Assembly: GCF_031432975.1 (NCBI RefSeq)
Contig: NZ_CP133838.1
Location: forward strand, 3,348,001 to 3,412,000
Direction: 5' to 3'
Length of the DNA stretch: 64,000 nucleotides
Source of the DNA: Buttiauxella selenatireducens
GTDB lineage: Bacteria; Pseudomonadota; Gammaproteobacteria; Enterobacterales; Enterobacteriaceae
Shown piece after piece: positions 1 through 64,000 of the stretch; position 1 is the stretch's first letter; every line of letters starts with the position of its first letter. The notes beneath the pieces are model-generated. The model was not told the origin of the DNA. It saw only the letters and a list, made by a program, of their open reading frames with translations, and made no database searches. A program made the position numbers and the translations under genes.

Positions 1-2325
1 CAGCACTTGACTTGCACGGTGACGCGCCGTAGCCATCGCCGTAGCCAGGGCATTAAACGACGGGTTAAACACCGCGTGCATAAACCCATCATCCAGCGTA
101 CGGCTGCGGTTAAGCTTCAGGTAGTTATCTGTATCGACCAGAACCTGCGGAGGAGAATACTCTTCCGGGATCAGGAACAACTTCCAACGCTTAGTACGCA
201 ATCCGATTGTCGCACGGCTTGAAATCACCGAGACGAACGGCGACAGAATCAGTGAGAACACGATTGGCGCAAGCCAGAACAGGAAACGCAAATCCAACCA
301 CGCCATCCCAACAGCCCACACCAGCCCCAGCAGAAGCTGAGAACCGTGGCGCATGAATGCTTCGCCCCATGGTGTGGAGTCATCGTCGCGCTGTGGCGAG
401 TTCCATACCACTTCCCAACCGAGGAACGCGCTGACCACAAACACGGTGTGGAACAGCATACGTACCGGAGCCAGTAGCACAGAGAACAGCACTTCCAGCA
501 GCAGCGAAAGCGTCACGCGGAAGAAACCGCCGAACTCTTTCGAGCCTTTGCACCAAATCAGAATGATGCTCAGAAGCTTCGGCAGGAACAACAACACCAT
601 GGTGGAAGCAAACAACGCAATCGCCAGTTCCGGACGCCACTGCGGCCACACCGGGAATAGCTGGCGCGGTTGCAGGAAGTATTGCGGTTCTGTCAACGCG
701 TGTACCACCTGCAAGGCAGTCGATAACGCAAGGAACATAAACCACAACGGCGCGGACAAATAAGACATGACGCCGGTCAGGAACACCGCACGGTGAACCG
801 GGTGCATCCCTTTTACCAGGAACAGACGGAAGTTCATCAAGTTACCGTGGCACCAGCGGCGGTCACGCTTGAGCTCGTCCAGTAAGTTCGGCGGCAGTTC
901 TTCATAAGAACCTGGCAAGTCGTATGCAATCCAAACGCCCCACCCTGCACGGCGCATCAGTGCCGCTTCCACGAAATCGTGAGAAAGGATAGAACCGGCG
1001 AATGAACCTTCACCAGGCAGCGGTGCTAACGCACAGTGCTCGATGAACGGCTTAACGCGAATAATAGCGTTATGCCCCCAGTAGTGGGATTCACCCAACT
1101 GCCAGAAGTGCAAACCCGCAGTAAACAACGGCCCGTAAACACGAGTCGCAAACTGCTGGCAACGCGCATACAGCGTGTCCATGCCGGACGCTTTTGGTGA
1201 AGACTGAATAATGCCCGCATTCGGGTTAGCATTCATCAAACGCACCAGGTTGGTCAGGCAGTCACCGCTCATGACGGAGTCAGCATCCAACACCACCATG
1301 TAGCTGTATTGATTGCCCCAGCGACGGCAGAAGTCATCGATGTTGCCACTTTTACGCTTCACACGGCGGCGGCGGCGACGGTAGAAGATCTGCCCTTCGC
1401 CCTGCACTTCGTTAATCAGCTCCATCCACGCTTTTTGCTCAGCAACACAGATATCCGGGTTGTAGCTGTCGCTCAGGATGTAAACGTCGAAGTGTTGCTG
1501 CTGGCCGGTCGCTTTTACCGATTCCCACGTCGCCCGCAGACCCGCAAAGACACGGTCTACGTCTTCGTTACAAATAGGCATAATCAACGCGGTACGGTTT
1601 GCCGGATCGATAGGTTCGTCGCCAACCGTTGAAGCAGAGATACTGTATTTATCTTTGCCCATCAGTAGCTGCAGGAAGCCCATCAACGCGGTCCAGAAAC
1701 CGGCTGATACCCAACAGAACAGAATCGCAAACAGGATCAAGATGCCCGTCTGCAACACATACGGCAGCAGTTGCATGAAGGACACCCACAAATCCTGGCC
1801 GAACATGTCGGAAGGATTGATCAGTGCCCAGCCCTGATAAGGAAGAATGGTCTTCATGTACCAGGTTGCAACCACGGTCTGAGAAATCGTCAGCAGCAGC
1901 AGAATGTAACGTCGAATCGTCCCGACGGTACGCCATTTCTGCTCAGCTTCAGCTTCTTCTTTCGACATATAGCGAGGATTAACTTCCCGCCCGCGTAAAC
2001 GATCCCAGAAACGACCGATCGGGTTGGTGCGCCACGGATCGGGGAACATAGAAGAACGCGTTGCTTTTGGCATTGCCTGCAACTGGGTGCGCCCTTCTTC
2101 ATCCTCAATCAGTTGTTCACCGCCCAACGATCCTGGCCAACTCGCTTCGAGTCGGGCCTTTACCGAGGCTAAAGGGGAATCATCGGCTCTGTCATAGTGG
2201 TGCTCTTGCGCATCCAGCGCCTCATGCACCGCTTGCAGATCCGATGCAGGCAGAGCCGCTTTCTGCTCGGCAGAAAGCGGAAGGACATCAATATAAGCAG
2301 ACGCAGTATCAGTAAACTTATTCAT
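1..2325 (-). CDS. opgH: Glucans biosynthesis glucosyltransferase H (3' end cut by window)
   Basis: Inner-membrane glucosyltransferase that makes the beta-glucan backbone of osmoregulated periplasmic glucans from UDP-glucose. The frame stays open from an ATG at 2325 to the window edge, giving 775 residues. The E. coli protein has about 847, so roughly 70 C-terminal residues lie outside. A cytoplasmic N-terminal region is followed by a first membrane segment near residue 137, a GT2 domain with a VLDADS metal-binding motif near residue 345, and further hydrophobic segments. Its start overlaps the end of opgG by 8 nt, so the two are translationally coupled as in E. coli opgGH. The product assignment is firm. 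Confidence 0.97.
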
Positions 2326-3883
2326 TGGCAGGTAGCTGGTAGCTCCAGGTTTCACTCAACGTTTGATCACCATTGACCAGCGCTGCACGCATTTCAGTCG
2401 GTTTCTTCTCATCTTTGACTTTCAGACGTACAGTCAAACGCCAGCCTTTGGTGACTGGGTTATAACGTACCTGGCTGTCAACGATTTCACCATTGTCACC
2501 AATGCTGGTTTGAGCTGTAACCGGCGTATCTTGCGGCAGTTTTTTCATATCCGCACCGACGTAATCAACGATAAATGCAATAGTGCCGTCAGGTTGGCGA
2601 ATCAGATTCGACTGTTTAACATCACCGTTTGAGCGGCGAGTCTGCGCAACATACGCGTTATCTGGCGCATGCATTTTGTCTTCGTCACGGCTGAAAGTAA
2701 TGGTGTACTTGAAGTTCATCTCTTTGCCTGGTTCCGGGAGTTGATCCGGAGTCCAGTAAGCAACGATGTTGTCATTGGTTTCATCGTTGGTTGGGATTTC
2801 AACCAGTTCGACGCGACCTTTACCCCAATCACCTTGCGGCGCAACCCAGGCACTTGGACGCTGATCGTAACGATCGTCAAGATCTTCAAAGCGCGAGAAC
2901 TGACGGCCACGTTGCAGCAAACCAAAGCCAACCGGATTTTCTGTCGCGAAGGAACTCACCGCCAGATGTTTCGGGTTGTTCAGCGGACGCCAAATCCACT
3001 CACCGTTACCGGCATGGATAGACAGACCGTTGGAATCATGTAATTCAGGACGGAAGTTGCTGCCTGGTGATGGCTGATTTGGCCCAAACAGGAACATACT
3101 GGTCAGCGGTGCAACACCCAGCTTGCCCACTTTGTCGCGCAGATACACTTTCGACTGCACGTTAACCACCGTGTCACGGCCAGGGGTAATCACAAAGCGA
3201 TACGCCCCCGTAGCACGTGGAGAATCAAGCAACGCATAGAGGGTCAGCGTTTTATCACCCGCTTTCGGGCGCTCAATCCAGTACTCACGGAAACGTGGGA
3301 ACTCTTCGCCAGATGGCAAAGCAGTGTCGATTGCCAAACCACGAGCAGACAGGCCATAAACCTGACCTGAGCCAATCACACGGAAATAACTCGCCCCGAG
3401 CATGCTGACAATTTCGTCGTTTTTATCTTTGCTGTTGATCGGATAGAGCACTTTGAACCCGGCGAAGCCAAGATCTTTCACGGTGTCTTTATCGTGTTTT
3501 ACATTACCGAAATTAAAGTAATCCGGGTTGTACTTGATCTTATGAACCGCAGTTGCTGTCACTTCATTGATAGCAACAGGGGTGTCGAAGTACATACCCT
3601 GATGATAAAATTCAAGCTTAAATGGGGTCTTTAACTTGCTCCAGTAGGCTTTATCATGATTGAACTGGATCTGCTGATAATCCGCATATTTCATGTCGCG
3701 GAAGAGCGAAGGCAGATTGCTTTTCGGTGCTTCGTAGCTTTTGCCCGCTAATGTTTTCGCTTGTTTTGCGACATCATCGATGGTGAAGGCCCAAACCGAG
3801 GTGGTATAAAGTGACAACATGACTGCCGCACCGAGCCCACACATTTTCATCATTTTTAGTTTATGTTTCATATTAACCAGCAC
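2318..3883 (-). CDS. opgG: Periplasmic glucans biosynthesis protein G
   Basis: Periplasmic protein needed for synthesis and branching of osmoregulated glucans with OpgH. It has a Sec signal peptide ending near SVWA, then the conserved OpgG beta-sandwich sequence, for example [20 protein letters not shown]. The start is ambiguous. The longest frame begins with GTG at 3883. ATG codons at 3871 and 3853 are in frame, and the third one corresponds to the start of the 511-aa E. coli protein. A purine-rich GGGGG lies just before the GTG and 14 nt before the first ATG. It is the first gene of the opgGH operon and is divergent from opgC across 264 nt. Confidence 0.96.
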
Positions 3884-4147
3884 ATCCCCCTTTGTGTGCT
3901 TAAATCAATCCAATCCATTTTAATGGAAACTTCTGCTTTCCGACAACCAAATACCCGCATTGTTCAGCGCACTGGCTCAGCCTTTAAGCAAAAAAAGACA
4001 ACTGCTTACGCTTTCAGAGCCCATCCAGGAGACAGGATGTCATGGTTAGTGTAGGGTTGCCACGGAATTGATACCGTTCGGGACTTCAAGCCTATTGGGA
4101 TATGTTCTTAAGGATAAGGCGATTCGTCCGATAATGTCTGGAGTATT

Positions 4148-5299
4148 ATGAGTAAAGCACCACAACAACGCGAGTTTTTCCTCGATTCAATCCGAGCCTG
4201 GTTAATGCTCTTAGGCATTCCGTTTCATATCTCGCTTATCTATTCAAGCCACCACTGGCATGTCAACAGCGCTGAAGCCTCATGGGGATTAACCCTGTTT
4301 AATGACTTCATTCACGCCTTCCGTATGCAGGTGTTCTTTGTCATTTCTGGCTATTTTTCTTACATGCTTTTTTTGCGCTACCCGCTTAAACGCTGGTGGA
4401 AAGTACGCGTGGAGCGTGTTGGTATCCCGATGTTAACTGCCATTCCGTTGCTGACTCTGCCGCAATTTTTAATGCTGCAACACGTTAACGACAAAGCAAA
4501 AAACTGGCCGGGTCTTACCCCTTACGAAAAATACAACACACTGGTTTGGGAACTGGTTTCCCATTTATGGTTCTTGTTAGTGATGGTGGTATTGACGACA
4601 ATTTGTTTGTTTTTGTTTCGACAAATGAAAGCCCGTCTTGAGAAGACACCAGAAAATAACGCTTCCGCCATTACGTTAGGAAAGCTCTCAATTGCCTTCC
4701 TGGGCTTCGGCTTTTTATACGGCGCCATTCGCCGCACTATTTTCGTTATTTACTCACCGATATTAAGTGATGGTCTGTTTAACTTTGTGGTGATGCAGAC
4801 GCTGTTTTATCTGCCATTCTTCATGCTGGGTGCTTTAGTGTTTGTACGCCCACAACTGAAAGCCCTGTTCACGACCCCGTCACCATGGTGTGCTGCAGGT
4901 GCGGTCGTGGCGTTTTCTGCCTATCTGCTGAACCAGCGTTACGGCAGCGGTGATGCCTGGATGTATGAAACCGAAAGCGTCATCACGATGGTATTAGGAC
5001 TGTGGATGGTCAACGTGGTGTTCTCACTTGGCCATAAACTGCTGAACTTCCAATCCCGGCGCGTCACCTATTTCGTGAATGCATCACTGTTTATTTATCT
5101 GGTGCACCACCCACTGACGCTCTTCTTTGGCGCCTATATCACGCCGCATATTGATTCAAATATTGTGGGCTTTATTACGGGGCTTATCTTTGTGGTGGGT
5201 ACAGCGATAGTTTTATACGAAATCCATCTGCGCATTCCGCTGCTGCGTTTCTTATTCTCCGGCAAACCGCAGAATGTGGCGGTCAAAGTGGCAAGTTAG
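4148..5299 (+). CDS. opgC: Glucans biosynthesis protein C (acyltransferase-3 family)
   Basis: Polytopic inner-membrane protein that transfers succinyl groups to periplasmic glucans. It is 383 aa with about ten hydrophobic segments and the acyltransferase-3 opening pattern ([20 protein letters not shown]), including the His conserved in this family. It is divergent from opgGH. Its TAG stop overlaps the TAA stop of the convergent clsC by a few bases, so no room is left for a terminator between them. Confidence 0.95.
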
Positions 5300-6780
5300 A
5301 GTAACCACTCAATAGGCAAGCGATAAACTAACCGCACCAGGGCCCGTTGCCAGAAACGGGTGTGCGGTTCTTTCTTCCAGACGATCTCTTTGCCCTCACA
5401 GTTTTCCACCCAATTCACTCGCCCCCAGCGGTCTAAACGCAGCGCCCATGCGGCCTCTTTTTGGCTCTGCGTGAAACGTTGGTGGATATCCTCCGCCAGT
5501 GCTGCGCTCTCTATCACAAATCCCATTTCGGTATTGAGCATGGCTGAGCGCGGGTCAAAATTGAATGAGCCGATAAATACTTTCTGCTTATCCACGCTGA
5601 AGGTTTTGGCGTGCAAACTGGAGCCCGAATGTCCGGTTAGACCCCGGTCGCGCGGCCTGCGAGGGCCGTTGTTTTCTGGTTTTAATTCATAAAGTTCGAC
5701 GCCATGACGGAGCAATTTTTTACGCCAGCGTGCATATCCGGCATGCACCACCGCGACATCGTTGGCGGCCAGAGAATTGGTGAGGATGGCTATTTTCACC
5801 CCTTTGCGCACCAGACCGAGAATTTGCGCGACACCGGCACGAGTCGGGACAAAATAGGCAGAAATAATGTCTATTTCCTGTTTTGGCAGGCCAATCACGT
5901 TGATCAGACGCTGTGGGAGCAACGTATGATTGCGCGCCCTTCCCTGCCCCTTACGCGGATCGTCACTGAGCAAACGGGTTTTAGCCCAGTACATATTTAA
6001 CCTGCGAGCCACAAGATCCGTCGCAAACTGGCTGGTGGTCAGGCGATCAAGATAGCGTCGCGCCGTCGGATCGTTACGCCAGTCGTCGGGTAATTGTACC
6101 CGTTGCTGTAGAACATCGGCGTCAACGTCCAGGACTTTGGCAAGCGTCGAAACGCACTGGCTGTTCCAGTAGCGCTCAAAATCCTGGCTGACATTGCCCA
6201 CCACCGGGCCAACCGCCAGCACATCTAAATCTGAAAACAGCGGTTGTTTACCGACGCCAAAATAGGCATCGCCGACATTGCGACCACCAACAATCGTTGT
6301 TTCACCATCCACGGTGAAACTCTTGTTGTGCATCCGGCGATTCAGACGGGCAAAGTCGGTTAGGTAACCAATGGCGCGAAACAAGCGAAATGAGAAAGGA
6401 TTAAACAGGCGAACTTCAATGTGCGGATGAGAGTTAAGAAGCTCTAAAATATTATCCAGCCCATTGGTGTTGTTATCATCAAGCAACAGCCTGACTCTCA
6501 CTCCGCGGTCAGCTGCCGCCAACAATGCACTAAATAACAGCCGCCCGGACATATCGTCCTGCCAGATGTAATACTGCACATCGAGGGTATTTTCCGCCAT
6601 GCCGCACAACAGATAACGTGCGGTAAACGCATCAAGGCTATCCGCAAGAGGATGAATACCGCTCACGCCAGGATGCTCGGCGAGCGCAGGAGTAATCGCT
6701 CTCCCCAGGCGGGTGGCGTGATGATTCCTCACGTTAGAGCTGGGCAAGTAGCTGTTGATAAATCTGGGTATTTTCGTCAT
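5296..6780 (-). CDS. clsC: Cardiolipin synthase C
   Basis: Phospholipase-D superfamily cardiolipin synthase. E. coli ClsC joins phosphatidylethanolamine and phosphatidylglycerol and needs YmdB for full activity. Two HKD motifs are visible: HNKSFTVD in the first half and HAKTFSVD in the second, followed by SFNFDPRS. The start is unclear. ATG at 6780 gives 494 aa but overlaps ymdB by 47 nt. GTG at 6732, one base after the ymdB stop, gives 478 aa, closer to the 473-aa E. coli protein. Neither has a strong ribosome binding site. The gene is coupled to ymdB as in E. coli. Confidence 0.95.
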
Positions 6781-7258
6781 CGAAACAGACGAAAACGACT
6801 TCTTCGGGCAACGGACGCAGACCGATATATCGATAAACCGTATCGACAGCTATTTTCGCGGCCAACTCTTTTGGGAAAGCATAGGCTCCGGTGCTGATTG
6901 CCGGAAACGCGATAGTGCGATAACCATTGGCTGCGGCTAAATCCATGCTGTTGCGGTAGGTTTGTTCAAGCAATTCAGCTTCGTTTTCTTCACCACCGCG
7001 CCACACCGGGCCGACCGCGTGAATCACCGCTTTAACCGGAATATTTCCAGCTTCAGTAATCACCGCATGCCCAGGTTGACAGTCGCCCTGTTGACGACGA
7101 ATGACTTCACAGGCCGCCAATAATGCAGGCCCAGCCGCACGATGAATTGCGCCATCAACACCACCGCCGCCCATCAGGGAGGAATTCGCCGCATTGACTA
7201 TCACGTCAACTTTAGCGTGGGTGATATCGCCTTGTATCACCGACAATCTTTCGCTCAT
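6734..7258 (-). CDS. ymdB: Macrodomain O-acetyl-ADP-ribose deacetylase
   Basis: Macrodomain enzyme that removes acetyl from O-acetyl-ADP-ribose. In E. coli it also binds and restrains RNase III and supports ClsC. The 174-aa product is one macrodomain. It shows [20 protein letters not shown] at the ADP-ribose site (about residues 20-40) and the loop [10 protein letters not shown]. It precedes clsC on the same strand. In E. coli its upstream neighbour is ymdA, but here the 14-kb APE operon separates the two. Confidence 0.95.
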
Positions 7259-7463
7259 TGGGAAATCTCCAGTTAGTCTTTGAGAGTAGTCTAAACTTGC
7301 CGGACCACTGACGTATACCCCAAAAAATTCAGCTTACTGAGGAATTACCTCTGACATCTACCCTCTGATTTTTCTCGATTATCCGATAAAAGCGCCAACA
7401 TACCTGACGCATTTTTTTATTGCAGGCGCATCTGTAGCAAACTCCTGGCTGCAAAATAGACAC

Positions 7464-8078
7464 TTAAAGAATAATCAGCTCTGGCGTGAAATTAACGGGG
7501 AAAGGCTGCTCGCCGCAACAGGCAATCAGTGAATCGTCGAGGCTAACATGATGTAAATAGCGGTCTGGCGGGCAAAGTGTCTGGAGCGGTAAACGCAACT
7601 GTTCCATTTGCCAGACCGTTCCGCCACGCTGCTTGAGCACCGCTTCGTGCGCCGTCCAGATGCGCCAGAATTGCCCGATTTGTTGCGCTTCGGGTAAAGA
7701 TTCCAGCCAGTCGCATAATGGCTCGTCGAAACTGTGGCGGGCAATCGCCATAAACCGCGCCCGTGGACGGATTTGTTCAATATCACAACCGACTTCCCCG
7801 CCCCCCACCAGTACGGCAACGCGGGTGGCGTTGTTGCTGATATTAAATTCTGGCAATGACGGATGGTACGGTTTGCCTTGAGCGGCGCGGGCTAATTTTG
7901 GTAACGGCCCATCATTGAGCAGCATTGCCAGCAGGATCCTCGCGGCTATCCAGTCCGGCCGGCGACGGCCAGTTGGCGCATCCTGCAACAATTCAGGCGA
8001 TAGCCAGCGTGTGGCGCACGCATCATTCAACACGCACGCCACCTCGCCGAACGCCAACTGATAGTCGTTTACCGCCAA
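7464..8078 (-). CDS. 4'-phosphopantetheinyl transferase at the end of the APE operon
   Basis: Predicted to attach 4'-phosphopantetheine from CoA to the two APE carrier proteins encoded upstream. The 204-aa product has the Sfp/AcpT-type metal-binding motif VGCDIEQ (Asp99) and a second motif WTAHEAVLK (residues 141-149). The usual consensus is WxxKEAxxK, so the Lys before Glu145 is His here. The frame has no ATG. The most upstream start is TTG at 8078, overlapping the apeR stop by 10 nt. It is the last gene of the operon, and its placement argues for a dedicated role. The family call is good, while the exact start is uncertain. Confidence 0.85.
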   Translation of the reverse strand: MAVNDYQLAFGEVACVLNDACATRWLSPELLQDAPTGRRRPDWIAARILLAMLLNDGPLPKLARAAQGKPYHPSLPEFNISNNATRVAVLVGGGEVGCDIEQIRPRARFMAIARHSFDEPLCDWLESLPEAQQIGQFWRIWTAHEAVLKQRGGTVWQMEQLRLPLQTLCPPDRYLHHVSLDDSLIACCGEQPFPVNFTPELIIL

Positions 8079-9298
8079 CGGCGCATCACCAGTGAGGTGT
8101 TAATCCCACCAAAGGCAAAGTTATTGCTCTGCACAAACTCAGTTTCGATTTTGCGCGCTTCACCCATGATGTAATCGAGATGGCCACACGCCTCGTCAGG
8201 TTGAGTTAAATTCAGCGTTTCGGCAAACCAGCCTTCACGCATCATTTCGATACTCAACCACGCTTCCAGTGCACCACACGCGCCAAGCGTATGACCCAGG
8301 TAGCTTTTCAGCGAAGAGATTGGCGTGTTAGCGCCAAAAACCGCCGCTGTAGCGTGACTCTCAGCAATGTCGCCACGGTCAGTTGCCGTGCCATGGGCGT
8401 TAATGTAGCCAATGTCGCTGGCTGAAAGCCCCGCAGAACGCAGGCTGTTTTCAATACAGATTTGCATCGTTTCTTTCTGCGGCTGGGTGATATGCGCGGC
8501 ATCGCAGTTGGTATGGAACCCGGTAATCTCCCCATAAATCGTCGCACCACGCGCCAGTGCATGATCCAGATCTTCGAGGATCAATGTGCCCGCGCCTTCC
8601 CCAATCACCAGGCCATCACGCTGCTTATCAAACGGCGAGGGAGTGCTTTTCGGTTGGTCATTGCGCTGGCTGGTAGCAAATAGCGTGTCAAACACCGCCG
8701 CTTCCGACGGGCATAACTCTTCCGCGCCACCGGCGACCATGACAGTCTGGTAGCCGTGACGAATCGCCTCCCAGGCATAACCAATCGCCTGGCTGCCGGA
8801 GGTACACGCACTTGACGTCGGGATCACGCGGCCACGCAAACCAAAGAACAGCCCGGTATTCACCGCTGCGGTATGCGGCATCATCTGCACGTAGGTCGTG
8901 CCGGTAATATTGCGGGTGTGCTTTTCAGTAAGCATGGTGGCGAATTCGCTCACAGGGCCCGTGCTTCCCGTGGATGAACCGTAAGCAATACCTGCTTTAC
9001 CGCTGGTGAGAATCGGGTCGTCAAGCAAACCAGCCTGAATTAACGCAAGCTCTGTCGCACGCGTTGCCAGCAACGACACGCGCCCCATCGCCCGAATACG
9101 CTTGCGCGTATAGTGTTCAGGAAGGGTAAAATTATCGACCGGGGCACCGAGCATGGTGTTGAGTCCGTCGTAGACTTGCCATTCCGGCATATGTCGTACC
9201 GCATTTTGACCGGACTTCAAACCCACGGCCACATCCTGCCAGTTATCGCCAAATGCCGTCACGCCACCCATTCCGGTGACGACCACACGGCGAATCAC
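8069..9298 (-). CDS. apeR: Aryl polyene beta-ketoacyl-ACP synthase ApeR
   Basis: FabF-like ketosynthase, one of the elongating condensing enzymes of aryl polyene synthesis. The 409-aa protein has a complete Cys-His-His triad: Cys165 in SSACTSGS, His302 in NAHGTATD and His336 in YLGHTLGA. Translation starts at a GTG with GGAGG 7 nt upstream. The GTG overlaps the apeQ TGA as GTGA, so expression is coupled. By analogy with studied APE systems it extends an ACP-bound aryl starter together with ApeO. Symbols follow published E. coli/Xenorhabdus ape naming as I remember it. Confidence 0.9.
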   Translation of the reverse strand: MIRRVVVTGMGGVTAFGDNWQDVAVGLKSGQNAVRHMPEWQVYDGLNTMLGAPVDNFTLPEHYTRKRIRAMGRVSLLATRATELALIQAGLLDDPILTSGKAGIAYGSSTGSTGPVSEFATMLTEKHTRNITGTTYVQMMPHTAAVNTGLFFGLRGRVIPTSSACTSGSQAIGYAWEAIRHGYQTVMVAGGAEELCPSEAAVFDTLFATSQRNDQPKSTPSPFDKQRDGLVIGEGAGTLILEDLDHALARGATIYGEITGFHTNCDAAHITQPQKETMQICIENSLRSAGLSASDIGYINAHGTATDRGDIAESHATAAVFGANTPISSLKSYLGHTLGACGALEAWLSIEMMREGWFAETLNLTQPDEACGHLDYIMGEARKIETEFVQSNNFAFGGINTSLVMRRWR

Positions 9299-10026
9299 AG
9301 CATACCTCCGTTGATGGAGATAACCTGGCGTGTGACGTAAGCGGCAACTGGCGACATCAAGTAACGCGCAAGTCCTGCCACTTCTTCGGGCATCCCCATA
9401 CGCTGGAGTGGGATCAGGCGCATCGCTTCGTTGAGCGCGGCCTCTTCCATTTCGATCATTCCAGTATCAATCAGGCCTGGCGCTATGCAGTTCACGGTGA
9501 TTTTGCGTTTCGCCAATTCGATTGCCAGCGCTTTGGTCGCCCCAATAATCCCCGCTTTGGCGGCACTGTAATTCACCTGACCACGGTTACCCATCATGCC
9601 CGAAACCGACGAAAGCGTGATAATACGCCCGCCGTTACGCAGGCCAATCATCGGCATCACGCACGGCTGAATCACATTATAAAAACTGTCGAGGTTAGTA
9701 CGAATGACACCGTCCCAATCGTCATCACTGAGGGCCGGAAACGCGCCATCACGAGTGATACCCGCATTGTTGACCACGCCCCAATACGCGCCGTGAGTTT
9801 CGATGTCAGCGTCAATAACATGGCGGCACTGGCTGCGGTCTGCGCTATCAAACTGCATGACGCGCCCTGTTCCGCCCAGCGCTTTTATTTGCTCAAGCGT
9901 TTGCTGTGCGCCTGATTCGTCACGATGGTAGTGCACCACCACGGCAAATCCGTCGGCCGCTAGCCCACAGGCAATTGCCCTGCCGATCCCTTTGCTGGCA
10001 CCGGTTACTAATACTGTCTGAGTCAT
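9295..10026 (-). CDS. apeQ: 3-ketoacyl-ACP reductase ApeQ (FabG-like)
   Basis: NADPH-dependent short-chain reductase that would reduce each beta-keto intermediate during polyene extension. The 243-aa protein has the cofactor motif TGASKGIG (residues 9-16), VNNAG near 85-89, a catalytic Ser at 139/140, and Tyr153/Lys157 in YSAAK. It ends in the usual INGGML. It is separated from apeP by 82 nt, the largest gap within the operon, and that gap contains a palindromic repeat. It is coupled to apeR by a 4-nt overlap. Confidence 0.92.
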   Translation of the reverse strand: MTQTVLVTGASKGIGRAIACGLAADGFAVVVHYHRDESGAQQTLEQIKALGGTGRVMQFDSADRSQCRHVIDADIETHGAYWGVVNNAGITRDGAFPALSDDDWDGVIRTNLDSFYNVIQPCVMPMIGLRNGGRIITLSSVSGMMGNRGQVNYSAAKAGIIGATKALAIELAKRKITVNCIAPGLIDTGMIEMEEAALNEAMRLIPLQRMGMPEEVAGLARYLMSPVAAYVTRQVISINGGML

Positions 10027-10044
10027 CTTGCTGCTATCCCATTA

Positions 10045-10116
10045 AAATACCCGTCATACTTCAAGTGGCATCTTTGTTGGCTTGCCGCCGCGATGCCACC
10101 TGAATTATTTAGGGTA
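10045..10116. repeat. Palindromic intergenic repeat between apeP and apeQ
   Basis: About 72 nt with imperfect dyad symmetry. GTGGCATC near the left centre pairs with GATGCCAC on the right, and outer arms TACCC and GGGTA also match. The left arm begins ACCCGTCATACTTCAAG and the right arm ends TGAATTATTTAGGGTA. From memory this resembles a dispersed enterobacterial palindromic repeat with its middle shortened. It covers the stop codon of apeP, which lies in the right arm. In RNA it would fold into a hairpin inside the APE transcript, so it may shape or stabilise the mRNA. Confidence 0.6.
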
Positions 10117-10570
10117 GTAATTGTTCTAATTCATTATTATCAGGCTGATAGGTATTGACCCGCCCGCTCGCCAGTATGTTGCCATCCGCGAGAATTTGTC
10201 CTTCAAAACACCCTATTTTTTCATCACGCATCAGGAGCGTGACATGACATTCCAACTGCAAACCCTGCTCAAAAGAACCTTCCGGACAACGTACCCCTCT
10301 TCCTCCCAGCAGCATCCCCACGCGGCTTGCTTCTTCGCCGTTATGCATTGCGTGCCAACCCGACCACACGCCCACGGTCTGCGCGATAAGCTCGATGGCA
10401 AACCAGCCAGGTAAATGACCGTCCGCATTGAGAAACGGTGCCAGCACTCCGTGACGGCTTACCGTAACCCGACAATGCGCACTTTCTTGTTCCACGGCCA
10501 CGACCGACTCCAGCAGACACATGGGTGCTTCGTGCGGCAAATAGTGGTGTGGGGCAAGAAAATCAGTCAT
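10109..10570 (-). CDS. apeP: 3-hydroxyacyl-ACP dehydratase ApeP (FabA/FabZ-like)
   Basis: Hot-dog fold dehydratase, predicted to remove water from 3-hydroxyacyl-ACP to give the trans double bonds of the polyene. It is about 153 aa. A helix motif HLPGWFAIELIAQ holds the Glu and Gln typical of FabA/FabZ central helices. I chose the ATG at 10570 over the one at 10582 because GGAG lies 6 nt upstream and the ATG overlaps the apeO stop by 8 nt. In studied systems ApeP works with a second dehydratase, ApeI, which is also encoded here. Confidence 0.87.
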   Translation of the reverse strand: MTDFLAPHHYLPHEAPMCLLESVVAVEQESAHCRVTVSRHGVLAPFLNADGHLPGWFAIELIAQTVGVWSGWHAMHNGEEASRVGMLLGGRGVRCPEGSFEQGLQLECHVTLLMRDEKIGCFEGQILADGNILASGRVNTYQPDNNELEQLLP

Positions 10571-11735
10571 GAGAAACTCCAAAAATCAGGCTGGTATTGT
10601 TACCGCCAAAAGCAAATGAGTTCGACAGCATTATTGGTTTGGTAAATGGCTGTGGAGCGCCGAGTAAACCACAAGGCGCAAGAGTCAGGTCTTGATGCGC
10701 ATCAGTGAAATCTTGAGCAGGCAGCGGCAAACCTCGCGATAACAGCAAATAACAGAGCACCGCTTCACAGGCACCTGCGGCGCCTAACGTGTGTCCTGTC
10801 AGATGCTTAGTGGAGCTGCAAGGGACGCTTTCGCCAAAAAGTTGATTCACCACTTTGGCTTCAATTTCGTCATTCAGACGCGTGGCAGTGCCATGCATAT
10901 TAATATAGCCAATGTCCTGTGGGCGGAGTTTAGCCTCACCCAGCGCCATTTCTATCGCGCGAATCGCACCGACACCTTCAGGATGAGGAGCGGACATATG
11001 CCAGGCATCAGACGATTCACCCACGCCCAGCAACTGTACTTTTCCCGGCTGTTTCGTCAGCAAAATCAGAGCCCCAGCCTCACCAATGGTGATCCCGTTG
11101 CGTTCCGCGCTAAACGGTTTACAGCGTACATTGCTTAACGATTCCAGACTGTTAAAACCGTTGATTGGCATGCGGCTTAGCGTATCTGCCCCGCCAACAA
11201 TTGCCGCATCAACCATCCCGGACTCAATCAACCGCTTACCGGTAATAATAGCTCGCGCACTTGAAGAACAGGCGGTGGAAATCGTCAACGCGGGGCCAAA
11301 AAGTTGCAGATAATCACTCAGAAAACGCGAAGGATCGCCGAGTTCTTGTTGGCCATAGCGATATGCCGCGGGCGGTTTACCAGCATGGGTGCCACTCACC
11401 ATGCGATCGCCTTCATCAAGCCCGGAAGTACTGGTTCCCAGCACCACCGCCACGCGTTCATTGCCATAACGGGTAATCGCGTCATCCACCTGCGGGCGAA
11501 TTTGTGCCAGTGCGGCGAGCAACAAGCGGTTGTTACGGCTATTGTATTGCGCCATTTCTGGTGGAACGTCCGGCAGGTTGCCGGTGACCCGTCCTACCCA
11601 ACACTCACCGTGTTGCAGCCAGCCGTCGCGGTCCCGCTCAAGGCCTGGCGCGATGTTGGCCTGCAAATTCCCCGCGATTTCGTCGAGGTTATTGCCTAAC
11701 GCATTGACCATTCCGGCAGCAGTTAACGTAATCAT
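10563..11735 (-). CDS. apeO: Aryl polyene beta-ketoacyl-ACP synthase ApeO
   Basis: KAS I/II-type condensing enzyme of 390 aa. The triad is intact: Cys156 in STACSSSA, His281 in NMHGTATR and His315 in HLTGHTLGA. In studied APE pathways this enzyme forms a heterodimer with the chain-length-factor-like ApeC and extends the aryl starter with malonyl-ACP. It starts 2 nt after the apeN stop and overlaps apeP. ApeO, ApeR and ApeC together give this operon two catalytic ketosynthases and one catalytically silent partner. Confidence 0.92.
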   Translation of the reverse strand: MITLTAAGMVNALGNNLDEIAGNLQANIAPGLERDRDGWLQHGECWVGRVTGNLPDVPPEMAQYNSRNNRLLLAALAQIRPQVDDAITRYGNERVAVVLGTSTSGLDEGDRMVSGTHAGKPPAAYRYGQQELGDPSRFLSDYLQLFGPALTISTACSSSARAIITGKRLIESGMVDAAIVGGADTLSRMPINGFNSLESLSNVRCKPFSAERNGITIGEAGALILLTKQPGKVQLLGVGESSDAWHMSAPHPEGVGAIRAIEMALGEAKLRPQDIGYINMHGTATRLNDEIEAKVVNQLFGESVPCSSTKHLTGHTLGAAGACEAVLCYLLLSRGLPLPAQDFTDAHQDLTLAPCGLLGAPQPFTKPIMLSNSFAFGGNNTSLIFGVSHD

Positions 11736-11737
11736 GA

Positions 11738-12313
11738 TTAGCTTTCCAGGTGCTGAATACTGATGACATAGCCGAAACGATGGTGATGCACACTGACTGG
11801 CTGGCGACTTCCGTCACGCGTCAGGTAATGAATGGTTTCAATCAGCTCACCCTGGTCGTCACGTAATTCACGTCGCGAGTCGATATCTTTCAGTATCCAC
11901 CCCGCCGGCAGTTGCGGTTGCCAGGCGCTTATCGGCCAGTAACTCAACATAATATCGGCAAGAACCTGGCTGGCTGGAGGTAATTCTGGCAGCGTAATGG
12001 ACTGCTCGGTTTTAATACCCGATTGTGAGTAGGTCAGACGGAATAAACGGATGCCCAACGGGGATAAACCGGCCAGCATCACTTTTTCTTTGTCCGCATT
12101 CAGCAGCACCATCAGCGACTGAGTTTTGCCTTTAACCTGAGCACTCAGCAGTTGTTGTTCAGTGATTGACGGCGAAATGCCGGGAGCCGGTAGCGTCACC
12201 AGAGTACCCGGCTTTAACCAGGCTTGTGGACGGGTGTTGTCGGGTTTAGGCGAACTGCAGGCGCTGAGTAAAAACAGACCTGACAATAAGGCCAGAATAG
12301 GTAATTTTCTCAT
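11738..12313 (-). CDS. apeN: APE cluster lipoprotein ApeN (DUF3261)
   Basis: Predicted outer-membrane lipoprotein of 191 aa. The signal peptide ends in a lipobox LLSAC with the modified Cys near residue 19. The rest fits the DUF3261 proteins that accompany APE and related polyene clusters. Encoded directly after the MMPL exporter ApeM and close to the LolA-like ApeL, it probably helps place the pigment lipid in the outer membrane. This role is inferred from context. It is spaced 2 nt from apeM and 2 nt from apeO. Confidence 0.82.
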   Translation of the reverse strand: MRKLPILALLSGLFLLSACSSPKPDNTRPQAWLKPGTLVTLPAPGISPSITEQQLLSAQVKGKTQSLMVLLNADKEKVMLAGLSPLGIRLFRLTYSQSGIKTEQSITLPELPPASQVLADIMLSYWPISAWQPQLPAGWILKDIDSRRELRDDQGELIETIHYLTRDGSRQPVSVHHHRFGYVISIQHLES

Positions 12314-12315
12314 GG

Positions 12316-14643
12316 TTATCTCGCTCCCTCTCCTTGGGTCGATGGGGGTAAGGCTAATGGCGCAGTTAAAAATGCGCAGAAGATCCCGCAGCTCAACACA
12401 ATGCCAAAACTTGCGATGGCTTGTGTCTGGCTAAAGACCAGCATGCCTAAGGTGAAAAGTGTGGTCAGCAAGGCCACGCTGATGGCGAGCAACGACGTCA
12501 GCGGTGTACCGCGCGGATTACTAAAGAACAGGGTGTAATTAATGCCAATGCCCAACACCAGCACCAACGCCAGTAATGAAAACAGATTCAGCGCATGCCC
12601 GCTAAACGCCAGTGCAGCAAGGCCACCGCCGAGTGATAACAACGACGGCACCACATTCAGCAAACCGCGTTTTAGCCCTAATCGCAGCACATAACTCAGC
12701 GCAATCGCGGCCACGGCAATCACCAGTAATCCCGCCAGTAAACTACGAAAATGGCTGAACAGCTCATTGAACATGACTTTCCTGTCAACCCAACTGACAC
12801 CGGGCAGTTTTGCCGCAAGTGTCGCAAGCGCTGCGCTGTCACGAACACCGCTGACCGGCACCAGTGCGCCACTTTTACCGTCCGGCAAAGACAGCCACAA
12901 CAAACGCCAGCCGCTGCTAATGACGCTCTTTTGCCACAGTTCCGGCGTGACCGGCATTTGCTGAAGATTCGGCGCAGTGATGGTCACTCCGCTTTCCGCC
13001 AGCCGTTTTTGTAAAATCGGCGCGGCTTCACGCAGCAATTGCAAATCTGCCTGCTGCTGTTCAAGCGAGGCGAGCGGGATCAGTCGATAACTGTCGATAA
13101 GCTGGCTCTTTTGCGCGCCAGCCAGAACAGGGGCCAGTTTTTCGAGGCGTTGTAGCGTTTGTTCAGCCGTGTCGCCGTAAACGACAAACCATTTTTGATC
13201 CATCCCCTGCCCGGTTAGCGCGGTAATCGCCTGCTCCTCACGAACCAGATCCTGGGGTAATGCCTGAAAACTAGCGATGTCATCATTCACTTTTAATGAT
13301 GCAATCCCCACGAGGCTGATGACCAACAATGCCAACGGTATACCAAAGCGCACCGCTTTATTGTTTTGCCACGCATTCAACCAACCTTTAAGCAACGTGC
13401 TACAAGGTACCGGTCTGACGGGCAGACCGCGCACTGCGAACGGATACCAGCACACCACCGTGAGACAGGACGCGATCAACCCACTGGCGGCAAACACCGC
13501 GAGCTGGCGAATGCCAGGGAATGGCGCGAAGATCATGATCAGATAGGCGATGGCTGTGGTCGCTAATGCCAGCAACAAGGCGGGCAGCACTTTGCGTAAA
13601 CTGGCGATGGGCGAGTTTTGCGCGCCATGCACCATGCGCTCGGTGAGATAATAGAGCGTGTAATCCGCCGAAACACCCACGATGCTCATACTCATCACCA
13701 GCGTCATCAGATGCAGTTCGCCAAAACACAACAACGTTATTGCCGTTCCTGCCAGCGCGCCGATGGCGACTGACGTGGCACATAACAGTAATGGCCGCAC
13801 CGAACGAAACACCAGTAGTACCAGCAGCAACACGCCAATGACCGTTGCAAGCCCCAGCGTGGAGACATCATGTTTTGCCTGCTGGCTGGCATAATCGCTG
13901 TAGAACAAGGTGCCGCGCGACATCACCTGCGCCTGCGGGAATTGCTGTTTCAGGTTTTGTTCTAAAGCCCGCAGTTGCTCGACTGCCGCGCGCCCTTGCT
14001 GCATATCAAATGAGGAGCCTGTTAGTTCCCCGTGCAGCAAATACCAGTAGCGCCCCTGTTTATCCCGCGCCACCAGCCAGCCGTTTTGCAACCGCATTTG
14101 ACTGGCGGTTTGTTGCAGTGCCAGTTGCGATCCACGTACCAGCATCAAGGGATCGTGGGCTAACTCTTTCCCACTGACGCCAGAAAACGCCGAGTAGAGT
14201 TGCGATAACACCCACTGCGCCTGGGCTTCACCGCCGTTTTGCAAACGGCTGCGGGTCTGGTTATCCACCAGACCATTACGGTTTTCGAAGTAAAACTTCC
14301 CCCACTCCTGCTGGCTGCTGGCATCCATCGGCCCCTGGACATCTTGCAGGAACGGCTGCTGTTGCAGTTGTGATTGCCACCACTGCGCCGCAGCGGTATC
14401 CGGCGTATTACCCGGGCTGACCATCCACATCATCTGCCTGTCGAGACGTTGCAGAAAACCGTTCTCTATTTGCGGAGGGACGTTCCCCAGGCTGCTGGCC
14501 GGAAGCAACGACAATACGCTGCTGTCGAGTCGCGCCCTGGGGAGCAAAGTTGCGAGCAACACCACAAGCAGAGTGACTATCGCAAGCCAGCCCCATGCCA
14601 GGCGACGATGCACGTCAGAAAGCGAAGCGCTGCTGCTCTTCAT
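12316..14643 (-). CDS. apeM: MMPL/RND-type exporter ApeM
   Basis: Inner-membrane transporter of 775 aa with the RND/MMPL layout: one N-terminal membrane helix, a large periplasmic loop, a cluster of helices near residues 255-420, a second loop, and a final helix cluster near 630-765. A motif ADYTLYYL at the first cluster matches the Asp-Tyr motif of this family. It likely moves the aryl polyene or its lipid conjugate out of the inner membrane. The start at 14643 overlaps the end of apeL by 29 nt, and no clear ribosome site is visible. Confidence 0.88.
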   Translation of the reverse strand: MKSSSASLSDVHRRLAWGWLAIVTLLVVLLATLLPRARLDSSVLSLLPASSLGNVPPQIENGFLQRLDRQMMWMVSPGNTPDTAAAQWWQSQLQQQPFLQDVQGPMDASSQQEWGKFYFENRNGLVDNQTRSRLQNGGEAQAQWVLSQLYSAFSGVSGKELAHDPLMLVRGSQLALQQTASQMRLQNGWLVARDKQGRYWYLLHGELTGSSFDMQQGRAAVEQLRALEQNLKQQFPQAQVMSRGTLFYSDYASQQAKHDVSTLGLATVIGVLLLVLLVFRSVRPLLLCATSVAIGALAGTAITLLCFGELHLMTLVMSMSIVGVSADYTLYYLTERMVHGAQNSPIASLRKVLPALLLALATTAIAYLIMIFAPFPGIRQLAVFAASGLIASCLTVVCWYPFAVRGLPVRPVPCSTLLKGWLNAWQNNKAVRFGIPLALLVISLVGIASLKVNDDIASFQALPQDLVREEQAITALTGQGMDQKWFVVYGDTAEQTLQRLEKLAPVLAGAQKSQLIDSYRLIPLASLEQQQADLQLLREAAPILQKRLAESGVTITAPNLQQMPVTPELWQKSVISSGWRLLWLSLPDGKSGALVPVSGVRDSAALATLAAKLPGVSWVDRKVMFNELFSHFRSLLAGLLVIAVAAIALSYVLRLGLKRGLLNVVPSLLSLGGGLAALAFSGHALNLFSLLALVLVLGIGINYTLFFSNPRGTPLTSLLAISVALLTTLFTLGMLVFSQTQAIASFGIVLSCGIFCAFLTAPLALPPSTQGEGAR

Positions 14644-15220
14644 GAGTCAATTTTCGTGGGTCCAGTCGGTGATTACTAAAGGAGATCTCAGTGAAATCGC
14701 CCTGCAAATCGTTCAGTTCGATGCGATTAAGCACCTTATCGCCCTGCAGCGTGATAGTGCTAAACAGTTTATCGAGCGGCGTGGTGGTCGGCGTTAATAC
14801 CAGTTGCCATTTGCCGTTGCCCTGGTCGGTAAAGACATGAGAGAAGTTTTCATCGAGTACTTTCCGGTCAGCCTGGAATAACGCCCGTAACAAATGGTTG
14901 AACTGGAACATTTGTGGGTTGCTGTCTGCGGTGATGATTTGCGGAGCCTGGCTGCCCATCACCTGGACCATATGGCTGTCATCCAGTACCAGCGTCATTG
15001 GGAAGGGATGCTGTTGCTGCCACCACAAGCCTTTGCTTTTCGCGATAAGCACTTCGCCACTGGAATGCAGCGGTTGCGCCATTCCGCTAATTTGCCGTTC
15101 TTGTTGGAATTTAGCCCGCACGATGGGCTGCGACGCAAAACTGCGTTGCACGTCATCGAGGGTTATTGCGCTCGCCGTATAGCTGATAAACAGCAAGGCC
15201 ATTAAAAGAATCTTATTCAT
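14615..15220 (-). CDS. apeL: LolA-like periplasmic carrier ApeL
   Basis: Periplasmic LolA/LolB-fold protein of 201 aa with a Sec signal peptide cut near SYTASA. LolA proteins carry lipids or lipoproteins across the periplasm. Here the likely cargo is the aryl polyene lipid moving between ApeM and the outer membrane, an inference from position. The start overlaps the apeK stop (ATGAATAA), which supports translational coupling. Confidence 0.86.
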   Translation of the reverse strand: MNKILLMALLFISYTASAITLDDVQRSFASQPIVRAKFQQERQISGMAQPLHSSGEVLIAKSKGLWWQQQHPFPMTLVLDDSHMVQVMGSQAPQIITADSNPQMFQFNHLLRALFQADRKVLDENFSHVFTDQGNGKWQLVLTPTTTPLDKLFSTITLQGDKVLNRIELNDLQGDFTEISFSNHRLDPRKLTHEEQQRFAF

Positions 15221-15638
15221 TACTCAAGCCCATGCGTTCAAAAAGGATTGGAGGGGAAACAAAACACAGTTCGCCACTGGTTGCCGAAACAGCAACCTGA
15301 ATGGTGTAACCGGTGGTGGTGCGTTTACCATTTTGCGCATCAATAATTTCATAGCCGATTTTCAGGCGGTTTTCGTACTCCAGTATCGTGGCCCGAACCA
15401 GAATCTGTTGTTCAAACTTCACCACATCGCGGTATTTCACGCGGGTGTCGACCACCGGCCAAACGTAACCGGACTCTTGCATCGCACGGTATCCATAATC
15501 AAACTGGCCGAGCAATGCCTCGCGCGCCACTTCAAAGTAACGGAAATAGTTACCGTGCCACACCACGCCCATCGCATCGACATCATGGAAGGGAACTTTG
15601 ATGCTGACCTCAACGGAAAAACGTGGGTCATTTAACAT
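15213..15638 (-). CDS. apeK: Hot-dog thioesterase ApeK (4-hydroxybenzoyl-CoA thioesterase type)
   Basis: Acyl thioesterase of 141 aa. The motif HDVDAMGVVWHGNYFRYFE matches the active-site loop of 4-hydroxybenzoyl-CoA thioesterases, with the catalytic Asp at about residue 21. In the APE pathway it is thought to release or proof-read acyl intermediates from the carrier protein. It overlaps apeJ by 7 nt and apeL by 8 nt. Confidence 0.88.
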   Translation of the reverse strand: MLNDPRFSVEVSIKVPFHDVDAMGVVWHGNYFRYFEVAREALLGQFDYGYRAMQESGYVWPVVDTRVKYRDVVKFEQQILVRATILEYENRLKIGYEIIDAQNGKRTTTGYTIQVAVSATSGELCFVSPPILFERMGLSNE

Positions 15639-17356
15639 CCGGACTCCTTTTCTGGCGGTAACTGCCAGAAATCATAAAAATTAAACCAATCGAGCGGCGA
15701 ACGCAGTGCGTACACTTCCAGACGCTGCGCGTATTGATCAATGATCGCTTGTAGTGCCTGTGACCGGGTAGCTCGCGGCAGCAGCAGCGGGTCGGCAAAG
15801 TTTTCGGCGTGAATACGCAGTTTGCCCTGCTCACGCAATACCATCATTAAAATGACTGGGCATCGTAATGCAGCAGCCAGGATAAACGGGCCTTGTGGAA
15901 ACGGCGCTGGGCTGCCCATAAACGTACTCCAACAAACACGCCTCTCCCCGCCGCGCTGAGAATTAACTGCAATCCGATCACCGACAATGGCCACCCATTC
16001 ACCGGCATCCAGCTTGTCTTGTAACAGCATCGCCGTCTGCGGCCCGATATGGCTTACGGGAAGTAAGTTCACCGCCGCCTGCGGAGCAATTTCTTCGATA
16101 ATCTGGCGAAAACGTTGTGCGTGGTCAGTGAATACCAGCGCATTAATAATAAGCCCGGCTTCAACTTGCGCCAGCGCGCGGCTGGCTTCGATGTCACCGA
16201 GGTGAGCGGCAAGAATTAGCTTCCCCTGCCCTGCTTGCGGCTGCAAAACTTCACGGCTGCCGGGCGCAAATTCAATGTCGCGCCCCCAGACAATATCGCC
16301 CCGCCAGGCAGCGATTTTATTGAGCATCGCATCGCCAAAACGTAAGAAATGGCGATAGCTGTTTAGCCCTTTTGGCAACGTCATGTGCTGACGTTCCGCC
16401 TGTAACCTGACACGCTCCAGCCACTGCTGAGAAGCTTTGCGCTGCGTGCTTCCTGTCACCCACATCCACGCCACCACCGGATAGAGCAAGACGTTGAATG
16501 CACGACGCCCTAAACGCTGGTAAATGTTGAGCATCAGACGCATACCCGCCAGCCCTTTACGTTCGGGGATTTGCGCCCAATGCGTGCGTTGGCGACGACG
16601 AGCGAGGAGTGCAGGAATGCGGGGTAACATGCCAAAAAACAGTCGGGTGTGCATCCAGGAGATACGCAGGTTGTCATGCAGCGCATCAAAATGCGACACG
16701 CCATCTTGCGGATAAATCACACGGGTAGGCAAAAATCGACTGTCGGTTCCCGCCCAATACAGCCGCACCATGATTTCCGTGTCGAAATCCATTCGTTTGC
16801 CGGGGGGATGTTTCGCGATAGCCGCAAGCGTTGCCGCCAGCGGATAGACACGGAATCCGCACATGCTGTCTTTCAATGACAACGAAAGCGTTTCAATCCA
16901 TACCCAAACATGCGTGACATAACGCCCATATAAACGCGCTTTGGGGACGGATTCGTCGTACTCCGGCATGCCGGAAATCAGGCTTTCGGGATAAGCCTGT
17001 GCCTCAGCTAAAAAACGCGGCACATCTTCAATGCAGTGCTGCCCGTCGGCATCAAGCTGTAATGCGTGGCTAAAACCTGTCTGTGCCGCCGCTTTCAGCC
17101 CGGTCACCACGGCTTCCCCTTTTCCCTGGTTCTTTTCCAGTTGGATAAGCGTGACGCCGGTTAATTGCGCCAGTTGCTGTTTGGTGGCCGACTCGCTACC
17201 GTCATCAACAATAATGCACGGCAGACCAAACGGTTGCAGGCGTGCCAATACCGCTGCCATCGTCGCGCCATGGTTATAGCATGGGATCACAACACAAGGA
17301 CGAAAAGCCGTGGCCGTTACGGACGCCGACGTTACGGACTCCTCCGTTACAGACAT
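15632..17356 (-). CDS. apeJ: Glycosyltransferase-acyltransferase fusion ApeJ
   Basis: Two-domain protein of 574 aa. Residues about 18-240 form a GT2 glycosyltransferase, with the opening VVIPCYNHG and a metal-binding LDADGQH. Residues about 310-560 match the LpxL/HtrB-like acyltransferase family, with the catalytic pattern HLGDIE (His near 385, H-x4-D/E). It probably adds a sugar and an acyl chain while anchoring the polyene in a membrane lipid. The fusion is typical of E. coli-type APE clusters. It overlaps apeI by 10 nt. Confidence 0.9.
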   Translation of the reverse strand: MSVTEESVTSASVTATAFRPCVVIPCYNHGATMAAVLARLQPFGLPCIIVDDGSESATKQQLAQLTGVTLIQLEKNQGKGEAVVTGLKAAAQTGFSHALQLDADGQHCIEDVPRFLAEAQAYPESLISGMPEYDESVPKARLYGRYVTHVWVWIETLSLSLKDSMCGFRVYPLAATLAAIAKHPPGKRMDFDTEIMVRLYWAGTDSRFLPTRVIYPQDGVSHFDALHDNLRISWMHTRLFFGMLPRIPALLARRRQRTHWAQIPERKGLAGMRLMLNIYQRLGRRAFNVLLYPVVAWMWVTGSTQRKASQQWLERVRLQAERQHMTLPKGLNSYRHFLRFGDAMLNKIAAWRGDIVWGRDIEFAPGSREVLQPQAGQGKLILAAHLGDIEASRALAQVEAGLIINALVFTDHAQRFRQIIEEIAPQAAVNLLPVSHIGPQTAMLLQDKLDAGEWVAIVGDRIAVNSQRGGERRVCWSTFMGSPAPFPQGPFILAAALRCPVILMMVLREQGKLRIHAENFADPLLLPRATRSQALQAIIDQYAQRLEVYALRSPLDWFNFYDFWQLPPEKESGC

Positions 17357-17697
17357 AGTTTGATCTTCCCGCTGCTGGCCGGAACGCCACCTTGTTCAGT
17401 CAACAAGGTGTAGGAAAAACTGAGCACGCTGCGTGCCGCATCCCATTGCAGATTCAGTTCCAGTTCAGTTTGCGGAACAATCGGACACTGGAATTTCACA
17501 TTATCAATCGAACTAAAGCGCATTTCAGGCGCGAGCTCTGCACCGTAAGCCATCACCCAATCAAGTTGTGCGACGCCCGGTAATATCGGTTGCGTGGGGA
17601 AATGCCCCGCGAACCAGCCTAATGTTGCCGGAACCGCGAGTCTCAAACACAATTTGCCCACTTCAGGTTGCGAACGCTGTAACTCAACGGGTTTCAT
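17347..17697 (-). CDS. apeI: 3-hydroxyacyl-ACP dehydratase ApeI
   Basis: Short hot-dog fold dehydratase of 116 aa. The motif GHFPTQPILPGV (residues 31-42) is the FabZ signature with the catalytic His. It pairs with ApeP, which lacks this signature, so the two may form a heteromeric dehydratase. I chose the ATG at 17697 because it has CAGGAG upstream and overlaps the apeH stop by 14 nt. The longer upstream frame lies wholly inside apeH and is not coding. Confidence 0.9.
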   Translation of the reverse strand: MKPVELQRSQPEVGKLCLRLAVPATLGWFAGHFPTQPILPGVAQLDWVMAYGAELAPEMRFSSIDNVKFQCPIVPQTELELNLQWDAARSVLSFSYTLLTEQGGVPASSGKIKLCL

Positions 17698-19006
17698 CAA
17701 ATAACTCCTGTAATTGCGCCCACGCACGCTTGCTCTGGCTATTGAGCGGAATACGCTCGACGACGCGCCAAAAACGTGGAATGGCGAGTGGCTCAAGCCA
17801 GGCACTGAGCGCTTCTCGCCATTGTTGCTTGCTGGTGGCATCCGCTTTGGGGGCGACCACCACGGCGCCGAGGGCGATGCGCTTGCCCCGTGTAACAGGG
17901 ACCACGGCCGCATCTTCAATCCCCGGTAATGCCATCAATCGACGTTCAATTTCACTCAGTGAGATCCGTTTTTCTTCGATTTTAACAATGCGATCGCGTC
18001 GCCCGATTAAACGAAAACGCCTTTGCGCGGTAAATTCGAGAATATCATCAAGCTGGACGTGGCCTTGATGAATCAACGGTGATGCAACGCGCCAGCCATC
18101 GCCCTGCGGGGTAAATTGCACCGCCGGGAAGGCTTGCCATTCCGGATCGGGCTTATCATGTTCACGCCACGCCAGCACGCCCGTTTCGGTGGTGCCGTAA
18201 ATTTCTGATACGGGCGTTTTAAGCCAGGCGAGCGCCTGCTGTGCCGTGTCGTCATCGAGTTTTCCGGCGGCGGATATCACTCGTTTGAAGACCGGGGCGG
18301 CGAGATTAATATCAAGCCGTTTTAAAAATGCCGGGCTACTGATAAACAGCAATGGATGAGCCGCACGTGCTGCTAATTGCTCTGGAAAATGAATCATCAA
18401 AGCATCGCAGGCCAGGCCGAGCGCCATCGGCAACATCACGCGGAAGGTGAAACCATACAGATGCTGATGCGACACCGACCCCACCAGGCGACAATCGTGC
18501 AGATCCTCGCCCCACAACGCCGCCAGCCAGACGATTTCTTCATCCAGCGCACACAGCGTTTTGAAGATTTGTGTCGGTTCGCCCGTTGACCCCGAGGTAA
18601 AGAACACCACGCCCGCATCATCGGGAACCGGTTCAAACGACGTCAATGCGGGATAATCCAACGTTTGTGGATTGAGCACCGGGCAGTCGAGGTTTAGCGG
18701 TACATCGCTAATCACGCCACAAAAATGACGCTGCTGTTCACGCAGTTGGGCTTCGCGACTGTGGCCTGGTAAAACCGGCGTTTTACCGGCATGCAGCGTC
18801 GCTAAAAGTGCGGCAATAAAGTCATAACTGTTGTCAAAACAGAGCGCCCAGCGCTTGCCCGGCTGGCAATGCAGCCAGCGGTAAATACGCTGTACGTCTT
18901 TCATTAAATCGGTTTGCGTGAAGCATTGTTCCCCGGCAAACGCCACCACATGCTGCGGATGACGGTCGCCACTCAACCACTTCGCCAGCGCCAACGGACT
19001 ATTCAT
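17684..19006 (-). CDS. apeH: AMP-dependent acyl/aryl ligase ApeH
   Basis: ANL-superfamily ligase of 440 aa that would activate the aryl starter acid with ATP and load it on a carrier protein. The P-loop-like signature FTSGSTGEPTQ (about residues 135-145) and the later IYGTTETG motif define the family. In published work on APE synthesis the homologue loads 4-hydroxybenzoate onto ApeE, and I infer the same here. It overlaps apeG by 8 nt and apeI by 14 nt. Confidence 0.9.
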   Translation of the reverse strand: MNSPLALAKWLSGDRHPQHVVAFAGEQCFTQTDLMKDVQRIYRWLHCQPGKRWALCFDNSYDFIAALLATLHAGKTPVLPGHSREAQLREQQRHFCGVISDVPLNLDCPVLNPQTLDYPALTSFEPVPDDAGVVFFTSGSTGEPTQIFKTLCALDEEIVWLAALWGEDLHDCRLVGSVSHQHLYGFTFRVMLPMALGLACDALMIHFPEQLAARAAHPLLFISSPAFLKRLDINLAAPVFKRVISAAGKLDDDTAQQALAWLKTPVSEIYGTTETGVLAWREHDKPDPEWQAFPAVQFTPQGDGWRVASPLIHQGHVQLDDILEFTAQRRFRLIGRRDRIVKIEEKRISLSEIERRLMALPGIEDAAVVPVTRGKRIALGAVVVAPKADATSKQQWREALSAWLEPLAIPRFWRVVERIPLNSQSKRAWAQLQELFDETR

Positions 19007-19568
19007 AGCGACGTTTCACCCGCAGTCGTATCAGCCATTCGCCCGCAAATAACAGCCCCATCAGCAGGTAACTTGCCATTCCATTCCACAGAGTCCACCA
19101 ATGAACGTTTCCCGCAAGGCACGTCCACAATGAAACGCTGCCGTTAAAAATAAAGAAAATGCACCAGACTTGAGTGACCCGGCGAGTGTAACGGACCCCT
19201 TCAGGAGGAAGATCCCCTTCGCGCCAGCGTGCCAGGCGTTCAATAAGCGACATCCGCGTAAACAGGGATGAACCAAACAATGCCAGCATTACCGCATTGA
19301 CGACCACCGGATACCACAGCAGCAGTTGGGCTTCTCGCATCCAGATGCTGGCAATAGTGAGCACCGTGCCCGCCAGCGCCAGCCCTTTAAACGCTTGGCT
19401 TAGGGCGCCGGTTTTTCCACGCAGCGCGCATAAGCGCAGGACAAAGCACAGCGCCAGACACGGCAATAAAATGCGTAATTTTGGATATGAGATAGCTAAC
19501 CAGACGGCAAAGGGCCAACCTATTACGGCTAGCCCTCCAGCGATACTCAGTGCTTGTTTTGCCCGCAC
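18999..19568 (-). CDS. apeG: APE cluster inner-membrane protein ApeG (COG4648)
   Basis: Membrane protein of 189 aa with about five hydrophobic segments and a basic C-terminus (RLRVKRRYE). Its molecular role is unknown. Homologues of this family are found mainly in aryl polyene clusters. The start is GTG at 19568, only 3 nt after the apeF TAA, with no clear ribosome binding site. Translation therefore probably depends on ribosomes finishing apeF. Confidence 0.8.
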   Translation of the reverse strand: MRAKQALSIAGGLAVIGWPFAVWLAISYPKLRILLPCLALCFVLRLCALRGKTGALSQAFKGLALAGTVLTIASIWMREAQLLLWYPVVVNAVMLALFGSSLFTRMSLIERLARWREGDLPPEGVRYTRRVTQVWCIFFIFNGSVSLWTCLAGNVHWWTLWNGMASYLLMGLLFAGEWLIRLRVKRRYE

Positions 19569-19571
19569 GCG

Positions 19572-19820
19572 TTAAGACTCGCTATGCAAACGCTCAACCG
19601 CGTCCACAACATCCTGCACTGTGCGTACTGATTTAAAATCTTCCGGTTTAATTTTTTTACCGCTGCGCTTTTGTAGATGCACAACCATATCTACCGCATC
19701 AATACTATCCAGATCCAAATCTTCGTAGAGACGAGATTGCGGGGTAATGTTTTCAGGAGAGAGTTCAAATAACTTAACCAGTAACCCGGTGACTTCCTGA
19801 TAAATATCTTCTTTATTCAT
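19572..19820 (-). CDS. apeF: Acyl carrier protein ApeF
   Basis: Acyl carrier protein of 82 aa. The phosphopantetheine attachment serine is Ser39 in LDLDSIDAVD, and helix II follows as MVVHLQKR. In studied APE pathways one of the two carriers holds the growing polyene chain. It lies 19 nt downstream of apeE on the same transcript. The phosphopantetheinyl transferase at the end of the operon is the likely activator. Confidence 0.93.
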   Translation of the reverse strand: MNKEDIYQEVTGLLVKLFELSPENITPQSRLYEDLDLDSIDAVDMVVHLQKRSGKKIKPEDFKSVRTVQDVVDAVERLHSES

Positions 19821-19839
19821 AGCGTACTCGTGGTTTCAA

Positions 19840-20112
19840 TCAGGCGCTGTGCGCAGGGTTTTGACTTTTAATAAATGTGGCAAGACTCGCGACGGAATAA
19901 AAATGTTCGCGCATCGCTTCGTTTTCAGCGGATAACACCACACCATATCGTTTTTTTACCGCCAGCCCTAATTCCAGTGCATCAATGGAATCAAGGCCCA
20001 GGCCGTCATTACCAAATAACGCGGCCTCACTTTCAATCTCATCAACGCTTATCTCTTCCAGATTCAACGTGTCGATAATGAGTTGTTTAATATCGGTCTC
20101 TAAAGATTCCAT
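19840..20112 (-). CDS. apeE: Acyl carrier protein ApeE
   Basis: Acyl carrier protein of 90 aa with Ser42 in GLGLDSIDALELG as the phosphopantetheine site. In characterised systems this carrier receives the aryl starter from ApeH. The order apeE then apeF then apeG is the usual one for E. coli-type clusters. A 15-nt gap follows apeD. Confidence 0.93.
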   Translation of the reverse strand: MESLETDIKQLIIDTLNLEEISVDEIESEAALFGNDGLGLDSIDALELGLAVKKRYGVVLSAENEAMREHFYSVASLATFIKSQNPAHSA

Positions 20113-20127
20113 ATAATCATCCGAGTC

Positions 20128-20898
20128 TTAACGAGAATCAGGAACCAGTTCCTGACATAAATATTGGCTTAGACGACGCGCCGCTAACGCAGGGGCATCG
20201 TCAAGATTTTCCATAAAGCACCGGCTGTCGATCCGCTGTTTGACACTGACGGTAATCATCGGCTTACGCTTGGGTATCTGATACCAACGGCTGTGTTTGT
20301 CCAGATAACGCTGGTCGCAGTGAATATGCACCAGACGTAATTCGCACCCGCTGCGTACCGCAATATTGGCCGCACCGCGCTGGATAACCAACGGCTCGCC
20401 CGGACGCGTGCGCGTACCTTCCGGGAAGATCAGAATCGCCTCCCCCGCCACCATGCGTTTCTGGCTTTCAGGAAGTAACGTTTCCCCCTGACTGTTGATC
20501 AGGTAATCCGCTGCGCGTATCACACCGCGAAAACAGGGATTTTTCACCAGACTGGCTTTCACCAGGCAGCCAATATGTGGCGCCTGAGAAGCAATAAACA
20601 CATAGTCGAGTAACGTCGGGTGATTGGCAACAATCAAACAACCCCGGTCGTTGTGTAGTTGTTCGCAATTCTCAAAGCGGTAATCGAACACACCAAGGCC
20701 GCGTCCGATGCGTAAAAATAATCGGAAACTGGCGGAAATGCTACGGCGAGCAATTTCACGGCGTTTGCCATTATCGCGCACAAATAATAACAGTAAATTA
20801 AACCAAACCAGCGAAAGCACCAGGCCGCCGCTGCCAAACAAGACAAATAACCCGCCGGTCATGAGTACTCGCCAGCCCCATTTCAAGCGCGCCCACAT
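20128..20898 (-). CDS. apeD: Lysophospholipid-type acyltransferase ApeD
   Basis: PlsC-family acyltransferase of about 256 aa with an N-terminal membrane segment. The family motif I (N-H-x4-D) appears as NHPTLLD and motif III as FPEGTRTRPG. It likely adds an acyl chain during attachment of the polyene to a lipid. I chose the ATG at 20898. It overlaps the apeC stop as TAATG and has GGAG 9 nt upstream. An in-frame ATG at 20919 has no comparable ribosome site. Confidence 0.88.
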   Translation of the reverse strand: MWARLKWGWRVLMTGGLFVLFGSGGLVLSLVWFNLLLLFVRDNGKRREIARRSISASFRLFLRIGRGLGVFDYRFENCEQLHNDRGCLIVANHPTLLDYVFIASQAPHIGCLVKASLVKNPCFRGVIRAADYLINSQGETLLPESQKRMVAGEAILIFPEGTRTRPGEPLVIQRGAANIAVRSGCELRLVHIHCDQRYLDKHSRWYQIPKRKPMITVSVKQRIDSRCFMENLDDAPALAARRLSQYLCQELVPDSR

Positions 20899-21620
20899 TA
20901 ATGGCGGCTCCAGCACCATTGAAGGCGCTCACCAGCAAGGGTGAAAGTGGGGTTATCACTCAACCATCCGTGCAAAAATGCCAGCCCCTGCGGTAAACCG
21001 CGATCTTCGGTGACCTCGCAAGGCTTGGTTTCACACTGCATTTGCTGGCCACTTTCCAGCAATAGCGCGACGGCAAAGGGCATATTCAGCGTTTTAACCG
21101 CGAGATGCGGGTGATAAAACTCAGGTATCAGACCATCGAAATCCACCAGCAGCACGCGTTGATATCCCGCATGGTGCAGCGAAGTCACTTCTATTAAAGC
21201 CTGCGCAAAGGAGTCATATCCGGCTGAAACAGAAGATGACACCAGCGCTTGTTTCGCCGCGATAGTGGCATTGCCTACCGCCGAGTTATGTACCGACATG
21301 GCAAAATCGGTGGGCGACAGACTTTCTTGTTCAGCAAGCGCCGTCAAAATTCGGAAATTTCGCTCCAGTTCGCCGTGACGGCTGGCGAAAACCAGCGCAT
21401 CCACTGACTGCCGGGACAATATCGCCAGCGCACAGTCAACGGCGAGGCGGCTACCTGAAGCCAGACGACGCGCGGTCATCATCGGCAAATGGCGGCTTTT
21501 ACCTGGCGGTGCTGAAACATCAATAGCGGCGGCGGTTTTACCCCATGCCAACCAGTCCTCGGTTTCAGATAAACCGGGGGCATTTGCTTGCCAGTCGACA
21601 ATGTTAAACGCTAACTTCAT
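20898..21620 (-). CDS. apeC: Ketosynthase chain-length-factor-like protein ApeC
   Basis: Ketosynthase-fold protein of 240 aa that lacks the catalytic cysteine. The region matching the active-site loop reads SSSVSAGYDSF. It also lacks the C-terminal His motifs, since it covers only the N-terminal ketosynthase half. In studied APE pathways ApeC pairs with ApeO and affects chain length. It is the first gene of the operon. The ATG at 21620 or one at 21632 may be the start, and neither has a strong ribosome site. The genes placed before apeC in some E. coli clusters (a methyltransferase among them) are absent here. Confidence 0.85.
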   Translation of the reverse strand: MKLAFNIVDWQANAPGLSETEDWLAWGKTAAAIDVSAPPGKSRHLPMMTARRLASGSRLAVDCALAILSRQSVDALVFASRHGELERNFRILTALAEQESLSPTDFAMSVHNSAVGNATIAAKQALVSSSVSAGYDSFAQALIEVTSLHHAGYQRVLLVDFDGLIPEFYHPHLAVKTLNMPFAVALLLESGQQMQCETKPCEVTEDRGLPQGLAFLHGWLSDNPTFTLAGERLQWCWSRH

Positions 21621-21796
21621 GTTCAGTACCATTATTGATTCACGACGCCGCGTCAGATATATCTTTTCGGATTCATCCCGACCATAAAAAAAATCTTAAT
21701 TTAACGAGGTTTTTGTTAACCCGCCTATTTTTTACGCGTACAGGTCCACTGACGGCGGGGAATAGTAACAAAAAAGGGCGTGAAAGAAATATTCAT

Positions 21797-21842
21797 ACAA
21801 CGATTCCGTTAGCACAAGAACGTCCACCAACGGAATCATTGT
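21797..21842. repeat. Long inverted repeat between ymdA and the APE operon
   Basis: Two 16-nt arms (21797-21812 and 21827-21842) share ATTCCGTT/AACGGAAT cores and pair with two mismatches around a 14-nt loop. On the minus strand the hairpin lies just after the ymdA stop and before apeC. It could be a terminator or processing site for the csgBAC-ymdA transcript. No T-run follows directly: TTTCTTTC begins about 7 nt on, and a TTTTTTG stretch comes about 20 nt on. A role is therefore inferred only. Confidence 0.5.
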
Positions 21843-21871
21843 ATTGGCCTGATATCCTCAGGCAAAAAGTT

Positions 21872-22183
21872 CTAGCGATAAGTGACTTCCAGCACGGCCA
21901 AATTGCGTTGCGCATTAAGGTAATGAATTTTGGTCGAAAGCGGAGCGTCACTTTGTGGTGTGTAGTTATTCAATTTATTGAGGGCAACCGTTCTCACTAC
22001 CCTCTTTCCGTTTTCTGAACAGGTCAATTCCGTCGATTGTTGTTGTTGAGCAAAGTTACAGGGAGACTCAACGATTGCGCCACGAAAATGAATAACACCA
22101 TCGCTGGCTTGTGCATTAACCAGAGGGAAAAAGAGAACTAACATGAGCGAAATGATTGGACGTTTTAAGCTTAATGTTTTCAC
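21872..22183 (-). CDS. ymdA: YmdA-like secreted protein
   Basis: Small exported protein of 103 aa with a signal peptide ending near NAQA and a stretch IHFRGAIVESPCNF that resembles the start of type 1 fimbrial subunits. Two cysteines would form the fimbrial-type disulfide. The start is GTG at 22183 with GAGGAA 8 nt upstream. The function is unknown. It follows csgC as in E. coli, which fixes the identity by position and sequence. Downstream is the APE operon rather than ymdB. Confidence 0.85.
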   Translation of the reverse strand: MKTLSLKRPIISLMLVLFFPLVNAQASDGVIHFRGAIVESPCNFAQQQQSTELTCSENGKRVVRTVALNKLNNYTPQSDAPLSTKIHYLNAQRNLAVLEVTYR

Positions 22184-22286
22184 GATAAATATTCCTCAAC
22201 AACAGAATGGGTATTAAGGTTATCGGCAAAAAACGCGCTGGAGTGTAATGAAATTTAAAACACTGTAAAATCAATCAAATACATCA

Positions 22287-22616
22287 TTACACACTGTCCG
22301 GCGAGCTCCACTGTTTTTCCAAATGAATATCTTTCCCGTCAGTCACACTCACACTGATCGTCACGTGGTCACCCGGCGTGAGCGTCAGGCTCATATGCGA
22401 TAACTTGGTAGGTTCATTGCCCTTAATAAAAACGTTATTGCTCTGGCTGCTGTTAGTTTGCCCGGAAGAACCGGAACTTAATGCGGTGAGTTTGACTCTG
22501 CATTGGCAATCCTGGCTTAGTGTTGCCACCGGCACGATGGTGTAAGTATTTCCCTGTTGCTGGGTATCAATGGTGAGTTGGTTACCGAGAGCTGCGAGCA
22601 AAAGTAAGGTATGCAT
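22287..22616 (-). CDS. csgC: Curli assembly inhibitor CsgC
   Basis: Periplasmic protein of 109 aa with an immunoglobulin-like fold that blocks early CsgA polymerisation in the periplasm. The N-terminal MHTLLLLAALGNQL is the signal region, and a CQC motif (near residue 35) matches the redox-type CxC of E. coli CsgC. I chose the ATG at 22616, with GGAGG upstream, over a longer frame. It is separated from csgA by an intrinsic hairpin, so it should be expressed at lower level than csgA. Confidence 0.93.
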   Translation of the reverse strand: MHTLLLLAALGNQLTIDTQQQGNTYTIVPVATLSQDCQCRVKLTALSSGSSGQTNSSQSNNVFIKGNEPTKLSHMSLTLTPGDHVTISVSVTDGKDIHLEKQWSSPDSV

Positions 22617-22632
22617 ATTTCTCCTCCCGATT

Positions 22633-22663
22633 AAAAAAGAAAAACAGGGCAAAAGCCCTGTTT
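22633..22663 (-). terminator. Hairpin terminator/attenuator between csgA and csgC
   Basis: On the minus strand AAACAGGGC pairs with GCCCTGTTT around TTTT and is followed by TTTC and a TTTTTT tract. It lies 23 nt after the csgA stop and overlaps the csgC leader. It probably ends most csgBA transcripts and lets a fraction continue into csgC. Confidence 0.85.
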
Positions 22664-22685
22664 CTTATATAGTGCAGAATCTTGA

Positions 22686-23138
22686 TTAATGCTGCTGAAG
22701 ATTCGCTTGGTTGTTATAACCAATTTGAGTTAAATCAACAGAGGACGCAGCGGCTGTTTGGTTAACAGTGGCATTGTTTTTGTAGCCGTATTGGCTAACG
22801 TCAATGGTTGAACCTTTAGCTTCCCATTGGTCAAGAGTCGCGCTGTTAGCGTGGCCTTTTTGTACCAATGTGATGGTTGCATCATCAGCGCCCTGGCCTA
22901 CATCAGCAAAGTTGCCACTACCATATTGTTTAATATCGGTAGTTGATTTTCTGGCATCTGCTTGTAGAGCCGTTGCAGAGTTGTTTGCACCGTGTTGGAA
23001 CACTTTCAAAGTTGATTGTGGATCACTATTACCGCCGTGTCCGCCACCATTACCAGGCCAGCCAAATTGGAGATCGGATGCCATTGCACTACTTGAAACC
23101 ACCACTGCTGCGATTGCTGCGATTTTGAAAAAGTTCAT
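22686..23138 (-). CDS. csgA: Major curlin subunit CsgA
   Basis: Secreted amyloid subunit that forms the curli fibre. The 150-aa precursor has a Sec signal peptide ending MAMAS-like (SAMA), a Gly-rich N-terminal targeting segment, and five imperfect repeats of about 22 residues with the S-x5-Q-x-G-x-x-N-x-A pattern, beginning STLKVFQ, STTDIKQ, ATITLVQ, STIDVSQ and SSVDLTQ. The repeats carry the stacked Gln/Asn of curli. It lies downstream of csgB and is nucleated by CsgB on the cell surface. The third repeat starts with Ala rather than Ser. Confidence 0.97.
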   Translation of the reverse strand: MNFFKIAAIAAVVVSSSAMASDLQFGWPGNGGGHGGNSDPQSTLKVFQHGANNSATALQADARKSTTDIKQYGSGNFADVGQGADDATITLVQKGHANSATLDQWEAKGSTIDVSQYGYKNNATVNQTAAASSVDLTQIGYNNQANLQQH

Positions 23139-23185
23139 GGTGAAACCCCCATTGTATTGAGAATATTAGTTCAAGTGGTCATGTA

Positions 23186-23641
23186 TTATCTTTGGATAAC
23201 ACGTACGGCCATTTGAGACTGTTTCTGTACTACAACTGCTGATTTTTGCGTGCCTTGTTGAATAATGCTTGCCCTATTAGCAGAACCTTGCTGGATAATA
23301 AGAGCTGCATTACCAAACGAGTCTTGCTTTATATCTGCATCATTGCCGTAGCCTGATTGCGAAACATAAGCAAAATTGTAACTCCCTGATTGTTCGACGT
23401 TAGCACGGTTACCAGAACCTGCCTGATTCACAACCGCTAACTGCCTGGTTCCATTTTGATCAACAGTGGTATTATTATTAATACCTTGTTGACCAACAAT
23501 TGCTGCCTGATTTAGCGATGTTCTACTTAATTCATTCATCGCAAAGTTATATTCTGAGCGTGCAAGATCAGGATTACTCGCAATAACATAACCAGGCGCA
23601 CCCAACAATGCTAACATCACAAATAACGATCTGTTCTTCAT
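23186..23641 (-). CDS. csgB: Minor curlin subunit and nucleator CsgB
   Basis: Surface-anchored nucleator that templates CsgA folding. It is 151 aa, the same length as in E. coli, with a signal peptide ending near YVIA and five repeats, including AAIVGQQGINNN and SYNFAYVSQSGYGNDA. The C-terminal repeat is basic (VVVQKQSQMAVRVIQR), as needed for surface attachment. I chose the ATG at 23641, since the longer frame upstream adds no signal-like sequence. It is first in csgBAC and is driven by the CsgD site upstream. Confidence 0.97.
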   Translation of the reverse strand: MKNRSLFVMLALLGAPGYVIASNPDLARSEYNFAMNELSRTSLNQAAIVGQQGINNNTTVDQNGTRQLAVVNQAGSGNRANVEQSGSYNFAYVSQSGYGNDADIKQDSFGNAALIIQQGSANRASIIQQGTQKSAVVVQKQSQMAVRVIQR

Positions 23642-23699
23642 GTTGTCACCCTGGGCCGGAATACCTCTGCTAATTACATCTGAAAATTCACACACCTAA

Positions 23700-23783
23700 C
23701 TTTTGTTAACGCTAACGGTGAAAAGTTATTTCTGCGTTACGGAACTGAGTATGTCTGGCGAAACATTTAAAATATCTCACCCG
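23700..23783 (-). promoter_or_regulatory. csgB promoter with CsgD-binding box
   Basis: On the minus strand CGGGTGAG (23776-23783) is followed by an AT-rich stretch and then the conserved block CAGACATAC and GTAACGCAG. This matches the E. coli csgBA promoter, where CsgD binds CGGGTGAG-type sequence, as I remember it. The ATG of csgB lies about 135 nt downstream. Control of csgBAC by CsgD is inferred from this conservation. Confidence 0.8.
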
Positions 23784-24202
23784 CACGTTGTATTTTTATA
23801 TTTCCACTCATTACAAAGTATGAGAGGTATAAAAAAAGCCAAATACAACAAAGGGTTTAGAATGGCTAATATTAATTAGCCTGCAACCTTTTAAAACCCA
23901 ATCGAAAATCACCCCTAATTTTGCCGTTTGGCTGGGTATCATCGATACGTATTTGGCAATTTTTAGTACGCTACTGTCACGAAGGTGAGTTTTCTTAAGA
24001 GGTGCCCCAATTGAGAATGTAACGGCATCATTTTACATATGTTAAGTTTCAAACCACAAAAAATACCCAACGATTAATCCATTAAAAACAATGAGATAAA
24101 ATCATTTGTATGAGTTTTAAAATTATGCAAATTATTAATCCTGTACAACTTTAGTATTAAAACTAAATAGAAAAAACGCTTCAACGAAACACTTTAATAT
24201 CT
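23784..24202. other. Central part of the csgB-csgD control region, no gene
   Basis: AT-rich sequence with no convincing reading frame. In E. coli this interval carries sites for IHF, H-NS, MlrA, CpxR and RcsAB. I see phased A/T tracts but cannot assign single sites with confidence. A GTATCATCGATAC dyad lies at about 23937-23949. Confidence 0.6.
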
Positions 24203-24265
24203 AATGTTACATTTTGTATCATCTTTAACACTTGCTTTAAGATTAGTAACCGCTAGATTGAAATC
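24203..24265 (+). promoter_or_regulatory. csgD promoter with OmpR site
   Basis: The block from ATGTTACATTTTGTATC through TTTAACACTTG and TTTAAGATTAGTAA to GCTAGATTGAAATCAG matches, with few changes, the E. coli csgD promoter, where OmpR binds the TTACATTT-like part just upstream of the -35 region. The transcript should begin near 24262, giving a leader of about 169 nt. CsgD synthesis in this organism is thus probably set by OmpR and RpoS as in E. coli. Confidence 0.8.
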
Positions 24266-24340
24266 AGCAGTAACATTTTGTTTAACACAATAAGTCAGGA
24301 CGTAATTTAGCGTCATTTGACTGTGTAACATTAATTCAAA

Positions 24341-24374
24341 CACAGCAGTGCAGCATCTATCAGTACCTCTGGTG
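24341..24374 (+). promoter_or_regulatory. Conserved csgD 5' leader segment, likely sRNA target
   Basis: The leader contains ACAGCAGTGCAGCATCTATC and then AGTACCTCTGGTG, nearly the same as the E. coli csgD leader stem where OmrA/OmrB, McaS, RprA and GcvB pair. The flanking leader is much less conserved than this block, which suggests that the pairing function is kept. Confidence 0.65.
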
Positions 24375-24430
24375 AATTAACTTTCTGTTAATTCAGCTGA
24401 TTGATGCGCAAACTCGGATGGGGTTTCATC

Positions 24431-25096
24431 ATGTTTAATGAAGTCCATACTATGAATAGCCAGGCGTTAAATGCTCAAACTTTATTGTTGATCACTAAAC
24501 CCTCGCTACAAGCAACTGCGTTATTACAGCATCTAAAGTCTTCACTCTCTATCAATGGGAAACTGCATAATATTCAACGCTCTCTGGAAGATGTCGTGGG
24601 TAATGTTGTCGTACTTTTTGATATGGTTGAAGCCGATAAAAAGCTGATTAACTATTGGCAAGATAACTTGAGTCGTAAACATAACAGTATTAAGTTGTTG
24701 TTATTAAACACTCCTGAAGAGTATCAATTCCGTGATATCGAAAACTGGCCACATATTAATGGCGTGTTTTACATGTCTGAGGAAGAGCCACGTGTGGTGG
24801 AAGGAATTCGCGGCGTTATGGCTGGCGAATGCTACTTCTCGCAAAAATTAGCCAGTTATCTGATTAATCACTCAGGAAATTATCGTTTCAATAACGTCGA
24901 GTCCTCTCTTTTGACTCACCGTGAAAAGGAAATACTTAATAAATTGCGCATTGGGGCGTCGAATATCGAAATTGCTCAGTCGCTATTTATAAGTGAAAAC
25001 ACGGTAAAAACACATCTCTATAATTTGTTCAAAAAAATATCCGTAAAGAACCGCACTCAGGCGGTTTCATGGGCAAACGATAACCTCAGGCGATAA
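24431..25096 (+). CDS. csgD: Biofilm master regulator CsgD
   Basis: LuxR/FixJ-type transcription factor that turns on csgBAC and cellulose-linked genes. It is 221 aa: an atypical receiver domain (residues 1-145), then a LuxR HTH (about 155-215) with [18 protein letters not shown] and the recognition helix in [12 protein letters not shown]. The N-terminus carries about five residues more than E. coli CsgD. I chose the ATG at 24431, where MFNEVH matches the known start. It is first in csgDEFG and divergent from csgBAC. Confidence 0.96.
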
Positions 25097-25100
25097 AGCG

Positions 25101-25490
25101 ATGAAATTAAAAACTGCTTTACTGCTGGCGTCAGTACTCATTTGCGCCTCCGGGGGCGCTCGCGCCGTCGAAGTTGAAGTTCCCGGATTATTAACGGATC
25201 ACACCGTTTCGTCCGTGGGACACGACTTCTATCGTGAGTTTAGTGATAAGTGGGAAAGCAGTTTTACTGGAAATTTAACGATAAATGAGCGACCCAGTGC
25301 ACGTTGGGGGAGCTGGATAACCATTACCGTCGATCAGGATGTGATTTATCAGGCCTTTTTATTCCCCTCAAAACGTGATTTTGACCGCAACGTCAATGTC
25401 GCACTGGTTCAAACCGAAGAAGCGATTAATCGCCGGCAAATTGACAAAACATTGTTAAGTACTGGCGATTTAACTAGCGATGAATTTTAG
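25101..25490 (+). CDS. csgE: Curli secretion specificity factor CsgE
   Basis: Periplasmic adaptor that caps the CsgG pore and guides CsgA into it. It is 129 aa, equal to E. coli, with a signal peptide ending ARA and the conserved block [19 protein letters not shown]. It starts 4 nt after csgD and is followed closely by csgF. Confidence 0.96.
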
Positions 25491-25499
25491 GAGGCTGTC

Positions 25500-25916
25500 A
25501 TGCGTGTTACTCATGCAGTTTTGTCTTTACTGCTAATTTCGCCCCTGGCGTGGGGCGGAAATATGACGTTCCAGTTTACCAACCCAAATTTCGGTGGAAA
25601 CCCTAATAACGGCGCTTTTTTACTTAACTCGGCACAGGCACAGAACTCGTATAAAGACCCCAGTTTTGATGACAACTTTGGCATTGAAACCCCTTCCGCC
25701 CTGGATAACTTTACTCAGGCTATTCAGTCTCAGCTTCTTGGCGGGTTGCTTAGCAACATTAATACCGGCAAACCCGGTCGCATGGTCACGAATGATTTCA
25801 TCGTCGATATTGCTAACACTGACGGGCAGTTGCAGTTAAATGTAACCGACCGCAAAACAGGAAAAGTATCGACTATACAGGTTGCAGGCTTACAAAATAA
25901 TTCCACTGACTTCTAG
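25500..25916 (+). CDS. csgF: Curli assembly factor CsgF
   Basis: Secreted protein that binds the outside of the CsgG pore and helps CsgB anchor and nucleate fibres. The 138-aa precursor has a signal peptide ending near AWG, and the mature start [14 protein letters not shown] is the CsgG-binding peptide of this family. It has an AGGAGG ribosome site and a 9-nt gap from csgE. Confidence 0.96.
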
Positions 25917-25956
25917 TGGGAATTAAATAATCAAAAAGTATTTAAGGATAAACATC

Positions 25957-26790
25957 ATGCAGCGTTTACTTCTCATCGTAGCAGTGTGTTTATTAAGTGG
26001 TTGTTTAACGGCACCACCTAAAGAAGCTGCGAAACCTACACTTTTGCCTCGCGCGCAAAGTTATCGTGATTTAACCCATTTGCCGGAATCTAAAGGTAAG
26101 CTTTTTGTCTCTGTTTACAATATTCAGGATGAAACGGGGCAATTTAAACCTTATCCAGCAAGTAACTTCTCAACCGCTGTGCCACAGAGTGCGACTTCTA
26201 TGTTGGTCACGGCATTAAAAGACTCACGCTGGTTTGTTCCATTGGAACGTCAGGGTTTGCAGAACCTGTTGAACGAACGCAAGATCATTCGTGCAGCCCA
26301 GGAAAATGGCACCGTTGCTGAAAACAACCGTAGACCGTTAGATTCGCTGATAGCAGCAAACGTCATGGTTGAAGGGTCCATTATTGGTTATGAAAGTAAT
26401 GTGAAATCGGGTGGTGTGGGTGCACGGTATTTTGGTATCGGTGGTGAAACCCAATACCAGCTTGATCAGATTGCAGTGAACTTGCGTGTGGTCAATGTGA
26501 GCACCGGTGAAGTGTTGTCTTCGGTCAACACCAGTAAAACTATCTTGTCTTATGAAGTCCAGGCTGGGGTATTCCGTTTCGTTGATTACCAACGGCTGCT
26601 GGAAGGTGAAATTGGCTACACCACCAATGAACCTGTCATGATGTGTCTGATGTCTGCAATAGAAACAGGGGTTATTTATCTGGTTAATGATGGTATTAAC
26701 CGCGGCTTGTGGGATCTACAGAATCCGAAAGATATTAACAACCCGATACTGGCGAAATACAGAGAGATGTCGGTCCCTCCTGAATCCTGA
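25957..26790 (+). CDS. csgG: Curli export pore lipoprotein CsgG
   Basis: Outer-membrane lipoprotein forming the nonameric channel for CsgA, CsgB and CsgF. It is 277 aa with the lipobox LLSGC (Cys16), and conserved pore sequence such as LERQGLQNLLNERKIIRAAQ and the membrane strand GGVGARYFGIGG. It is last in csgDEFG and is followed by a terminator shared with convergent ycdZ. Confidence 0.97.
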   Translation: MQRLLLIVAVCLLSGCLTAPPKEAAKPTLLPRAQSYRDLTHLPESKGKLFVSVYNIQDETGQFKPYPASNFSTAVPQSATSMLVTALKDSRWFVPLERQGLQNLLNERKIIRAAQENGTVAENNRRPLDSLIAANVMVEGSIIGYESNVKSGGVGARYFGIGGETQYQLDQIAVNLRVVNVSTGEVLSSVNTSKTILSYEVQAGVFRFVDYQRLLEGEIGYTTNEPVMMCLMSAIETGVIYLVNDGINRGLWDLQNPKDINNPILAKYREMSVPPES

Positions 26791-26805
26791 TAACGATTCA
26801 GGCAT

Positions 26806-26835
26806 AAAAAAACCAGCCTTTGTGGCTGGTTTTTT
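26806..26835. terminator. Bidirectional terminator between csgG and ycdZ
   Basis: AAACCAGCC and GGCTGGTTT form a stem with a run of A upstream and a run of T downstream. It can end transcripts from both directions: csgDEFG on the plus strand and ycdZ on the minus strand. Confidence 0.9.
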
Positions 26836-26848
26836 ATTTACTCGGCTA

Positions 26849-27316
26849 TCACCCGGGCTCAGATTTCGTTTTTCGCGCCGCCAGCCATAATCCGCTGTTT
26901 TTCATCGCAAAGCCGAACACCAAACCCAGCAGCAAAGACGGAACGACAATGCGCCATTCGCCCTGGTTTGCAAAGGTCGCGCACGCACCAATAAAAGTCC
27001 CTGGCACGAATGACAACAGCATGTGTTTAGCCTGAACGCACATCAAAAATGCCACGACGCCCGTAACCATATAGCCCAGGATCTCCAGATGCGGTGCCAG
27101 TGCACTGCCGTGGATGATCACCTGCGCCCACAGTACGCCGCTAGATAACGTGCATGCAGAAATGAAAAGCCCCTTGATTCCGCCCTGCGGACACGCAAAG
27201 TACGCAGTACAACCGAGGAACCCTGCCCAACTGAGAAGGCCGAGACTCACCGCAACCCAACCCCAGAGGCCTGAGAGAATACCGGTGGTCAATGCCAGAG
27301 AAATAAGTATGTTCAT
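26849..27316 (-). CDS. ycdZ: Inner-membrane protein YcdZ (DUF1097)
   Basis: Predicted inner-membrane protein of 155 aa with about five hydrophobic segments, very close to E. coli YcdZ in SLGLLSWAGFLGCTAYFACP and VPGTFIGACATFA. The function is unknown. A perfect CRP-type palindrome lies about 94 nt upstream of the start, so it is probably a cAMP-CRP target. It stands alone on the minus strand between csgG and ycdY. Confidence 0.92.
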   Translation of the reverse strand: MNILISLALTTGILSGLWGWVAVSLGLLSWAGFLGCTAYFACPQGGIKGLFISACTLSSGVLWAQVIIHGSALAPHLEILGYMVTGVVAFLMCVQAKHMLLSFVPGTFIGACATFANQGEWRIVVPSLLLGLVFGFAMKNSGLWLAARKTKSEPG

Positions 27317-27402
27317 AGCGGCATATCATAGCAGAGCCTTATGGCTCGACCACGATCTACCGCACATTTTTTGTAAATCAGAAAGCAGTGTTACATTTCA
27401 AA

Positions 27403-27418
27403 TGTGACTTAAATCACA
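27403..27418 (-). promoter_or_regulatory. CRP site upstream of ycdZ
   Basis: TGTGA-CTTAAA-TCACA is a perfect match to the CRP half-sites with the correct 6-nt spacer. It lies between ycdY and ycdZ, 5 nt after the ycdY stop, so ycdZ is the only gene it can serve at normal distance. Confidence 0.8.
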
Positions 27419-27423
27419 TTTGT

Positions 27424-27978
27424 TTATTCATCACTCTCTTCTTCAAGCTCGTCGCGCATTGCCTGAATGGCTTCACGGCTAATTAACGCCAACGTGCGGT
27501 AAAACGCAGTGGTGGAGTGCGCTTCAACTTTCCCGAGGAAAGTGCCACACCATGGCATCAGGTAATCATCAAATAAACGAATCTGGGCTTCAAACTCATC
27601 TTCTTGTGATTGATCTTCCAGCCACGAGGCTGCCAGCAGCAAGGTGCCAAAATGATCCGCAGGTGTGTCTGCAAGCGGCATTCCACGTTGTTTCAGAAAT
27701 TCACGAACTTCGCCTTCATGGCTGCCCGCTTCCCACGCTGAACGATACGGCGGTACGCTGCACTCTTCGCCCACAAACATCGCATTGTAATCGGCTGCGA
27801 GTTGCTGAGGATCGCAGCTTTGTTGCAGGCGAGTCAGTAATTCCTCCTGCTCAAGCGGCCAATGTTCAGCCAGTTTGCCTTCGCGGATCATCGTCAATAA
27901 TGGAACCAAAAGCGGGTCCTGAGGTTGACGGTAAAACAGTGATCCTAAAATGCGGCAAATAATTGAAAACTCATTCAT
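27424..27978 (-). CDS. ycdY: TorD-family chaperone YcdY
   Basis: TorD/DmsD-type chaperone of 184 aa. In E. coli YcdY raises the activity of the zinc phosphatase YcdX encoded next to it. The conserved DYNAMFVGEECSVPPYRSAW segment is the hallmark loop of this family. The C-terminus is acidic (ELEEESDE). It follows ycdX on the same strand with a 38-nt gap. Confidence 0.94.
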   Translation of the reverse strand: MNEFSIICRILGSLFYRQPQDPLLVPLLTMIREGKLAEHWPLEQEELLTRLQQSCDPQQLAADYNAMFVGEECSVPPYRSAWEAGSHEGEVREFLKQRGMPLADTPADHFGTLLLAASWLEDQSQEDEFEAQIRLFDDYLMPWCGTFLGKVEAHSTTAFYRTLALISREAIQAMRDELEEESDE

Positions 27979-28016
27979 GCTAACGGTCCATTTAGTAGAG
28001 ATTTGTTAAGTAAAAA

Positions 28017-28754
28017 CTACAGTAAGGCGAACTCTTCAATGGGCGTCATGCCGCGGGATTCAAGGAAGCCCAGCATACGACGCACTGAAACATTGAGAAT
28101 GCGGTCTTCCGGGAACTCAACTTCTGCCAGAATTTTGCGGCATTCATCGAAATCCCCAAGGGTAAATGCAGTATGAGAATCAGACCCTAGCGATAACCAG
28201 CCACCGGCATCACGCACTGCGGCAGCGATAGCACGACAGTTCGGGGCACTCCCCTTACGCGAATGAGTAAATGAAGAGTTATTCAACTCCAGCGCGACAT
28301 TATATTTTGCTGCCGCTTGGGCAATGGCAGGAATGTCGACCGGGAATTTCGGGTTACCCGGATGGCTAATGATGTGAACGTTGCCGCTCGCCATTGCCGC
28401 GATCATTGCCTCAGTGTGGGTAGCGCTATCTGTTGGAGGAAAAACAGGCTCATGAAAACCGGCAATAATCAGATCCAGTGAATCCAGCATTGGGCCAGTA
28501 CAGTCAATTTCCCCGGCGATATTTTTAATATTCGCTTCAATACCACGCAGAATACCAACGCCATCAACCATTCGCGGCCAAATACGCATGTTCACAAAAT
28601 GCCAGTAATGCGGGGCATCAGCCATGTCCGGCCCATGGTCGGTGATAGCAAACAGTTTGATACCTTTGCTTTTCGCCATTGCAATGTAGTCATGAAGGGT
28701 ACTGTAAGCATGGGTACTGGCGACGGTGTGCATATGCAGGTCAACGGGATACAT
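28017..28754 (-). CDS. ycdX: PHP-domain zinc phosphatase YcdX
   Basis: PHP-superfamily phosphatase with a trinuclear zinc site. The metal ligands are visible as HMHT near the start, DHG at about residue 39, ISHPGNP, and the final GSDSHT near 190. The protein is 245 aa, equal to E. coli. Its chaperone YcdY is encoded just downstream, and ghrA is upstream on the same strand. Confidence 0.95.
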
Positions 28755-28835
28755 GGCTCTCTCCTTTTATCTCTTTCCCGCAAGGATAGCAGTTATCACC
28801 GTTGTTTTTTAGCCCGGCGCCAGCCGGGCATAGTA

Positions 28836-29777
28836 TTAATAACCGTTATGCAAAGAGACCTGCCCGCTCGGGGACTCACCCTTTTCAATTTCACGAATGG
28901 TTTTCGCAATATATTCCATTGCTTCCAGCGGCCGAGTCACCGCAGCCAGGTGCGGTGTGATGGCAATGCGAGGATGTTTCCACAAAGGGCTATTTGCAGG
29001 GAGAGGTTCTTTCGCGAACACGTCGAGCATCGCGCCTTTCACTTTGCCGCTCTCAAGTGCCGCCAGCAGATCGTTTTCGACCAGATGCACACCACGAGCA
29101 AGGTTCATGATAAACGCCTCATCGGCCAGCTGCTCAAGCAGTTGGCTGTTGATGATGCCCACGGTTTGTGGCGTATTCGGTAACAGGTTGATTAACACGC
29201 GCGTGCCATTAAGGAAAGCACTCAACTCTTCTGTGCCGGCGTAACTTGTGACACCTGGATAGTTTTTCTTACTGCGGCTCCAGCAACGCACCGGGAACCC
29301 CCAGGCAGCAAGGCTTTCAGCCACTTTCCCGCCTAAAACACCGGCACCGAGCAACCCAATGGTAAAGTCTTCACGGCGATAATCTTCCAGCGGTTGCCAT
29401 TTAGCCTGCTGCTTTAAGGCCTGATAGTCATCAAATCGGCGGAACCAATGCAGCACCTGGCTGACAGCGTATTCCTGCATTTGCAGCGCCATTCCAGTGT
29501 CTTCGAGGCGAAATAACGGCACACCATCAGGCAACATATCAGGATGCGCTTGCAGCTTACTCAAAATAGAATCTACACCCGCCCCTAACGCGAACACGCC
29601 TTTGAGCTCACGACGTCCACTGAGCATCTCCACAGGTGGATGCCAAACCAGCGCGTAATCAGCGGGTTGGTTATCACCGGGATGCCACTGGCGAACCGTG
29701 GCACCTGGAAGTTGCTGTTGCATACCGTCGAGCCAAAATTGAGTATCAAATGTCGGGTGATGAAAAATGATGTCCAT
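28836..29777 (-). CDS. ghrA: Glyoxylate/hydroxypyruvate reductase A
   Basis: Cytoplasmic D-2-hydroxyacid dehydrogenase that reduces glyoxylate and hydroxypyruvate with NADPH. It is 313 aa with the Rossmann motif GLLGAGVLG near residue 145, the catalytic Arg in LARGVHLVE, the Glu in FAKEPLP, and the His in ITPHLAA. It sits beside tRNA-Ser as in E. coli. Confidence 0.95.
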
Positions 29778-29823
29778 GCTTTCTCCATTTATTCTTAGAC
29801 TTACGCGCAGCGTTTAACAATAC

Positions 29824-29839
29824 ATTAGATGAATCTAAT
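29824..29839. repeat. Short palindrome upstream of ghrA
   Basis: ATTAGAT-GA-ATCTAAT is a 7-bp inverted repeat with a 2-nt spacer, 47 nt before the ghrA start. It could be an operator, but no known regulator is recognised. Confidence 0.35.
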
Positions 29840-29919
29840 AAAAAATCACCACGCTTTGCTGTTTTAAGAAGCAAGTTGTTTGAAGTTTGGCTAAACGCGC
29901 CGATTTTTCGAAAAGTGAA

Positions 29920-29948
29920 TTGACGCAGCCCGCAGATTTCCCTACATT
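29920..29948 (+). promoter_or_regulatory. Promoter of the first tRNA-Ser gene
   Basis: TTGACG and TACATT are separated by exactly 17 nt. A GC-rich discriminator (GCGCCC) follows, as in stable-RNA promoters. The tRNA begins 33 nt after the -10 box. Confidence 0.85.
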
Positions 29949-29981
29949 AGCGCCCGTTCCGGAGGTCAGGAACAACAAAAC

Positions 29982-30069
29982 GGTGAGGTGTCCGAGTGGC
30001 TGAAGGAGCACGCCTGGAAAGTGTGTATACGGCAACGTATCGAGGGTTCGAACCCCTCTCTCACCGCCA
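29982..30069 (+). tRNA. serX: tRNA-Ser(GGA), copy 1
   Basis: 88-nt class II tRNA with encoded CCA. The acceptor GGTGAGG pairs with CCTCACC-type 3' sequence (CTCTCACC). The anticodon GGA is at 30016-30018, the long variable arm is present, and the T-loop is GGTTCGAACCC. It matches E. coli serX except for a few T-arm bases, and it sits beside ghrA as in E. coli. Confidence 0.97.
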
Positions 30070-30081
30070 TATTTAAAGAAG

Positions 30082-30110
30082 AGCTCGTATGGAAATACGG
30101 GCTTTTTTTT
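30082..30110 (+). terminator. Terminator of tRNA-Ser copy 1
   Basis: AGCTCGTAT pairs with ATACGGGCT around a 4-nt loop (one G-T pair) and is followed by eight T residues. It lies 12 nt after the tRNA. Confidence 0.9.
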
Positions 30111-30170
30111 CGCCTTAAATTCAGTATCGTTCACACCTTAACCGAACGATTCGTAAACCGAAGATTAAAC

Positions 30171-30199
30171 TTGACCGAATAGGGTTGAGACCCTATAGT
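30171..30199 (+). promoter_or_regulatory. Promoter of the second tRNA-Ser gene
   Basis: TTGACC and TATAGT with a 17-nt spacer, followed by a GC-rich discriminator (GCGCCCC). Copy 2 therefore has its own promoter and does not depend on read-through from copy 1. Confidence 0.85.
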
Positions 30200-30240
30200 A
30201 GCGCCCCGTTGCCCCCTGAAGTTGGCAACAGAAACAAAAC

Positions 30241-30328
30241 GGTGAGGTGTCCGAGTGGCTGAAGGAGCACGCCTGGAAAGTGTGTATACGGCAACGTATC
30301 GAGGGTTCGAACCCCTCTCTCACCGCCA
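30241..30328 (+). tRNA. tRNA-Ser(GGA), copy 2
   Basis: 88-nt sequence identical to copy 1, with the anticodon GGA at 30275-30277 and encoded CCA. E. coli K-12 has a single gene at this locus (its second GGA gene, serW, lies elsewhere), so the tandem pair here is a local gain. Confidence 0.97.
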
Positions 30329-30341
30329 CATTCCAAGAGAA

Positions 30342-30370
30342 AGTCTGAACTAACGTTCAGACTTTTTTTT
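30342..30370 (+). terminator. Terminator of tRNA-Ser copy 2
   Basis: AGTCTGAA pairs with TTCAGACT around a 5-nt loop and is followed by eight T residues. Its sequence differs from the terminator of copy 1. Confidence 0.9.
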
Positions 30371-30510
30371 CGCCCGTAACCCGTGGAGAGACGGGTGAGA
30401 ACCCTCGACCCGAGGTTCGACAAATGCTTTAGCATTTGGGCGTCAGGGGCGCTTGCGACCATGACGCCCGAAGGGCAAGCGTAGCCCAGTCAGCCCCTCT
30501 CTCACCGCCA
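30371..30510 (+). repeat. Hairpin-rich segment ending in a tRNA-Ser 3' fragment
   Basis: After the copy 2 terminator comes GACGGGTGAGAACCCTCGAC, then CGAGGTTCGA (T-loop like), then two hairpins: CAAATGC-TTTA-GCATTTG (30421-30438) and GGGCGTCA...TGACGCCC (30438-30445 with 30462-30469). The segment ends with CCCCTCTCTCACCGCCA (30494-30510), identical to the last 17 nt of both tRNA genes. No acceptor 5' half or anticodon arm is present, so it is not a functional tRNA. It could be an attachment-site remnant or a tRNA-derived repeat. Confidence 0.7.
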
Positions 30511-30521
30511 CATTTAAAGAA

Positions 30522-30550
30522 GAGCTCGTATGAAAATACGGGCTTTTTTT
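30522..30550 (+). terminator. Second copy of the tRNA-Ser copy 1 terminator
   Basis: The 40 nt after the tRNA 3' fragment repeat the sequence downstream of tRNA copy 1 with two base changes, including the hairpin AGCTCGTAT/ATACGGGCT and the T-run. This shows the fragment and its flank were copied or separated together. Confidence 0.85.
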
Positions 30551-30574
30551 TCGTTTATAGCCTGCCCAAAAAGA

Positions 30575-30602
30575 CAAAAAAAACCCGAACCTAAGTTCGG
30601 GT
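30575..30602 (-). terminator. Terminator of the chb operon
   Basis: On the minus strand CCCGAAC pairs with GTTCGGG around a 4-nt loop and is followed by eight T residues. It lies about 48 nt after the chbG stop. Confidence 0.88.
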
Positions 30603-30649
30603 ATGACACCTCGCCGTTGGGCTAAATCACTGCTCCACCACGACTAAGA

Positions 30650-31411
30650 TTACAGATCTTTGAACGTTCCCAGGCGATACCCGCGTTCTGCAATCGCATA
30701 TTTAAGCGAAGCGGAAGTTAAGACATCCAGTTCAGCCAGGCGCGGATAACAGTACTTGCTGGCAAGAATCGTGTTATCGATAAACGAAGGATGACACATC
30801 ACCTCTAACGATTGCTCACCTCGAGTCATTGATCTCTCTAACGTATCGAGAAACAGCGATTCCGTTATTTGCTCACCATAAAAGCCGCTATCAAAACCTT
30901 GCGTAGTTTTAACTCCGTGCAGCTCAATCTCACCCGTTCTGGCCGCATCGTAGTCAAAGCGTACTGGAAGACCTTTCGCCTTCGCGAAGGCTTCAACAAT
31001 TGAATAGATCTGCGGGATCATATGGACATGGTGATGGCTGTCGATGTGCGTCGGCGCACGACCAAATAATTCGATGAATCTCGCAAACTGGCATGCCAGC
31101 TCGTGTTCAATTTCTGCCAGCGGTAAGGTGTTTTCTTCGGCACGTTGCCAAATCCATTTCCCTAACTCGCCCTTTTCATCCGTCAGCCCCGGCATAGCCG
31201 ATATCGGGCGCCCTAGCGTCAGCACAAAGTGCATGCCAATCGCCAGTCCAGGATGTTTAGCACTTAACGCAACGGCATGTTCGATGCCATGAGCGTTAAC
31301 CATCGCGGTGGTCGATGTCACCACACCGTTGATGTAAGCATCGATAATTCCATAATTTTGCGCTTTGCAAAGCCCAAAATCGTCCGCGTTAACAATTAAT
31401 AACTTATCCAT
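30650..31411 (-). CDS. chbG: Chitooligosaccharide deacetylase ChbG
   Basis: YdjC-family deacetylase that removes one acetyl group from chitobiose-6-phosphate, giving the product that ChbR senses and ChbF can cleave. It is 253 aa. The metal-binding motif is NADDFGL (Asp12/Asp13 region), with DSHHHVHM near residue 125 supplying the His ligands. It is the last gene of the chb operon and is followed by a strong terminator. Confidence 0.94.
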
Positions 31412-31456
31412 TGTCGCCTCGGTAGGCTGCCTTCCCCGGTAAGGGAAGGCCTCCAG

Positions 31457-32800
31457 TTATTTAAGTGCAGCGATTGCCTGCGCAAAGTTTGGTAGATTTG
31501 CTTCGTGCGCGAGCAGCATGTCGCGGGCAATTTTCTCAGCATCTTTGTCGGAATGGATGAGTGGGCTCAAGTTCAGCGCCAGTAGCACATCGTTAAAGTT
31601 ACCGCTCAAAGCCGCTTCGCTTGCCGCAACTTCAAAACCTTTGATGGTGTAAATCAGGCCCAACACTTTTTCATCAAAATGGGTGATGCGCGAACTCGGC
31701 GTTGCGCCATCGCGACCGATAGTACAGGTCATTTCGACCGCCCAATCAGCTGGAATATTATCAACATGGCCGTGATGCGGCACGTTAACGTAATGCTCGC
31801 TTTGCTTGTCGTTATAGATGTCGCTGATCACTTCACAAGCCGCGTCAGAATAGTAAGCCCCACCACGCAGCTCCAGTTCTTTCGGTTTAACATTCAGCGC
31901 CGGATCTTTGTACAGCTCGAACAGTTGCTTTTCCACTTTCTGAACGACAGTTGCTCGCGCGCCGCCTTTGTAGAATTCACCCATTTCGATAGCCAGCATC
32001 TCTTTTTGCTTAAAGTAGTAGAGCAAATAAGAGCATGGCAGCAGACGCAAGGAACGAATCAAGCCTTCGCTGAATGGCAGATCAAAGATGTTTTTCACCG
32101 AGCCCGCGGTCAGTGTACCGGCGGCCACGCCATCCAGCAGTTCGTCAAAGCGAGAGGTTCCGTTGACCAGCACATCTCTGATGAACACCATGTGGTTCAG
32201 ACCGAACAAGTCGATATTCAATTCATCGGTTGGCTTGAGTTTTAACACATCTTTAATGAACATTTTCATGCCCACTGGGATGTTGCACACGCCAATGAAT
32301 TTCTTGAAATCGGTGTGGCGATACACGGCTTCAGTCACCATGCCGGCCGGGTTGGTGAAGTTAATCACCCACGCGTCAGGGCAGATTTCTTTCACGTCGT
32401 TAATAATGTCAAAAATCACGGGAATAGTACGCAGGCCTTTAAACAAACCGCCTGCCCCGTTTGTTTCCTGACCTAAGTAGCCGTAACCCAGCGGAATGCG
32501 CTCATCGAGTTCACGGGCTTTCAGTTGGCCAACACGCAATTGCGTGGTAACAAAGTCGGCATCCACCAGCGCTTCGCGACGATCGAGGGTTTTATATAGC
32601 GCAATCGGCACACCAGCGCGTTCAATCATGCGCAAGCAAAGATCAAAGATAATATCTTGTTTCTCTTTACCGGCCTCAACATCGACCAACCATAATTCAG
32701 TGATCGGCAATTCTTCGTAACGTTTAATAAAACCTTCGAGTAATTCAGGGGTATAGCTGCTCCCACCACCAATTGTGACGACTTTCAATTTTTTACTCAT
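31457..32800 (-). CDS. chbF: 6-phospho-beta-glucosidase ChbF
   Basis: GH4 family NAD- and metal-dependent hydrolase that splits deacetylated chitobiose-6-phosphate. It is 447 aa. The nucleotide-binding start KVVTIGGGSSYTPEL and the metal-site Cys/His in IGVCNIPVG and FGLNHM are typical of GH4. It lies between chbR and chbG, with a 113-nt gap from chbR. That gap contains a small TGGCAT/ATGCCA inverted repeat. Confidence 0.95.
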   Translation of the reverse strand: MSKKLKVVTIGGGSSYTPELLEGFIKRYEELPITELWLVDVEAGKEKQDIIFDLCLRMIERAGVPIALYKTLDRREALVDADFVTTQLRVGQLKARELDERIPLGYGYLGQETNGAGGLFKGLRTIPVIFDIINDVKEICPDAWVINFTNPAGMVTEAVYRHTDFKKFIGVCNIPVGMKMFIKDVLKLKPTDELNIDLFGLNHMVFIRDVLVNGTSRFDELLDGVAAGTLTAGSVKNIFDLPFSEGLIRSLRLLPCSYLLYYFKQKEMLAIEMGEFYKGGARATVVQKVEKQLFELYKDPALNVKPKELELRGGAYYSDAACEVISDIYNDKQSEHYVNVPHHGHVDNIPADWAVEMTCTIGRDGATPSSRITHFDEKVLGLIYTIKGFEVAASEAALSGNFNDVLLALNLSPLIHSDKDAEKIARDMLLAHEANLPNFAQAIAALK

Positions 32801-32913
32801 AGGGACTCCGATTGCACTTTAATTAAGGCAGAGATATAGATGTATTATTGAAGGTTATTCATGGCATGAATATGCCAGAATTAATTCCCAACCCTCACTA
32901 ATACATATACAGA

Positions 32914-33762
32914 TTATTTAATGCTGTATAACTGCTTCCGATAATGCTGCGGTGTAAATGACGTTAACTTTTTAAAGTTTTTAATAAACATACTGGCGCT
33001 ACTGTAACCTGACTCGAAAGCGATATCGGTGACAGAATAGTTGGTAATCTCCAGTTGTTTCTTGGCAAAATTAATTCTTATCTCATTGATAATTTGCATC
33101 GGTGTTTTACCGTAATGGCGTTGTGTGGCGCGGGTTAAGTACTCCTGCGACTTTCCAGACAACTCAACCATGTTCACTAATGCTTTATCACCGAACATTG
33201 ATTTACCATGCATCTGCTCAACGGTGTTTTTCAGCCAGGCGGGAATATCCCCCCCTGATTCTGATTCTTTATGATGGCGCAGACGATTAACAATATAAAA
33301 CGTCACCATCTCAAGAAATTCATTAAACTCACCCTGACGGAAGTTTAATGAGGCCGTCACAGATTCAATATAAGTCAGAAATTCGTTCTTAATCTGATAA
33401 ACCTGTGAAGCAATAAAATAGGCTGGAAATAACGGTAAATAATGCTGTTCAAAAAAAGCCTTGCTGATACCGACATTCAGGATCCGGGTAGCACCAAAGT
33501 CATAAAAGCTTTGATGATAAGAACCCAGCGGAATGAAAACAAAACTTCCTCTTTCCAGCAGCACGCGCTTACCGTTAATTTCCTGGTAATAACGCCCGGT
33601 TAGTACCACCGTGAACTCATAATAATCATGTTGGTGCAGCCCGGAGACACTTTCGACTTTGTTGTGGATGAACATGTGGAAATGTTGACCATCAAAAAGT
33701 TGACTCTCACGTGCCGTACTGATTTCCATACTGATTACCGGTGGCTGCATAAGGGACTCCAA
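32914..33762 (-). CDS. chbR: AraC-family chb regulator ChbR
   Basis: Dual regulator of the chitobiose operon. It represses without substrate and activates with CRP when deacetylated chitobiose-6-phosphate is present. It is 282 aa: an N-terminal cupin sensor ([15 protein letters not shown]) and C-terminal AraC HTH pair ([20 protein letters not shown]). It starts 1 nt after the chbA stop and so is made as part of the operon it controls. Confidence 0.95.
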
Positions 33763-33763
33763 C

Positions 33764-34114
33764 TTATTTTATTTTTTCATGAAGCTCAATAAGTTCTGTG
33801 ACCAACTCACGTGCCAGCATGGAGGTCATCAGGTGATCTTGTGCATGAACCAGCACCAGACTAACTTTGGTTTTGCCTTCGCCCTGGTCACCTTCAATCA
33901 GTTTAGTTTGCACCAGGTGGGCTTCATTCAGCGCTTCACGAGACTGCCCCATCAATTCCCAGGCTTTTTCAAAATCGCCTGCTTTAGCGATTTTCAGTGC
34001 TGCATACGCAAGGCTGCGCGCCTGGCCGGAATTGATGATTAAACCCATTACAACTTCTTCAAGGTCGTTGGTATCGACTTCATTATCTACAGCGTTATCT
34101 AAGTTAAACATCAA
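33764..34114 (-). CDS. chbA: Chitobiose PTS component IIA
   Basis: PTS lactose/cellobiose-family EIIA of 116 aa that takes phosphate from HPr and passes it to ChbB. The phosphorylated His is His90 in [11 protein letters not shown]. The N-terminus is acidic, as in E. coli ChbA. It lies between chbC and chbR. Confidence 0.95.
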
Positions 34115-34188
34115 ACTCTCTCCCGGTACTTTTAAAGTGGCTGGGGATAAGGGGGTTATCCCCAGCCAAAACTATTCAGAATTTAAGA

Positions 34189-35547
34189 TTAGAATTTCAG
34201 TGCGTTAGCAATATCTTCTTCACTTTCTTCTTCTTCAATAACCGCCTGCGCTTTGTTCGACAGGATAACAAATGGCATGTAAACCATTGTTGCGACACCC
34301 AGGTTAAACAGAGCGACTAACAGGGCTGCGATACTGCCGTTACTGTTAAAGAAGGCGCCTAAGCCGGTTGGCATGGTCCACGGTGCCAGGTTGGTGACCG
34401 GTGGAATGATGCCTAGCGAGTAAGCCGCAAGCGTGATGGCTGCCAGAATCGGTTGAACCAGCACGAACGGGATAAACATAACCGGGTTCATGATGATTGG
34501 CAGACCGAACAGGATAGGTTCGTTAATCTGGAAGATGCCTGATGGCAGTGCCAGTTTCGCAACCTGACGGTGATCCGCACGGCGTGAAGCGATAAAGATG
34601 GCGATAATCAGACCCAGTGTCGCACCAGAACCACCCAACAGGATGTAGGAGTCGAGCATTGGTTTAGCCCAGAAGTGGAACTGTTTGCCTGCATCCAGTG
34701 CTGCCTGAACTGAACCATACTGGTTGTAAATTGCGATGTTTTCCAGCGCCCATGGGGTCATGATGCCGTTGTCCAGCGCGGTAAGCGCCAGTGAACCATG
34801 CACACCAAAGAACCACAGCAGGGAGTTGAAAATCACGTACGCCCAGCCCACTACTGCACCCATCGACGCCAGCGGCGTAGAGATGGAATCCATAATGATC
34901 TGGTGGAAGTTGCTACCGTGATTCGCCAGCAGCCAGGAAATAATCCCGAAAATAGACAGGATAATAAAGCCTGGAATTAAAGCAGAGAAAGAACGCGATA
35001 CCGAAGTCGGCACGCTATCTGGCAAAGTAATAACCCAATTGCGGCGGATAACAAACGTAAAGAGTTCCGCAACGACGAGGCCAATAACAATACCGGAAAT
35101 AATATTCTGACCACCTAACCAGTTAGCACCAACAGCATAAGCTTCACCAACGCTATAAGGTGTTACGGTCATAAATGCTGCAACGGATAATAAACCGGCA
35201 GCAAGGGGGTCAACTTTACGTTCCTCGGCAAGCGCCATACCTATGAAAAAAGGAGCCATTAGCGACATAATACCCAATGTGCCGTTATACACATTGCCGC
35301 CAATGGCTTTTAACCCATTAAGAGTTTCAATGGTCGAGGGATCTAAGCGAATACCTAAGGAATAGAAAAAGGAACCGGCGCCAAAACTCAGAAAGACGTT
35401 ATTGATTAATACAAACATGGCCCCGGCAAGGGTCAATGGCATTAATTTGATGAAACCATTTTTAATTGCGTTGACGTGCGGTTGCTTCCCAATTTTCACT
35501 GCGAAAGGAAGCAATATCTTCTCAAGTGAATCAATGACTTTACTCAT
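34189..35547 (-). CDS. chbC: Chitobiose PTS permease component IIC
   Basis: Inner-membrane channel for N,N'-diacetylchitobiose in the PTS lactose/cellobiose family. It is 452 aa with about ten membrane segments and close identity to E. coli ChbC, for example the motif [16 protein letters not shown] with its substrate-binding Glu. It is second gene of chbBCARFG. Confidence 0.96.
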
Positions 35548-35633
35548 TTGTAATTTCCTTTATTGCCGCAAGATACTTGCGGCCAGGTTGTGTAAGGTCG
35601 TTCTTTGACGGAAAAATAAAACAATAAAAAAAA

Positions 35634-35954
35634 TTAATTAGCTGCTGCTTTCTTGATCGATGCGACGGCTGCTTTAAGCACGCCCAAACCATCAATTTTG
35701 CCGTACATTGCCGAATCAATAACTTCGACTGTCTTACCCGGTAATACTTTTTGAATTTCTGGAAGCATGTAAGCGATTTGTGGTCCAAGTAATACCAAAT
35801 CTGCATCCTTGCCTTTTTCCGCCGCCAGAGTTTCTGGCCAGGCTTCAATAACAACAGGGACTTCATACTTCTCTGCCTGCGCCTTCATTTTTGATACAAG
35901 TAATGAAGTGGACATACCGGCAGAACAAAATAGGTAAATACGTTTTTTAGTCAT
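35634..35954 (-). CDS. chbB: Chitobiose PTS component IIB
   Basis: PTS EIIB of 106 aa, equal to E. coli. The phosphorylated cysteine is Cys10 in [10 protein letters not shown] chose the ATG at 35954 because GAGG lies 8 nt upstream. The frame extends seven codons further but has no better start. It is the first gene of the operon. Confidence 0.95.
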
Positions 35955-36156
35955 AATAGTTTCCTCACGTTGCAATAACCTGCATGTCGAATGTCAGCAC
36001 ACCTGCAAAAGCAAATCATTGATAAGTTCTGATTGTTTCTGGTTGGAATAAGTATACGGCAACAATCTGGCTGGGAATAATTTTGCAGAACCTAAAATTG
36101 TCTCTCCTTGACCATCCGTTTTGATACCCTTCACATTTTGGGCAAATAATTCGCGC
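35955..36156 (-). promoter_or_regulatory. chb operon control region
   Basis: This 200-nt leader between phoH and chbB must carry the chb promoter. On the minus strand a TATACT box (about 36053-36058) is the best -10, with no good -35. That fits a promoter activated by CRP and ChbR as in E. coli. I could not assign single NagC, ChbR or CRP sites with confidence. Confidence 0.5.
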
Positions 36157-36159
36157 AAA

Positions 36160-36189
36160 GAAAAAAGCCCAAACAGAGTTTGGGCTTTA
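36160..36189 (-). terminator. phoH terminator
   Basis: AAAGCCCAAAC pairs with GTTTGGGCTTT around a short loop. On the minus strand it is followed by TTTTTTC. It lies 20 nt after the phoH stop. Confidence 0.9.
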
Positions 36190-36209
36190 CGAATCTATCA
36201 CACCAGAAA

Positions 36210-37277
36210 TCAGTCGTAGGCATTCAACGTGCGCTGGCAAAGGGCTGAGCGCACACAATCTTGTTTGCCAAATTGGACAATGCCGATCATCTCATCTTCT
36301 TCAAAACGTGCCAGAGCATCACTCAGGCCGGACTGAACACCCCGAGGCAAATCACATTGCGTGATATCGCCATTGACGATCACCGTCACGTTTTCCCCAA
36401 GGCGCGTTAAGAACATTTTCATTTGCGCTGCGGTGACATTCTGCGCCTCATCAAGAATAACCACCGCATTTTCGAAGGTACGTCCGCGCATATAGGCGAA
36501 CGGCGCGATTTCTACTTTGCCAATTTCGGGACGCAGGCAGTACTGCATGAAAGACGACCCTAAACGTCGCACCAGGATGTCATAGACCGGGCGGAAATAA
36601 GGGGCGAATTTTTCCGAAATATCCCCAGGTAAGAAGCCGAGATCTTCGTCAGCTTGCAGAACCGGGCGGGTAACAATTATCCTGTCGACATCCTTATGTA
36701 TCAGGGCCTCAGCGGCTTTCGCCGCACTGATATACGTCTTGCCGCAACCTGCTTCGCCGGTGGCGAATATCAGCTGCTTTTTCTCGATGGCGTTAAGATA
36801 GTGCTGCTGAGCCTCGTTTCGCGCTGCTATAGGTGAATTATCACGGCAATCCCTGGCCATGCCGATAGATTCAACGCCGCTCATCTGCACAAGCGATGTG
36901 ACCGATTCCTCTTCACGTTGTTTGTGGCTACGTGAATCCCGTCTCAGCACACGTTTTGCTTCGCGACGAGCTTTGATCACTGCTTTCTGTCTTCCCATGG
37001 ATGGCACCTTACAGTTGGTTTCATTTCCCGCGTCACTTTCAGATACGCGATTATGCTTACTAACGGATGAGGTTTGGCTTCCTTTTAAGCCATAAACTGC
37101 CGGTTGAGAGGATGCACCAGTTAGACGAAATACGCCGCTTAGCGCATCGTTGACACTCTGAGTTTTTGAAGGGTTTGAGGTTTTAGCGGTGAAGATAGCG
37201 AAGCCGGAGGAGAGACCTCCGCACAGGATGGTGCGGGTAAGATGTTTGTTTAATCGTCCAGTACAGGACCCTACCAT
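36210..37277 (-). CDS. phoH: PhoH-family ATPase
   Basis: Cytoplasmic P-loop NTPase of the phosphate-starvation regulon. The Walker A is GEAGCGKTY and the Walker B is AVVILDEAQN, followed by NVTVIVNGD. The conserved protein begins at MGRQKAVIKARREAK, an ATG at 36998 with AAGG upstream (262 aa). The frame stays open to 37277, adding a 93-residue Ser/Thr-rich extension of low complexity. A Pho-box-like site lies 127 nt upstream of 37277. The long form may be real or may be leader. The core function call is firm. Confidence 0.92.
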   Translation of the reverse strand: MVGSCTGRLNKHLTRTILCGGLSSGFAIFTAKTSNPSKTQSVNDALSGVFRLTGASSQPAVYGLKGSQTSSVSKHNRVSESDAGNETNCKVPSMGRQKAVIKARREAKRVLRRDSRSHKQREEESVTSLVQMSGVESIGMARDCRDNSPIAARNEAQQHYLNAIEKKQLIFATGEAGCGKTYISAAKAAEALIHKDVDRIIVTRPVLQADEDLGFLPGDISEKFAPYFRPVYDILVRRLGSSFMQYCLRPEIGKVEIAPFAYMRGRTFENAVVILDEAQNVTAAQMKMFLTRLGENVTVIVNGDITQCDLPRGVQSGLSDALARFEEDEMIGIVQFGKQDCVRSALCQRTLNAYD

Positions 37278-37403
37278 GCGCTGTCTCCATTGTGATTTAA
37301 ATTCACAGCCGGGAACTACCGCTCTTGCTTTAAATACATCAAATTTTATCTTAATTGCAACACTTATTTTACTTTAATTCAACATTCGCGTTTCGTCACG
37401 CGT

Positions 37404-37421
37404 TAATCAGATTTATGACAT
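37404..37421 (-). promoter_or_regulatory. Pho-box-like PhoB site upstream of phoH
   Basis: On the minus strand ATGTCATAAATCTGATTA matches the pattern CTGTCATAAATCTGTCA well in the first repeat and the AT spacer and weakly in the second. It lies upstream of phoH, a classic PhoB target. Confidence 0.65.
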
Positions 37422-37548
37422 AAAAATATTACACTTTTATATCAAAGGTATAGTTATTTAAAAGTTGGATGAATAATAGACAGGCAAATTGTTAGCAAAT
37501 GAAAAATTAGCAGGAGAAGGAGTTGGGGTTTTATGGGAGTGCGGGACG

Positions 37549-37715
37549 CCCTCACCCCAGCCCTCTCCCCCAGGAGAGGGAGAAATCAGAGCCCCTTCAG
37601 GACGGGGAAATCCGTGCACCCTCTCCCCCAGGAGAGGGAGAATAATAGCCTCTGCTCTCACTGGCGACTTCGGCCCGATCCCTTCTCCCTCAGGGAGAAG
37701 GTTAGGATGAGGGTG
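37549..37715. repeat. Palindromic repeat cluster between phoH and efeB
   Basis: Two near-identical palindromes CCCTCTCCCCCAGGAGAGGG (37561-37580 and 37619-37638) and a third related one, CCTTCTCCCTCAGGGAGAAGG (37681-37701), are bounded by CCCTCACCCCAGCC on the left and GGTTAGGATGAGGG on the right. Such clusters are dispersed intergenic repeats in enterobacteria. Here it sits downstream of efeB and could protect the 3' end of the efeUOB mRNA. Confidence 0.75.
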
Positions 37716-37733
37716 GTTTCAAAAATTACCGCA

Positions 37734-39020
37734 TCAAGCCTCTAAAAGCCCCTGCCCTAAATAATGCTGATTATCTTTAACGCCAGGCAGGACAAAGAAA
37801 TATCCGCCGCCAATCGGCTTCACATACTCTTCCAGCGCCTCACCGTTAAGCCGTTGCTGCACCTCCAGAAAACCTTTCTCAAGGTCATGCTGGAAGCAGA
37901 CAAACAATAATCCCATATCCAGCTGGCCAGATTTGGAAACGCCCAACGAATAGCTATAACCCCGGCGCATCATTAGGTTTGACTGAGTCTCTTTGGTTCG
38001 CGGATTGGCCAGACGAATATGTGCATCCAGCGCAATCACATTACCATCGGGGTCGGCAGCATAATCAGGTTCATCATGCTCATTCTTCATTCCCAACGGC
38101 GCACCACTGTGTTTGTCGCGGCCAAAAATGGTTTGCTGTTCTTTCAGTGGCGTTCTGTCCCATGACTCAACGTGGAACTGAATAATGCGCACCGCTTTGT
38201 AACTGCCACCCACCGCCCAGGCTGGTTCCTGCTGGTTGCCGGTCACCCAAACCACTTCATCCATCAGCGTCTGGTTGCTGCTGTCTGGATTGGCGGTTCC
38301 GTCTTTAAAACCGAGCAAGTTGATCGGGGTTTCTTTGCCACGTGAGCGCGCCGCATGGTTGGAGATAAACCCCTCCCGCTTCCAGCGCACACTGAGTAAA
38401 TCTGGCGTGTGTTTGATAATGTCGCGCAACGCGTGGATAACCGTGTCCGCCGTATTCGCGCATATCTGGATAAGCAAATCACCATGACACAAGCTGGCGT
38501 CCAGGGAATCGTTGGAAAAACGTTCCATTTTTTGCAGTTTTGTCGGCTTCTGCCCTTTCAGACCAAAGCGTTCATCAAACAGCGACGTTCCCGCCGACAG
38601 CGTGATAGTCAGGTTATCAGGGTAGATTTCAGCGCCGAGGATACCGGAGTCCATCGGTGGCATCCGTGGATTCGGTGTATCCGGTGCCGGGCCGCCCGTG
38701 GTCAGGAAATCGAAACGCGCAGTCAGCAATTTGAACAAGCGCTCGAGGTCAGCTTTGTCACTTGCCAGCACATCGAAAGCCACCAGCATCATTGCTGCTT
38801 GCTGAGGTGTGAGCACGCCGGCCTGATGCACTCCGTAGAACGGTTGTTTTTCCATCCGAGCGTCAGGCGGCAACGTACCCGGAGAAGTCTCTTGTTTTGC
38901 CGCGTGCGCAACTGGGCAACCACCGGTAACGGCAAGGGCGCCACCGAGTGCGCCCAACCCTTTCAGTAACCGACGGCGTGCCGGTTGATGCACGCCGCTT
39001 TTGCTATTTTCTTCCATCAA
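37734..39020 (-). CDS. efeB: Deferrochelatase/peroxidase EfeB
   Basis: Periplasmic heme-dependent DyP-type peroxidase of the EfeUOB ferrous iron uptake system. It is 428 aa with a twin-arginine signal ([11 protein letters not shown]) for export after heme insertion. The DyP motif GFKDG is at about residue 248. It follows efeO by 2 nt. The operon ends here, close to a repeat cluster. Confidence 0.95.
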
Positions 39021-39022
39021 AC

Positions 39023-40147
39023 TTAGTCCAGACCCAGAACGCCACGCAGTTGCGACAAATCTTCAGCCAATGCCGTTACCGGCCCTTTCAGCGCATTACG
39101 GTCAGCGTCAGTCAATTTGTCATAAGTCTCAAAACCCTCTTTGGTGCGATATTTCGCAAGGATAGTGTCGACTTTCTTGAAGTTGGCATCCACTTTAGCC
39201 AGCAACGGTGCGTTGTCTTTCGCCAATACAGGACGCAGCAAGTTCACGATTTTCTGTGCACCATCAACGTTTGCCTGGAAGTCCCACAGGTCGGTGTGGC
39301 TGTAGCGATCTTCTTCACCACTGATCTTGCTGGCAGCGACTTCTTCAATCAGACCCGCAGCGCCGCCGACAACTTTGCTTGGTGGGAAGGCCAGTTCAGA
39401 GATACGCTTTTGCAACTCCAGCACGTCGGTATTCAGCTGATCAGCATATTTTTCCATGCCTTTGGTAGAGTTATCACCAAACAGCGCTTTTTCCAGACGG
39501 TGGAAGCCGGTGAATTTCGGATCGTTCGCTTTCTGCTCGTAATCGTCTTCACGGGCATCGATGCTGCCGTCGAGATCGGAGAACAGTTCAGCAATCGGTT
39601 CAATACGCTCGTAATACTGACGCGTTGGCGCATACAGGGATTTTGCTTTTTCGATATCGCCCGCTTTTACCGCATCAGTAAAGGCTTTGGTGCCTTTAAC
39701 CAGTTCGACCATTTGCGCGGTCACATACGCTTTGTATTCGGTAATTGGAGCGGTCAACGCCAGCAGATCGTTCTTCGGCGCAGCCTGGTCGCCTACCGCT
39801 TTAACGATAAGCTTGCCTTTCGGGTTGCTGAGCAGGCCGCACGTCATGTCGTATTCACCCGCTTGCAGGTTCGCCGTCATTTTCTGCGAGAAGCCCGGCG
39901 CGATGTTTTCGCGCTCTTCAACGACCATCACCCCTTTGAGGATTTCCCACTCCAGCGCTTTCTGGCTGTTGTTCTGAATGATGAACTGAGTTTTGCCCGC
40001 GTTAACCGTGATGTTCATCGGTTCGCACTGTTTATCGGTAACGGTGACTTTTACCTGAGGAACATCCGCAGCCTGCGCGGCGAAGGCTGAAGAAACCAGC
40101 GCAAACAGCGCTACATGCAGGGCTTTACGACGAAAATGTGTAGTCAT
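39023..40147 (-). CDS. efeO: Iron uptake system component EfeO
   Basis: Periplasmic iron-binding protein of 374 aa with an N-terminal cupredoxin-like domain (about 25-130) and a C-terminal M75 peptidase-like domain bearing the HxxE motif [10 protein letters not shown]. The signal peptide ends at AQA. I chose the ATG at 40147, with AAAGGG 8 nt upstream. The TTG two codons earlier is less likely. Sequence is very close to E. coli EfeO. Confidence 0.95.
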
Positions 40148-40210
40148 GGCCAATCCCTTTAAAAATTCAGTATGTTGTAACTAAGCGGCGACATACTCGC
40201 CGCAAGATGA

Positions 40211-41044
40211 TTAACGAGCCTGATTTGTCGCCTGGTTGCCCATGCGCGGGGGGATAAAGAACAGCACCAGCGCAGGGATCAGGTAAATAAAGTACATCGC
40301 CACTTCGCTGACGCTCGGCGCTTCCTGATAACCAAAAATGCCTTCAAGCAGCGTGCCAGTCAGGGAATGCGTTGAAAGGACATTACTCAGGTCAAAAGCG
40401 ATGTCCTGGAAATGGTTCCACAACCCCGCTTCGTGGAATGCGCGCACCGCACCCGCAGCAAGGCCTGCCGCCACCAGCAAAATAAACAAACTGGTCCATT
40501 TAAAGAAGACAGCGAGATTCAGGCGGATACCGCCCCAATACAGCAGGAAACCGAGCACAATCGCGGTGCCCAGACCCAGCATAGCCCCGAGCGGTGGCAT
40601 GATGCCGACGTCCTGCTGGAATGCCGCCAGTAGAAAGAAGACCGACTCCAGCCCTTCACGCGCGACGGCAAAGAACACCATCAGAATCAGCGCCCAGCCG
40701 TGGCTACCTTTGCTGTGTAATGCGTTGTCTACCGCTTGCTCTAACTGGACTTTGACGTTGCGCGATACTTTGCGCATCCAGAACACCATCCAGGTCAGGA
40801 TGAAGACCGCGATAACCGCGACGATACCTTCAAACAACTCCTGCTCTTTTTGCGGGAATTCACCGGTAGTTTCGTTAATGAAGATGCCCAAACCCAGGCA
40901 AAGTGCTGCCGCTGCAACAACCCCAATCCACATAACGCCAATCCATTGGCCGCGTTGTGTGCGTTTCAGATAGCTGGCTATCAAACTAACAATCAGCGCG
41001 GCTTCCAGGCCTTCACGCAACATAATGAGAAACGGAACAAACAT
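40211..41044 (-). CDS. efeU: Ferrous iron permease EfeU (intact)
   Basis: Inner-membrane Fe(II) transporter of the FTR1 family. It is 277 aa with seven hydrophobic segments and two REGLE motifs (residues about 10-14 and about 134-138) that bind iron. In E. coli K-12 this gene is broken by a frameshift, while here it reads through. I chose the ATG at 41044, with GGAG 8 nt upstream, over a GTG three codons earlier. A Fur-like box lies about 60-78 nt upstream. Confidence 0.95.
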   Translation of the reverse strand: MFVPFLIMLREGLEAALIVSLIASYLKRTQRGQWIGVMWIGVVAAAALCLGLGIFINETTGEFPQKEQELFEGIVAVIAVFILTWMVFWMRKVSRNVKVQLEQAVDNALHSKGSHGWALILMVFFAVAREGLESVFFLLAAFQQDVGIMPPLGAMLGLGTAIVLGFLLYWGGIRLNLAVFFKWTSLFILLVAAGLAAGAVRAFHEAGLWNHFQDIAFDLSNVLSTHSLTGTLLEGIFGYQEAPSVSEVAMYFIYLIPALVLFFIPPRMGNQATNQAR

Positions 41045-41103
41045 TCCTGACACTCCAACTGTGAACTCAGGTCAAAAGACGTAAAGAAAAGTAAAACCAG
41101 AAC

Positions 41104-41122
41104 GATTGTGATTATCATTACC
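41104..41122. promoter_or_regulatory. Fur box upstream of efeU
   Basis: The sequence GATTGTGATTATCATTACC matches 15 of 19 positions of the Fur consensus GATAATGATAATCATTATC. It lies 60 nt before the efeU ATG, so efeUOB is probably repressed by Fur-iron. Confidence 0.85.
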
Positions 41123-41170
41123 ACAAAAATAAACACAAGCGGATTGTTAAGATATTTATAAGCAGATGTA

Positions 41171-41193
41171 AAAAGGGCCGCATTTTGCGGCCC
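41171..41193 (-). terminator. putP terminator
   Basis: On the minus strand GGGCCGC-AAAAT-GCGGCCC is followed by TTTTTAC. It lies 32 nt after the putP stop and separates putP from the efeUOB promoter. Confidence 0.88.
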
Positions 41194-41224
41194 TGGAGAG
41201 ATAACTCAGTTAAGCGATACCCTG

Positions 41225-42733
41225 TTACTCAACCTGCAATTTGCTCGGTGGCGCGGTGTGATAAATCTCATCAGCATCAGCAAAGCGCTTCTGCATTGAG
41301 GTACTTGGCGCTTTGCCCAGCAGGCTAACCACCACAATACCGATGCTACCGAAAACAAAGCCTGGGATGATTTCATACAGGCCTAACCAGCCGAATTGTT
41401 TCCAGACGATAACCGTCAGCGCACCGATGATCATCCCGGCTAACGCGCCATTACGTGTCATACGTGACCACATGACCGAGAACAGCACTACCGGGCCAAA
41501 CGCCGCACCGAAACCTGCCCATGCGTAACTGACCAGGCCAAGAACACGGTTTTCAGGGTTTGCCGCCAGCGCAATGGCGATGAGGGCAACCAACAGCACC
41601 ATAAAGCGACCTACCCACACCAACTCTTTCTGCCCGGCATTTTTACGGAAGAAGGCTTTATACAAGTCTTCGGTAATTGCACTGGAGCACACCAGCAACT
41701 GGCAGCTCAGCGTGGACATTACCGCCGCCAAAATGGCAGATAACAAGATGCCCGCAATCCATGGGTTAAACAGCAGTTGTGCCAACTCGATGAACACGCG
41801 TTCGCCGTTTTGGTTAACCGCTCCCGCCAAAGAAGGATTATTAGAGAAGTATGCAATGCCGAAGAAGCCCACGGCACACGCACCACCCAGACACAGAATC
41901 ATCCACGTCATACTGATGCGACGCGCGTTAACGATTGTGTGATGGGAATCTGCCGCCATGAAACGCGCCAGAATGTGTGGCTGGCCGAAGTAGCCCAGGC
42001 CCCAGCCCATCAGCGAGATGATTGCCACGAAGTTCAGGCCTTTCAGCATATCGACGTTTTCAATGCTTTTTTGCTTGATAACGGCCATGGAATCGTCAAA
42101 CCCGCCAACCGCAGTCACCACCATAACCGGTGTCAGGATCAGGGCGAAAATCATCAGGCTCGCCTGCACGGTATCGGTCCAGCTTACTGCCAGGAAGCCA
42201 CCCACGAAGGTATAAATGATGGTTGCCGCAGCCCCCGCCCACAATGCGGTTTCGTAGCTCATGCCGAATGTGCTTTCGAACAGACGTGCTCCCGCCACGA
42301 TGCCAGACGCGCAATAGATGGTGAAGAACAGCAGGATAACTAACGCCGAGATAATACGCAGGATGCGGCTTTTATCTTCAAAACGTCCGGTGAAATAATC
42401 AGGCAATGTCAGTGCGTTATTGTTCACTTCGGTGTGAACACGTAAACGACCGGCAACCAGTTTCCAGTTAATGTAAGCGCCAGCCGTCAAACCGATGGCA
42501 ATCCAGCTTTCCGAAATACCGGAAAGGAAGATAGCACCTGGCAAGCCCATCAACAGCCAGCCGCTCATGTCGGACGCGCCTGCTGATAATGCGGTGACCA
42601 CGCTTCCCAGGCTGCGACCGCCCAGAATGTAGTCATCAAAGTTTTTGGTTGAACGCCAGGCGATAAACCCAATCAATATCATGCCAAAGATATAGATGAA
42701 GAAGGTCACCAGCATTGGTGTACTCATGGTCAT
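41225..42733 (-). CDS. putP: Sodium/proline symporter
   Basis: Sodium-coupled proline importer (SSS family) of the inner membrane. It is 502 aa with thirteen predicted membrane segments and the conserved GASDMSGWLLMGLPG region at the sodium site near residue 55. I chose the ATG at 42733, with GGAG 7 nt upstream. It is divergent from putA across the shared PutA operator region. Confidence 0.96.
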   Translation of the reverse strand: MTMSTPMLVTFFIYIFGMILIGFIAWRSTKNFDDYILGGRSLGSVVTALSAGASDMSGWLLMGLPGAIFLSGISESWIAIGLTAGAYINWKLVAGRLRVHTEVNNNALTLPDYFTGRFEDKSRILRIISALVILLFFTIYCASGIVAGARLFESTFGMSYETALWAGAAATIIYTFVGGFLAVSWTDTVQASLMIFALILTPVMVVTAVGGFDDSMAVIKQKSIENVDMLKGLNFVAIISLMGWGLGYFGQPHILARFMAADSHHTIVNARRISMTWMILCLGGACAVGFFGIAYFSNNPSLAGAVNQNGERVFIELAQLLFNPWIAGILLSAILAAVMSTLSCQLLVCSSAITEDLYKAFFRKNAGQKELVWVGRFMVLLVALIAIALAANPENRVLGLVSYAWAGFGAAFGPVVLFSVMWSRMTRNGALAGMIIGALTVIVWKQFGWLGLYEIIPGFVFGSIGIVVVSLLGKAPSTSMQKRFADADEIYHTAPPSKLQVE

Positions 42734-42912
42734 GCAAGTTCTCCAGATTATTACCGGTTATACCCGGTATTACCGCACCGGAACGCAGCGCGGTTTATTT
42801 ATAGTCATTCCAGTTTGCGACCATAACGTACAGGAAGCATTTTCCATTCACAAACGATTTAACACGTTATTCACAAAACATTCACCACGCAAAAAATAGC
42901 TTTTTGCTGGAG

Positions 42913-43088
42913 GTTGCACTTGCTCACGTTTTTTATGGTTGCACCTGCGAAAAGTGTTAACTACGTCCATAAATCACCCCTATGACCAATGACCTGCCAG
43001 ACAACTTACTTATTTTTGATTTAACAATTCACTCTTTTTCCAGCTTGCTATCTGGCTCACATTTAACAAGGTTGCACAAAGTTGCAAC
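42913..43088. promoter_or_regulatory. put control region with GTTGCA operators
   Basis: GTTGCA, the core bound by the ribbon-helix-helix domain of PutA, occurs at 42913-42918, 42938-42943, 43071-43076 and 43081-43086. Its reverse complement, TGCAAC, is at 43083-43088. Five sites across a divergent putP-putA gap agree with the E. coli arrangement. Without proline, PutA would bind here and repress both genes. Confidence 0.85.
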
Positions 43089-43167
43089 ATGATGGATATT
43101 GCCGGATAACTTTTATCAACCCTTCATATTTTTACCCGATGCATAACGGGTAACAGGAGTTACTGGA

Positions 43168-46100
43168 ATGGCCACCACCATGGGCGTAAAACTGGACGAC
43201 GCAACTCGCGAGCGTATTAAAGAAGCCGCTTCACGCATTGACCGCACACCTCACTGGCTAATTAAACAGGCGATTTTTAATTATCTGGAACGCCTCGAAA
43301 ACAACGATGAATTGCCAGAACTCCCAGCTCTGTTAGCAGGTGCGGCAAACGAAAGTGACGAAGCTGCGCCGCACGTTGACGAAGCGCACCAGCCTTTCCT
43401 CGATTTCGCTGAACAAATTCTGCCGCAATCGGTCACTCGCGCCGCCATTACCGCCGCCTGGCGCCGTCCAGAAACCGATGCAGTACCGATGATTCTGGAA
43501 CAGGCTCGCTTGCCGCAAACCATCGCCGAACAAACCCATAAACTGGCTTATCAGCTGGCCGACAAACTGCGCAATCAGAAGAGCGCCTCGGGCCGGGCGG
43601 GCATGGTACAAGGTTTGCTGCAAGAATTCTCGCTTTCCTCACAAGAGGGTGTGGCGCTGATGTGTCTGGCCGAAGCCTTATTGCGTATCCCGGATAAAGC
43701 GACGCGTGATGCGTTAATTCGCGACAAAATCAGCAACGGTAACTGGCATTCGCATATTGGCCGCAGCCCGTCGTTGTTCGTCAACGCCGCCACCTGGGGA
43801 TTACTGTTTACCGGCCGCCTGGTCTCTACGCACAACGAAGCCAGCCTGTCCCATTCGCTTAACCGCATTATCAGTAAGAGTGGTGAACCGCTTATCCGTA
43901 AAGGTGTGGATATGGCGATGCGCCTGATGGGCGAGCAGTTTGTGACCGGTGAAACCATCGCCGAAGCGTTAGCCAACGCTCGCAAACTGGAAGAAAAAGG
44001 TTTCCGCTACTCCTACGATATGCTGGGTGAAGCCGCGCTGACCGCAGCCGATGCGCAGGCATACATGGTTTCTTACCAGCAAGCGATTCATGCCATTGGC
44101 AAAGCATCGAACGGACGTGGCATTTATGAAGGCCCAGGGATTTCCATCAAACTCTCTGCCTTACACCCACGTTACAGCCGTGCGCAGTACGACCGCGTTA
44201 TGGAAGAGTTGTACCCGCGTTTAAAATCTCTGACGCTGCTGGCACGCCAGTATGATGTCGGCATTAACATCGACGCCGAAGAAGCCGACCGCCTGGAGAT
44301 CTCACTCGATCTGTTGGAAAAACTGTGCTTCGAGCCAGAACTGGCAGGCTGGAACGGCATTGGTTTTGTGATTCAGGCGTACCAAAAACGCTGCCCGTTT
44401 GTCATTGATTACCTGGTTGATCTGGCTTCCCGCAGCCGTCGCCGCCTGATGATTCGCCTGGTGAAAGGCGCCTATTGGGACAGCGAAATCAAACGCGCAC
44501 AAATGGATGGCCTGGAAGGTTATCCGGTTTATACGCGTAAGGTTTATACCGATATTTCCTATCTGGCCTGCGCGAAGAAATTGCTGGCTGTGCCAAACCT
44601 GATTTACCCGCAGTTCGCCACGCACAACGCCCACACGCTTGCAGCAATCTACAACCTGGCCGGGCAAAACTATTACCCGGGTCAGTATGAATTCCAGTGC
44701 CTGCACGGTATGGGTGAGCCACTTTACGATCAGGTCGTAGGCAAAGTGGCTGATGGCAAACTGAACCGCCCTTGCCGCATTTATGCGCCAGTCGGTACAC
44801 ATGAAACACTGCTGGCCTACCTGGTGCGCCGCCTGTTAGAAAACGGGGCCAATACCTCATTCGTTAACCGCATTGCTGACAATACGCTGCCGCTCGACGA
44901 ACTGGTTGCCGACCCGGTGACCGCCATTGAAGCGATTGCAGGCAAAGAAGGCCAGCTCGGTCTGCCGCATCCAAAAATCCCACTACCAAAAGAGTTGTAC
45001 GGAGCCGATCGCACCAACTCAAGCGGCCTGGATTTAGCGAACGAACATCGTCTGGCATCGCTCTCCTCTGCCCTGCTCAACAGCGCCGCGCAAAAATGGC
45101 AAGCGCTGCCGATTCTGGAAAAGGCCGTTGCGGCAGGCGACCTGGTGGCGGTGAAAAACCCGGCAGAGCCGACTGACATCGTAGGCTTTACTCGCGAAGC
45201 CACGCCAGAAGAAGTGTCGCAAGCACTGGAAAGTGCGGTTAACCACGCGCCAATCTGGTTTGCAACCCCTCCTCAAGAGCGTGCCGCGATTCTTGAACGC
45301 GCAGCCGTGATGATGGAAGGCCAGATGCAGAAATTGATTGGCATTCTGGTGCGCGAAGCGGGTAAAACCTTTAGCAACGCGATTGCTGAAGTCCGTGAAG
45401 CGGTGGATTTCCTGCACTACTACGCAGGCCAGGTGCGCAATGATTTCGATAACGAAACCCACCGTCCACTCGGCCCTGTGGTTTGTATCAGTCCGTGGAA
45501 CTTCCCGCTGGCTATCTTTAGCGGCCAGATTGCCGCCGCCCTTGCCGCGGGTAACAGCGTGCTGGCAAAACCGGCTGAACAAACGCCACTGATTGCCGCC
45601 CTGGGTGTCTCAATTTTACTGGAAGCGGGTGTCCCTGCGGGCGTGTTGCAATTGCTGCCTGGCCGTGGTGAAACCGTTGGCGCACAGCTGACGGGCGACT
45701 CCCGTGTTCGCGGCGTGATGTTTACTGGCTCCACCGAAGTGGCGACGCTGCTGCAACGCAACATTGCTGACCGTCTTGATCCACAAGGTCGTCCAACGCC
45801 GCTGATTGCTGAAACCGGCGGTCTGAACGCAATGATCGTGGATTCCTCGGCGCTCACTGAGCAAGTGGTCGTTGACGTGCTGGCCTCAGCGTTTGATAGC
45901 GCCGGACAGCGTTGTTCTGCGCTGCGTGTGCTGTGTATTCAGGAAGATGTTGCCGAACATACGCTGCAAATGCTGCGCGGAGCGATGGGCGAATGCCGTA
46001 TGGGTAATCCAGGCCGCCTGACGACGGACATCGGCCCGGTTATCGACGCCGAAGCCAAAGAGAATATCGAACAGCACATCCAGAATCTGCGCAGCAAAGG

Positions 46101-47127
46101 CCGCAAAGTATTCCAGGCCGTGCGTGATAACGCCGTGGATGCGAAAGAGTGGCAAAACGGGACTTTCGTTGCGCCAACGCTGATTGAGCTGGAAAGCTTC
46201 GACGAGATGCAAAAAGAGGTATTTGGCCCAGTGCTGCACGTGGTGCGCTACAACCGCAGCAACCTCGAAGCCCTGATTAACCAAATCAATGCCGCGGGAT
46301 ATGGCCTGACGCTTGGGGTACATACGCGTATTGATGAAACAATCGCTCAGGTGACCGGCTCCGCGCATGTCGGCAACATGTATGTCAACCGCAATATGGT
46401 GGGCGCGGTTGTCGGTGTGCAGCCATTCGGTGGCGAAGGTTTATCGGGTACGGGTCCGAAAGCCGGGGGGCCGCTGTATCTGTACCGCTTGTTGGCGAAC
46501 CGTCCTGATAATGCACTGCAAACCACGTTCAACCGCCAGGATGCTGAATTGCCGGTGGATACGACGCTTAAAGCCAGCTTGCAGGCATCCCATCAGGCGC
46601 TGACGCAATGGGCAGCCAACAAAGGTGAATTGCCAGCCCTGTGCGAACGTTTCGCACAACTCGCGCAAAGCGGCACACTTCGCCAATTGCCGGGGCCAAC
46701 GGGCGAACGCAATACTTATGCCTTAATGCCACGTGAACGCGTACTGTGTATTGCGGATAACGAGCAAGATGCATTGGTGCAACTGGCGGCGGTGACCAGT
46801 GTTGGCAGCCGTGCGCTGTGGGCTGATGACAAGCTGCATCGTGAACTGGCAAAAGCACTTCCTGCGTTGGTGCAAAAGCACATCGATTTTGCCAAAGAAG
46901 AAGCGCTGCTCGGTCAGGTGTTTGATGCCGTGATTTACCACGGCGATTCCGACCAACTGCGCGCGCTATGTGAAAAAGTTGCGGCACGTACCGGTGCGAT
47001 TGTTTCAGTGCAAGGCTTTGCTCGCGGTGAAACAAACCTGTTGCTGGAACGTCTATACGTTGAGCGCTCACTGAGCGTGAACACCGCAGCAGCAGGCGGT
47101 AACGCCAGTTTGATGACAATCGGCTAA
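43168..47127 (+). CDS. putA: Trifunctional transcriptional regulator/proline dehydrogenase/P5C dehydrogenase
   Basis: Oxidises proline to glutamate and represses put genes. It is 1319 aa, close to the 1320 of E. coli. Domains in order are: ribbon-helix-helix DNA binding (about 1-47, start ATTMGVKLDDATRERIKEAA), the FAD proline dehydrogenase barrel (about 260-610), and an aldehyde dehydrogenase (about 650-1110) with catalytic Glu in ETGGLNA and Cys in SAGQRCSALRV, then a C-terminal domain. It is divergent from putP. Confidence 0.97.
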   Translation: MATTMGVKLDDATRERIKEAASRIDRTPHWLIKQAIFNYLERLENNDELPELPALLAGAANESDEAAPHVDEAHQPFLDFAEQILPQSVTRAAITAAWRRPETDAVPMILEQARLPQTIAEQTHKLAYQLADKLRNQKSASGRAGMVQGLLQEFSLSSQEGVALMCLAEALLRIPDKATRDALIRDKISNGNWHSHIGRSPSLFVNAATWGLLFTGRLVSTHNEASLSHSLNRIISKSGEPLIRKGVDMAMRLMGEQFVTGETIAEALANARKLEEKGFRYSYDMLGEAALTAADAQAYMVSYQQAIHAIGKASNGRGIYEGPGISIKLSALHPRYSRAQYDRVMEELYPRLKSLTLLARQYDVGINIDAEEADRLEISLDLLEKLCFEPELAGWNGIGFVIQAYQKRCPFVIDYLVDLASRSRRRLMIRLVKGAYWDSEIKRAQMDGLEGYPVYTRKVYTDISYLACAKKLLAVPNLIYPQFATHNAHTLAAIYNLAGQNYYPGQYEFQCLHGMGEPLYDQVVGKVADGKLNRPCRIYAPVGTHETLLAYLVRRLLENGANTSFVNRIADNTLPLDELVADPVTAIEAIAGKEGQLGLPHPKIPLPKELYGADRTNSSGLDLANEHRLASLSSALLNSAAQKWQALPILEKAVAAGDLVAVKNPAEPTDIVGFTREATPEEVSQALESAVNHAPIWFATPPQERAAILERAAVMMEGQMQKLIGILVREAGKTFSNAIAEVREAVDFLHYYAGQVRNDFDNETHRPLGPVVCISPWNFPLAIFSGQIAAALAAGNSVLAKPAEQTPLIAALGVSILLEAGVPAGVLQLLPGRGETVGAQLTGDSRVRGVMFTGSTEVATLLQRNIADRLDPQGRPTPLIAETGGLNAMIVDSSALTEQVVVDVLASAFDSAGQRCSALRVLCIQEDVAEHTLQMLRGAMGECRMGNPGRLTTDIGPVIDAEAKENIEQHIQNLRSKGRKVFQAVRDNAVDAKEWQNGTFVAPTLIELESFDEMQKEVFGPVLHVVRYNRSNLEALINQINAAGYGLTLGVHTRIDETIAQVTGSAHVGNMYVNRNMVGAVVGVQPFGGEGLSGTGPKAGGPLYLYRLLANRPDNALQTTFNRQDAELPVDTTLKASLQASHQALTQWAANKGELPALCERFAQLAQSGTLRQLPGPTGERNTYALMPRERVLCIADNEQDALVQLAAVTSVGSRALWADDKLHRELAKALPALVQKHIDFAKEEALLGQVFDAVIYHGDSDQLRALCEKVAARTGAIVSVQGFARGETNLLLERLYVERSLSVNTAAAGGNASLMTIG

Positions 47128-47141
47128 GATTTCACTACGCT

Positions 47142-47170
47142 AAAAAGGCTCCTTTTATGGAGCCTTTTTC
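47142..47170 (+). terminator. putA terminator
   Basis: AAAAAGGCTCC pairs with GGAGCCTTTTT around a 6-nt loop, 14 nt after the putA stop. It ends 15 nt before the next start, so read-through could feed the LprI-like gene. Confidence 0.9.
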
Positions 47171-47184
47171 TTTGAGGAATAATA

Positions 47185-47577
47185 ATGAAACGCGTGTGTT
47201 TACTTCTTTCGGGTCTGCTATTAAGCGCAAACGTTCTGGCAGACAGTTGCGACGCCGCCACCTCGCAGGCGGGGCTCAACGAGTGCTACGGTAATGAGTA
47301 CAAAAAGCAGGATGATTTACTGAATCAGACTTATCAGGAGGCGATGAAACTCGCCACCGACACACAAAAACCCCTGTTAAAAGCAGCGCAAAATGCGTGG
47401 ATTGCTTTTCGTGACGCTGATTGCGCATTGATGACATCCGGGGCTGACGGTGCATCCATTGCGCCGATGGTTCATGCCCAGTGCATGGCAGACAAAACCC
47501 GCGAACGCACAGAACTGCTGAAAAGCACACTGCATTGTGAAGAAGGCGATGTCAGCTGCGTTTTCCCACCGCGCTAA
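47185..47577 (+). CDS. LprI-like periplasmic protein (DUF1311)
   Basis: Secreted protein of 130 aa with a signal peptide ending NVLA and the LprI/DUF1311 core: LNECYGNEYKKQDDLLNQTY, then AAQNAWIAFRDADC. Six cysteines lie after the signal, including the core pair around 42 and 80 and a CEEGDVSC tail. Family members inhibit lysozyme in some bacteria, but the role of this one is unknown. The ribosome site is GAGGAA. The stop abuts that of convergent rutR with no gap. Confidence 0.75.
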   Translation: MKRVCLLLSGLLLSANVLADSCDAATSQAGLNECYGNEYKKQDDLLNQTYQEAMKLATDTQKPLLKAAQNAWIAFRDADCALMTSGADGASIAPMVHAQCMADKTRERTELLKSTLHCEEGDVSCVFPPR

Positions 47578-48216
47578 TTAACGCACCCGAATCCCCTCAA
47601 TAATCATCCGCTGCACGTTTTCTACGGTGCGGCGGAAAAATTCTTCATCTTGTAAATTGCTGCCAGCAACCGCCTCGACCTGGCTTGCAAAATCGGCGTA
47701 GTGCTGCGTCGTCGCCCAGAGCATAAAAATCAGATGATGCGGATCAACCGCCGCCAGTTTGCCACTTTCGACCCAACCCGCAATGATTGCCGATTTATCA
47801 TCAATCAGAGATTTCAAATCTCCGGTCAACTCCTCTTTAAGCAGAGGCGCACCTTGTAGCATTTCCAGGCAGAACAAGCGTGAAGCCTGCGGATAATCAC
47901 GGGACACTTCGAGCTTCAGGCGGATATATTCGCTGATGGCCACCAGCGGCTGTAAATCTTCACGAAACGCGCGTAATGGCGCAAGCCAGATATCCAGGAT
48001 CTGTTTCAGCACCGCGATATAGAGCGCTTCTTTCGACGGAAAATAATAGAGAAGGTTCGTTTTAGACACTTCAGCGCGTTCCGCCACCTGTTCGATACTG
48101 GTGCCGTGAATGCCGTATTGCGAGAAATACTCCAGCCCTGCTGCAAGAATAGCCTGCTTTTTCGCCGCTACTGCGCGGACACGCCGTCCGGTTTCTTTTG
48201 AAGCTGCCGCACACAT
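47578..48216 (-). CDS. rutR: TetR-family regulator RutR
   Basis: TetR-type repressor that senses uracil and thymine. The 212-aa protein has an HTH with TSIEQVAERAEVSKTNLLYYFPSKE, identical over much of its length to E. coli RutR, including the ligand-side VSRDYPQASRLFCLEML. I chose the ATG at 48216. It matches the E. coli start, has AGGAG upstream, and lies 1 nt after the stop of the EamA gene. No rut operon is present next to it. The two genes are cotranscribed. Confidence 0.93.
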   Translation of the reverse strand: MCAAASKETGRRVRAVAAKKQAILAAGLEYFSQYGIHGTSIEQVAERAEVSKTNLLYYFPSKEALYIAVLKQILDIWLAPLRAFREDLQPLVAISEYIRLKLEVSRDYPQASRLFCLEMLQGAPLLKEELTGDLKSLIDDKSAIIAGWVESGKLAAVDPHHLIFMLWATTQHYADFASQVEAVAGSNLQDEEFFRRTVENVQRMIIEGIRVR

Positions 48217-48217
48217 A

Positions 48218-49144
48218 TCAGGACTCCTGCCCGTTGAGTTCATCACCCGATACCGGTGCCTTTTTCATACGTTTAAGTTTTAGCTCGCTCACCAGAACGC
48301 CCAACACAATCAATGCGCCGCCTAATAACGCCAGCATCGGTAATCGCTCTCCGGCTAAACGGCCAAAAATCCCCGCCCACACCGGCTCACCGGTATAAAT
48401 CACTGTCGCACGGGTAGGTGAAACGCTGCGCTGCGCCCAGTTCATTGTTACCTGAATAATGGCGCTAAAAATGCCGAGACCCAGCGCGATGCCCCACAAA
48501 CCAGGCGTCAATGCAGGGACACGTTCACCCGCCGGGATCATGGTGGCAAACGCCACTATCGAGGCGGTGGCAAGCTGCACAATGGTCACTCGCTTGATAT
48601 CGACTTTACCGGCCCAGGCACTAATCAGAATAATTTCAGCGGCAATAGCCAACGCGCTGATGAGCGTGATGATTTCACCGGCCCCCAGCGTTAGCGTTGT
48701 CCCATCAGGCCCGGCAAGGAAAATAAGGCCGATAAATGCAAGCAGGACGCCAATCCAGGACATGATCCCCGGCATTTTGCCCAGACAAATCCATTGCAGC
48801 ACCGGCACCAGTGGAACATACATCGCAGTGATAAATGCCGACTTACTGCTCGGGATGGTCTGCAAACCCCAGGTTTGCAAGCTGTAACCGATAGCAATCG
48901 AAATACCGATAAACACACCGGCTTTGACTTCAAGCCAGGTCAAGCCGCGTAACGTTTTAAACGAAAGTAGTGCCACTGCCAGAGCCGCAGTAGCAAAGCG
49001 TAATCCAACGAAGAAGAACGGCCCGCTCATCGTCATGGCATATTGCACCGCAAGGAAAGTCCCACCCCAAAACATGGTGATGAGGATCAAAATGGCTTCC
49101 TGGGGTTTAACGGCAAATGAGTAACGGCGCAAAAAGGCAGACAT
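48218..49144 (-). CDS. EamA/DMT-family transporter
   Basis: Drug/metabolite-type inner-membrane transporter of 308 aa with ten hydrophobic segments and two EamA repeats. The first repeat shows ITMFWGGTFLAVQYAM and the second a TGEPVWAGIFG motif. The substrate is unknown. The stop is 1 nt from the rutR ATG, so the two are a bicistronic unit. In E. coli the rut operon and its permease rutG occupy this side of rutR. Confidence 0.85.
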   Translation of the reverse strand: MSAFLRRYSFAVKPQEAILILITMFWGGTFLAVQYAMTMSGPFFFVGLRFATAALAVALLSFKTLRGLTWLEVKAGVFIGISIAIGYSLQTWGLQTIPSSKSAFITAMYVPLVPVLQWICLGKMPGIMSWIGVLLAFIGLIFLAGPDGTTLTLGAGEIITLISALAIAAEIILISAWAGKVDIKRVTIVQLATASIVAFATMIPAGERVPALTPGLWGIALGLGIFSAIIQVTMNWAQRSVSPTRATVIYTGEPVWAGIFGRLAGERLPMLALLGGALIVLGVLVSELKLKRMKKAPVSGDELNGQES

Positions 49145-49225
49145 GGAAGTACCAGAGCAAATTCAAGCGTAACAAAGAAGGCTATTAGTTTGCGTTCAGG
49201 CGTACCGTGCTGCAATGGGCGAGTG

Positions 49226-49256
49226 AAAATAAAAACCGCCGGTTAAAACCGGCGGT
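49226..49256 (-). terminator. ymdF terminator
   Basis: On the minus strand ACCGCCGGTT-TT-AACCGGCGGT is followed by TTTTATTTTC. It lies about 70 nt after the ymdF stop and before the EamA gene. Confidence 0.88.
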
Positions 49257-49324
49257 GGGGATGGCAATCAGCTATCTAAAAAGGGAAAACAGATAACTTA
49301 GCGAATTGCGAAAGCTTGGCTGGC

Positions 49325-49501
49325 TTACTTACTGCTGCCTTTGCCGTGACTATTTTTGCCCCCTTTTTGGCCTGCTTCCGAGGCGCGTTGCGGGTCATTC
49401 TTGAAATTCCCGCCACTATGCTGGCCACCTTTACGACCTGCTTCTGATGCTCTCTCACGGTCTTCAGCGAAATTACCTGAACCACCACGATGGTTTGCCA
49501 T
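49325..49501 (-). CDS. ymdF: KGG-repeat stress protein YmdF
   Basis: Small basic protein of 58 aa made of repeated E-A-G-x-K-G-G motifs: SEAGRKGGQHSGGNF and SEAGQKGGKNSHG. It matches E. coli YmdF from MANHRGGSGNFAEDRE on. The family (Con-10/KGG) is linked to stress and stationary phase, and no molecular function is known. I chose the ATG at 49501 with GGAGG 7 nt upstream. A longer frame extends upstream but is not supported. Confidence 0.92.
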   Translation of the reverse strand: MANHRGGSGNFAEDRERASEAGRKGGQHSGGNFKNDPQRASEAGQKGGKNSHGKGSSK

Positions 49502-50488
<987 letters not shown>

Positions 50489-50499
50489 CGGAGGAGAAC

Positions 50500-50727
50500 A
50501 TGCAGAATCAACAATCCAAAATTCATCATGTTGGTGAATGGGCGAGTTTGAGAAACACATCTCCTGAAATAGCAGAAGCTATTTTTGAAGTAGCAAAATT
50601 CGACGAAAAAATGGCGGAGAAAATTTGGGAAAATGGTAGCGATGAGGTGCTGTCGCTAGCATTTGAAAAAACCGATAAAGACTCGCTGTTTTGGGGCGAG
50701 CAGACCATAGAACGGAGAAACGTCTAA
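50500..50727 (+). CDS. yccJ: YccJ family protein
   Basis: Small protein of 75 aa matching E. coli YccJ ([19 protein letters not shown], then [12 protein letters not shown]). No domain or function is known. It is cotranscribed with wrbA and has a GGAGG ribosome site. Confidence 0.93.
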
Positions 50728-50734
50728 GCCCTAT

Positions 50735-50757
50735 CCCCCGCCGATGGCGGGGGTTTT
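50735..50757 (+). terminator. wrbA-yccJ terminator
   Basis: CCCCCGCC-GAT-GGCGGGGG is followed by TTTT, 7 nt after the yccJ stop. It faces the end of convergent agp. Confidence 0.88.
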
Positions 50758-50767
50758 ACTTCTTCTA

Positions 50768-52018
50768 TTATTTCGCCTGATTCACGGTCTGCGTTAACAC
50801 TTCAGTAAATTTATCCCACGGACAAAAACCATTCGCATCAGTCGGGCAACCATTGAGTTGTAGCGTCACTCTCTGCGGTGGCTGTTGCAGACTGAGTACA
50901 TCCGCTTTGCGCAGTTGGTCGCTACTTTGATAAACGTACTCCACTTTCATCAAATCATGGTTGGTGTTGGCATCATGCCAGCGCTGGAACATGATTTTCC
51001 CACCGATTGGCGTGCGCTCATATTGGCCAGGCAATTGGTAAGGCTTGAAATCCAGTGCCGTCAGCAATGACGCAATGTTGGAGTCATGCCCCACCAGCAA
51101 GGTAATTTTTGGCCCTTTAGCGTCATTTCCGACCAGTGCTTTCTGAATATATTTAATCAGCGGCGCCGCCACATTTCGTGCGACTTGTGGCGAGGTAAAC
51201 AACGTATCCTGATAGCCATTTTTCAGCTCCGATAACACCTTCCACTGCTGGTCAGTTTTGATTTGCCCCCATGCAACATTGTCCAGCGGGAAACCTTCGT
51301 AATATTGCAAGGTAAAGGCATCAACCAGCGAGTTCCCCACTTTTAGCGGGCCGCTGACACCCGGTTCTTCCCTGGCATTAGCGCTAAATTTATCTTTCTC
51401 GGCGGTTAAATCGCACTTCTGTTTTTCTTTACAGCTCGGAGAGTCTTTGAAGGCAACGATTTGTTCAAGAAGCTGATAGCTATCATCGAGTTTGTAGTGC
51501 TCGCGCTGCGTTTCCATCGCCTTCAACGCGGCTTCTTTGAATTCCGGCGAGTCATTAGTGATCACCGGATTAAAGGTCGGGTCCATGGTGCCCATTTTTT
51601 CCTGATGATGGACAGGAATATCACATCCAGGAAACGCGCCCGTGATAAAGAACTGCGCTGTGGCAACCGTACGCTGCAAACTGTTGGCGTAGGCATAAAC
51701 GCTTTGTGGTGTTGGGCATTCGCCACTTTTCACCATCCCCTGCTCAGCCAGCCACTCGCGCAGGTAATGCCCCATGTAAACTTCCAGCACGCCACCTTTG
51801 GTGGTGAGTTGACCACCGGGAACATCCCACTCCGGCCAGGATTGCGCCGTGGATTGTTCCAGCACGCTGCCATTATTCGCCAGCGGTGCGCGCAAATTAT
51901 GCCGACTCATTAACAAAACTTGTTGGAGCTGATAACCCTGCGGTGCGGTTTCGGCTTGCGCCAGAGCAGGAGCGAAGTAAGCCATTGCCAGTAAAACTGC
52001 GATCGTCTTTTTATTCAT
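50768..52018 (-). CDS. agp: Periplasmic glucose-1-phosphatase
   Basis: Histidine acid phosphatase that releases glucose from glucose-1-phosphate in the periplasm. It is 416 aa with a signal peptide ending AQA. The catalytic RHNLRAP motif is at about residues 39-45 and the HD proton donor lies in [10 protein letters not shown]. Sequence is close to E. coli Agp. Downstream of the wrbA-yccJ pair the order is as in E. coli, but the following genes are different. Confidence 0.95.
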
Positions 52019-52147
52019 CTCTTAATCCTCAAGATGTTATTGCACAAAAGTGCAGGATCCATTCTGGCAGAAAATATCAATGCCGCCTTTTGGGCCGATC
52101 GCAAAACGAAGCAGAGAAGGTAGGAAAACTACTCAATCCCGGTAATA

Positions 52148-52164
52148 GGTTTTATAATAAAACT
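52148..52164. promoter_or_regulatory. Putative HxlR operator overlapping the hxlR-type gene promoter
   Basis: GGTTTTATAATAAAACT is a near-perfect palindrome of 17 nt. It covers a TATAAT box (52153-52158), 36 nt before the regulator ATG. Two matching sites lie upstream of the next gene. Binding here would block RNA polymerase and autoregulate the gene. Confidence 0.7.
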
Positions 52165-52191
52165 ATCTGGCTCTATGCCCATGGAGGATCA

Positions 52192-52647
52192 ATGAAACGC
52201 AAAAGTATGCAAGGTAGTGTCTGCCCGGTCGCCCGATCGCTGGATATCATCGGTGACTGGTGGTCGTTGCTTATCGTGCGCGATGCGTTAAATGGCCTGA
52301 CACGTTTTGGTGAGTTCCAAAAAAACCTCGGTATTGCCAAAAACATGCTCACTCAGCGGCTTAAACAACTCGTGGAGCAAGAGATTATGACCGTGCGTCC
52401 GGCAACGGACGGCAGCGCGTGGCATGAATATGTGCTGACTGAAAAGGGGCGCGCTCTGCAAACCGTTCTGGTCGCCCTGGCGCAATGGGGTGGCGATCAT
52501 TTGTATGCCAGCCATGAAAAATGCAGTGTGCTGGTCGATGATGAAGGCCATCAGCCGCTGCGAAAATTGATGCTGCAAGCGCAGGATGGCCGAGTGCTTA
52601 CACCAGACGAAGTTGTTGCCCAACGCCCCGATATCCCTGTGGAGTAA
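52192..52647 (+). CDS. HxlR-family transcriptional regulator
   Basis: Winged-helix regulator of 151 aa. The HxlR hallmark VCPVARSLDIIGDWWSLLIVR appears at residues 10-30, with a conserved Cys11 that senses electrophiles or oxidants in several members. The rest is a typical LTQRLKQLVE recognition segment and a C-terminal extension of about 40 residues. I chose the ATG at 52192, with GGAGG 6 nt upstream; the much longer frame overlaps agp. It precedes the SDR gene, with which it shares operator-like sites. Confidence 0.9.
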   Translation: MKRKSMQGSVCPVARSLDIIGDWWSLLIVRDALNGLTRFGEFQKNLGIAKNMLTQRLKQLVEQEIMTVRPATDGSAWHEYVLTEKGRALQTVLVALAQWGGDHLYASHEKCSVLVDDEGHQPLRKLMLQAQDGRVLTPDEVVAQRPDIPVE

Positions 52648-52657
52648 CGTGATTTTC

Positions 52658-52695
52658 GGATGGATGAGCGCCGCGACATCCATCCATTTCCTTTC
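52658..52695 (+). terminator. Likely terminator after the HxlR gene
   Basis: GGATGGATG pairs with CATCCATCC around a 10-nt loop, followed by ATTTCCTTTCATTTTT. The T tract is interrupted, so termination may be partial. Confidence 0.55.
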
Positions 52696-52763
52696 ATTTT
52701 TAATCTGTTAGCCATTCAACAAGCCTTCCGTTCAATGCAGAAATAAAAAAAGATGCGCGATTT

Positions 52764-52817
52764 GGTTGCATTATAAAACCATGACATCTATTTTTAATTA
52801 AGTTTCATTATGAAACC
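52764..52817. promoter_or_regulatory. Two putative HxlR operators before the SDR gene
   Basis: GGTTGCATTATAAAACC (52764-52780) and AGTTTCATTATGAAACC (52801-52817) share with the site before the regulator gene the pattern GGTTTyATAATrmAACy when read on the minus strand. Their centres are 37 nt apart. The first covers a TTGCAT -35 box that is 17 nt from TATTTT. The second covers the likely transcription start. This predicts repression of the SDR gene by the HxlR-type protein. Confidence 0.7.
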
Positions 52818-52848
52818 ACAATTCATCTTTCATCGACGAGGCTTTACC

Positions 52849-53640
52849 ATGACCACATCCCCTTCAGTTGCAGTAATTACCGGCGCATCTTCTGGTATTG
52901 GCGCGGTTTATGCAGAGCGTTTCGCCGCGCGTGGCTACGATTTGTTGTTGGTTGCACGCCGTGAAGAGCGCCTGCGCGACCTGGCCGCGAAGCTTGAATC
53001 GGCATACGGTATTTCAGTGCAGACGTTGCCTGCGGATCTGGCTCGGGATGAAGGGATTCAAATCGTAGAAAAAGCGTTACGCAGCAATGATCGGATAAGT
53101 GTATTGGTGAATAATGCCGGTACCGCACACCTCGCCCCTTTCACCGCAGGCAGTGCTGAGTTACATCAGGCAGACATTATGCTGAATATCACGGCGCTGA
53201 CTCGCCTTAGCCTCGCCGCCCTCACCCGTTTCCAGGCACAAAACAGCGGCACCCTTATTAATATCGCTTCAGTTGTTTCCCTTCACGCCATCGCCGGCAG
53301 CGCCGTGTACAGCGGTACAAAAGGATATGTGCTGAACTTCACCCGTGGGTTGCAGCAAGAGATTACCGGCAGCAATGTTCGCATTCAGGCGGTTTTGCCT
53401 GCGGTGACGGCAACGGAAATTTGGGAAGTATCGGGTGTATCAATGGATCATTTAGCACCTGAGTCCATCATGACCACAGAAAATATGGTAGATACCGCAC
53501 TGGCAGGGTTAGATCAGGGTGAAGAGGTCACCGTGCCGCCGCTGCACGATCTGGCGCTTTGGGAGGCTTATGAATCGGCGAGGCTGGCGATTTTCGATGC
53601 TTCACGTACAGGCGTTCCTGCACCGCGTTATCAGAAATAA
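52849..53640 (+). CDS. Short-chain dehydrogenase/reductase
   Basis: Classical SDR of 263 aa. It has TGASSGIG for cofactor binding (residues 11-18), NNAG near 90, Ser in IASVVSLHA, and catalytic Tyr/Lys in YSGTKGYV. The start RREER after the second strand suggests NADP. The substrate is unknown. I chose the ATG at 52849 with GAGG 8 nt upstream; an earlier in-frame ATG at 52810 lies inside the operator. It is likely the main target of the HxlR regulator. Confidence 0.88.
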   Translation: MTTSPSVAVITGASSGIGAVYAERFAARGYDLLLVARREERLRDLAAKLESAYGISVQTLPADLARDEGIQIVEKALRSNDRISVLVNNAGTAHLAPFTAGSAELHQADIMLNITALTRLSLAALTRFQAQNSGTLINIASVVSLHAIAGSAVYSGTKGYVLNFTRGLQQEITGSNVRIQAVLPAVTATEIWEVSGVSMDHLAPESIMTTENMVDTALAGLDQGEEVTVPPLHDLALWEAYESARLAIFDASRTGVPAPRYQK

Positions 53641-53665
53641 CCGGCATCAGAGCCGGTAGCTGTTA

Positions 53666-53712
53666 TCGGTTCGTTGTCCCTTATTAATCCATTCAGGATG
53701 TCAACGAACCGA
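53666..53712. repeat. Perfect 11-bp inverted repeat after the SDR gene
   Basis: TCGGTTCGTTG (53666-53676) and CAACGAACCGA (53702-53712) are perfect complements with a 25-nt spacer. The plus strand continues TATAACTCTTTTCTTATTT. It could act as a weak terminator for the SDR gene and for the opposite SemiSWEET gene, or be a small mobile remnant. A separate short hairpin CCGGC/GCCGG starts right after the SDR stop. Confidence 0.55.
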
Positions 53713-53729
53713 TATAACTCTTTTCTTAT

Positions 53730-54011
53730 TTATCCCCTCACCTTTTTCCCGGTGAGAATGTCATTTTTTATTTTCATGAAAAGAATCGAACCGGCCAGGA
53801 TAAAGGTAATGAGATTTGGAATAATGACTGGCAACGCATTAGACATAATGCCATAGGTTAACCATAAGAAAATTCCAAACACAAAGACGGAATACATTGT
53901 TAAAGATATGTCTTTTGTTGACTTATTTTTTATAACCAAAACCACCTGGGGAATAAATGAAACAGTGGTGCAAGCACCACCTATAAACCCCACCATGTCA
54001 ATCGTATTCAT
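53730..54011 (-). CDS. SemiSWEET-type sugar transporter
   Basis: Inner-membrane protein of 93 aa with three hydrophobic segments in the MtN3/PQ-loop fold. The PQ motif is in TTVSFIPQVVLVIKNKSTKDIS (near residues 20-22 of the first helix end). Such proteins dimerise and move sugars by facilitated diffusion. The substrate is unknown. It is transcribed away from the GPH/GH28 genes across a 753-nt gap, and a sugar link is only suggested by that context. Confidence 0.88.
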   Translation of the reverse strand: MNTIDMVGFIGGACTTVSFIPQVVLVIKNKSTKDISLTMYSVFVFGIFLWLTYGIMSNALPVIIPNLITFILAGSILFMKIKNDILTGKKVRG

Positions 54012-54764
54012 AGTGTAAACTCGTGTAATTTCCTGTTAGAGCTACAGGTCATTTCTGACCTCGAACTGAGTTCCGCATTATTACCCTGCAAATGGATAGT
54101 TTTCAGAGATCAGCGAATATAGCGGCATTAAGCGAAGTCGGTGCCAGGCGTAAAAAATCAGGCAACAACGGAAGATAGCCCTCAATAAAAGTGCTTCCCC
54201 CGGATATTCCATGCGAAATAACGTTGGCGCCAACCAACCTTGTTAGACCAATTTTACTTCCTGTCTGACAGTTATCTGATATCCTTCTCAAATAAACCTC
54301 ATTTTCTCACAAAATATTAACCAGCCATCCATTGCTAAGCGTCGAAAACCAAACCTAACCGCATGATTAACCTGGTGATTAGTGTTCTCTTTACAGATAA
54401 ACCATCATAAAAACCAATACTTATAACAATTTTAAGATTCGTTATCTTTCGAAAACAATAAGAAATTCATTCCAGAAAAACAATAAAAGATTCGTTTAAT
54501 AATAAATTATTGGTGAACCACTACCCCTTTATTTTGCAAAGATAAAATGAAACCCGGACAGATATACATCAATCGTGTGAATGAAATCACAATTATTAAA
54601 ATAATCACCTTCAGTTATTAATTGTGTGACAGCGAGCAATAAACAATGATGTCATACCAATTATTCTTGCCGCCACTTACATGTATGACACCAACGCAAA
54701 CTGGTCTACAGATTCACATGTATTTTTAAATTTTTAATTACATGAGATTAAAGGGGTTAACTCT
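54012..54764. other. Long AT-rich gap before the GPH/GH28 genes
   Basis: No convincing gene is seen in this 753-nt gap. A 62-codon minus-strand frame (54103-54291) lacks recognisable domain or ribosome site. The right half is AT-rich, with a perfect CRP site at 54576-54591 and a half site TGTGA near 54625, so it is mainly the control region of the downstream operon. The left part may hold a decayed gene. Confidence 0.55.
54576..54591 (+). promoter_or_regulatory. CRP site of the GPH/GH28 operon
   Basis: TGTGA-ATGAAA-TCACA is a perfect CRP palindrome, 174 nt before the transporter start. It implies catabolite control. Confidence 0.85.
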
Positions 54765-56183
54765 ATGGGTTCCAATGTTTTGATTGATGAAAAAGCGATA
54801 AAGGCAAAAATAAGGCCTTTTGGCATGAGAGATAAAATTGGCTACTTGTGTGGTGATTTAGGGACTTGCTTTATTTTAGGCCTGGTTAACAGCTTCCTTA
54901 TGATCTATTACACCAACGTCCTTGGTGTGTCAGGAATAATCGTTGGGTCACTGTACTTCGGAACAAAACTGTTTGATGCATTTGTTGATGTCACTGTTGG
55001 TCGTATGTGTGACACGTCAAAATTGACAGCAACAGGTCGTTTTAACCCGTGGATTCGGAGAATGAAGTATCCGTTTTGTGCCATTGCTGTCATGTTATTT
55101 TTGCCATTTGCACAAGAGCTCTCCTATACAGGCAAAATAATTTATATCTGCGTTTCGTATTTTTTATACGGCGCTCTGTTATCGACCATCAACATTCCTT
55201 ATGGCGCAATGTCAGCGGCGATCAGTTCCAGCCCAGACGATCGCGTATCGCTCTCTACATACAGAAGCGTTGGCTCGGCAATCGGTGGTGGTGCAACAGG
55301 CTTCTTTATCCCTATTCTGATGTACAAAACCCTTGTTGATGGCAGCCAGGTTATTTCTGGTCAGCACTTCTTCTGGATCTCTATTGGTTGCGCATGTCTT
55401 GCTTTCATCTTCCTGACATTGACCTGCAAATTAACAACCGAGCGTGTCCGTGTTGAAGCGAAAGAGAGCGTACCCGTTTCACAACTGGTTAAAGGCTTGC
55501 TGAAAAATAAAGCACTGATCGTTCTGGTCGTGGTTGACCTGCTCATTGTGATCAACCAGGGCTTATCCGGTACCAACATGACTTACCTGTTCAATGACTA
55601 TTTCCATGATAAACAGGCTATGTCCGTCGCACTCTTGTTTACCTTTGGCTCTCTCGTATTACTGGCACCTTCTGCCTCTTATTTAACCAAGCGATTTGGC
55701 AAGAAAGAAGCCAGCGTTTGTGCACTGATGTTCTCAGTTGGCATGTATGTACTTATGTATTTCTGCCACATCACAGATCCGAAGATCTATTTGGTTCTGC
55801 TGTTCCTGGCAACATTGGGTGCAGGCCTGTTTAACCTGATGATCTGGGCATTTATGACAGATGTGTGCGATTACCATCAGTATGTCACTGGCACTCGTGA
55901 AGACGGCACCGTGTACGGCGTCAACTTCTTCGCCAGAAAAATTGGACAGGCGTGTGCAGGCGGAATTGGTGGTTTCATGTTGGCGTTAATTAACTATCAA
56001 TCTTCTTCTACAGGTGGATCAGTACAAAGCCTCGAAGTTCAAGAAAGTATTTATACCATGGCAAACCTTCTTCCAGCATTTTGCTTGTTTGCTTCAGCCG
56101 TAATTTTGATTTACTTCTATCCATTGAACAAGAAAACCACTCTTGATATGGAAAAAACTTTGAATAAGATCAACGGAATTTAA
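54765..56183 (+). CDS. GPH-family sugar:cation symporter
   Basis: Inner-membrane symporter of the glycoside-pentoside-hexuronide family. It is 472 aa with twelve hydrophobic segments and the early conserved DKIGYLCGDLGTCF and FDAFVDVTVGRMCDTSK motifs, the latter with its Asp pair for cation coupling. The paired GH28 gene suggests uptake of pectin-derived oligogalacturonide or related sugars. It is AT-richer than the chromosomal backbone. It is 28 nt from the GH28 gene, so the two form an operon. Confidence 0.88.
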   Translation: MGSNVLIDEKAIKAKIRPFGMRDKIGYLCGDLGTCFILGLVNSFLMIYYTNVLGVSGIIVGSLYFGTKLFDAFVDVTVGRMCDTSKLTATGRFNPWIRRMKYPFCAIAVMLFLPFAQELSYTGKIIYICVSYFLYGALLSTINIPYGAMSAAISSSPDDRVSLSTYRSVGSAIGGGATGFFIPILMYKTLVDGSQVISGQHFFWISIGCACLAFIFLTLTCKLTTERVRVEAKESVPVSQLVKGLLKNKALIVLVVVDLLIVINQGLSGTNMTYLFNDYFHDKQAMSVALLFTFGSLVLLAPSASYLTKRFGKKEASVCALMFSVGMYVLMYFCHITDPKIYLVLLFLATLGAGLFNLMIWAFMTDVCDYHQYVTGTREDGTVYGVNFFARKIGQACAGGIGGFMLALINYQSSSTGGSVQSLEVQESIYTMANLLPAFCLFASAVILIYFYPLNKKTTLDMEKTLNKINGI

Positions 56184-56211
56184 CCGTTTAATTAATTAAG
56201 GGAGATTTAGC

Positions 56212-57516
56212 ATGACAACTCAACTCGATATTAAAGACTTTGGTGCAATCGGAGACGGGATCGAAAAAGATACCTTCGCTATTCAGCAAGCGATTAACCA
56301 GGGTGCAGAACAAGGTGTTACTGTTTTTATTTCAAAAGGGATTTATTTGGTTGGTGCGCTATTCTTAAAAGAAGGAAGTAAATTAAAATTTGAGAAGGGA
56401 GCAACGCTGTTAGGTTCAACCGACATCTCTGATTATCCGGAAATTAATACCCGCGTGGCCGGTGTTGAAATGTTATGGCCTGCAGCAATATTGAATGCTA
56501 TCTCTGCAAATAATGTCGAGATTTCAGGTGAAGGGTTGATTGATGGGCAAGGCCAACACTGGTGGGATATCTATTGTGGTGCCGACAAAAACAGCGGTTT
56601 GCGCGTTGACTACGATAAGAAAGGCCTGCGTTGGATCGCCGACTATCTCGTTAAACGCCCGCGATCTTGCTTGATTTATGAAGCTGAAAATATCAAGATT
56701 TCTGATCTTACATTTGAGCGTGCTGGCTTCTGGAATTTGCAGATTACCTACGCCAATAATGTCCTGGTTCGTAAAGTAAAAATTGGTGATAACCACGGCC
56801 CAAGCACTGATGGCATTGACATTGACTCCTCCACAAATGTGCGTGTCACCGAATGCGAAGCCTCATGTGGTGATGATTGCATCGTTATCAAATCCGGTCG
56901 TGATGGCGACGGTCACCGTGTGGGCAGAATCTCTGAAAACATTGAAGTGGATAATTGCAAAATAAAATCTGGCTACGGTATTACGCTGGGCAGTGAAGTC
57001 AGCGGCGGTATTCGTGGCGTACATATTCATGACATCGAATTTGAAAATTCGGATTGTGGATTTAGAATGAAATCATCCAAAGAGCGCGGTGGTTTTATTG
57101 AGGATGTCATTGTAGAAAACCTCCATATGAAGAATGTTCAATTCCCATTCTCATGGATTATGGACTGGCATAACTCGTATAACAGAAAGCTCTTTGAAAA
57201 TATTGAGCAGTTACCGACTATGTGGCAAGCCGTTGCTTTGCAAATACCCGAAGACATGCAAATGACTAAGGTCAGGAATATTAGTATCTCTAATGTTAAT
57301 GCCACCTTAGATTCTGATTATGCTTTACCGGCAAGGGCATTTGATCTGGTCGCATTCCCAGAAAAACCGATGGAGAACATTCGATTCAGCCAATGCAATA
57401 TTGAGGCAAAAGAATTTGGGCGCATCGTTGCGGTTAATGGCCTGCAATTTAATGATGTCACCGTCTCTGTTGCAGAAGAAAACAATTACTCAAACGATAC
57501 ATTTGATAATCAGTAA
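56212..57516 (+). CDS. GH28-family glycoside hydrolase (pectin-type), altered motif
   Basis: Right-handed beta-helix hydrolase of 434 aa without a signal peptide, so it should act in the cytoplasm on imported oligosaccharides. Three of four GH28 motifs are close to type: STDGIDID (Asp200, 203 and 205), GDD (Asp221/222) in SCGDDCIVIKSG, and the basic RMK at 285-287. The usual GHG is GYG at 254-256, so the motif His is Tyr255. Catalytic Asp residues remain, so it may be active with different specificity. Exo-polygalacturonase is one possibility and rhamnogalacturonan-type another. Confidence 0.87.
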   Translation: MTTQLDIKDFGAIGDGIEKDTFAIQQAINQGAEQGVTVFISKGIYLVGALFLKEGSKLKFEKGATLLGSTDISDYPEINTRVAGVEMLWPAAILNAISANNVEISGEGLIDGQGQHWWDIYCGADKNSGLRVDYDKKGLRWIADYLVKRPRSCLIYEAENIKISDLTFERAGFWNLQITYANNVLVRKVKIGDNHGPSTDGIDIDSSTNVRVTECEASCGDDCIVIKSGRDGDGHRVGRISENIEVDNCKIKSGYGITLGSEVSGGIRGVHIHDIEFENSDCGFRMKSSKERGGFIEDVIVENLHMKNVQFPFSWIMDWHNSYNRKLFENIEQLPTMWQAVALQIPEDMQMTKVRNISISNVNATLDSDYALPARAFDLVAFPEKPMENIRFSQCNIEAKEFGRIVAVNGLQFNDVTVSVAEENNYSNDTFDNQ

Positions 57517-57543
57517 CAGTCATTAAATTAAAAATACACCTAT

Positions 57544-57592
57544 TATCGAGGCTGGCGTAAGGCCGAATGATGGCTTTACGCTAGCCTCGATA
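57544..57592 (+). repeat. Long hairpin after the GH28 gene
   Basis: A 21-nt stem (57544-57564 with 57572-57592) closes a 7-nt loop with two mismatches that are G-T pairs in RNA. It lies 27 nt after the GH28 stop. There is no T-run next to it, so it is either a mRNA-stabilising or poorly terminating hairpin. It resembles neither of the other repeats here. Confidence 0.7.
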
Positions 57593-57691
57593 CCGCAATG
57601 CCCTCTCCTCACACTTAGTCTTGTGAATAAAACGTATACTTTTAAATAGCTTCTATACTCAAAAAGCCCCTAACTCACTGGAGCTTTACTG

Positions 57692-59296
57692 ATGCTAAAG
57701 AACGTTCCTTTCCAGAAGACGATGGTCGCCAGCATGCTGACGTTAGCATGTACTGCCGTTTCCAGCGTCTATGCCGCCCCTACAGAAACAACAACTACAA
57801 CAACAACGTCGTCTGAAGCCCCTAAACAAGATTCAACTAAACCTAACATCGTGGTGATTTTCGGCGACGATATTGGTTACTGGAATATCAGTACCTATAA
57901 CCAGGGAACGATGGGTTACAAAACGCCGAACATTGACAGTATTGCCAATGAAGGTGCCAAGTTCACATCCTATTACGCAGAGCAAAGCTCCACCGCCGGG
58001 CGCTCTTCATTCATTACCGGGCAAATGCCATTCCGCACCGGGATGAGTAAAGTCGGCATGCCTGGTGCGCCACAAGGCATCAGCAAAGACGACCCAACCA
58101 TCGCAAACATCCTTAAACAACTCGGTTATGCCACCGGGCAGTTTGGTAAAAACCACCTTGGCGACCGGGATGAATTCCTGCCAACCGCCCACGGTTTCGA
58201 TGAATTCCTCGGTAACCTGTACCACCTGAATGCCGAAGAAGAACCCGAAAACCCGGATTACCCGAAAGATCCAGAATACCGTAAACAGTTTGGCCCTCGC
58301 GGCGTAATTAAGAGCACCGCCGACGGCAAAATTGAGGATACCGGCCCGCTCACCATCAAGCGTATGGGCACGGTTGACGAGGAAACTCTCGCCGCCAACA
58401 ACGACTTTATGGAACGCCAGACCAAAGCCGGTAAGCCGTTCTTTACCTGGTTTAACACCACCCGCATGCACAACAAAACCCACCTCAAAGACGGCAGCAT
58501 TGGCGTCACCGGATTGGGGACGTATGCAGACGGTATGGTTGAACATGACAAGATGATCGGTGAGGTGTTGCAGAAGATTAAAGACCTCGGCATTGAAGAC
58601 AACACTATCGTGCTTTACACCACCGATAACGGCCCGATGCTCGCCACCTGGCCGGACTCAGGCATGACACCGTTCAGAGGTGAGAAAAACACCGGCTGGG
58701 AAGGTGGTTTCCGCGTCCCTGCCATGATCAAATGGCCGGGTCACATCAAACCCGGCACATTGATTAACGACATTTTCGGCAGTAATGACTGGTTCCCGAC
58801 GCTGGTTGCCGCAGCAGGCGTTCCTGACATTAAAGAGCAATTGCTCAAAGGCTACAAAACCACATCCATGACCTACAAAGTCCATCTTGACGGCTATAAC
58901 CAGCTCGACTTCCTGCAAGGCAAAGGTGAAGACCCGCGTAAAGAGTTCTTCTACTGGAGCGATGATGGCGACTTGCTGGCGATTCGCTATGGCCGCTGGA
59001 AAGCGCACTTCATGATTCAGGAACACACAGGCATGGATGTCTGGCGTTATCCGTTCACCGTACTGCGTGCACCCATGATTTTCGATCTGGAAATCGACCC
59101 GCTTGAAAAAGGTGATACCGGTATGGACTACAACAGCTGGTTCTACAGCCGTCTATTCCTGCTGGGTGGTGCGCAGAAATATGTGGGTGAGATGCTGCAA
59201 AGCTTCAAAGAATTCCCACCACGCCAGAAACCGGGCTCGTTCACCGTCACCGACGTTCAGTCGCTGATTGAGCAAGGTTCAGGCGCGAATAATTAA
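57692..59296 (+). CDS. Serine-type arylsulfatase (exported)
   Basis: Formylglycine-dependent sulfatase of 534 aa that would cleave sulfate esters in the periplasm. A Sec signal peptide ends SVYA (residue 28), followed by a Thr-rich linker (residues 31-39). Metal ligands are in IFGDD near 60. The motif SSTAGRSS has Ser100 in S-T-A-G-R104, so it belongs to the Ser-type class that only anaerobic-type maturases can convert. It resembles Klebsiella AtsA in that respect. The maturase gene follows, with a terminator-like hairpin between them. Confidence 0.92.
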   Translation: MLKNVPFQKTMVASMLTLACTAVSSVYAAPTETTTTTTTSSEAPKQDSTKPNIVVIFGDDIGYWNISTYNQGTMGYKTPNIDSIANEGAKFTSYYAEQSSTAGRSSFITGQMPFRTGMSKVGMPGAPQGISKDDPTIANILKQLGYATGQFGKNHLGDRDEFLPTAHGFDEFLGNLYHLNAEEEPENPDYPKDPEYRKQFGPRGVIKSTADGKIEDTGPLTIKRMGTVDEETLAANNDFMERQTKAGKPFFTWFNTTRMHNKTHLKDGSIGVTGLGTYADGMVEHDKMIGEVLQKIKDLGIEDNTIVLYTTDNGPMLATWPDSGMTPFRGEKNTGWEGGFRVPAMIKWPGHIKPGTLINDIFGSNDWFPTLVAAAGVPDIKEQLLKGYKTTSMTYKVHLDGYNQLDFLQGKGEDPRKEFFYWSDDGDLLAIRYGRWKAHFMIQEHTGMDVWRYPFTVLRAPMIFDLEIDPLEKGDTGMDYNSWFYSRLFLLGGAQKYVGEMLQSFKEFPPRQKPGSFTVTDVQSLIEQGSGANN

Positions 59297-59304
59297 AACA
59301 ACAC

Positions 59305-59330
59305 ACCGGGCGGGAAGCTGCCCGGTTTTT
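59305..59330 (+). terminator. Hairpin between sulfatase and maturase
   Basis: ACCGGGC pairs with GCCCGGT around an 8-nt loop and is followed by TTTT, 8 nt after the sulfatase stop. It would end most sulfatase transcripts and leave lower expression of the maturase and MoxR genes. Confidence 0.85.
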
Positions 59331-59355
59331 CAAGGCCTGCTGTCAGGGGAAAGCC

Positions 59356-60651
59356 ATGAAATACAGCACGACATTGCCGGTTAAAGCATTACCGTCAGCA
59401 GAAAAATATGATGGCAAAGGCCCTGAATACAAACGACGCTTCCACGTCATGGCGAAGCCTACTGGCTCAACCTGTAATCTTGACTGCTCCTACTGTTTTT
59501 ACCTGCACAAAGAGGAGTTACTGCATCAAGACCGCCACACCGGTATGAGCGACGAGGTGCTGGAAAATTTCATTCGTCAGTACATTGACGGGCAAGATGG
59601 CGAACAAGTGGTTTTCTCCTGGCAAGGTGGCGAACCGACCTTGATGGGACTCGAGTTTTTTGAAAAAGTCGTCAAATTCCAGAAACAGTACCAAAAAACC
59701 GGCCAGCGCATCGAAAACGACTTACAAACCAACGGCGTGCTGATCAACGACAAATGGGCTGAATTTCTCAAAGAACACCGTTTTCTGGTTGGTCTGTCGA
59801 TAGACGGCCCACGAGAATTGCACGACCGCTATCGCGTCACGCGTAGCGGAAAACCGACATTCGATAAAGTGATGAAAGGCGTCGAGGCGCTTAAAAAATA
59901 CAAAGTCCCGTTTAATGCGCTGGTCACGGTCAACCGCACCAACGCCCGCTTCCCGCTGGAAGTGTACCGCTTTGTCACCCGCGAACTGGGTGCCACCTAC
60001 GTGCAGTTTAACCCGTGCGTAGAACCGGTTGATTTCAAAGTCACCGCCCCGCAATTCTGGCGCGATGACACCATCCCGATTACCGGCTCACGCCGCGCAC
60101 GACCAGGCGATCTCGACTCTATCGTTACAGACTGGTCGGTGGACCCTGAAGACTGGGGCACCTTCCTGAAAACCGTGTTTGAAGAGTGGGTGAATAACGA
60201 TTTAGGTCGTGTACAGGTCAACCTGTTTGAAACCGCCGTTGCCCAAACCATGGGCATGCCCGCGCAGATTTGTACCGCGTCTGAATTCTGCGGCAAAGGC
60301 CTGGCGGTCGAAAAGAACGGCGATATTTATTCCTGTGACCATTACGTCTACCCGGAATATCAGCTAGGCAATATCGAAAACACCAAACTGGCGCACATGG
60401 CGTTTTCCGAACGTCAGCAAGCCTTCGGCATGGGTAAAAAAGATACGCTACCGGAGTACTGCAAACAGTGCCCGTACCTGAAGTTATGCTGGGGTGAATG
60501 CCCGAAAAACCGCCTGGTGCGCACCCCAGACGGCGAACCCGGCCTCAATTACCTCTGCCCCGGCATCAAAGCGTTCTTCAATTATGCCGAACCGATCCTG
60601 GTCGGTATTGCCACTATTTTGAAACGTGACTTTGCAGGATTGCGTAAATGA
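59356..60651 (+). CDS. Anaerobic sulfatase-maturating radical SAM enzyme (AtsB-like)
   Basis: Radical SAM enzyme that oxidises the active-site Ser of sulfatase to formylglycine in the cytoplasm. It is 431 aa with the cluster motif C40-NLD-C44-SY-C47, conserved GGEPTLMGLEFF, and a SPASM region with CGKGL, CDHYVYPE and CKQCPYLKLCWGECPKNR, which hold two auxiliary clusters. Its stop overlaps the ATG of the MoxR gene by 4 nt. The neighbouring Ser-type sulfatase is the clear substrate. Confidence 0.94.
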   Translation: MKYSTTLPVKALPSAEKYDGKGPEYKRRFHVMAKPTGSTCNLDCSYCFYLHKEELLHQDRHTGMSDEVLENFIRQYIDGQDGEQVVFSWQGGEPTLMGLEFFEKVVKFQKQYQKTGQRIENDLQTNGVLINDKWAEFLKEHRFLVGLSIDGPRELHDRYRVTRSGKPTFDKVMKGVEALKKYKVPFNALVTVNRTNARFPLEVYRFVTRELGATYVQFNPCVEPVDFKVTAPQFWRDDTIPITGSRRARPGDLDSIVTDWSVDPEDWGTFLKTVFEEWVNNDLGRVQVNLFETAVAQTMGMPAQICTASEFCGKGLAVEKNGDIYSCDHYVYPEYQLGNIENTKLAHMAFSERQQAFGMGKKDTLPEYCKQCPYLKLCWGECPKNRLVRTPDGEPGLNYLCPGIKAFFNYAEPILVGIATILKRDFAGLRK

Positions 60652-61646
60652 CAAACCGAGAGAAACTGCTCGAACTTGAGCTGCGCATGAACCAACAAGT
60701 ACTGGGTCAGGAATCGCTGGTCCGCATGCTGATTGTCGCCCTGCTGTGTGACGGCCACGTTTTGCTCGAAGGTTTGCCGGGGCTGGCAAAAACTCGCGCA
60801 GTACGTGAGCTCGCCCGCCACGTAGAGGGCGATTTCCGGCGTATTCAGTTCACGCCGGATCTTCTGCCATCAGACATTACCGGCAGCGAGATTTACCAGC
60901 AAAACGCCACGCGTGAAGAAGACCAGTTCCGTTTCCGCCCAGGCCCGGTGTTTGGCAACATCATCCTTGCCGATGAGATAAACCGCGCCTCGGCGCGTGT
61001 GCAGTCGGCATTGCTTGAAGCGATGGAAGAACGCCACGTCACCGTTGCCGGTAAAACCTGGCCGTTGCCGGGAGTTTTCATGGTGCTGGCTACGCAAAAC
61101 CCCGTTGACCAGGAAGGCACCTGGCCGCTCCCGGAAGCCCAGCTTGACCGCTTCCTGATGAAAGTTCTGGTGGATTACCCATCAAAGGCCAATGAGCAGA
61201 AAGTGATGCAACTGGTGCGATCCGAACAGCAGCAAAAATACCAGTCTGATACTCAAGAATCGCAAGAAAAACCACCCGAAACCCTGATGCTCTCGCAGCA
61301 AGATATCGCCACGTGCTGGCAGGAAATCTCAGCGGTTTACGTCGCACCCACCATTGAAAATTACATCGTCAACCTGGTGGATATGACGCGTCATCCGCAG
61401 GGTATCAGCGACACACTCGCCAGCTACATCACTTTTGGCGTTAGCCCACGCGGCACGCTGGCTCTCGACCGTTGCGGTCGCGCGCTGGCGTGGCTTGAAG
61501 GCCGTGATGCGGTACTGCCGGAAGATATTCAGCGCGTCGCCCCTGCGGTGTTGCGCCACCGCCTGATGCTGAGCTACCAGGCGAATGCCGATAACTGCTC
61601 GCCAGATGACGTGATTAAGCTATTGCTCGATGCGGTGGTGGCGTAA
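60648..61646 (+). CDS. MoxR-family AAA+ ATPase
   Basis: AAA+ protein of 332 aa. The Walker A is GLPGLAKT (42-49) and the Walker B is IILADEINR (105-113). MoxR proteins act with VWA-domain partners as chaperone-like systems in cofactor or metal insertion and stress response. The start overlaps the maturase stop (ATGA). The stop overlaps the start of the DUF58 gene. The role with the sulfatase is inferred from this coupling. Confidence 0.93.
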   Translation: MTNREKLLELELRMNQQVLGQESLVRMLIVALLCDGHVLLEGLPGLAKTRAVRELARHVEGDFRRIQFTPDLLPSDITGSEIYQQNATREEDQFRFRPGPVFGNIILADEINRASARVQSALLEAMEERHVTVAGKTWPLPGVFMVLATQNPVDQEGTWPLPEAQLDRFLMKVLVDYPSKANEQKVMQLVRSEQQQKYQSDTQESQEKPPETLMLSQQDIATCWQEISAVYVAPTIENYIVNLVDMTRHPQGISDTLASYITFGVSPRGTLALDRCGRALAWLEGRDAVLPEDIQRVAPAVLRHRLMLSYQANADNCSPDDVIKLLLDAVVA

Positions 61647-62551
61647 TGAATAGCGCATTGCAGGTGGACCGCCAAACGCTGATGGCACTTGCAGGCGAAG
61701 CTCGGCTGCTGTCGAACCCGCCGGGGCAAATCCCACCGGGTGCGCTCGCGGGTGAACGCGTGTCGCGCCAACAAGGGCGTGGGCTAAATTTTGACAGTCT
61801 CAGGCGCTATCAACCTGGCGATGATGTCCGGCTAATCGACTGGCAAGCCACCGCCCGTCTGCGATCGCCGTGGATTCGCTTGTACAACGAAGAGCGCGAA
61901 CGCCCGGTTTTTCTGATTGTCGATCAGCGTCTGGATATGTTTTTTGCCACTCGGGGGCAAACCAAATCGGTAGCCGCCGCCAAAATTGCAGGCCTGTTGG
62001 CATGGCGAAGCTGGCACGATGGCGATCGTCTGGGCTGCGCGATATTCAGCGACACGAATTACAGCCTGCAAAAATGCCGGGCTCCACGAACCAGTCTGCC
62101 TGTGGTGCTCGACGACGTGCTGCAATACAACCAACAATTACCCGAACGTTATCCTGATGAAACGCCCGCTACAGTCACTCTCGCAAGCGTGTTGCAACAC
62201 GCCGTACAACTGATCCCCAGCGGCTCCTGGGTAGCGATAATCAGTGATTTTCACGACCTGGATGCCCCCGCAGAAGCCTTGCTTGCGAACCTGAGAAGAC
62301 GCTGTGAAATCAGCGCATTTGTCACCCTTGACGATCTCCATCTGACGCTCCCTGCGCAGGGCAATCTGGCTGCCCGCTATCAGGGTCATGAAGCGGCATT
62401 TTCGCTCTCACCAGGGCTAAAAGATGAGATCCAACAGAGCGTGACATCGCGGCTGTCCAGACTTGCGAATCGACTGACACGGCTGGGTATTCGCGTAAAT
62501 CAGATATTGGTCGCGCAGGATCTTATCAAACAGCTACAAAAGGGAGTGTGA
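61646..62551 (+). CDS. DUF58 protein of a MoxR/Bat operon
   Basis: DUF58-family protein of 301 aa. The family signature YQPGDDVRLIDWQATARLR is at about residues 52-70. A VWA-like fold follows. It overlaps the MoxR stop by 1 nt (TAATG). It accompanies MoxR ATPases in many bacteria, but its biochemical role is not known. Confidence 0.9.
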   Translation: MNSALQVDRQTLMALAGEARLLSNPPGQIPPGALAGERVSRQQGRGLNFDSLRRYQPGDDVRLIDWQATARLRSPWIRLYNEERERPVFLIVDQRLDMFFATRGQTKSVAAAKIAGLLAWRSWHDGDRLGCAIFSDTNYSLQKCRAPRTSLPVVLDDVLQYNQQLPERYPDETPATVTLASVLQHAVQLIPSGSWVAIISDFHDLDAPAEALLANLRRRCEISAFVTLDDLHLTLPAQGNLAARYQGHEAAFSLSPGLKDEIQQSVTSRLSRLANRLTRLGIRVNQILVAQDLIKQLQKGV

Positions 62552-62992
62552 ATGCTGGAGAAAGGATTTAGCGTGCCGGCATTATTGCTCCCGGCGCTAC
62601 CGCAGAAAATATCCTGGTTTCCCCTGCCCCCAGGCTGGTTTGTTCTGGGCGGCGTGTTACTCCTCGTGTTACTGGTTTATCTGTTATTCCGTTTTGCCCG
62701 CTGGCGGCGCAATTTATGGCGTCGTGAAGCACAGGCTGCGTTGCAACAACCGCACAGCGCCGATAGCTGGCTGGAACTGATTAAACGCATTCTTCTGATG
62801 CACCAGGCGCGCAGCCATATCAGCCACACTCTTTCACCGCAGCAACTGTTACAGCAGGTGGAAATCGACAACGATTTGCGCCAGCAACTGAGCGACAAAT
62901 ATTGCCAGCCGGATAACCAACTCGACGCGGTTCAAAACGCACGTCTGCAATCGCAGCTGAACACCTGGCTGGAGAAACTGCCTTATGTCTGA
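62552..62992 (+). CDS. DUF4381 membrane protein of the Bat-like operon
   Basis: Small protein of 146 aa with a single membrane segment at about residues 27-47 followed by a basic cytoplasmic-side region (RFARWRRNLWRREAQ) and an alpha-helical tail. It fits DUF4381, a regular partner of MoxR/VWA modules. It starts next to the DUF58 stop and overlaps the VWA gene by 8 nt. Confidence 0.85.
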   Translation: MLEKGFSVPALLLPALPQKISWFPLPPGWFVLGGVLLLVLLVYLLFRFARWRRNLWRREAQAALQQPHSADSWLELIKRILLMHQARSHISHTLSPQQLLQQVEIDNDLRQQLSDKYCQPDNQLDAVQNARLQSQLNTWLEKLPYV

Positions 62993-63962
62993 GTTTCTGA
63001 GCCGCCTGGATTTTGCCTGGCCCTGGGCATGGCTGCTGATTTTTCTGCCGCTGATTGGCCGTTATTTTTTACCGCAAGACCGCGAAGTGAAAGAGCATGT
63101 GCGCGTGCCGTTTTTACCGGAACTGATTGATGAGCTGAAACTGAACAGCCAGCCGGTGCGCAGCAGTAAACTCGCCAATCTGGTTTTCTGGCTGGTGTGG
63201 CTCCTGCTTGTCGCAGCACTTTCACGCCCGGAATACCTGACGCCGCCGCAACACATACAAAAACCGATGCGCGATGTGGTGCTGATTCTGGATGTTTCCG
63301 GCTCGATGGGGAAAAACGATATTCAGGGCGGTTTAACCCGTTTGCAGGCGGTCCAGGCATCAGTGCGTAAATTCGTCGCGGCGCGTAAAACCGACCGCAT
63401 CGGGCTGGTGATTTTTGCAAGCCAGGCCTGGCCGTTTGCCCCGGTCAGCGAGGATAAACAGGCGTTACAAACGCGGATTAACCAACTCGCTCCCGGCATG
63501 ATTGGCCAGCAAACCGCCATCGGCGATGCACTGGGCGTTGGCGTGAAACTGCTCGACAGCACCACCAATAAAGATGCCAGCAAGCTGGCGATTTTGCTCA
63601 CCGACGGGAATGATACCGCTTCGCAGTTAGCGCCAGCACTCGCCGCACAACTGGCGGCGACGCATCACGTTCAGGTTCACACCATCGCCTTTGGCGACCT
63701 CAATAGCACTGGCGATGACAAAGTAGATTTGCCGCTCATGCAGGACATTGCTCGCATTACTGGCGGAAAATCCTGGACCGCCGCCAACTCAGGAATCGCG
63801 CTGGACAGTGTCTGGCAAGAGATCGATGCCATTACGCCGGTACAGGTGAAATCCATCGGCTGGTCGTGGCACATTCCGTTGTTCCAGTGGCCCCTGCTAC
63901 TGGCGCTGGCGTTGCTGATTTTGCTCGCGGCCGGGCGGTTTATTCGGGAGAAAACAGCATGA
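62985..63962 (+). CDS. VWA-domain membrane protein (BatA-like)
   Basis: Membrane-anchored von Willebrand factor A protein of 325 aa with helices near residues 11-29, 64-80 and 303-320. The MIDAS motif is ILDVSGSMG (Asp103, Ser105, Ser107), with a later TDGND. The VWA domain would face the periplasm if the N-terminal hairpin is correct. It overlaps the next gene as ATGA. Confidence 0.92.
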   Translation: MSEFLSRLDFAWPWAWLLIFLPLIGRYFLPQDREVKEHVRVPFLPELIDELKLNSQPVRSSKLANLVFWLVWLLLVAALSRPEYLTPPQHIQKPMRDVVLILDVSGSMGKNDIQGGLTRLQAVQASVRKFVAARKTDRIGLVIFASQAWPFAPVSEDKQALQTRINQLAPGMIGQQTAIGDALGVGVKLLDSTTNKDASKLAILLTDGNDTASQLAPALAAQLAATHHVQVHTIAFGDLNSTGDDKVDLPLMQDIARITGGKSWTAANSGIALDSVWQEIDAITPVQVKSIGWSWHIPLFQWPLLLALALLILLAAGRFIREKTA

Positions 63963-64000
63963 GTGACGTCCATTTTGTTTATCCCTGGCGGCTACTCGGC
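63959..64000 (+). CDS. Start of a following gene, probably a second Bat-like protein (partial)
   Basis: An ATG at 63959 overlaps the VWA stop (ATGA) and opens the frame MSDVHFVYPWRLLG to the window edge. The start resembles the N-terminus of BatB-type VWA proteins, where a membrane hairpin follows FxYPW-like sequence. Only 14 residues are visible, so the product is inferred from order. Confidence 0.55.
   Translation, partial: MSDVHFVYPWRLLG

Follow-up and report, generated by a model that had tools for sequence, protein, structure and literature searches.

Organization of the sulfatase operon

The window analysed here, a stretch of 64,000 nucleotides from Buttiauxella selenatireducens (contig NZ_CP133838.1, positions 3,348,001 to 3,412,000), ends inside an operon that encodes, in this order, a sulfatase, a radical-SAM maturase (anSME), a MoxR ATPase, a DUF58 protein, a DUF4381 protein, a VWA protein, a VWA-TPR protein, a BatD-like protein and a secreted HAD phosphatase, and that is longer than the window, extending beyond its end at 64000. 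The genes from VWA2-TPR to the HAD phosphatase correspond to positions 11954-15488 of our locus L001, and the features are the following:

57544..57592, no strand: long inverted repeat in the interval between the GH28 and sulfatase genes, seen in the sequence, with a putative role
57692..59296, plus strand: Ser-type S1 sulfatase, 534 aa, with a Sec-like N-terminus (by eye); clade A by the tree; PF00884 at 168.7 bits; active-site Ser
59305..59326, no strand: G+C-rich hairpin within the 59 bases that separate sulfatase and maturase, a pattern match only (L001 7306-7327, minus-strand entry)
59356..60651, plus strand: radical-SAM/SPASM sulfatase maturase (anSME, AtsB type), 431 aa; TIGR03942 at 517 bits (cut-off 349)
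60648..61646, plus strand: MoxR AAA+ ATPase, 332 aa, of the sulfatase-linked clade II by the tree; PF07726 at 207.9 bits; Walker A GLPGLAKT, Walker B
61646..62551, plus strand: DUF58 protein, 301 aa, in which neither DxSxS nor a hydrophobic segment was found
62552..62992, plus strand: DUF4381 protein, 146 aa; single hydrophobic segment near the N-terminus
62985..63962, plus strand: VWA1 (BatA-like), 325 aa; MIDAS beginning DVSGS; VWA domain between predicted membrane segments
63953..64000 and on to 65482, plus strand: VWA2-TPR (BatB/BatC-like), 509 aa, no DxSxS; 48 bases inside the window
65479-66495 (extrapolated window coordinates), plus strand: BatD-like gene, 338 aa; no Pfam match
66492-67487 (extrapolated window coordinates, beyond the window), plus strand: secreted HAD phosphatase, 331 aa

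The inverted repeat sets the unit apart from the upstream GH28 and transporter genes and likely marks where the preceding unit ends, which would make the sulfatase gene the probable start of the operon. The GH28 and GPH-transporter genes were rejected as members of the unit, since GH28 is found only in L002 among the compared gammaproteobacterial loci. The hairpin might keep expression of the genes that follow below that of the sulfatase. In an alignment with arylsulfatase A, the residues of which we take to define the catalytic and metal-ligand positions, the sulfatase shows the Ser-type S1 core S-x-A-x-R (..EQSSTAGR..), metal ligands DD and DN and the catalytic Lys and His, and the maturase has radical SAM and SPASM domains and scores above the cut-off of the anSME equivalog TIGR03942, just as the initial annotation had proposed for this pair. 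The ATGA overlap of the maturase stop and MoxR start codons that it described is likewise present. The chain of overlaps that it drew from MoxR through DUF58 and DUF4381 to the two VWA genes is found between MoxR and DUF58 (1 base), DUF4381 and VWA1 (8 bases) and VWA1 and VWA2 (10 bases), but DUF58 and DUF4381 abut; beyond these, the BatD-like and HAD phosphatase genes each start within the preceding gene. In none of 5426 E. coli genomes did a match cover 80% of the stretch from sulfatase to MoxR.

The MoxR protein is an AAA+ ATPase with the AAA_3 core and AAA_lid_2 domains above their curated cut-offs and with Walker A and B motifs, and its closest solved relative by sequence is 2r44. Together with its neighbors it forms a Bat-type operon, MoxR-DUF58-VWA-VWA/TPR-BatD in order, with a BatA-like MIDAS; the BatD-like gene served as the seed of our batD profile, and its counterparts are annotated as BatD in plasmid records. 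By simple patterns, Walker A and DExNR are present in 81 of 85 sulfatase-linked loci and [DN]xSxS in 84 of 84. A PQQ methanol dehydrogenase gene, as adjoins Mxa-type modules, is absent from the operon. In a relative from Paracoccus yeei, a PQQ dehydrogenase gene adjoins the module.

Distribution of the sulfatase-MoxR association

The association joins one clade of sulfatases (clade A) to one clade of MoxR proteins (clade II), the boundaries of both having been set by us on quickly made trees in which clade II as a whole has a support of 81. Among 148 genomes, 22 carry both a clade A sulfatase and a clade II MoxR, 2 have the sulfatase alone, 3 the MoxR alone and 121 neither, and within seven genera, compared over the genomes listed in the sulfatase and MoxR searches, the two are mostly present or absent together (CMH p 1.6e-7). 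The MoxR profile search of the genomes missed three genes that fall in clade II of the tree (G087, G131 and G144), all in genomes already counted as clade II, and may thus overlook copies; in one scoring step at most three candidates per genome were scored. The two genes are also neighbors: a clade A sulfatase is encoded no farther than 10 kb from 22 of the 32 clade II MoxR genes, but near none of the 26 canonical clade I genes taken from genomes with a sulfatase, and counted by genome the adjacency holds in 19 of 24 clade A genomes. Seen from the sulfatase, MoxR lies within 10 kb of 10 of 15 clade A members and of 0 of 33 others in eight genomes chosen for having the pair, and sulfatase-centred stretches, which left out the same-genus genomes G112 and G140, hold MoxR in 34 of 78 clade A loci and in 1 of 21 others. 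On plasmids, where 10 of 221 records with MoxR matches, chosen from the best 40, were examined together with L241 from the octaheme matches described below, a sulfatase accompanies all 10 clade II MoxR loci and is missing from the single clade I locus.

The 33 gammaproteobacterial loci, chosen by MoxR similarity in a scan of named genomes, all contain maturase, MoxR, DUF58, DUF4381, two VWA and BatD genes, while HAD and sulfatase genes are each found in 32; the sole locus without a sulfatase, L014, is on a contig where the maturase match begins at base 130. Such constancy greatly exceeds chance. In the MoxR tree, clade II, with 76 rows, takes in 65 of the 66 sulfatase-linked rows and clade I, with 31 rows, none, the linked MoxR of L164 lying outside both; since the unlinked control rows had been chosen as unlinked, the tree can be read as showing that MoxR proteins with a linked sulfatase and those without mostly form separate clades. 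The linkage label switches at least 22 times in the sulfatase tree, and gene order and orientation vary among the linked loci. Clade-specific co-occurrence and adjacency are found across classes, from the Enterobacterales, Aeromonas, other families of the same GTDB order and further families of the class and phylum to named alphaproteobacteria, a plasmid of Caballeronia (a betaproteobacterium) and one Bacteroidota plasmid, so that the conservation outside close relatives on which the original proposal had been staked is indeed present. A tie confined to Buttiauxella and its kin is ruled out by the MoxR tree, the genome table, the plasmid loci and these distant taxa, and a tie of any sulfatase to any MoxR by the 0 of 33 other sulfatases and by the 40 control MoxR loci, none of which has any sulfatase in its stretch; these controls were preselected as far from the searched sulfatase and show only that other sulfatases are absent from them too.

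The association is not strict. No MoxR is present in the fetched stretch of 44 of 78 clade A loci, a clade II MoxR is missing from 2 of 24 clade A genomes, one genome (G030) has a clade II MoxR and no sulfatase match at E<=1e-20, and two Bosea loci (L036 and L041, the latter on a short contig) have a clade II MoxR without a sulfatase. A putative function directed at the sulfatase is well supported, though from genomics alone.

Maturases of the linked sulfatases

The initial annotation proposed that the module, being coupled to a formylglycine maturase, acts on sulfatase maturation, export or metal loading. A sulfatase-directed function agrees with the distribution described above, but a specific coupling to the formylglycine maturase is not well supported, since the alphaproteobacterial loci have the same module and a sulfatase with 54-61% identity, and a radical-SAM maturase in 0 of 20. 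The linked sulfatase of these loci is of the Cys type, and an FGE is encoded in 15 of 20 (E<=1e-100), with the FGE Cys pair in 16 of 20; outside loci of the window type FGE, or nothing recognised, takes the place of the radical-SAM maturase, and the sulfatase is of the Cys type. The tie between sulfatase and module is not a tie to the radical-SAM maturase and does not require the Ser type, and an action of MoxR on this maturase as a general rule is ruled out.

Among 34 linked clade A loci, anSME is found in 6, FGE in 6 and an octaheme cytochrome-HEAT/TPR protein in 15, absence of FGE being defined by one query protein at E<=1e-15; FGE-like genes in L099, L101, L114 and L116 lack the Cys pair and were discarded as true FGEs. 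The octaheme protein mostly adjoins Cys-type sulfatases, and its Pfam and NCBIfam matches are to multihaem cytochrome, HEAT and TPR families and to scattered TPR proteins, with none to the FGE or anSME families. The genome-wide search for it left out G105, G309 and G348, and on plasmids 13 of 145 records were examined, drawn from the best 20 with near-copies skipped. It is a candidate third maturase. In a fuller version of this idea, which we regard as doubtful, anSME, a copper-type FGE and the octaheme-HEAT/TPR protein, the last as an undescribed periplasmic system oxidising Cys-type sulfatases, would be interchangeable makers of formylglycine, and the clade II MoxR/Bat module would then activate the modified sulfatase. 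This reading is weakened by four octaheme loci that do encode an anSME, 12-18 kb away from the sulfatase and so beyond the stretches of the initial count. If the octaheme protein is a maturase, it would bear on the question of a third sulfatase maturation system, which Benjdia et al. in 2007 reportedly raised for E. coli. A 2015 paper also touches on the sulfatase maturation machinery of that species.

Possible functions of the module

We consider it slightly better than an even chance (about 0.5) that the MoxR/Bat genes encode a machine dedicated to an exported formylglycine sulfatase, acting with or after formylglycine formation and independently of the enzyme that makes the formylglycine. 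MoxR and DUF58 would work on the cytoplasmic side, and DUF4381, the two membrane-anchored VWA proteins, one of them with TPRs, and the BatD-like protein would relay this work to or into the periplasm, a topology suggested by hydrophobicity and by N-termini judged by eye. The client would most likely be the sulfatase itself, perhaps along with the co-encoded secreted HAD phosphatase, and the most likely action, taking place after or alongside formylglycine formation by whichever enzyme, would be an ATP-driven remodelling that completes the sulfatase. This step may be the loading of the active-site divalent metal, our best guess though less likely than not, by analogy with the Mxa and NorQ/NorD systems described below. 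Maturation, export and metal loading are indistinguishable from sequence, but among them we would give plain export the lowest chance, since the linked sulfatases have Sec-like or twin-arginine-like N-termini, assigned by eye rather than with a signal predictor. The N-termini of many alphaproteobacterial linked sulfatases appear twin-arginine-like, again by eye, and these enzymes may therefore fold and load metal before export, with which loading in the periplasm fits less well.

The sulfatase might also share a pathway with the module without being acted upon, the module guarding the envelope or sensing stress during uptake and desulfation of a hydrophobic sulfate ester, as a co-regulated helper with another client. 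This is the most serious alternative, although we hold it to be rather unlikely. It gains from the possible pathway parts encoded near the module, namely the sulfatase, HAD and FadL- or phenol-type outer membrane proteins and DUF1254 proteins (in the alphaproteobacterial loci phenol-type outer membrane genes 11/20, DUF1254 12/20 and HAD 16/20), and from the link between Bat modules and stress tolerance elsewhere, as stated in an excerpt of PMC11834572. Yet the transporters and HAD are inconstant, the latter being present in 12 of 34 linked clade A loci, and FadL-type genes were rejected as pathway evidence and carry little weight, since they are about equally common in the gammaproteobacterial loci (14/33) and near control MoxR loci (14/40). 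The sulfatase, in turn, is the sole partner recurring in all linked sets, though these sets were defined by the sulfatase.

Help with formylglycine formation as such, the sulfatase being handed over to anSME, FGE or the octaheme protein for instance, would account for the maturation genes often found in the linked loci and for the translational overlap of maturase and MoxR in the window. We nevertheless find it improbable, since a single helper would have to serve unrelated maturation chemistries and since anSME and FGE are cytosolic in bacteria, whereas most parts of the module are predicted, from hydrophobicity only, to be membrane-bound or periplasmic. Furthermore, of the 25 clade A loci that encode anSME or FGE, 13 show no MoxR within the stretch, and these maturases thus do not need a nearby MoxR everywhere. 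Joint travel on plasmids or islands without any functional tie is in agreement with the patchy distribution within genera and with the plasmid copies in Pantoea, Rahnella, Agrobacterium, Paracoccus and Persicobacter, but it is made highly improbable by the facts that co-occurrence is kept in genomes where the pair is unlinked (G099, G105 and G134), that arrangements differ widely and that the other sulfatases show no such tie.

The presence of MoxR/Bat genes beside one exported sulfatase family in many distant bacteria, whatever the activating enzyme, thus suggests that the machine serves the sulfatase, and if this dedicated role is true, formylglycine formation would not be what completes these enzymes. 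To our knowledge, few clients of Bat-type MoxR/VWA modules have been identified, and since the presence of clade II predicts one exported and assayable enzyme family, it offers a direct test of what such a module does. Neither a sulfatase-MoxR module nor a sulfatase-linked octaheme protein is described in the excerpts reached by our literature search, which was limited and does not establish absence from print; the excerpts of PMC7159879 and PMC9736018, which mention MoxR together with sulfatase, arylsulfatase or formylglycine, likewise describe no sulfatase-MoxR module.

Comparison with known systems

In the window module we find the same families in the same order as in the Bat (Bacteroides aerotolerance) operons, which consist of MoxR-DUF58-VWA-VWA/TPR-BatD. 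This gene content is also given in an excerpt of PMC11834572. The window MoxR differs in that it belongs to a clade apart from the canonical proteobacterial modules and adjoins a sulfatase, as is the case for none of the 26 clade I genes. The mxaRSACKL genes are similar by description, as MoxR and further accessory genes there adjoin a periplasmic metalloenzyme. In that set DUF58/VWA proteins are encoded by mxaS, C and L, and the accessory proteins, which insert Ca, are thought to load the metal into the Ca-PQQ methanol dehydrogenase; the putative client in the window is a sulfatase and not a PQQ enzyme. The methanol dehydrogenase gene order, mxaF-J-G-I-R-S-A-C-K-L, is that of an excerpt of PMC6414531. 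NorQ/NorD, which load iron into nitric oxide reductase, and CbbQ/CbbO likewise combine a MoxR ATPase with a VWA protein for activating a specific enzyme, according to excerpts of PMC9976466, but NorQ/NorD are there considered most likely cytosolic, whereas the window module adds several predicted membrane or periplasmic partners. Finally, the Ser-type sulfatase and its adjoining TIGR03942 maturase resemble the AtsA/AtsB pairs (anSME), from which they differ in that a MoxR/Bat module and a HAD phosphatase belong to the same operon.

Operon context and conservation

The gene set of the initial annotation, a sulfatase with its radical-SAM maturase (anSME) and a series of MoxR/VWA genes, is borne out, as all of these are present in the window, and 3' of it the chromosome carries the operon on with genes for a VWA-TPR protein, a BatD-like protein and a secreted HAD phosphatase, and all three genes overlap their predecessor. 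The contig measures 5.2 Mb, and the host genome holds 13 sulfatase matches, four maturases above the TIGR03942 cut-off and a single MoxR above the AAA_3 cut-off, which is the operon's own and shares 99% identity with the MoxR of Buttiauxella sp. A111. Directly upstream, at window 54765-57516, a GPH-type sugar transporter gene and a GH28 polygalacturonase-like gene are found, a placement seen among relatives only in locus L002.

The window MoxR served as query against named genomes, and of 202 loci 80 were kept. Genes for the maturase, MoxR, DUF58, DUF4381, two VWA proteins and BatD are present in all 33 gammaproteobacterial loci, and those for the HAD phosphatase and the sulfatase in 32 each, the sole locus without sulfatase (L014) lying on a contig that begins about at the maturase. 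The 20 alphaproteobacterial loci (Bosea, Methylobacterium and their relatives), whose MoxR proteins are 55-58% identical to that of the window, all contain the module, 18 of them with a sulfatase (54-61% identical) and 16 with the HAD phosphatase. Conserved co-occurrence, on which the coupling proposed in the initial annotation depends, hence holds for sulfatase and module in both classes but not for the radical-SAM maturase, which is found in none of the 20 alphaproteobacterial loci. The alphaproteobacterial sulfatases have Cys where the window sulfatase has Ser, and FGE is found at E<=1e-100 in 15 of the 20 loci, with the FGE Cys pair read in 16. No sulfatase was found in the 27 loci of other phyla. 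In Klebsiella aerogenes NCTC10006 (L259:7709-9004) the same operon has its maturase annotated as two pieces, which may reflect a real break or a sequencing error. The operon on a contig labelled Chryseobacterium sp. 18061 (L017) closely resembles that of Citrobacter sp. 18056 (L018), both having similar identities to the window, and the contig is probably a contaminant or mislabelled.

Association of clade A sulfatases with clade II MoxR

In order that loci were not chosen by their MoxR, sampling was also carried out from the sulfatase side, where 29 of 148 genomes of the order had a match at E<=1e-100 and a search of 398 genomes of the phylum gave 43 at E<=1e-130, with at most three candidates scored per genome; this yielded 99 sulfatase-centred stretches, mostly of 19.5 kb, the three genomes of the own genus being left out. 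The sulfatase tree places the window sulfatase in what we call clade A, and MoxR is present in 34 of 78 clade A loci versus one of 21 loci of other sulfatases. The layouts vary, since sulfatase and module may be on the same strand or divergent, with the module before or after and the HAD gene between them or not. In eight genomes chosen for having a pair, with 48 sulfatases and 24 MoxR genes listed, a MoxR gene is found within 10 kb for 10 of 15 clade A sulfatases as opposed to none of the 33 others, two of which have one at 12 and 15 kb.

From the MoxR side, 40 control loci were taken that are not near a sulfatase of the 148-genome search and come mostly from sulfatase-bearing genomes, and a profile search found no sulfatase in any of these 40 stretches. 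A MoxR tree built on 135 rows puts 31 of the controls in the canonical clade I (support 98) and nine, together with linked genes, in clade II (support 81), which has 76 rows, 65 of them sulfatase-linked; L164, also linked, falls outside both clades. Scores against a clade I profile separate the two in the 148 genomes (493-617 bits for clade I versus 401-464 for clade II). Clade II MoxR occurs in 25 of these genomes and clade A sulfatase in 24, with both in 22, only the sulfatase in two (G029, G146), only MoxR in three (G030, G055, G109) and neither in 121 (Fisher p 6e-21; CMH p 1.6e-7 within seven genera; neither test models the tree). Twenty-two of 32 clade II MoxR genes (29 profile-listed and three from the tree) are within 10 kb of a sulfatase of the 148-genome search, as against none of 26 from clade I in genomes that have a sulfatase; counted per genome, the tie at this distance is found in 19 of 24 clade A genomes. 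It is also found in G109, where the sulfatase is of Ser type and does not belong to clade A.

A plasmid collection gave 221 records with the MoxR query. Eleven MoxR loci were read. Ten of them, including L241 from the octaheme search described below, score as clade II, and in each of these ten stretches there is a sulfatase; the eleventh, of clade I, is without one.

Plasmid gene orders
Paracoccus yeei: arylsulfatase-MoxR-...-BatD, FGE in the stretch
Agrobacterium: arylsulfatase-MoxR-...-BatD-FGE-HAD
Persicobacter (Bacteroidota): arylsulfatase-hypothetical-MoxR-...-BatD

On the Paracoccus yeei plasmid the module is followed by a PQQ-dependent dehydrogenase of methanol/ethanol type (L251:15826-17616).

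An octaheme protein beside the sulfatases

A protein of about 650-830 aa, which combines HEAT/TPR repeats with mostly eight CxxCH haem motifs, is encoded beside the sulfatase and/or a clade II MoxR in many of the order's loci and in some from other families in the phylum. Some sulfatase loci encode FGE-like proteins that lack the FGE Cys pair, and in nine others a haem-free homologue of the HEAT/TPR half occurs.

Octaheme genes (also in L241-L250 and L254-L256)
L086:6172-8559
L104:10826-13072
L163:6393-8717
L148:6755-8701

FGE-like genes without the Cys pair
L099:12391-13368, adjoining an octaheme gene
L101:10441-11301, between sulfatase and MoxR
L114:7770-8555
L116:575-1360

Haem-free homologues, near anSME in loci of Cys-type sulfatases
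L103:12481-13488
L105:6017-7090
L106:5758-6876
L113:5903-6970

The octaheme protein is a candidate for a third formylglycine-generating system, if on the sequences at hand an unlikely one. The adjacent sulfatases are mostly of Cys type. When 32 genomes were searched for both maturases, anSME was found in 16 and FGE in two, and 13 have clade A sulfatases of Cys type and neither maturase. Ten of these 13 (G029, G072, G083, G134, G146, G212, G319, G385, G449, G478) have an octaheme gene in the stretches read, by MoxR in G134, by sulfatases outside clade A in G212 and with only the gene end in G083; none was seen in those of G105, G309 and G348. Octaheme matches in plasmids number 145 records, and 12 of 13 stretches read contain a sulfatase, while FGE or anSME is found in none of the 13. 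A four-base overlap is shared by the sulfatase and octaheme genes of Methylosinus, and in Aureibacter the octaheme gene comes after cytochrome b and Rieske genes. Among the 78 clade A stretches, 22 have the octaheme gene, 25 have anSME or FGE and none has both (Fisher p 4e-5, relatedness ignored), the figures for the order's 42 being 18, 12 and none (p 3e-4, relatedness again ignored). In eight anSME loci (L103, L105-L110, L113) the haem-free homologue is found in place of the octaheme protein, as though anSME could stand in for the haem part and the haem part for anSME; six homologues compared are 25-33% identical to the octaheme HEAT/TPR half over about 300 aa, and L115 has one as well, with anSME 9 kb from the sulfatase in that genome. 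The separation is however looser once sequence beyond the stretches is counted, and we rate a maturase role lower because anSME genes are found 12-18 kb from octaheme-linked sulfatases in G065, G141, G021 and G114, and at 22 kb in G464. It is likewise disfavoured by L126, outside clade A, where the octaheme gene shares a stretch with anSME and a Ser-type sulfatase, by the octaheme plasmid stretch L249, which has no sulfatase, by one Aureibacter sulfatase with a core Ser, and by the core pattern not being found in several plasmid sulfatase frames. Furthermore, we know of no catalytic precedent for such a maturase.

Possible function of the module

Of 85 linked MoxR proteins, 81 show both Walker A and DExNR patterns, all 84 VWA1 proteins of linked loci have [DN]xSxS, and a pattern search found no DxSxS in the window VWA2 and DUF58. 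Hydrophobic segments and the positive-inside rule suggest that the VWA domains sit between membrane anchors in the periplasm. By eye, sulfatase N-termini appear Sec-like in the window and twin-arginine-like in many alphaproteobacterial relatives; a simple RR pattern, some matches to which are spurious, occurs in 18 of 69 linked versus 10 of 72 unlinked sulfatase rows.

Type I phosphodiesterases have a fold related to that of sulfatases. One with a weak PF00884 match lies between sulfatase and MoxR at L148:10542-12293, and profile matches were obtained in seven further loci. Several enzymes of the sulfatase/phosphodiesterase fold might be clients of the module.

No description of a sulfatase-MoxR module was found in the literature searched. 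The sole passage on sulfatase in PMC7159879 is about an effector domain with an FGE fold that belongs to other conflict systems, and PMC9736018 has MoxR in one table row and a formylglycine-family protein in another.

On the sequence data sulfatase and module are partners, and the particular step that joins them we infer from precedent. The active site of type I sulfatases contains a divalent metal, whose ligand positions align in the window sulfatase; the accessory genes of the methylotroph mxa cluster have a role in Ca loading. Because of these points and the two precedents that follow, we propose that the MoxR/Bat module would complete the sulfatase, perhaps by loading its metal. In other systems a MoxR/VWA pair serves to activate a single enzyme; NorQ/NorD, which the module resembles in being of MoxR/VWA type, does so by iron insertion into nitric oxide reductase according to PMC9976466. 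It likewise resembles the mxa cluster in that a MoxR-type gene (there mxaR) and accessory genes are found next to an enzyme, which in mxa is a Ca-PQQ enzyme, as seen from the gene order in a table of PMC6414531.
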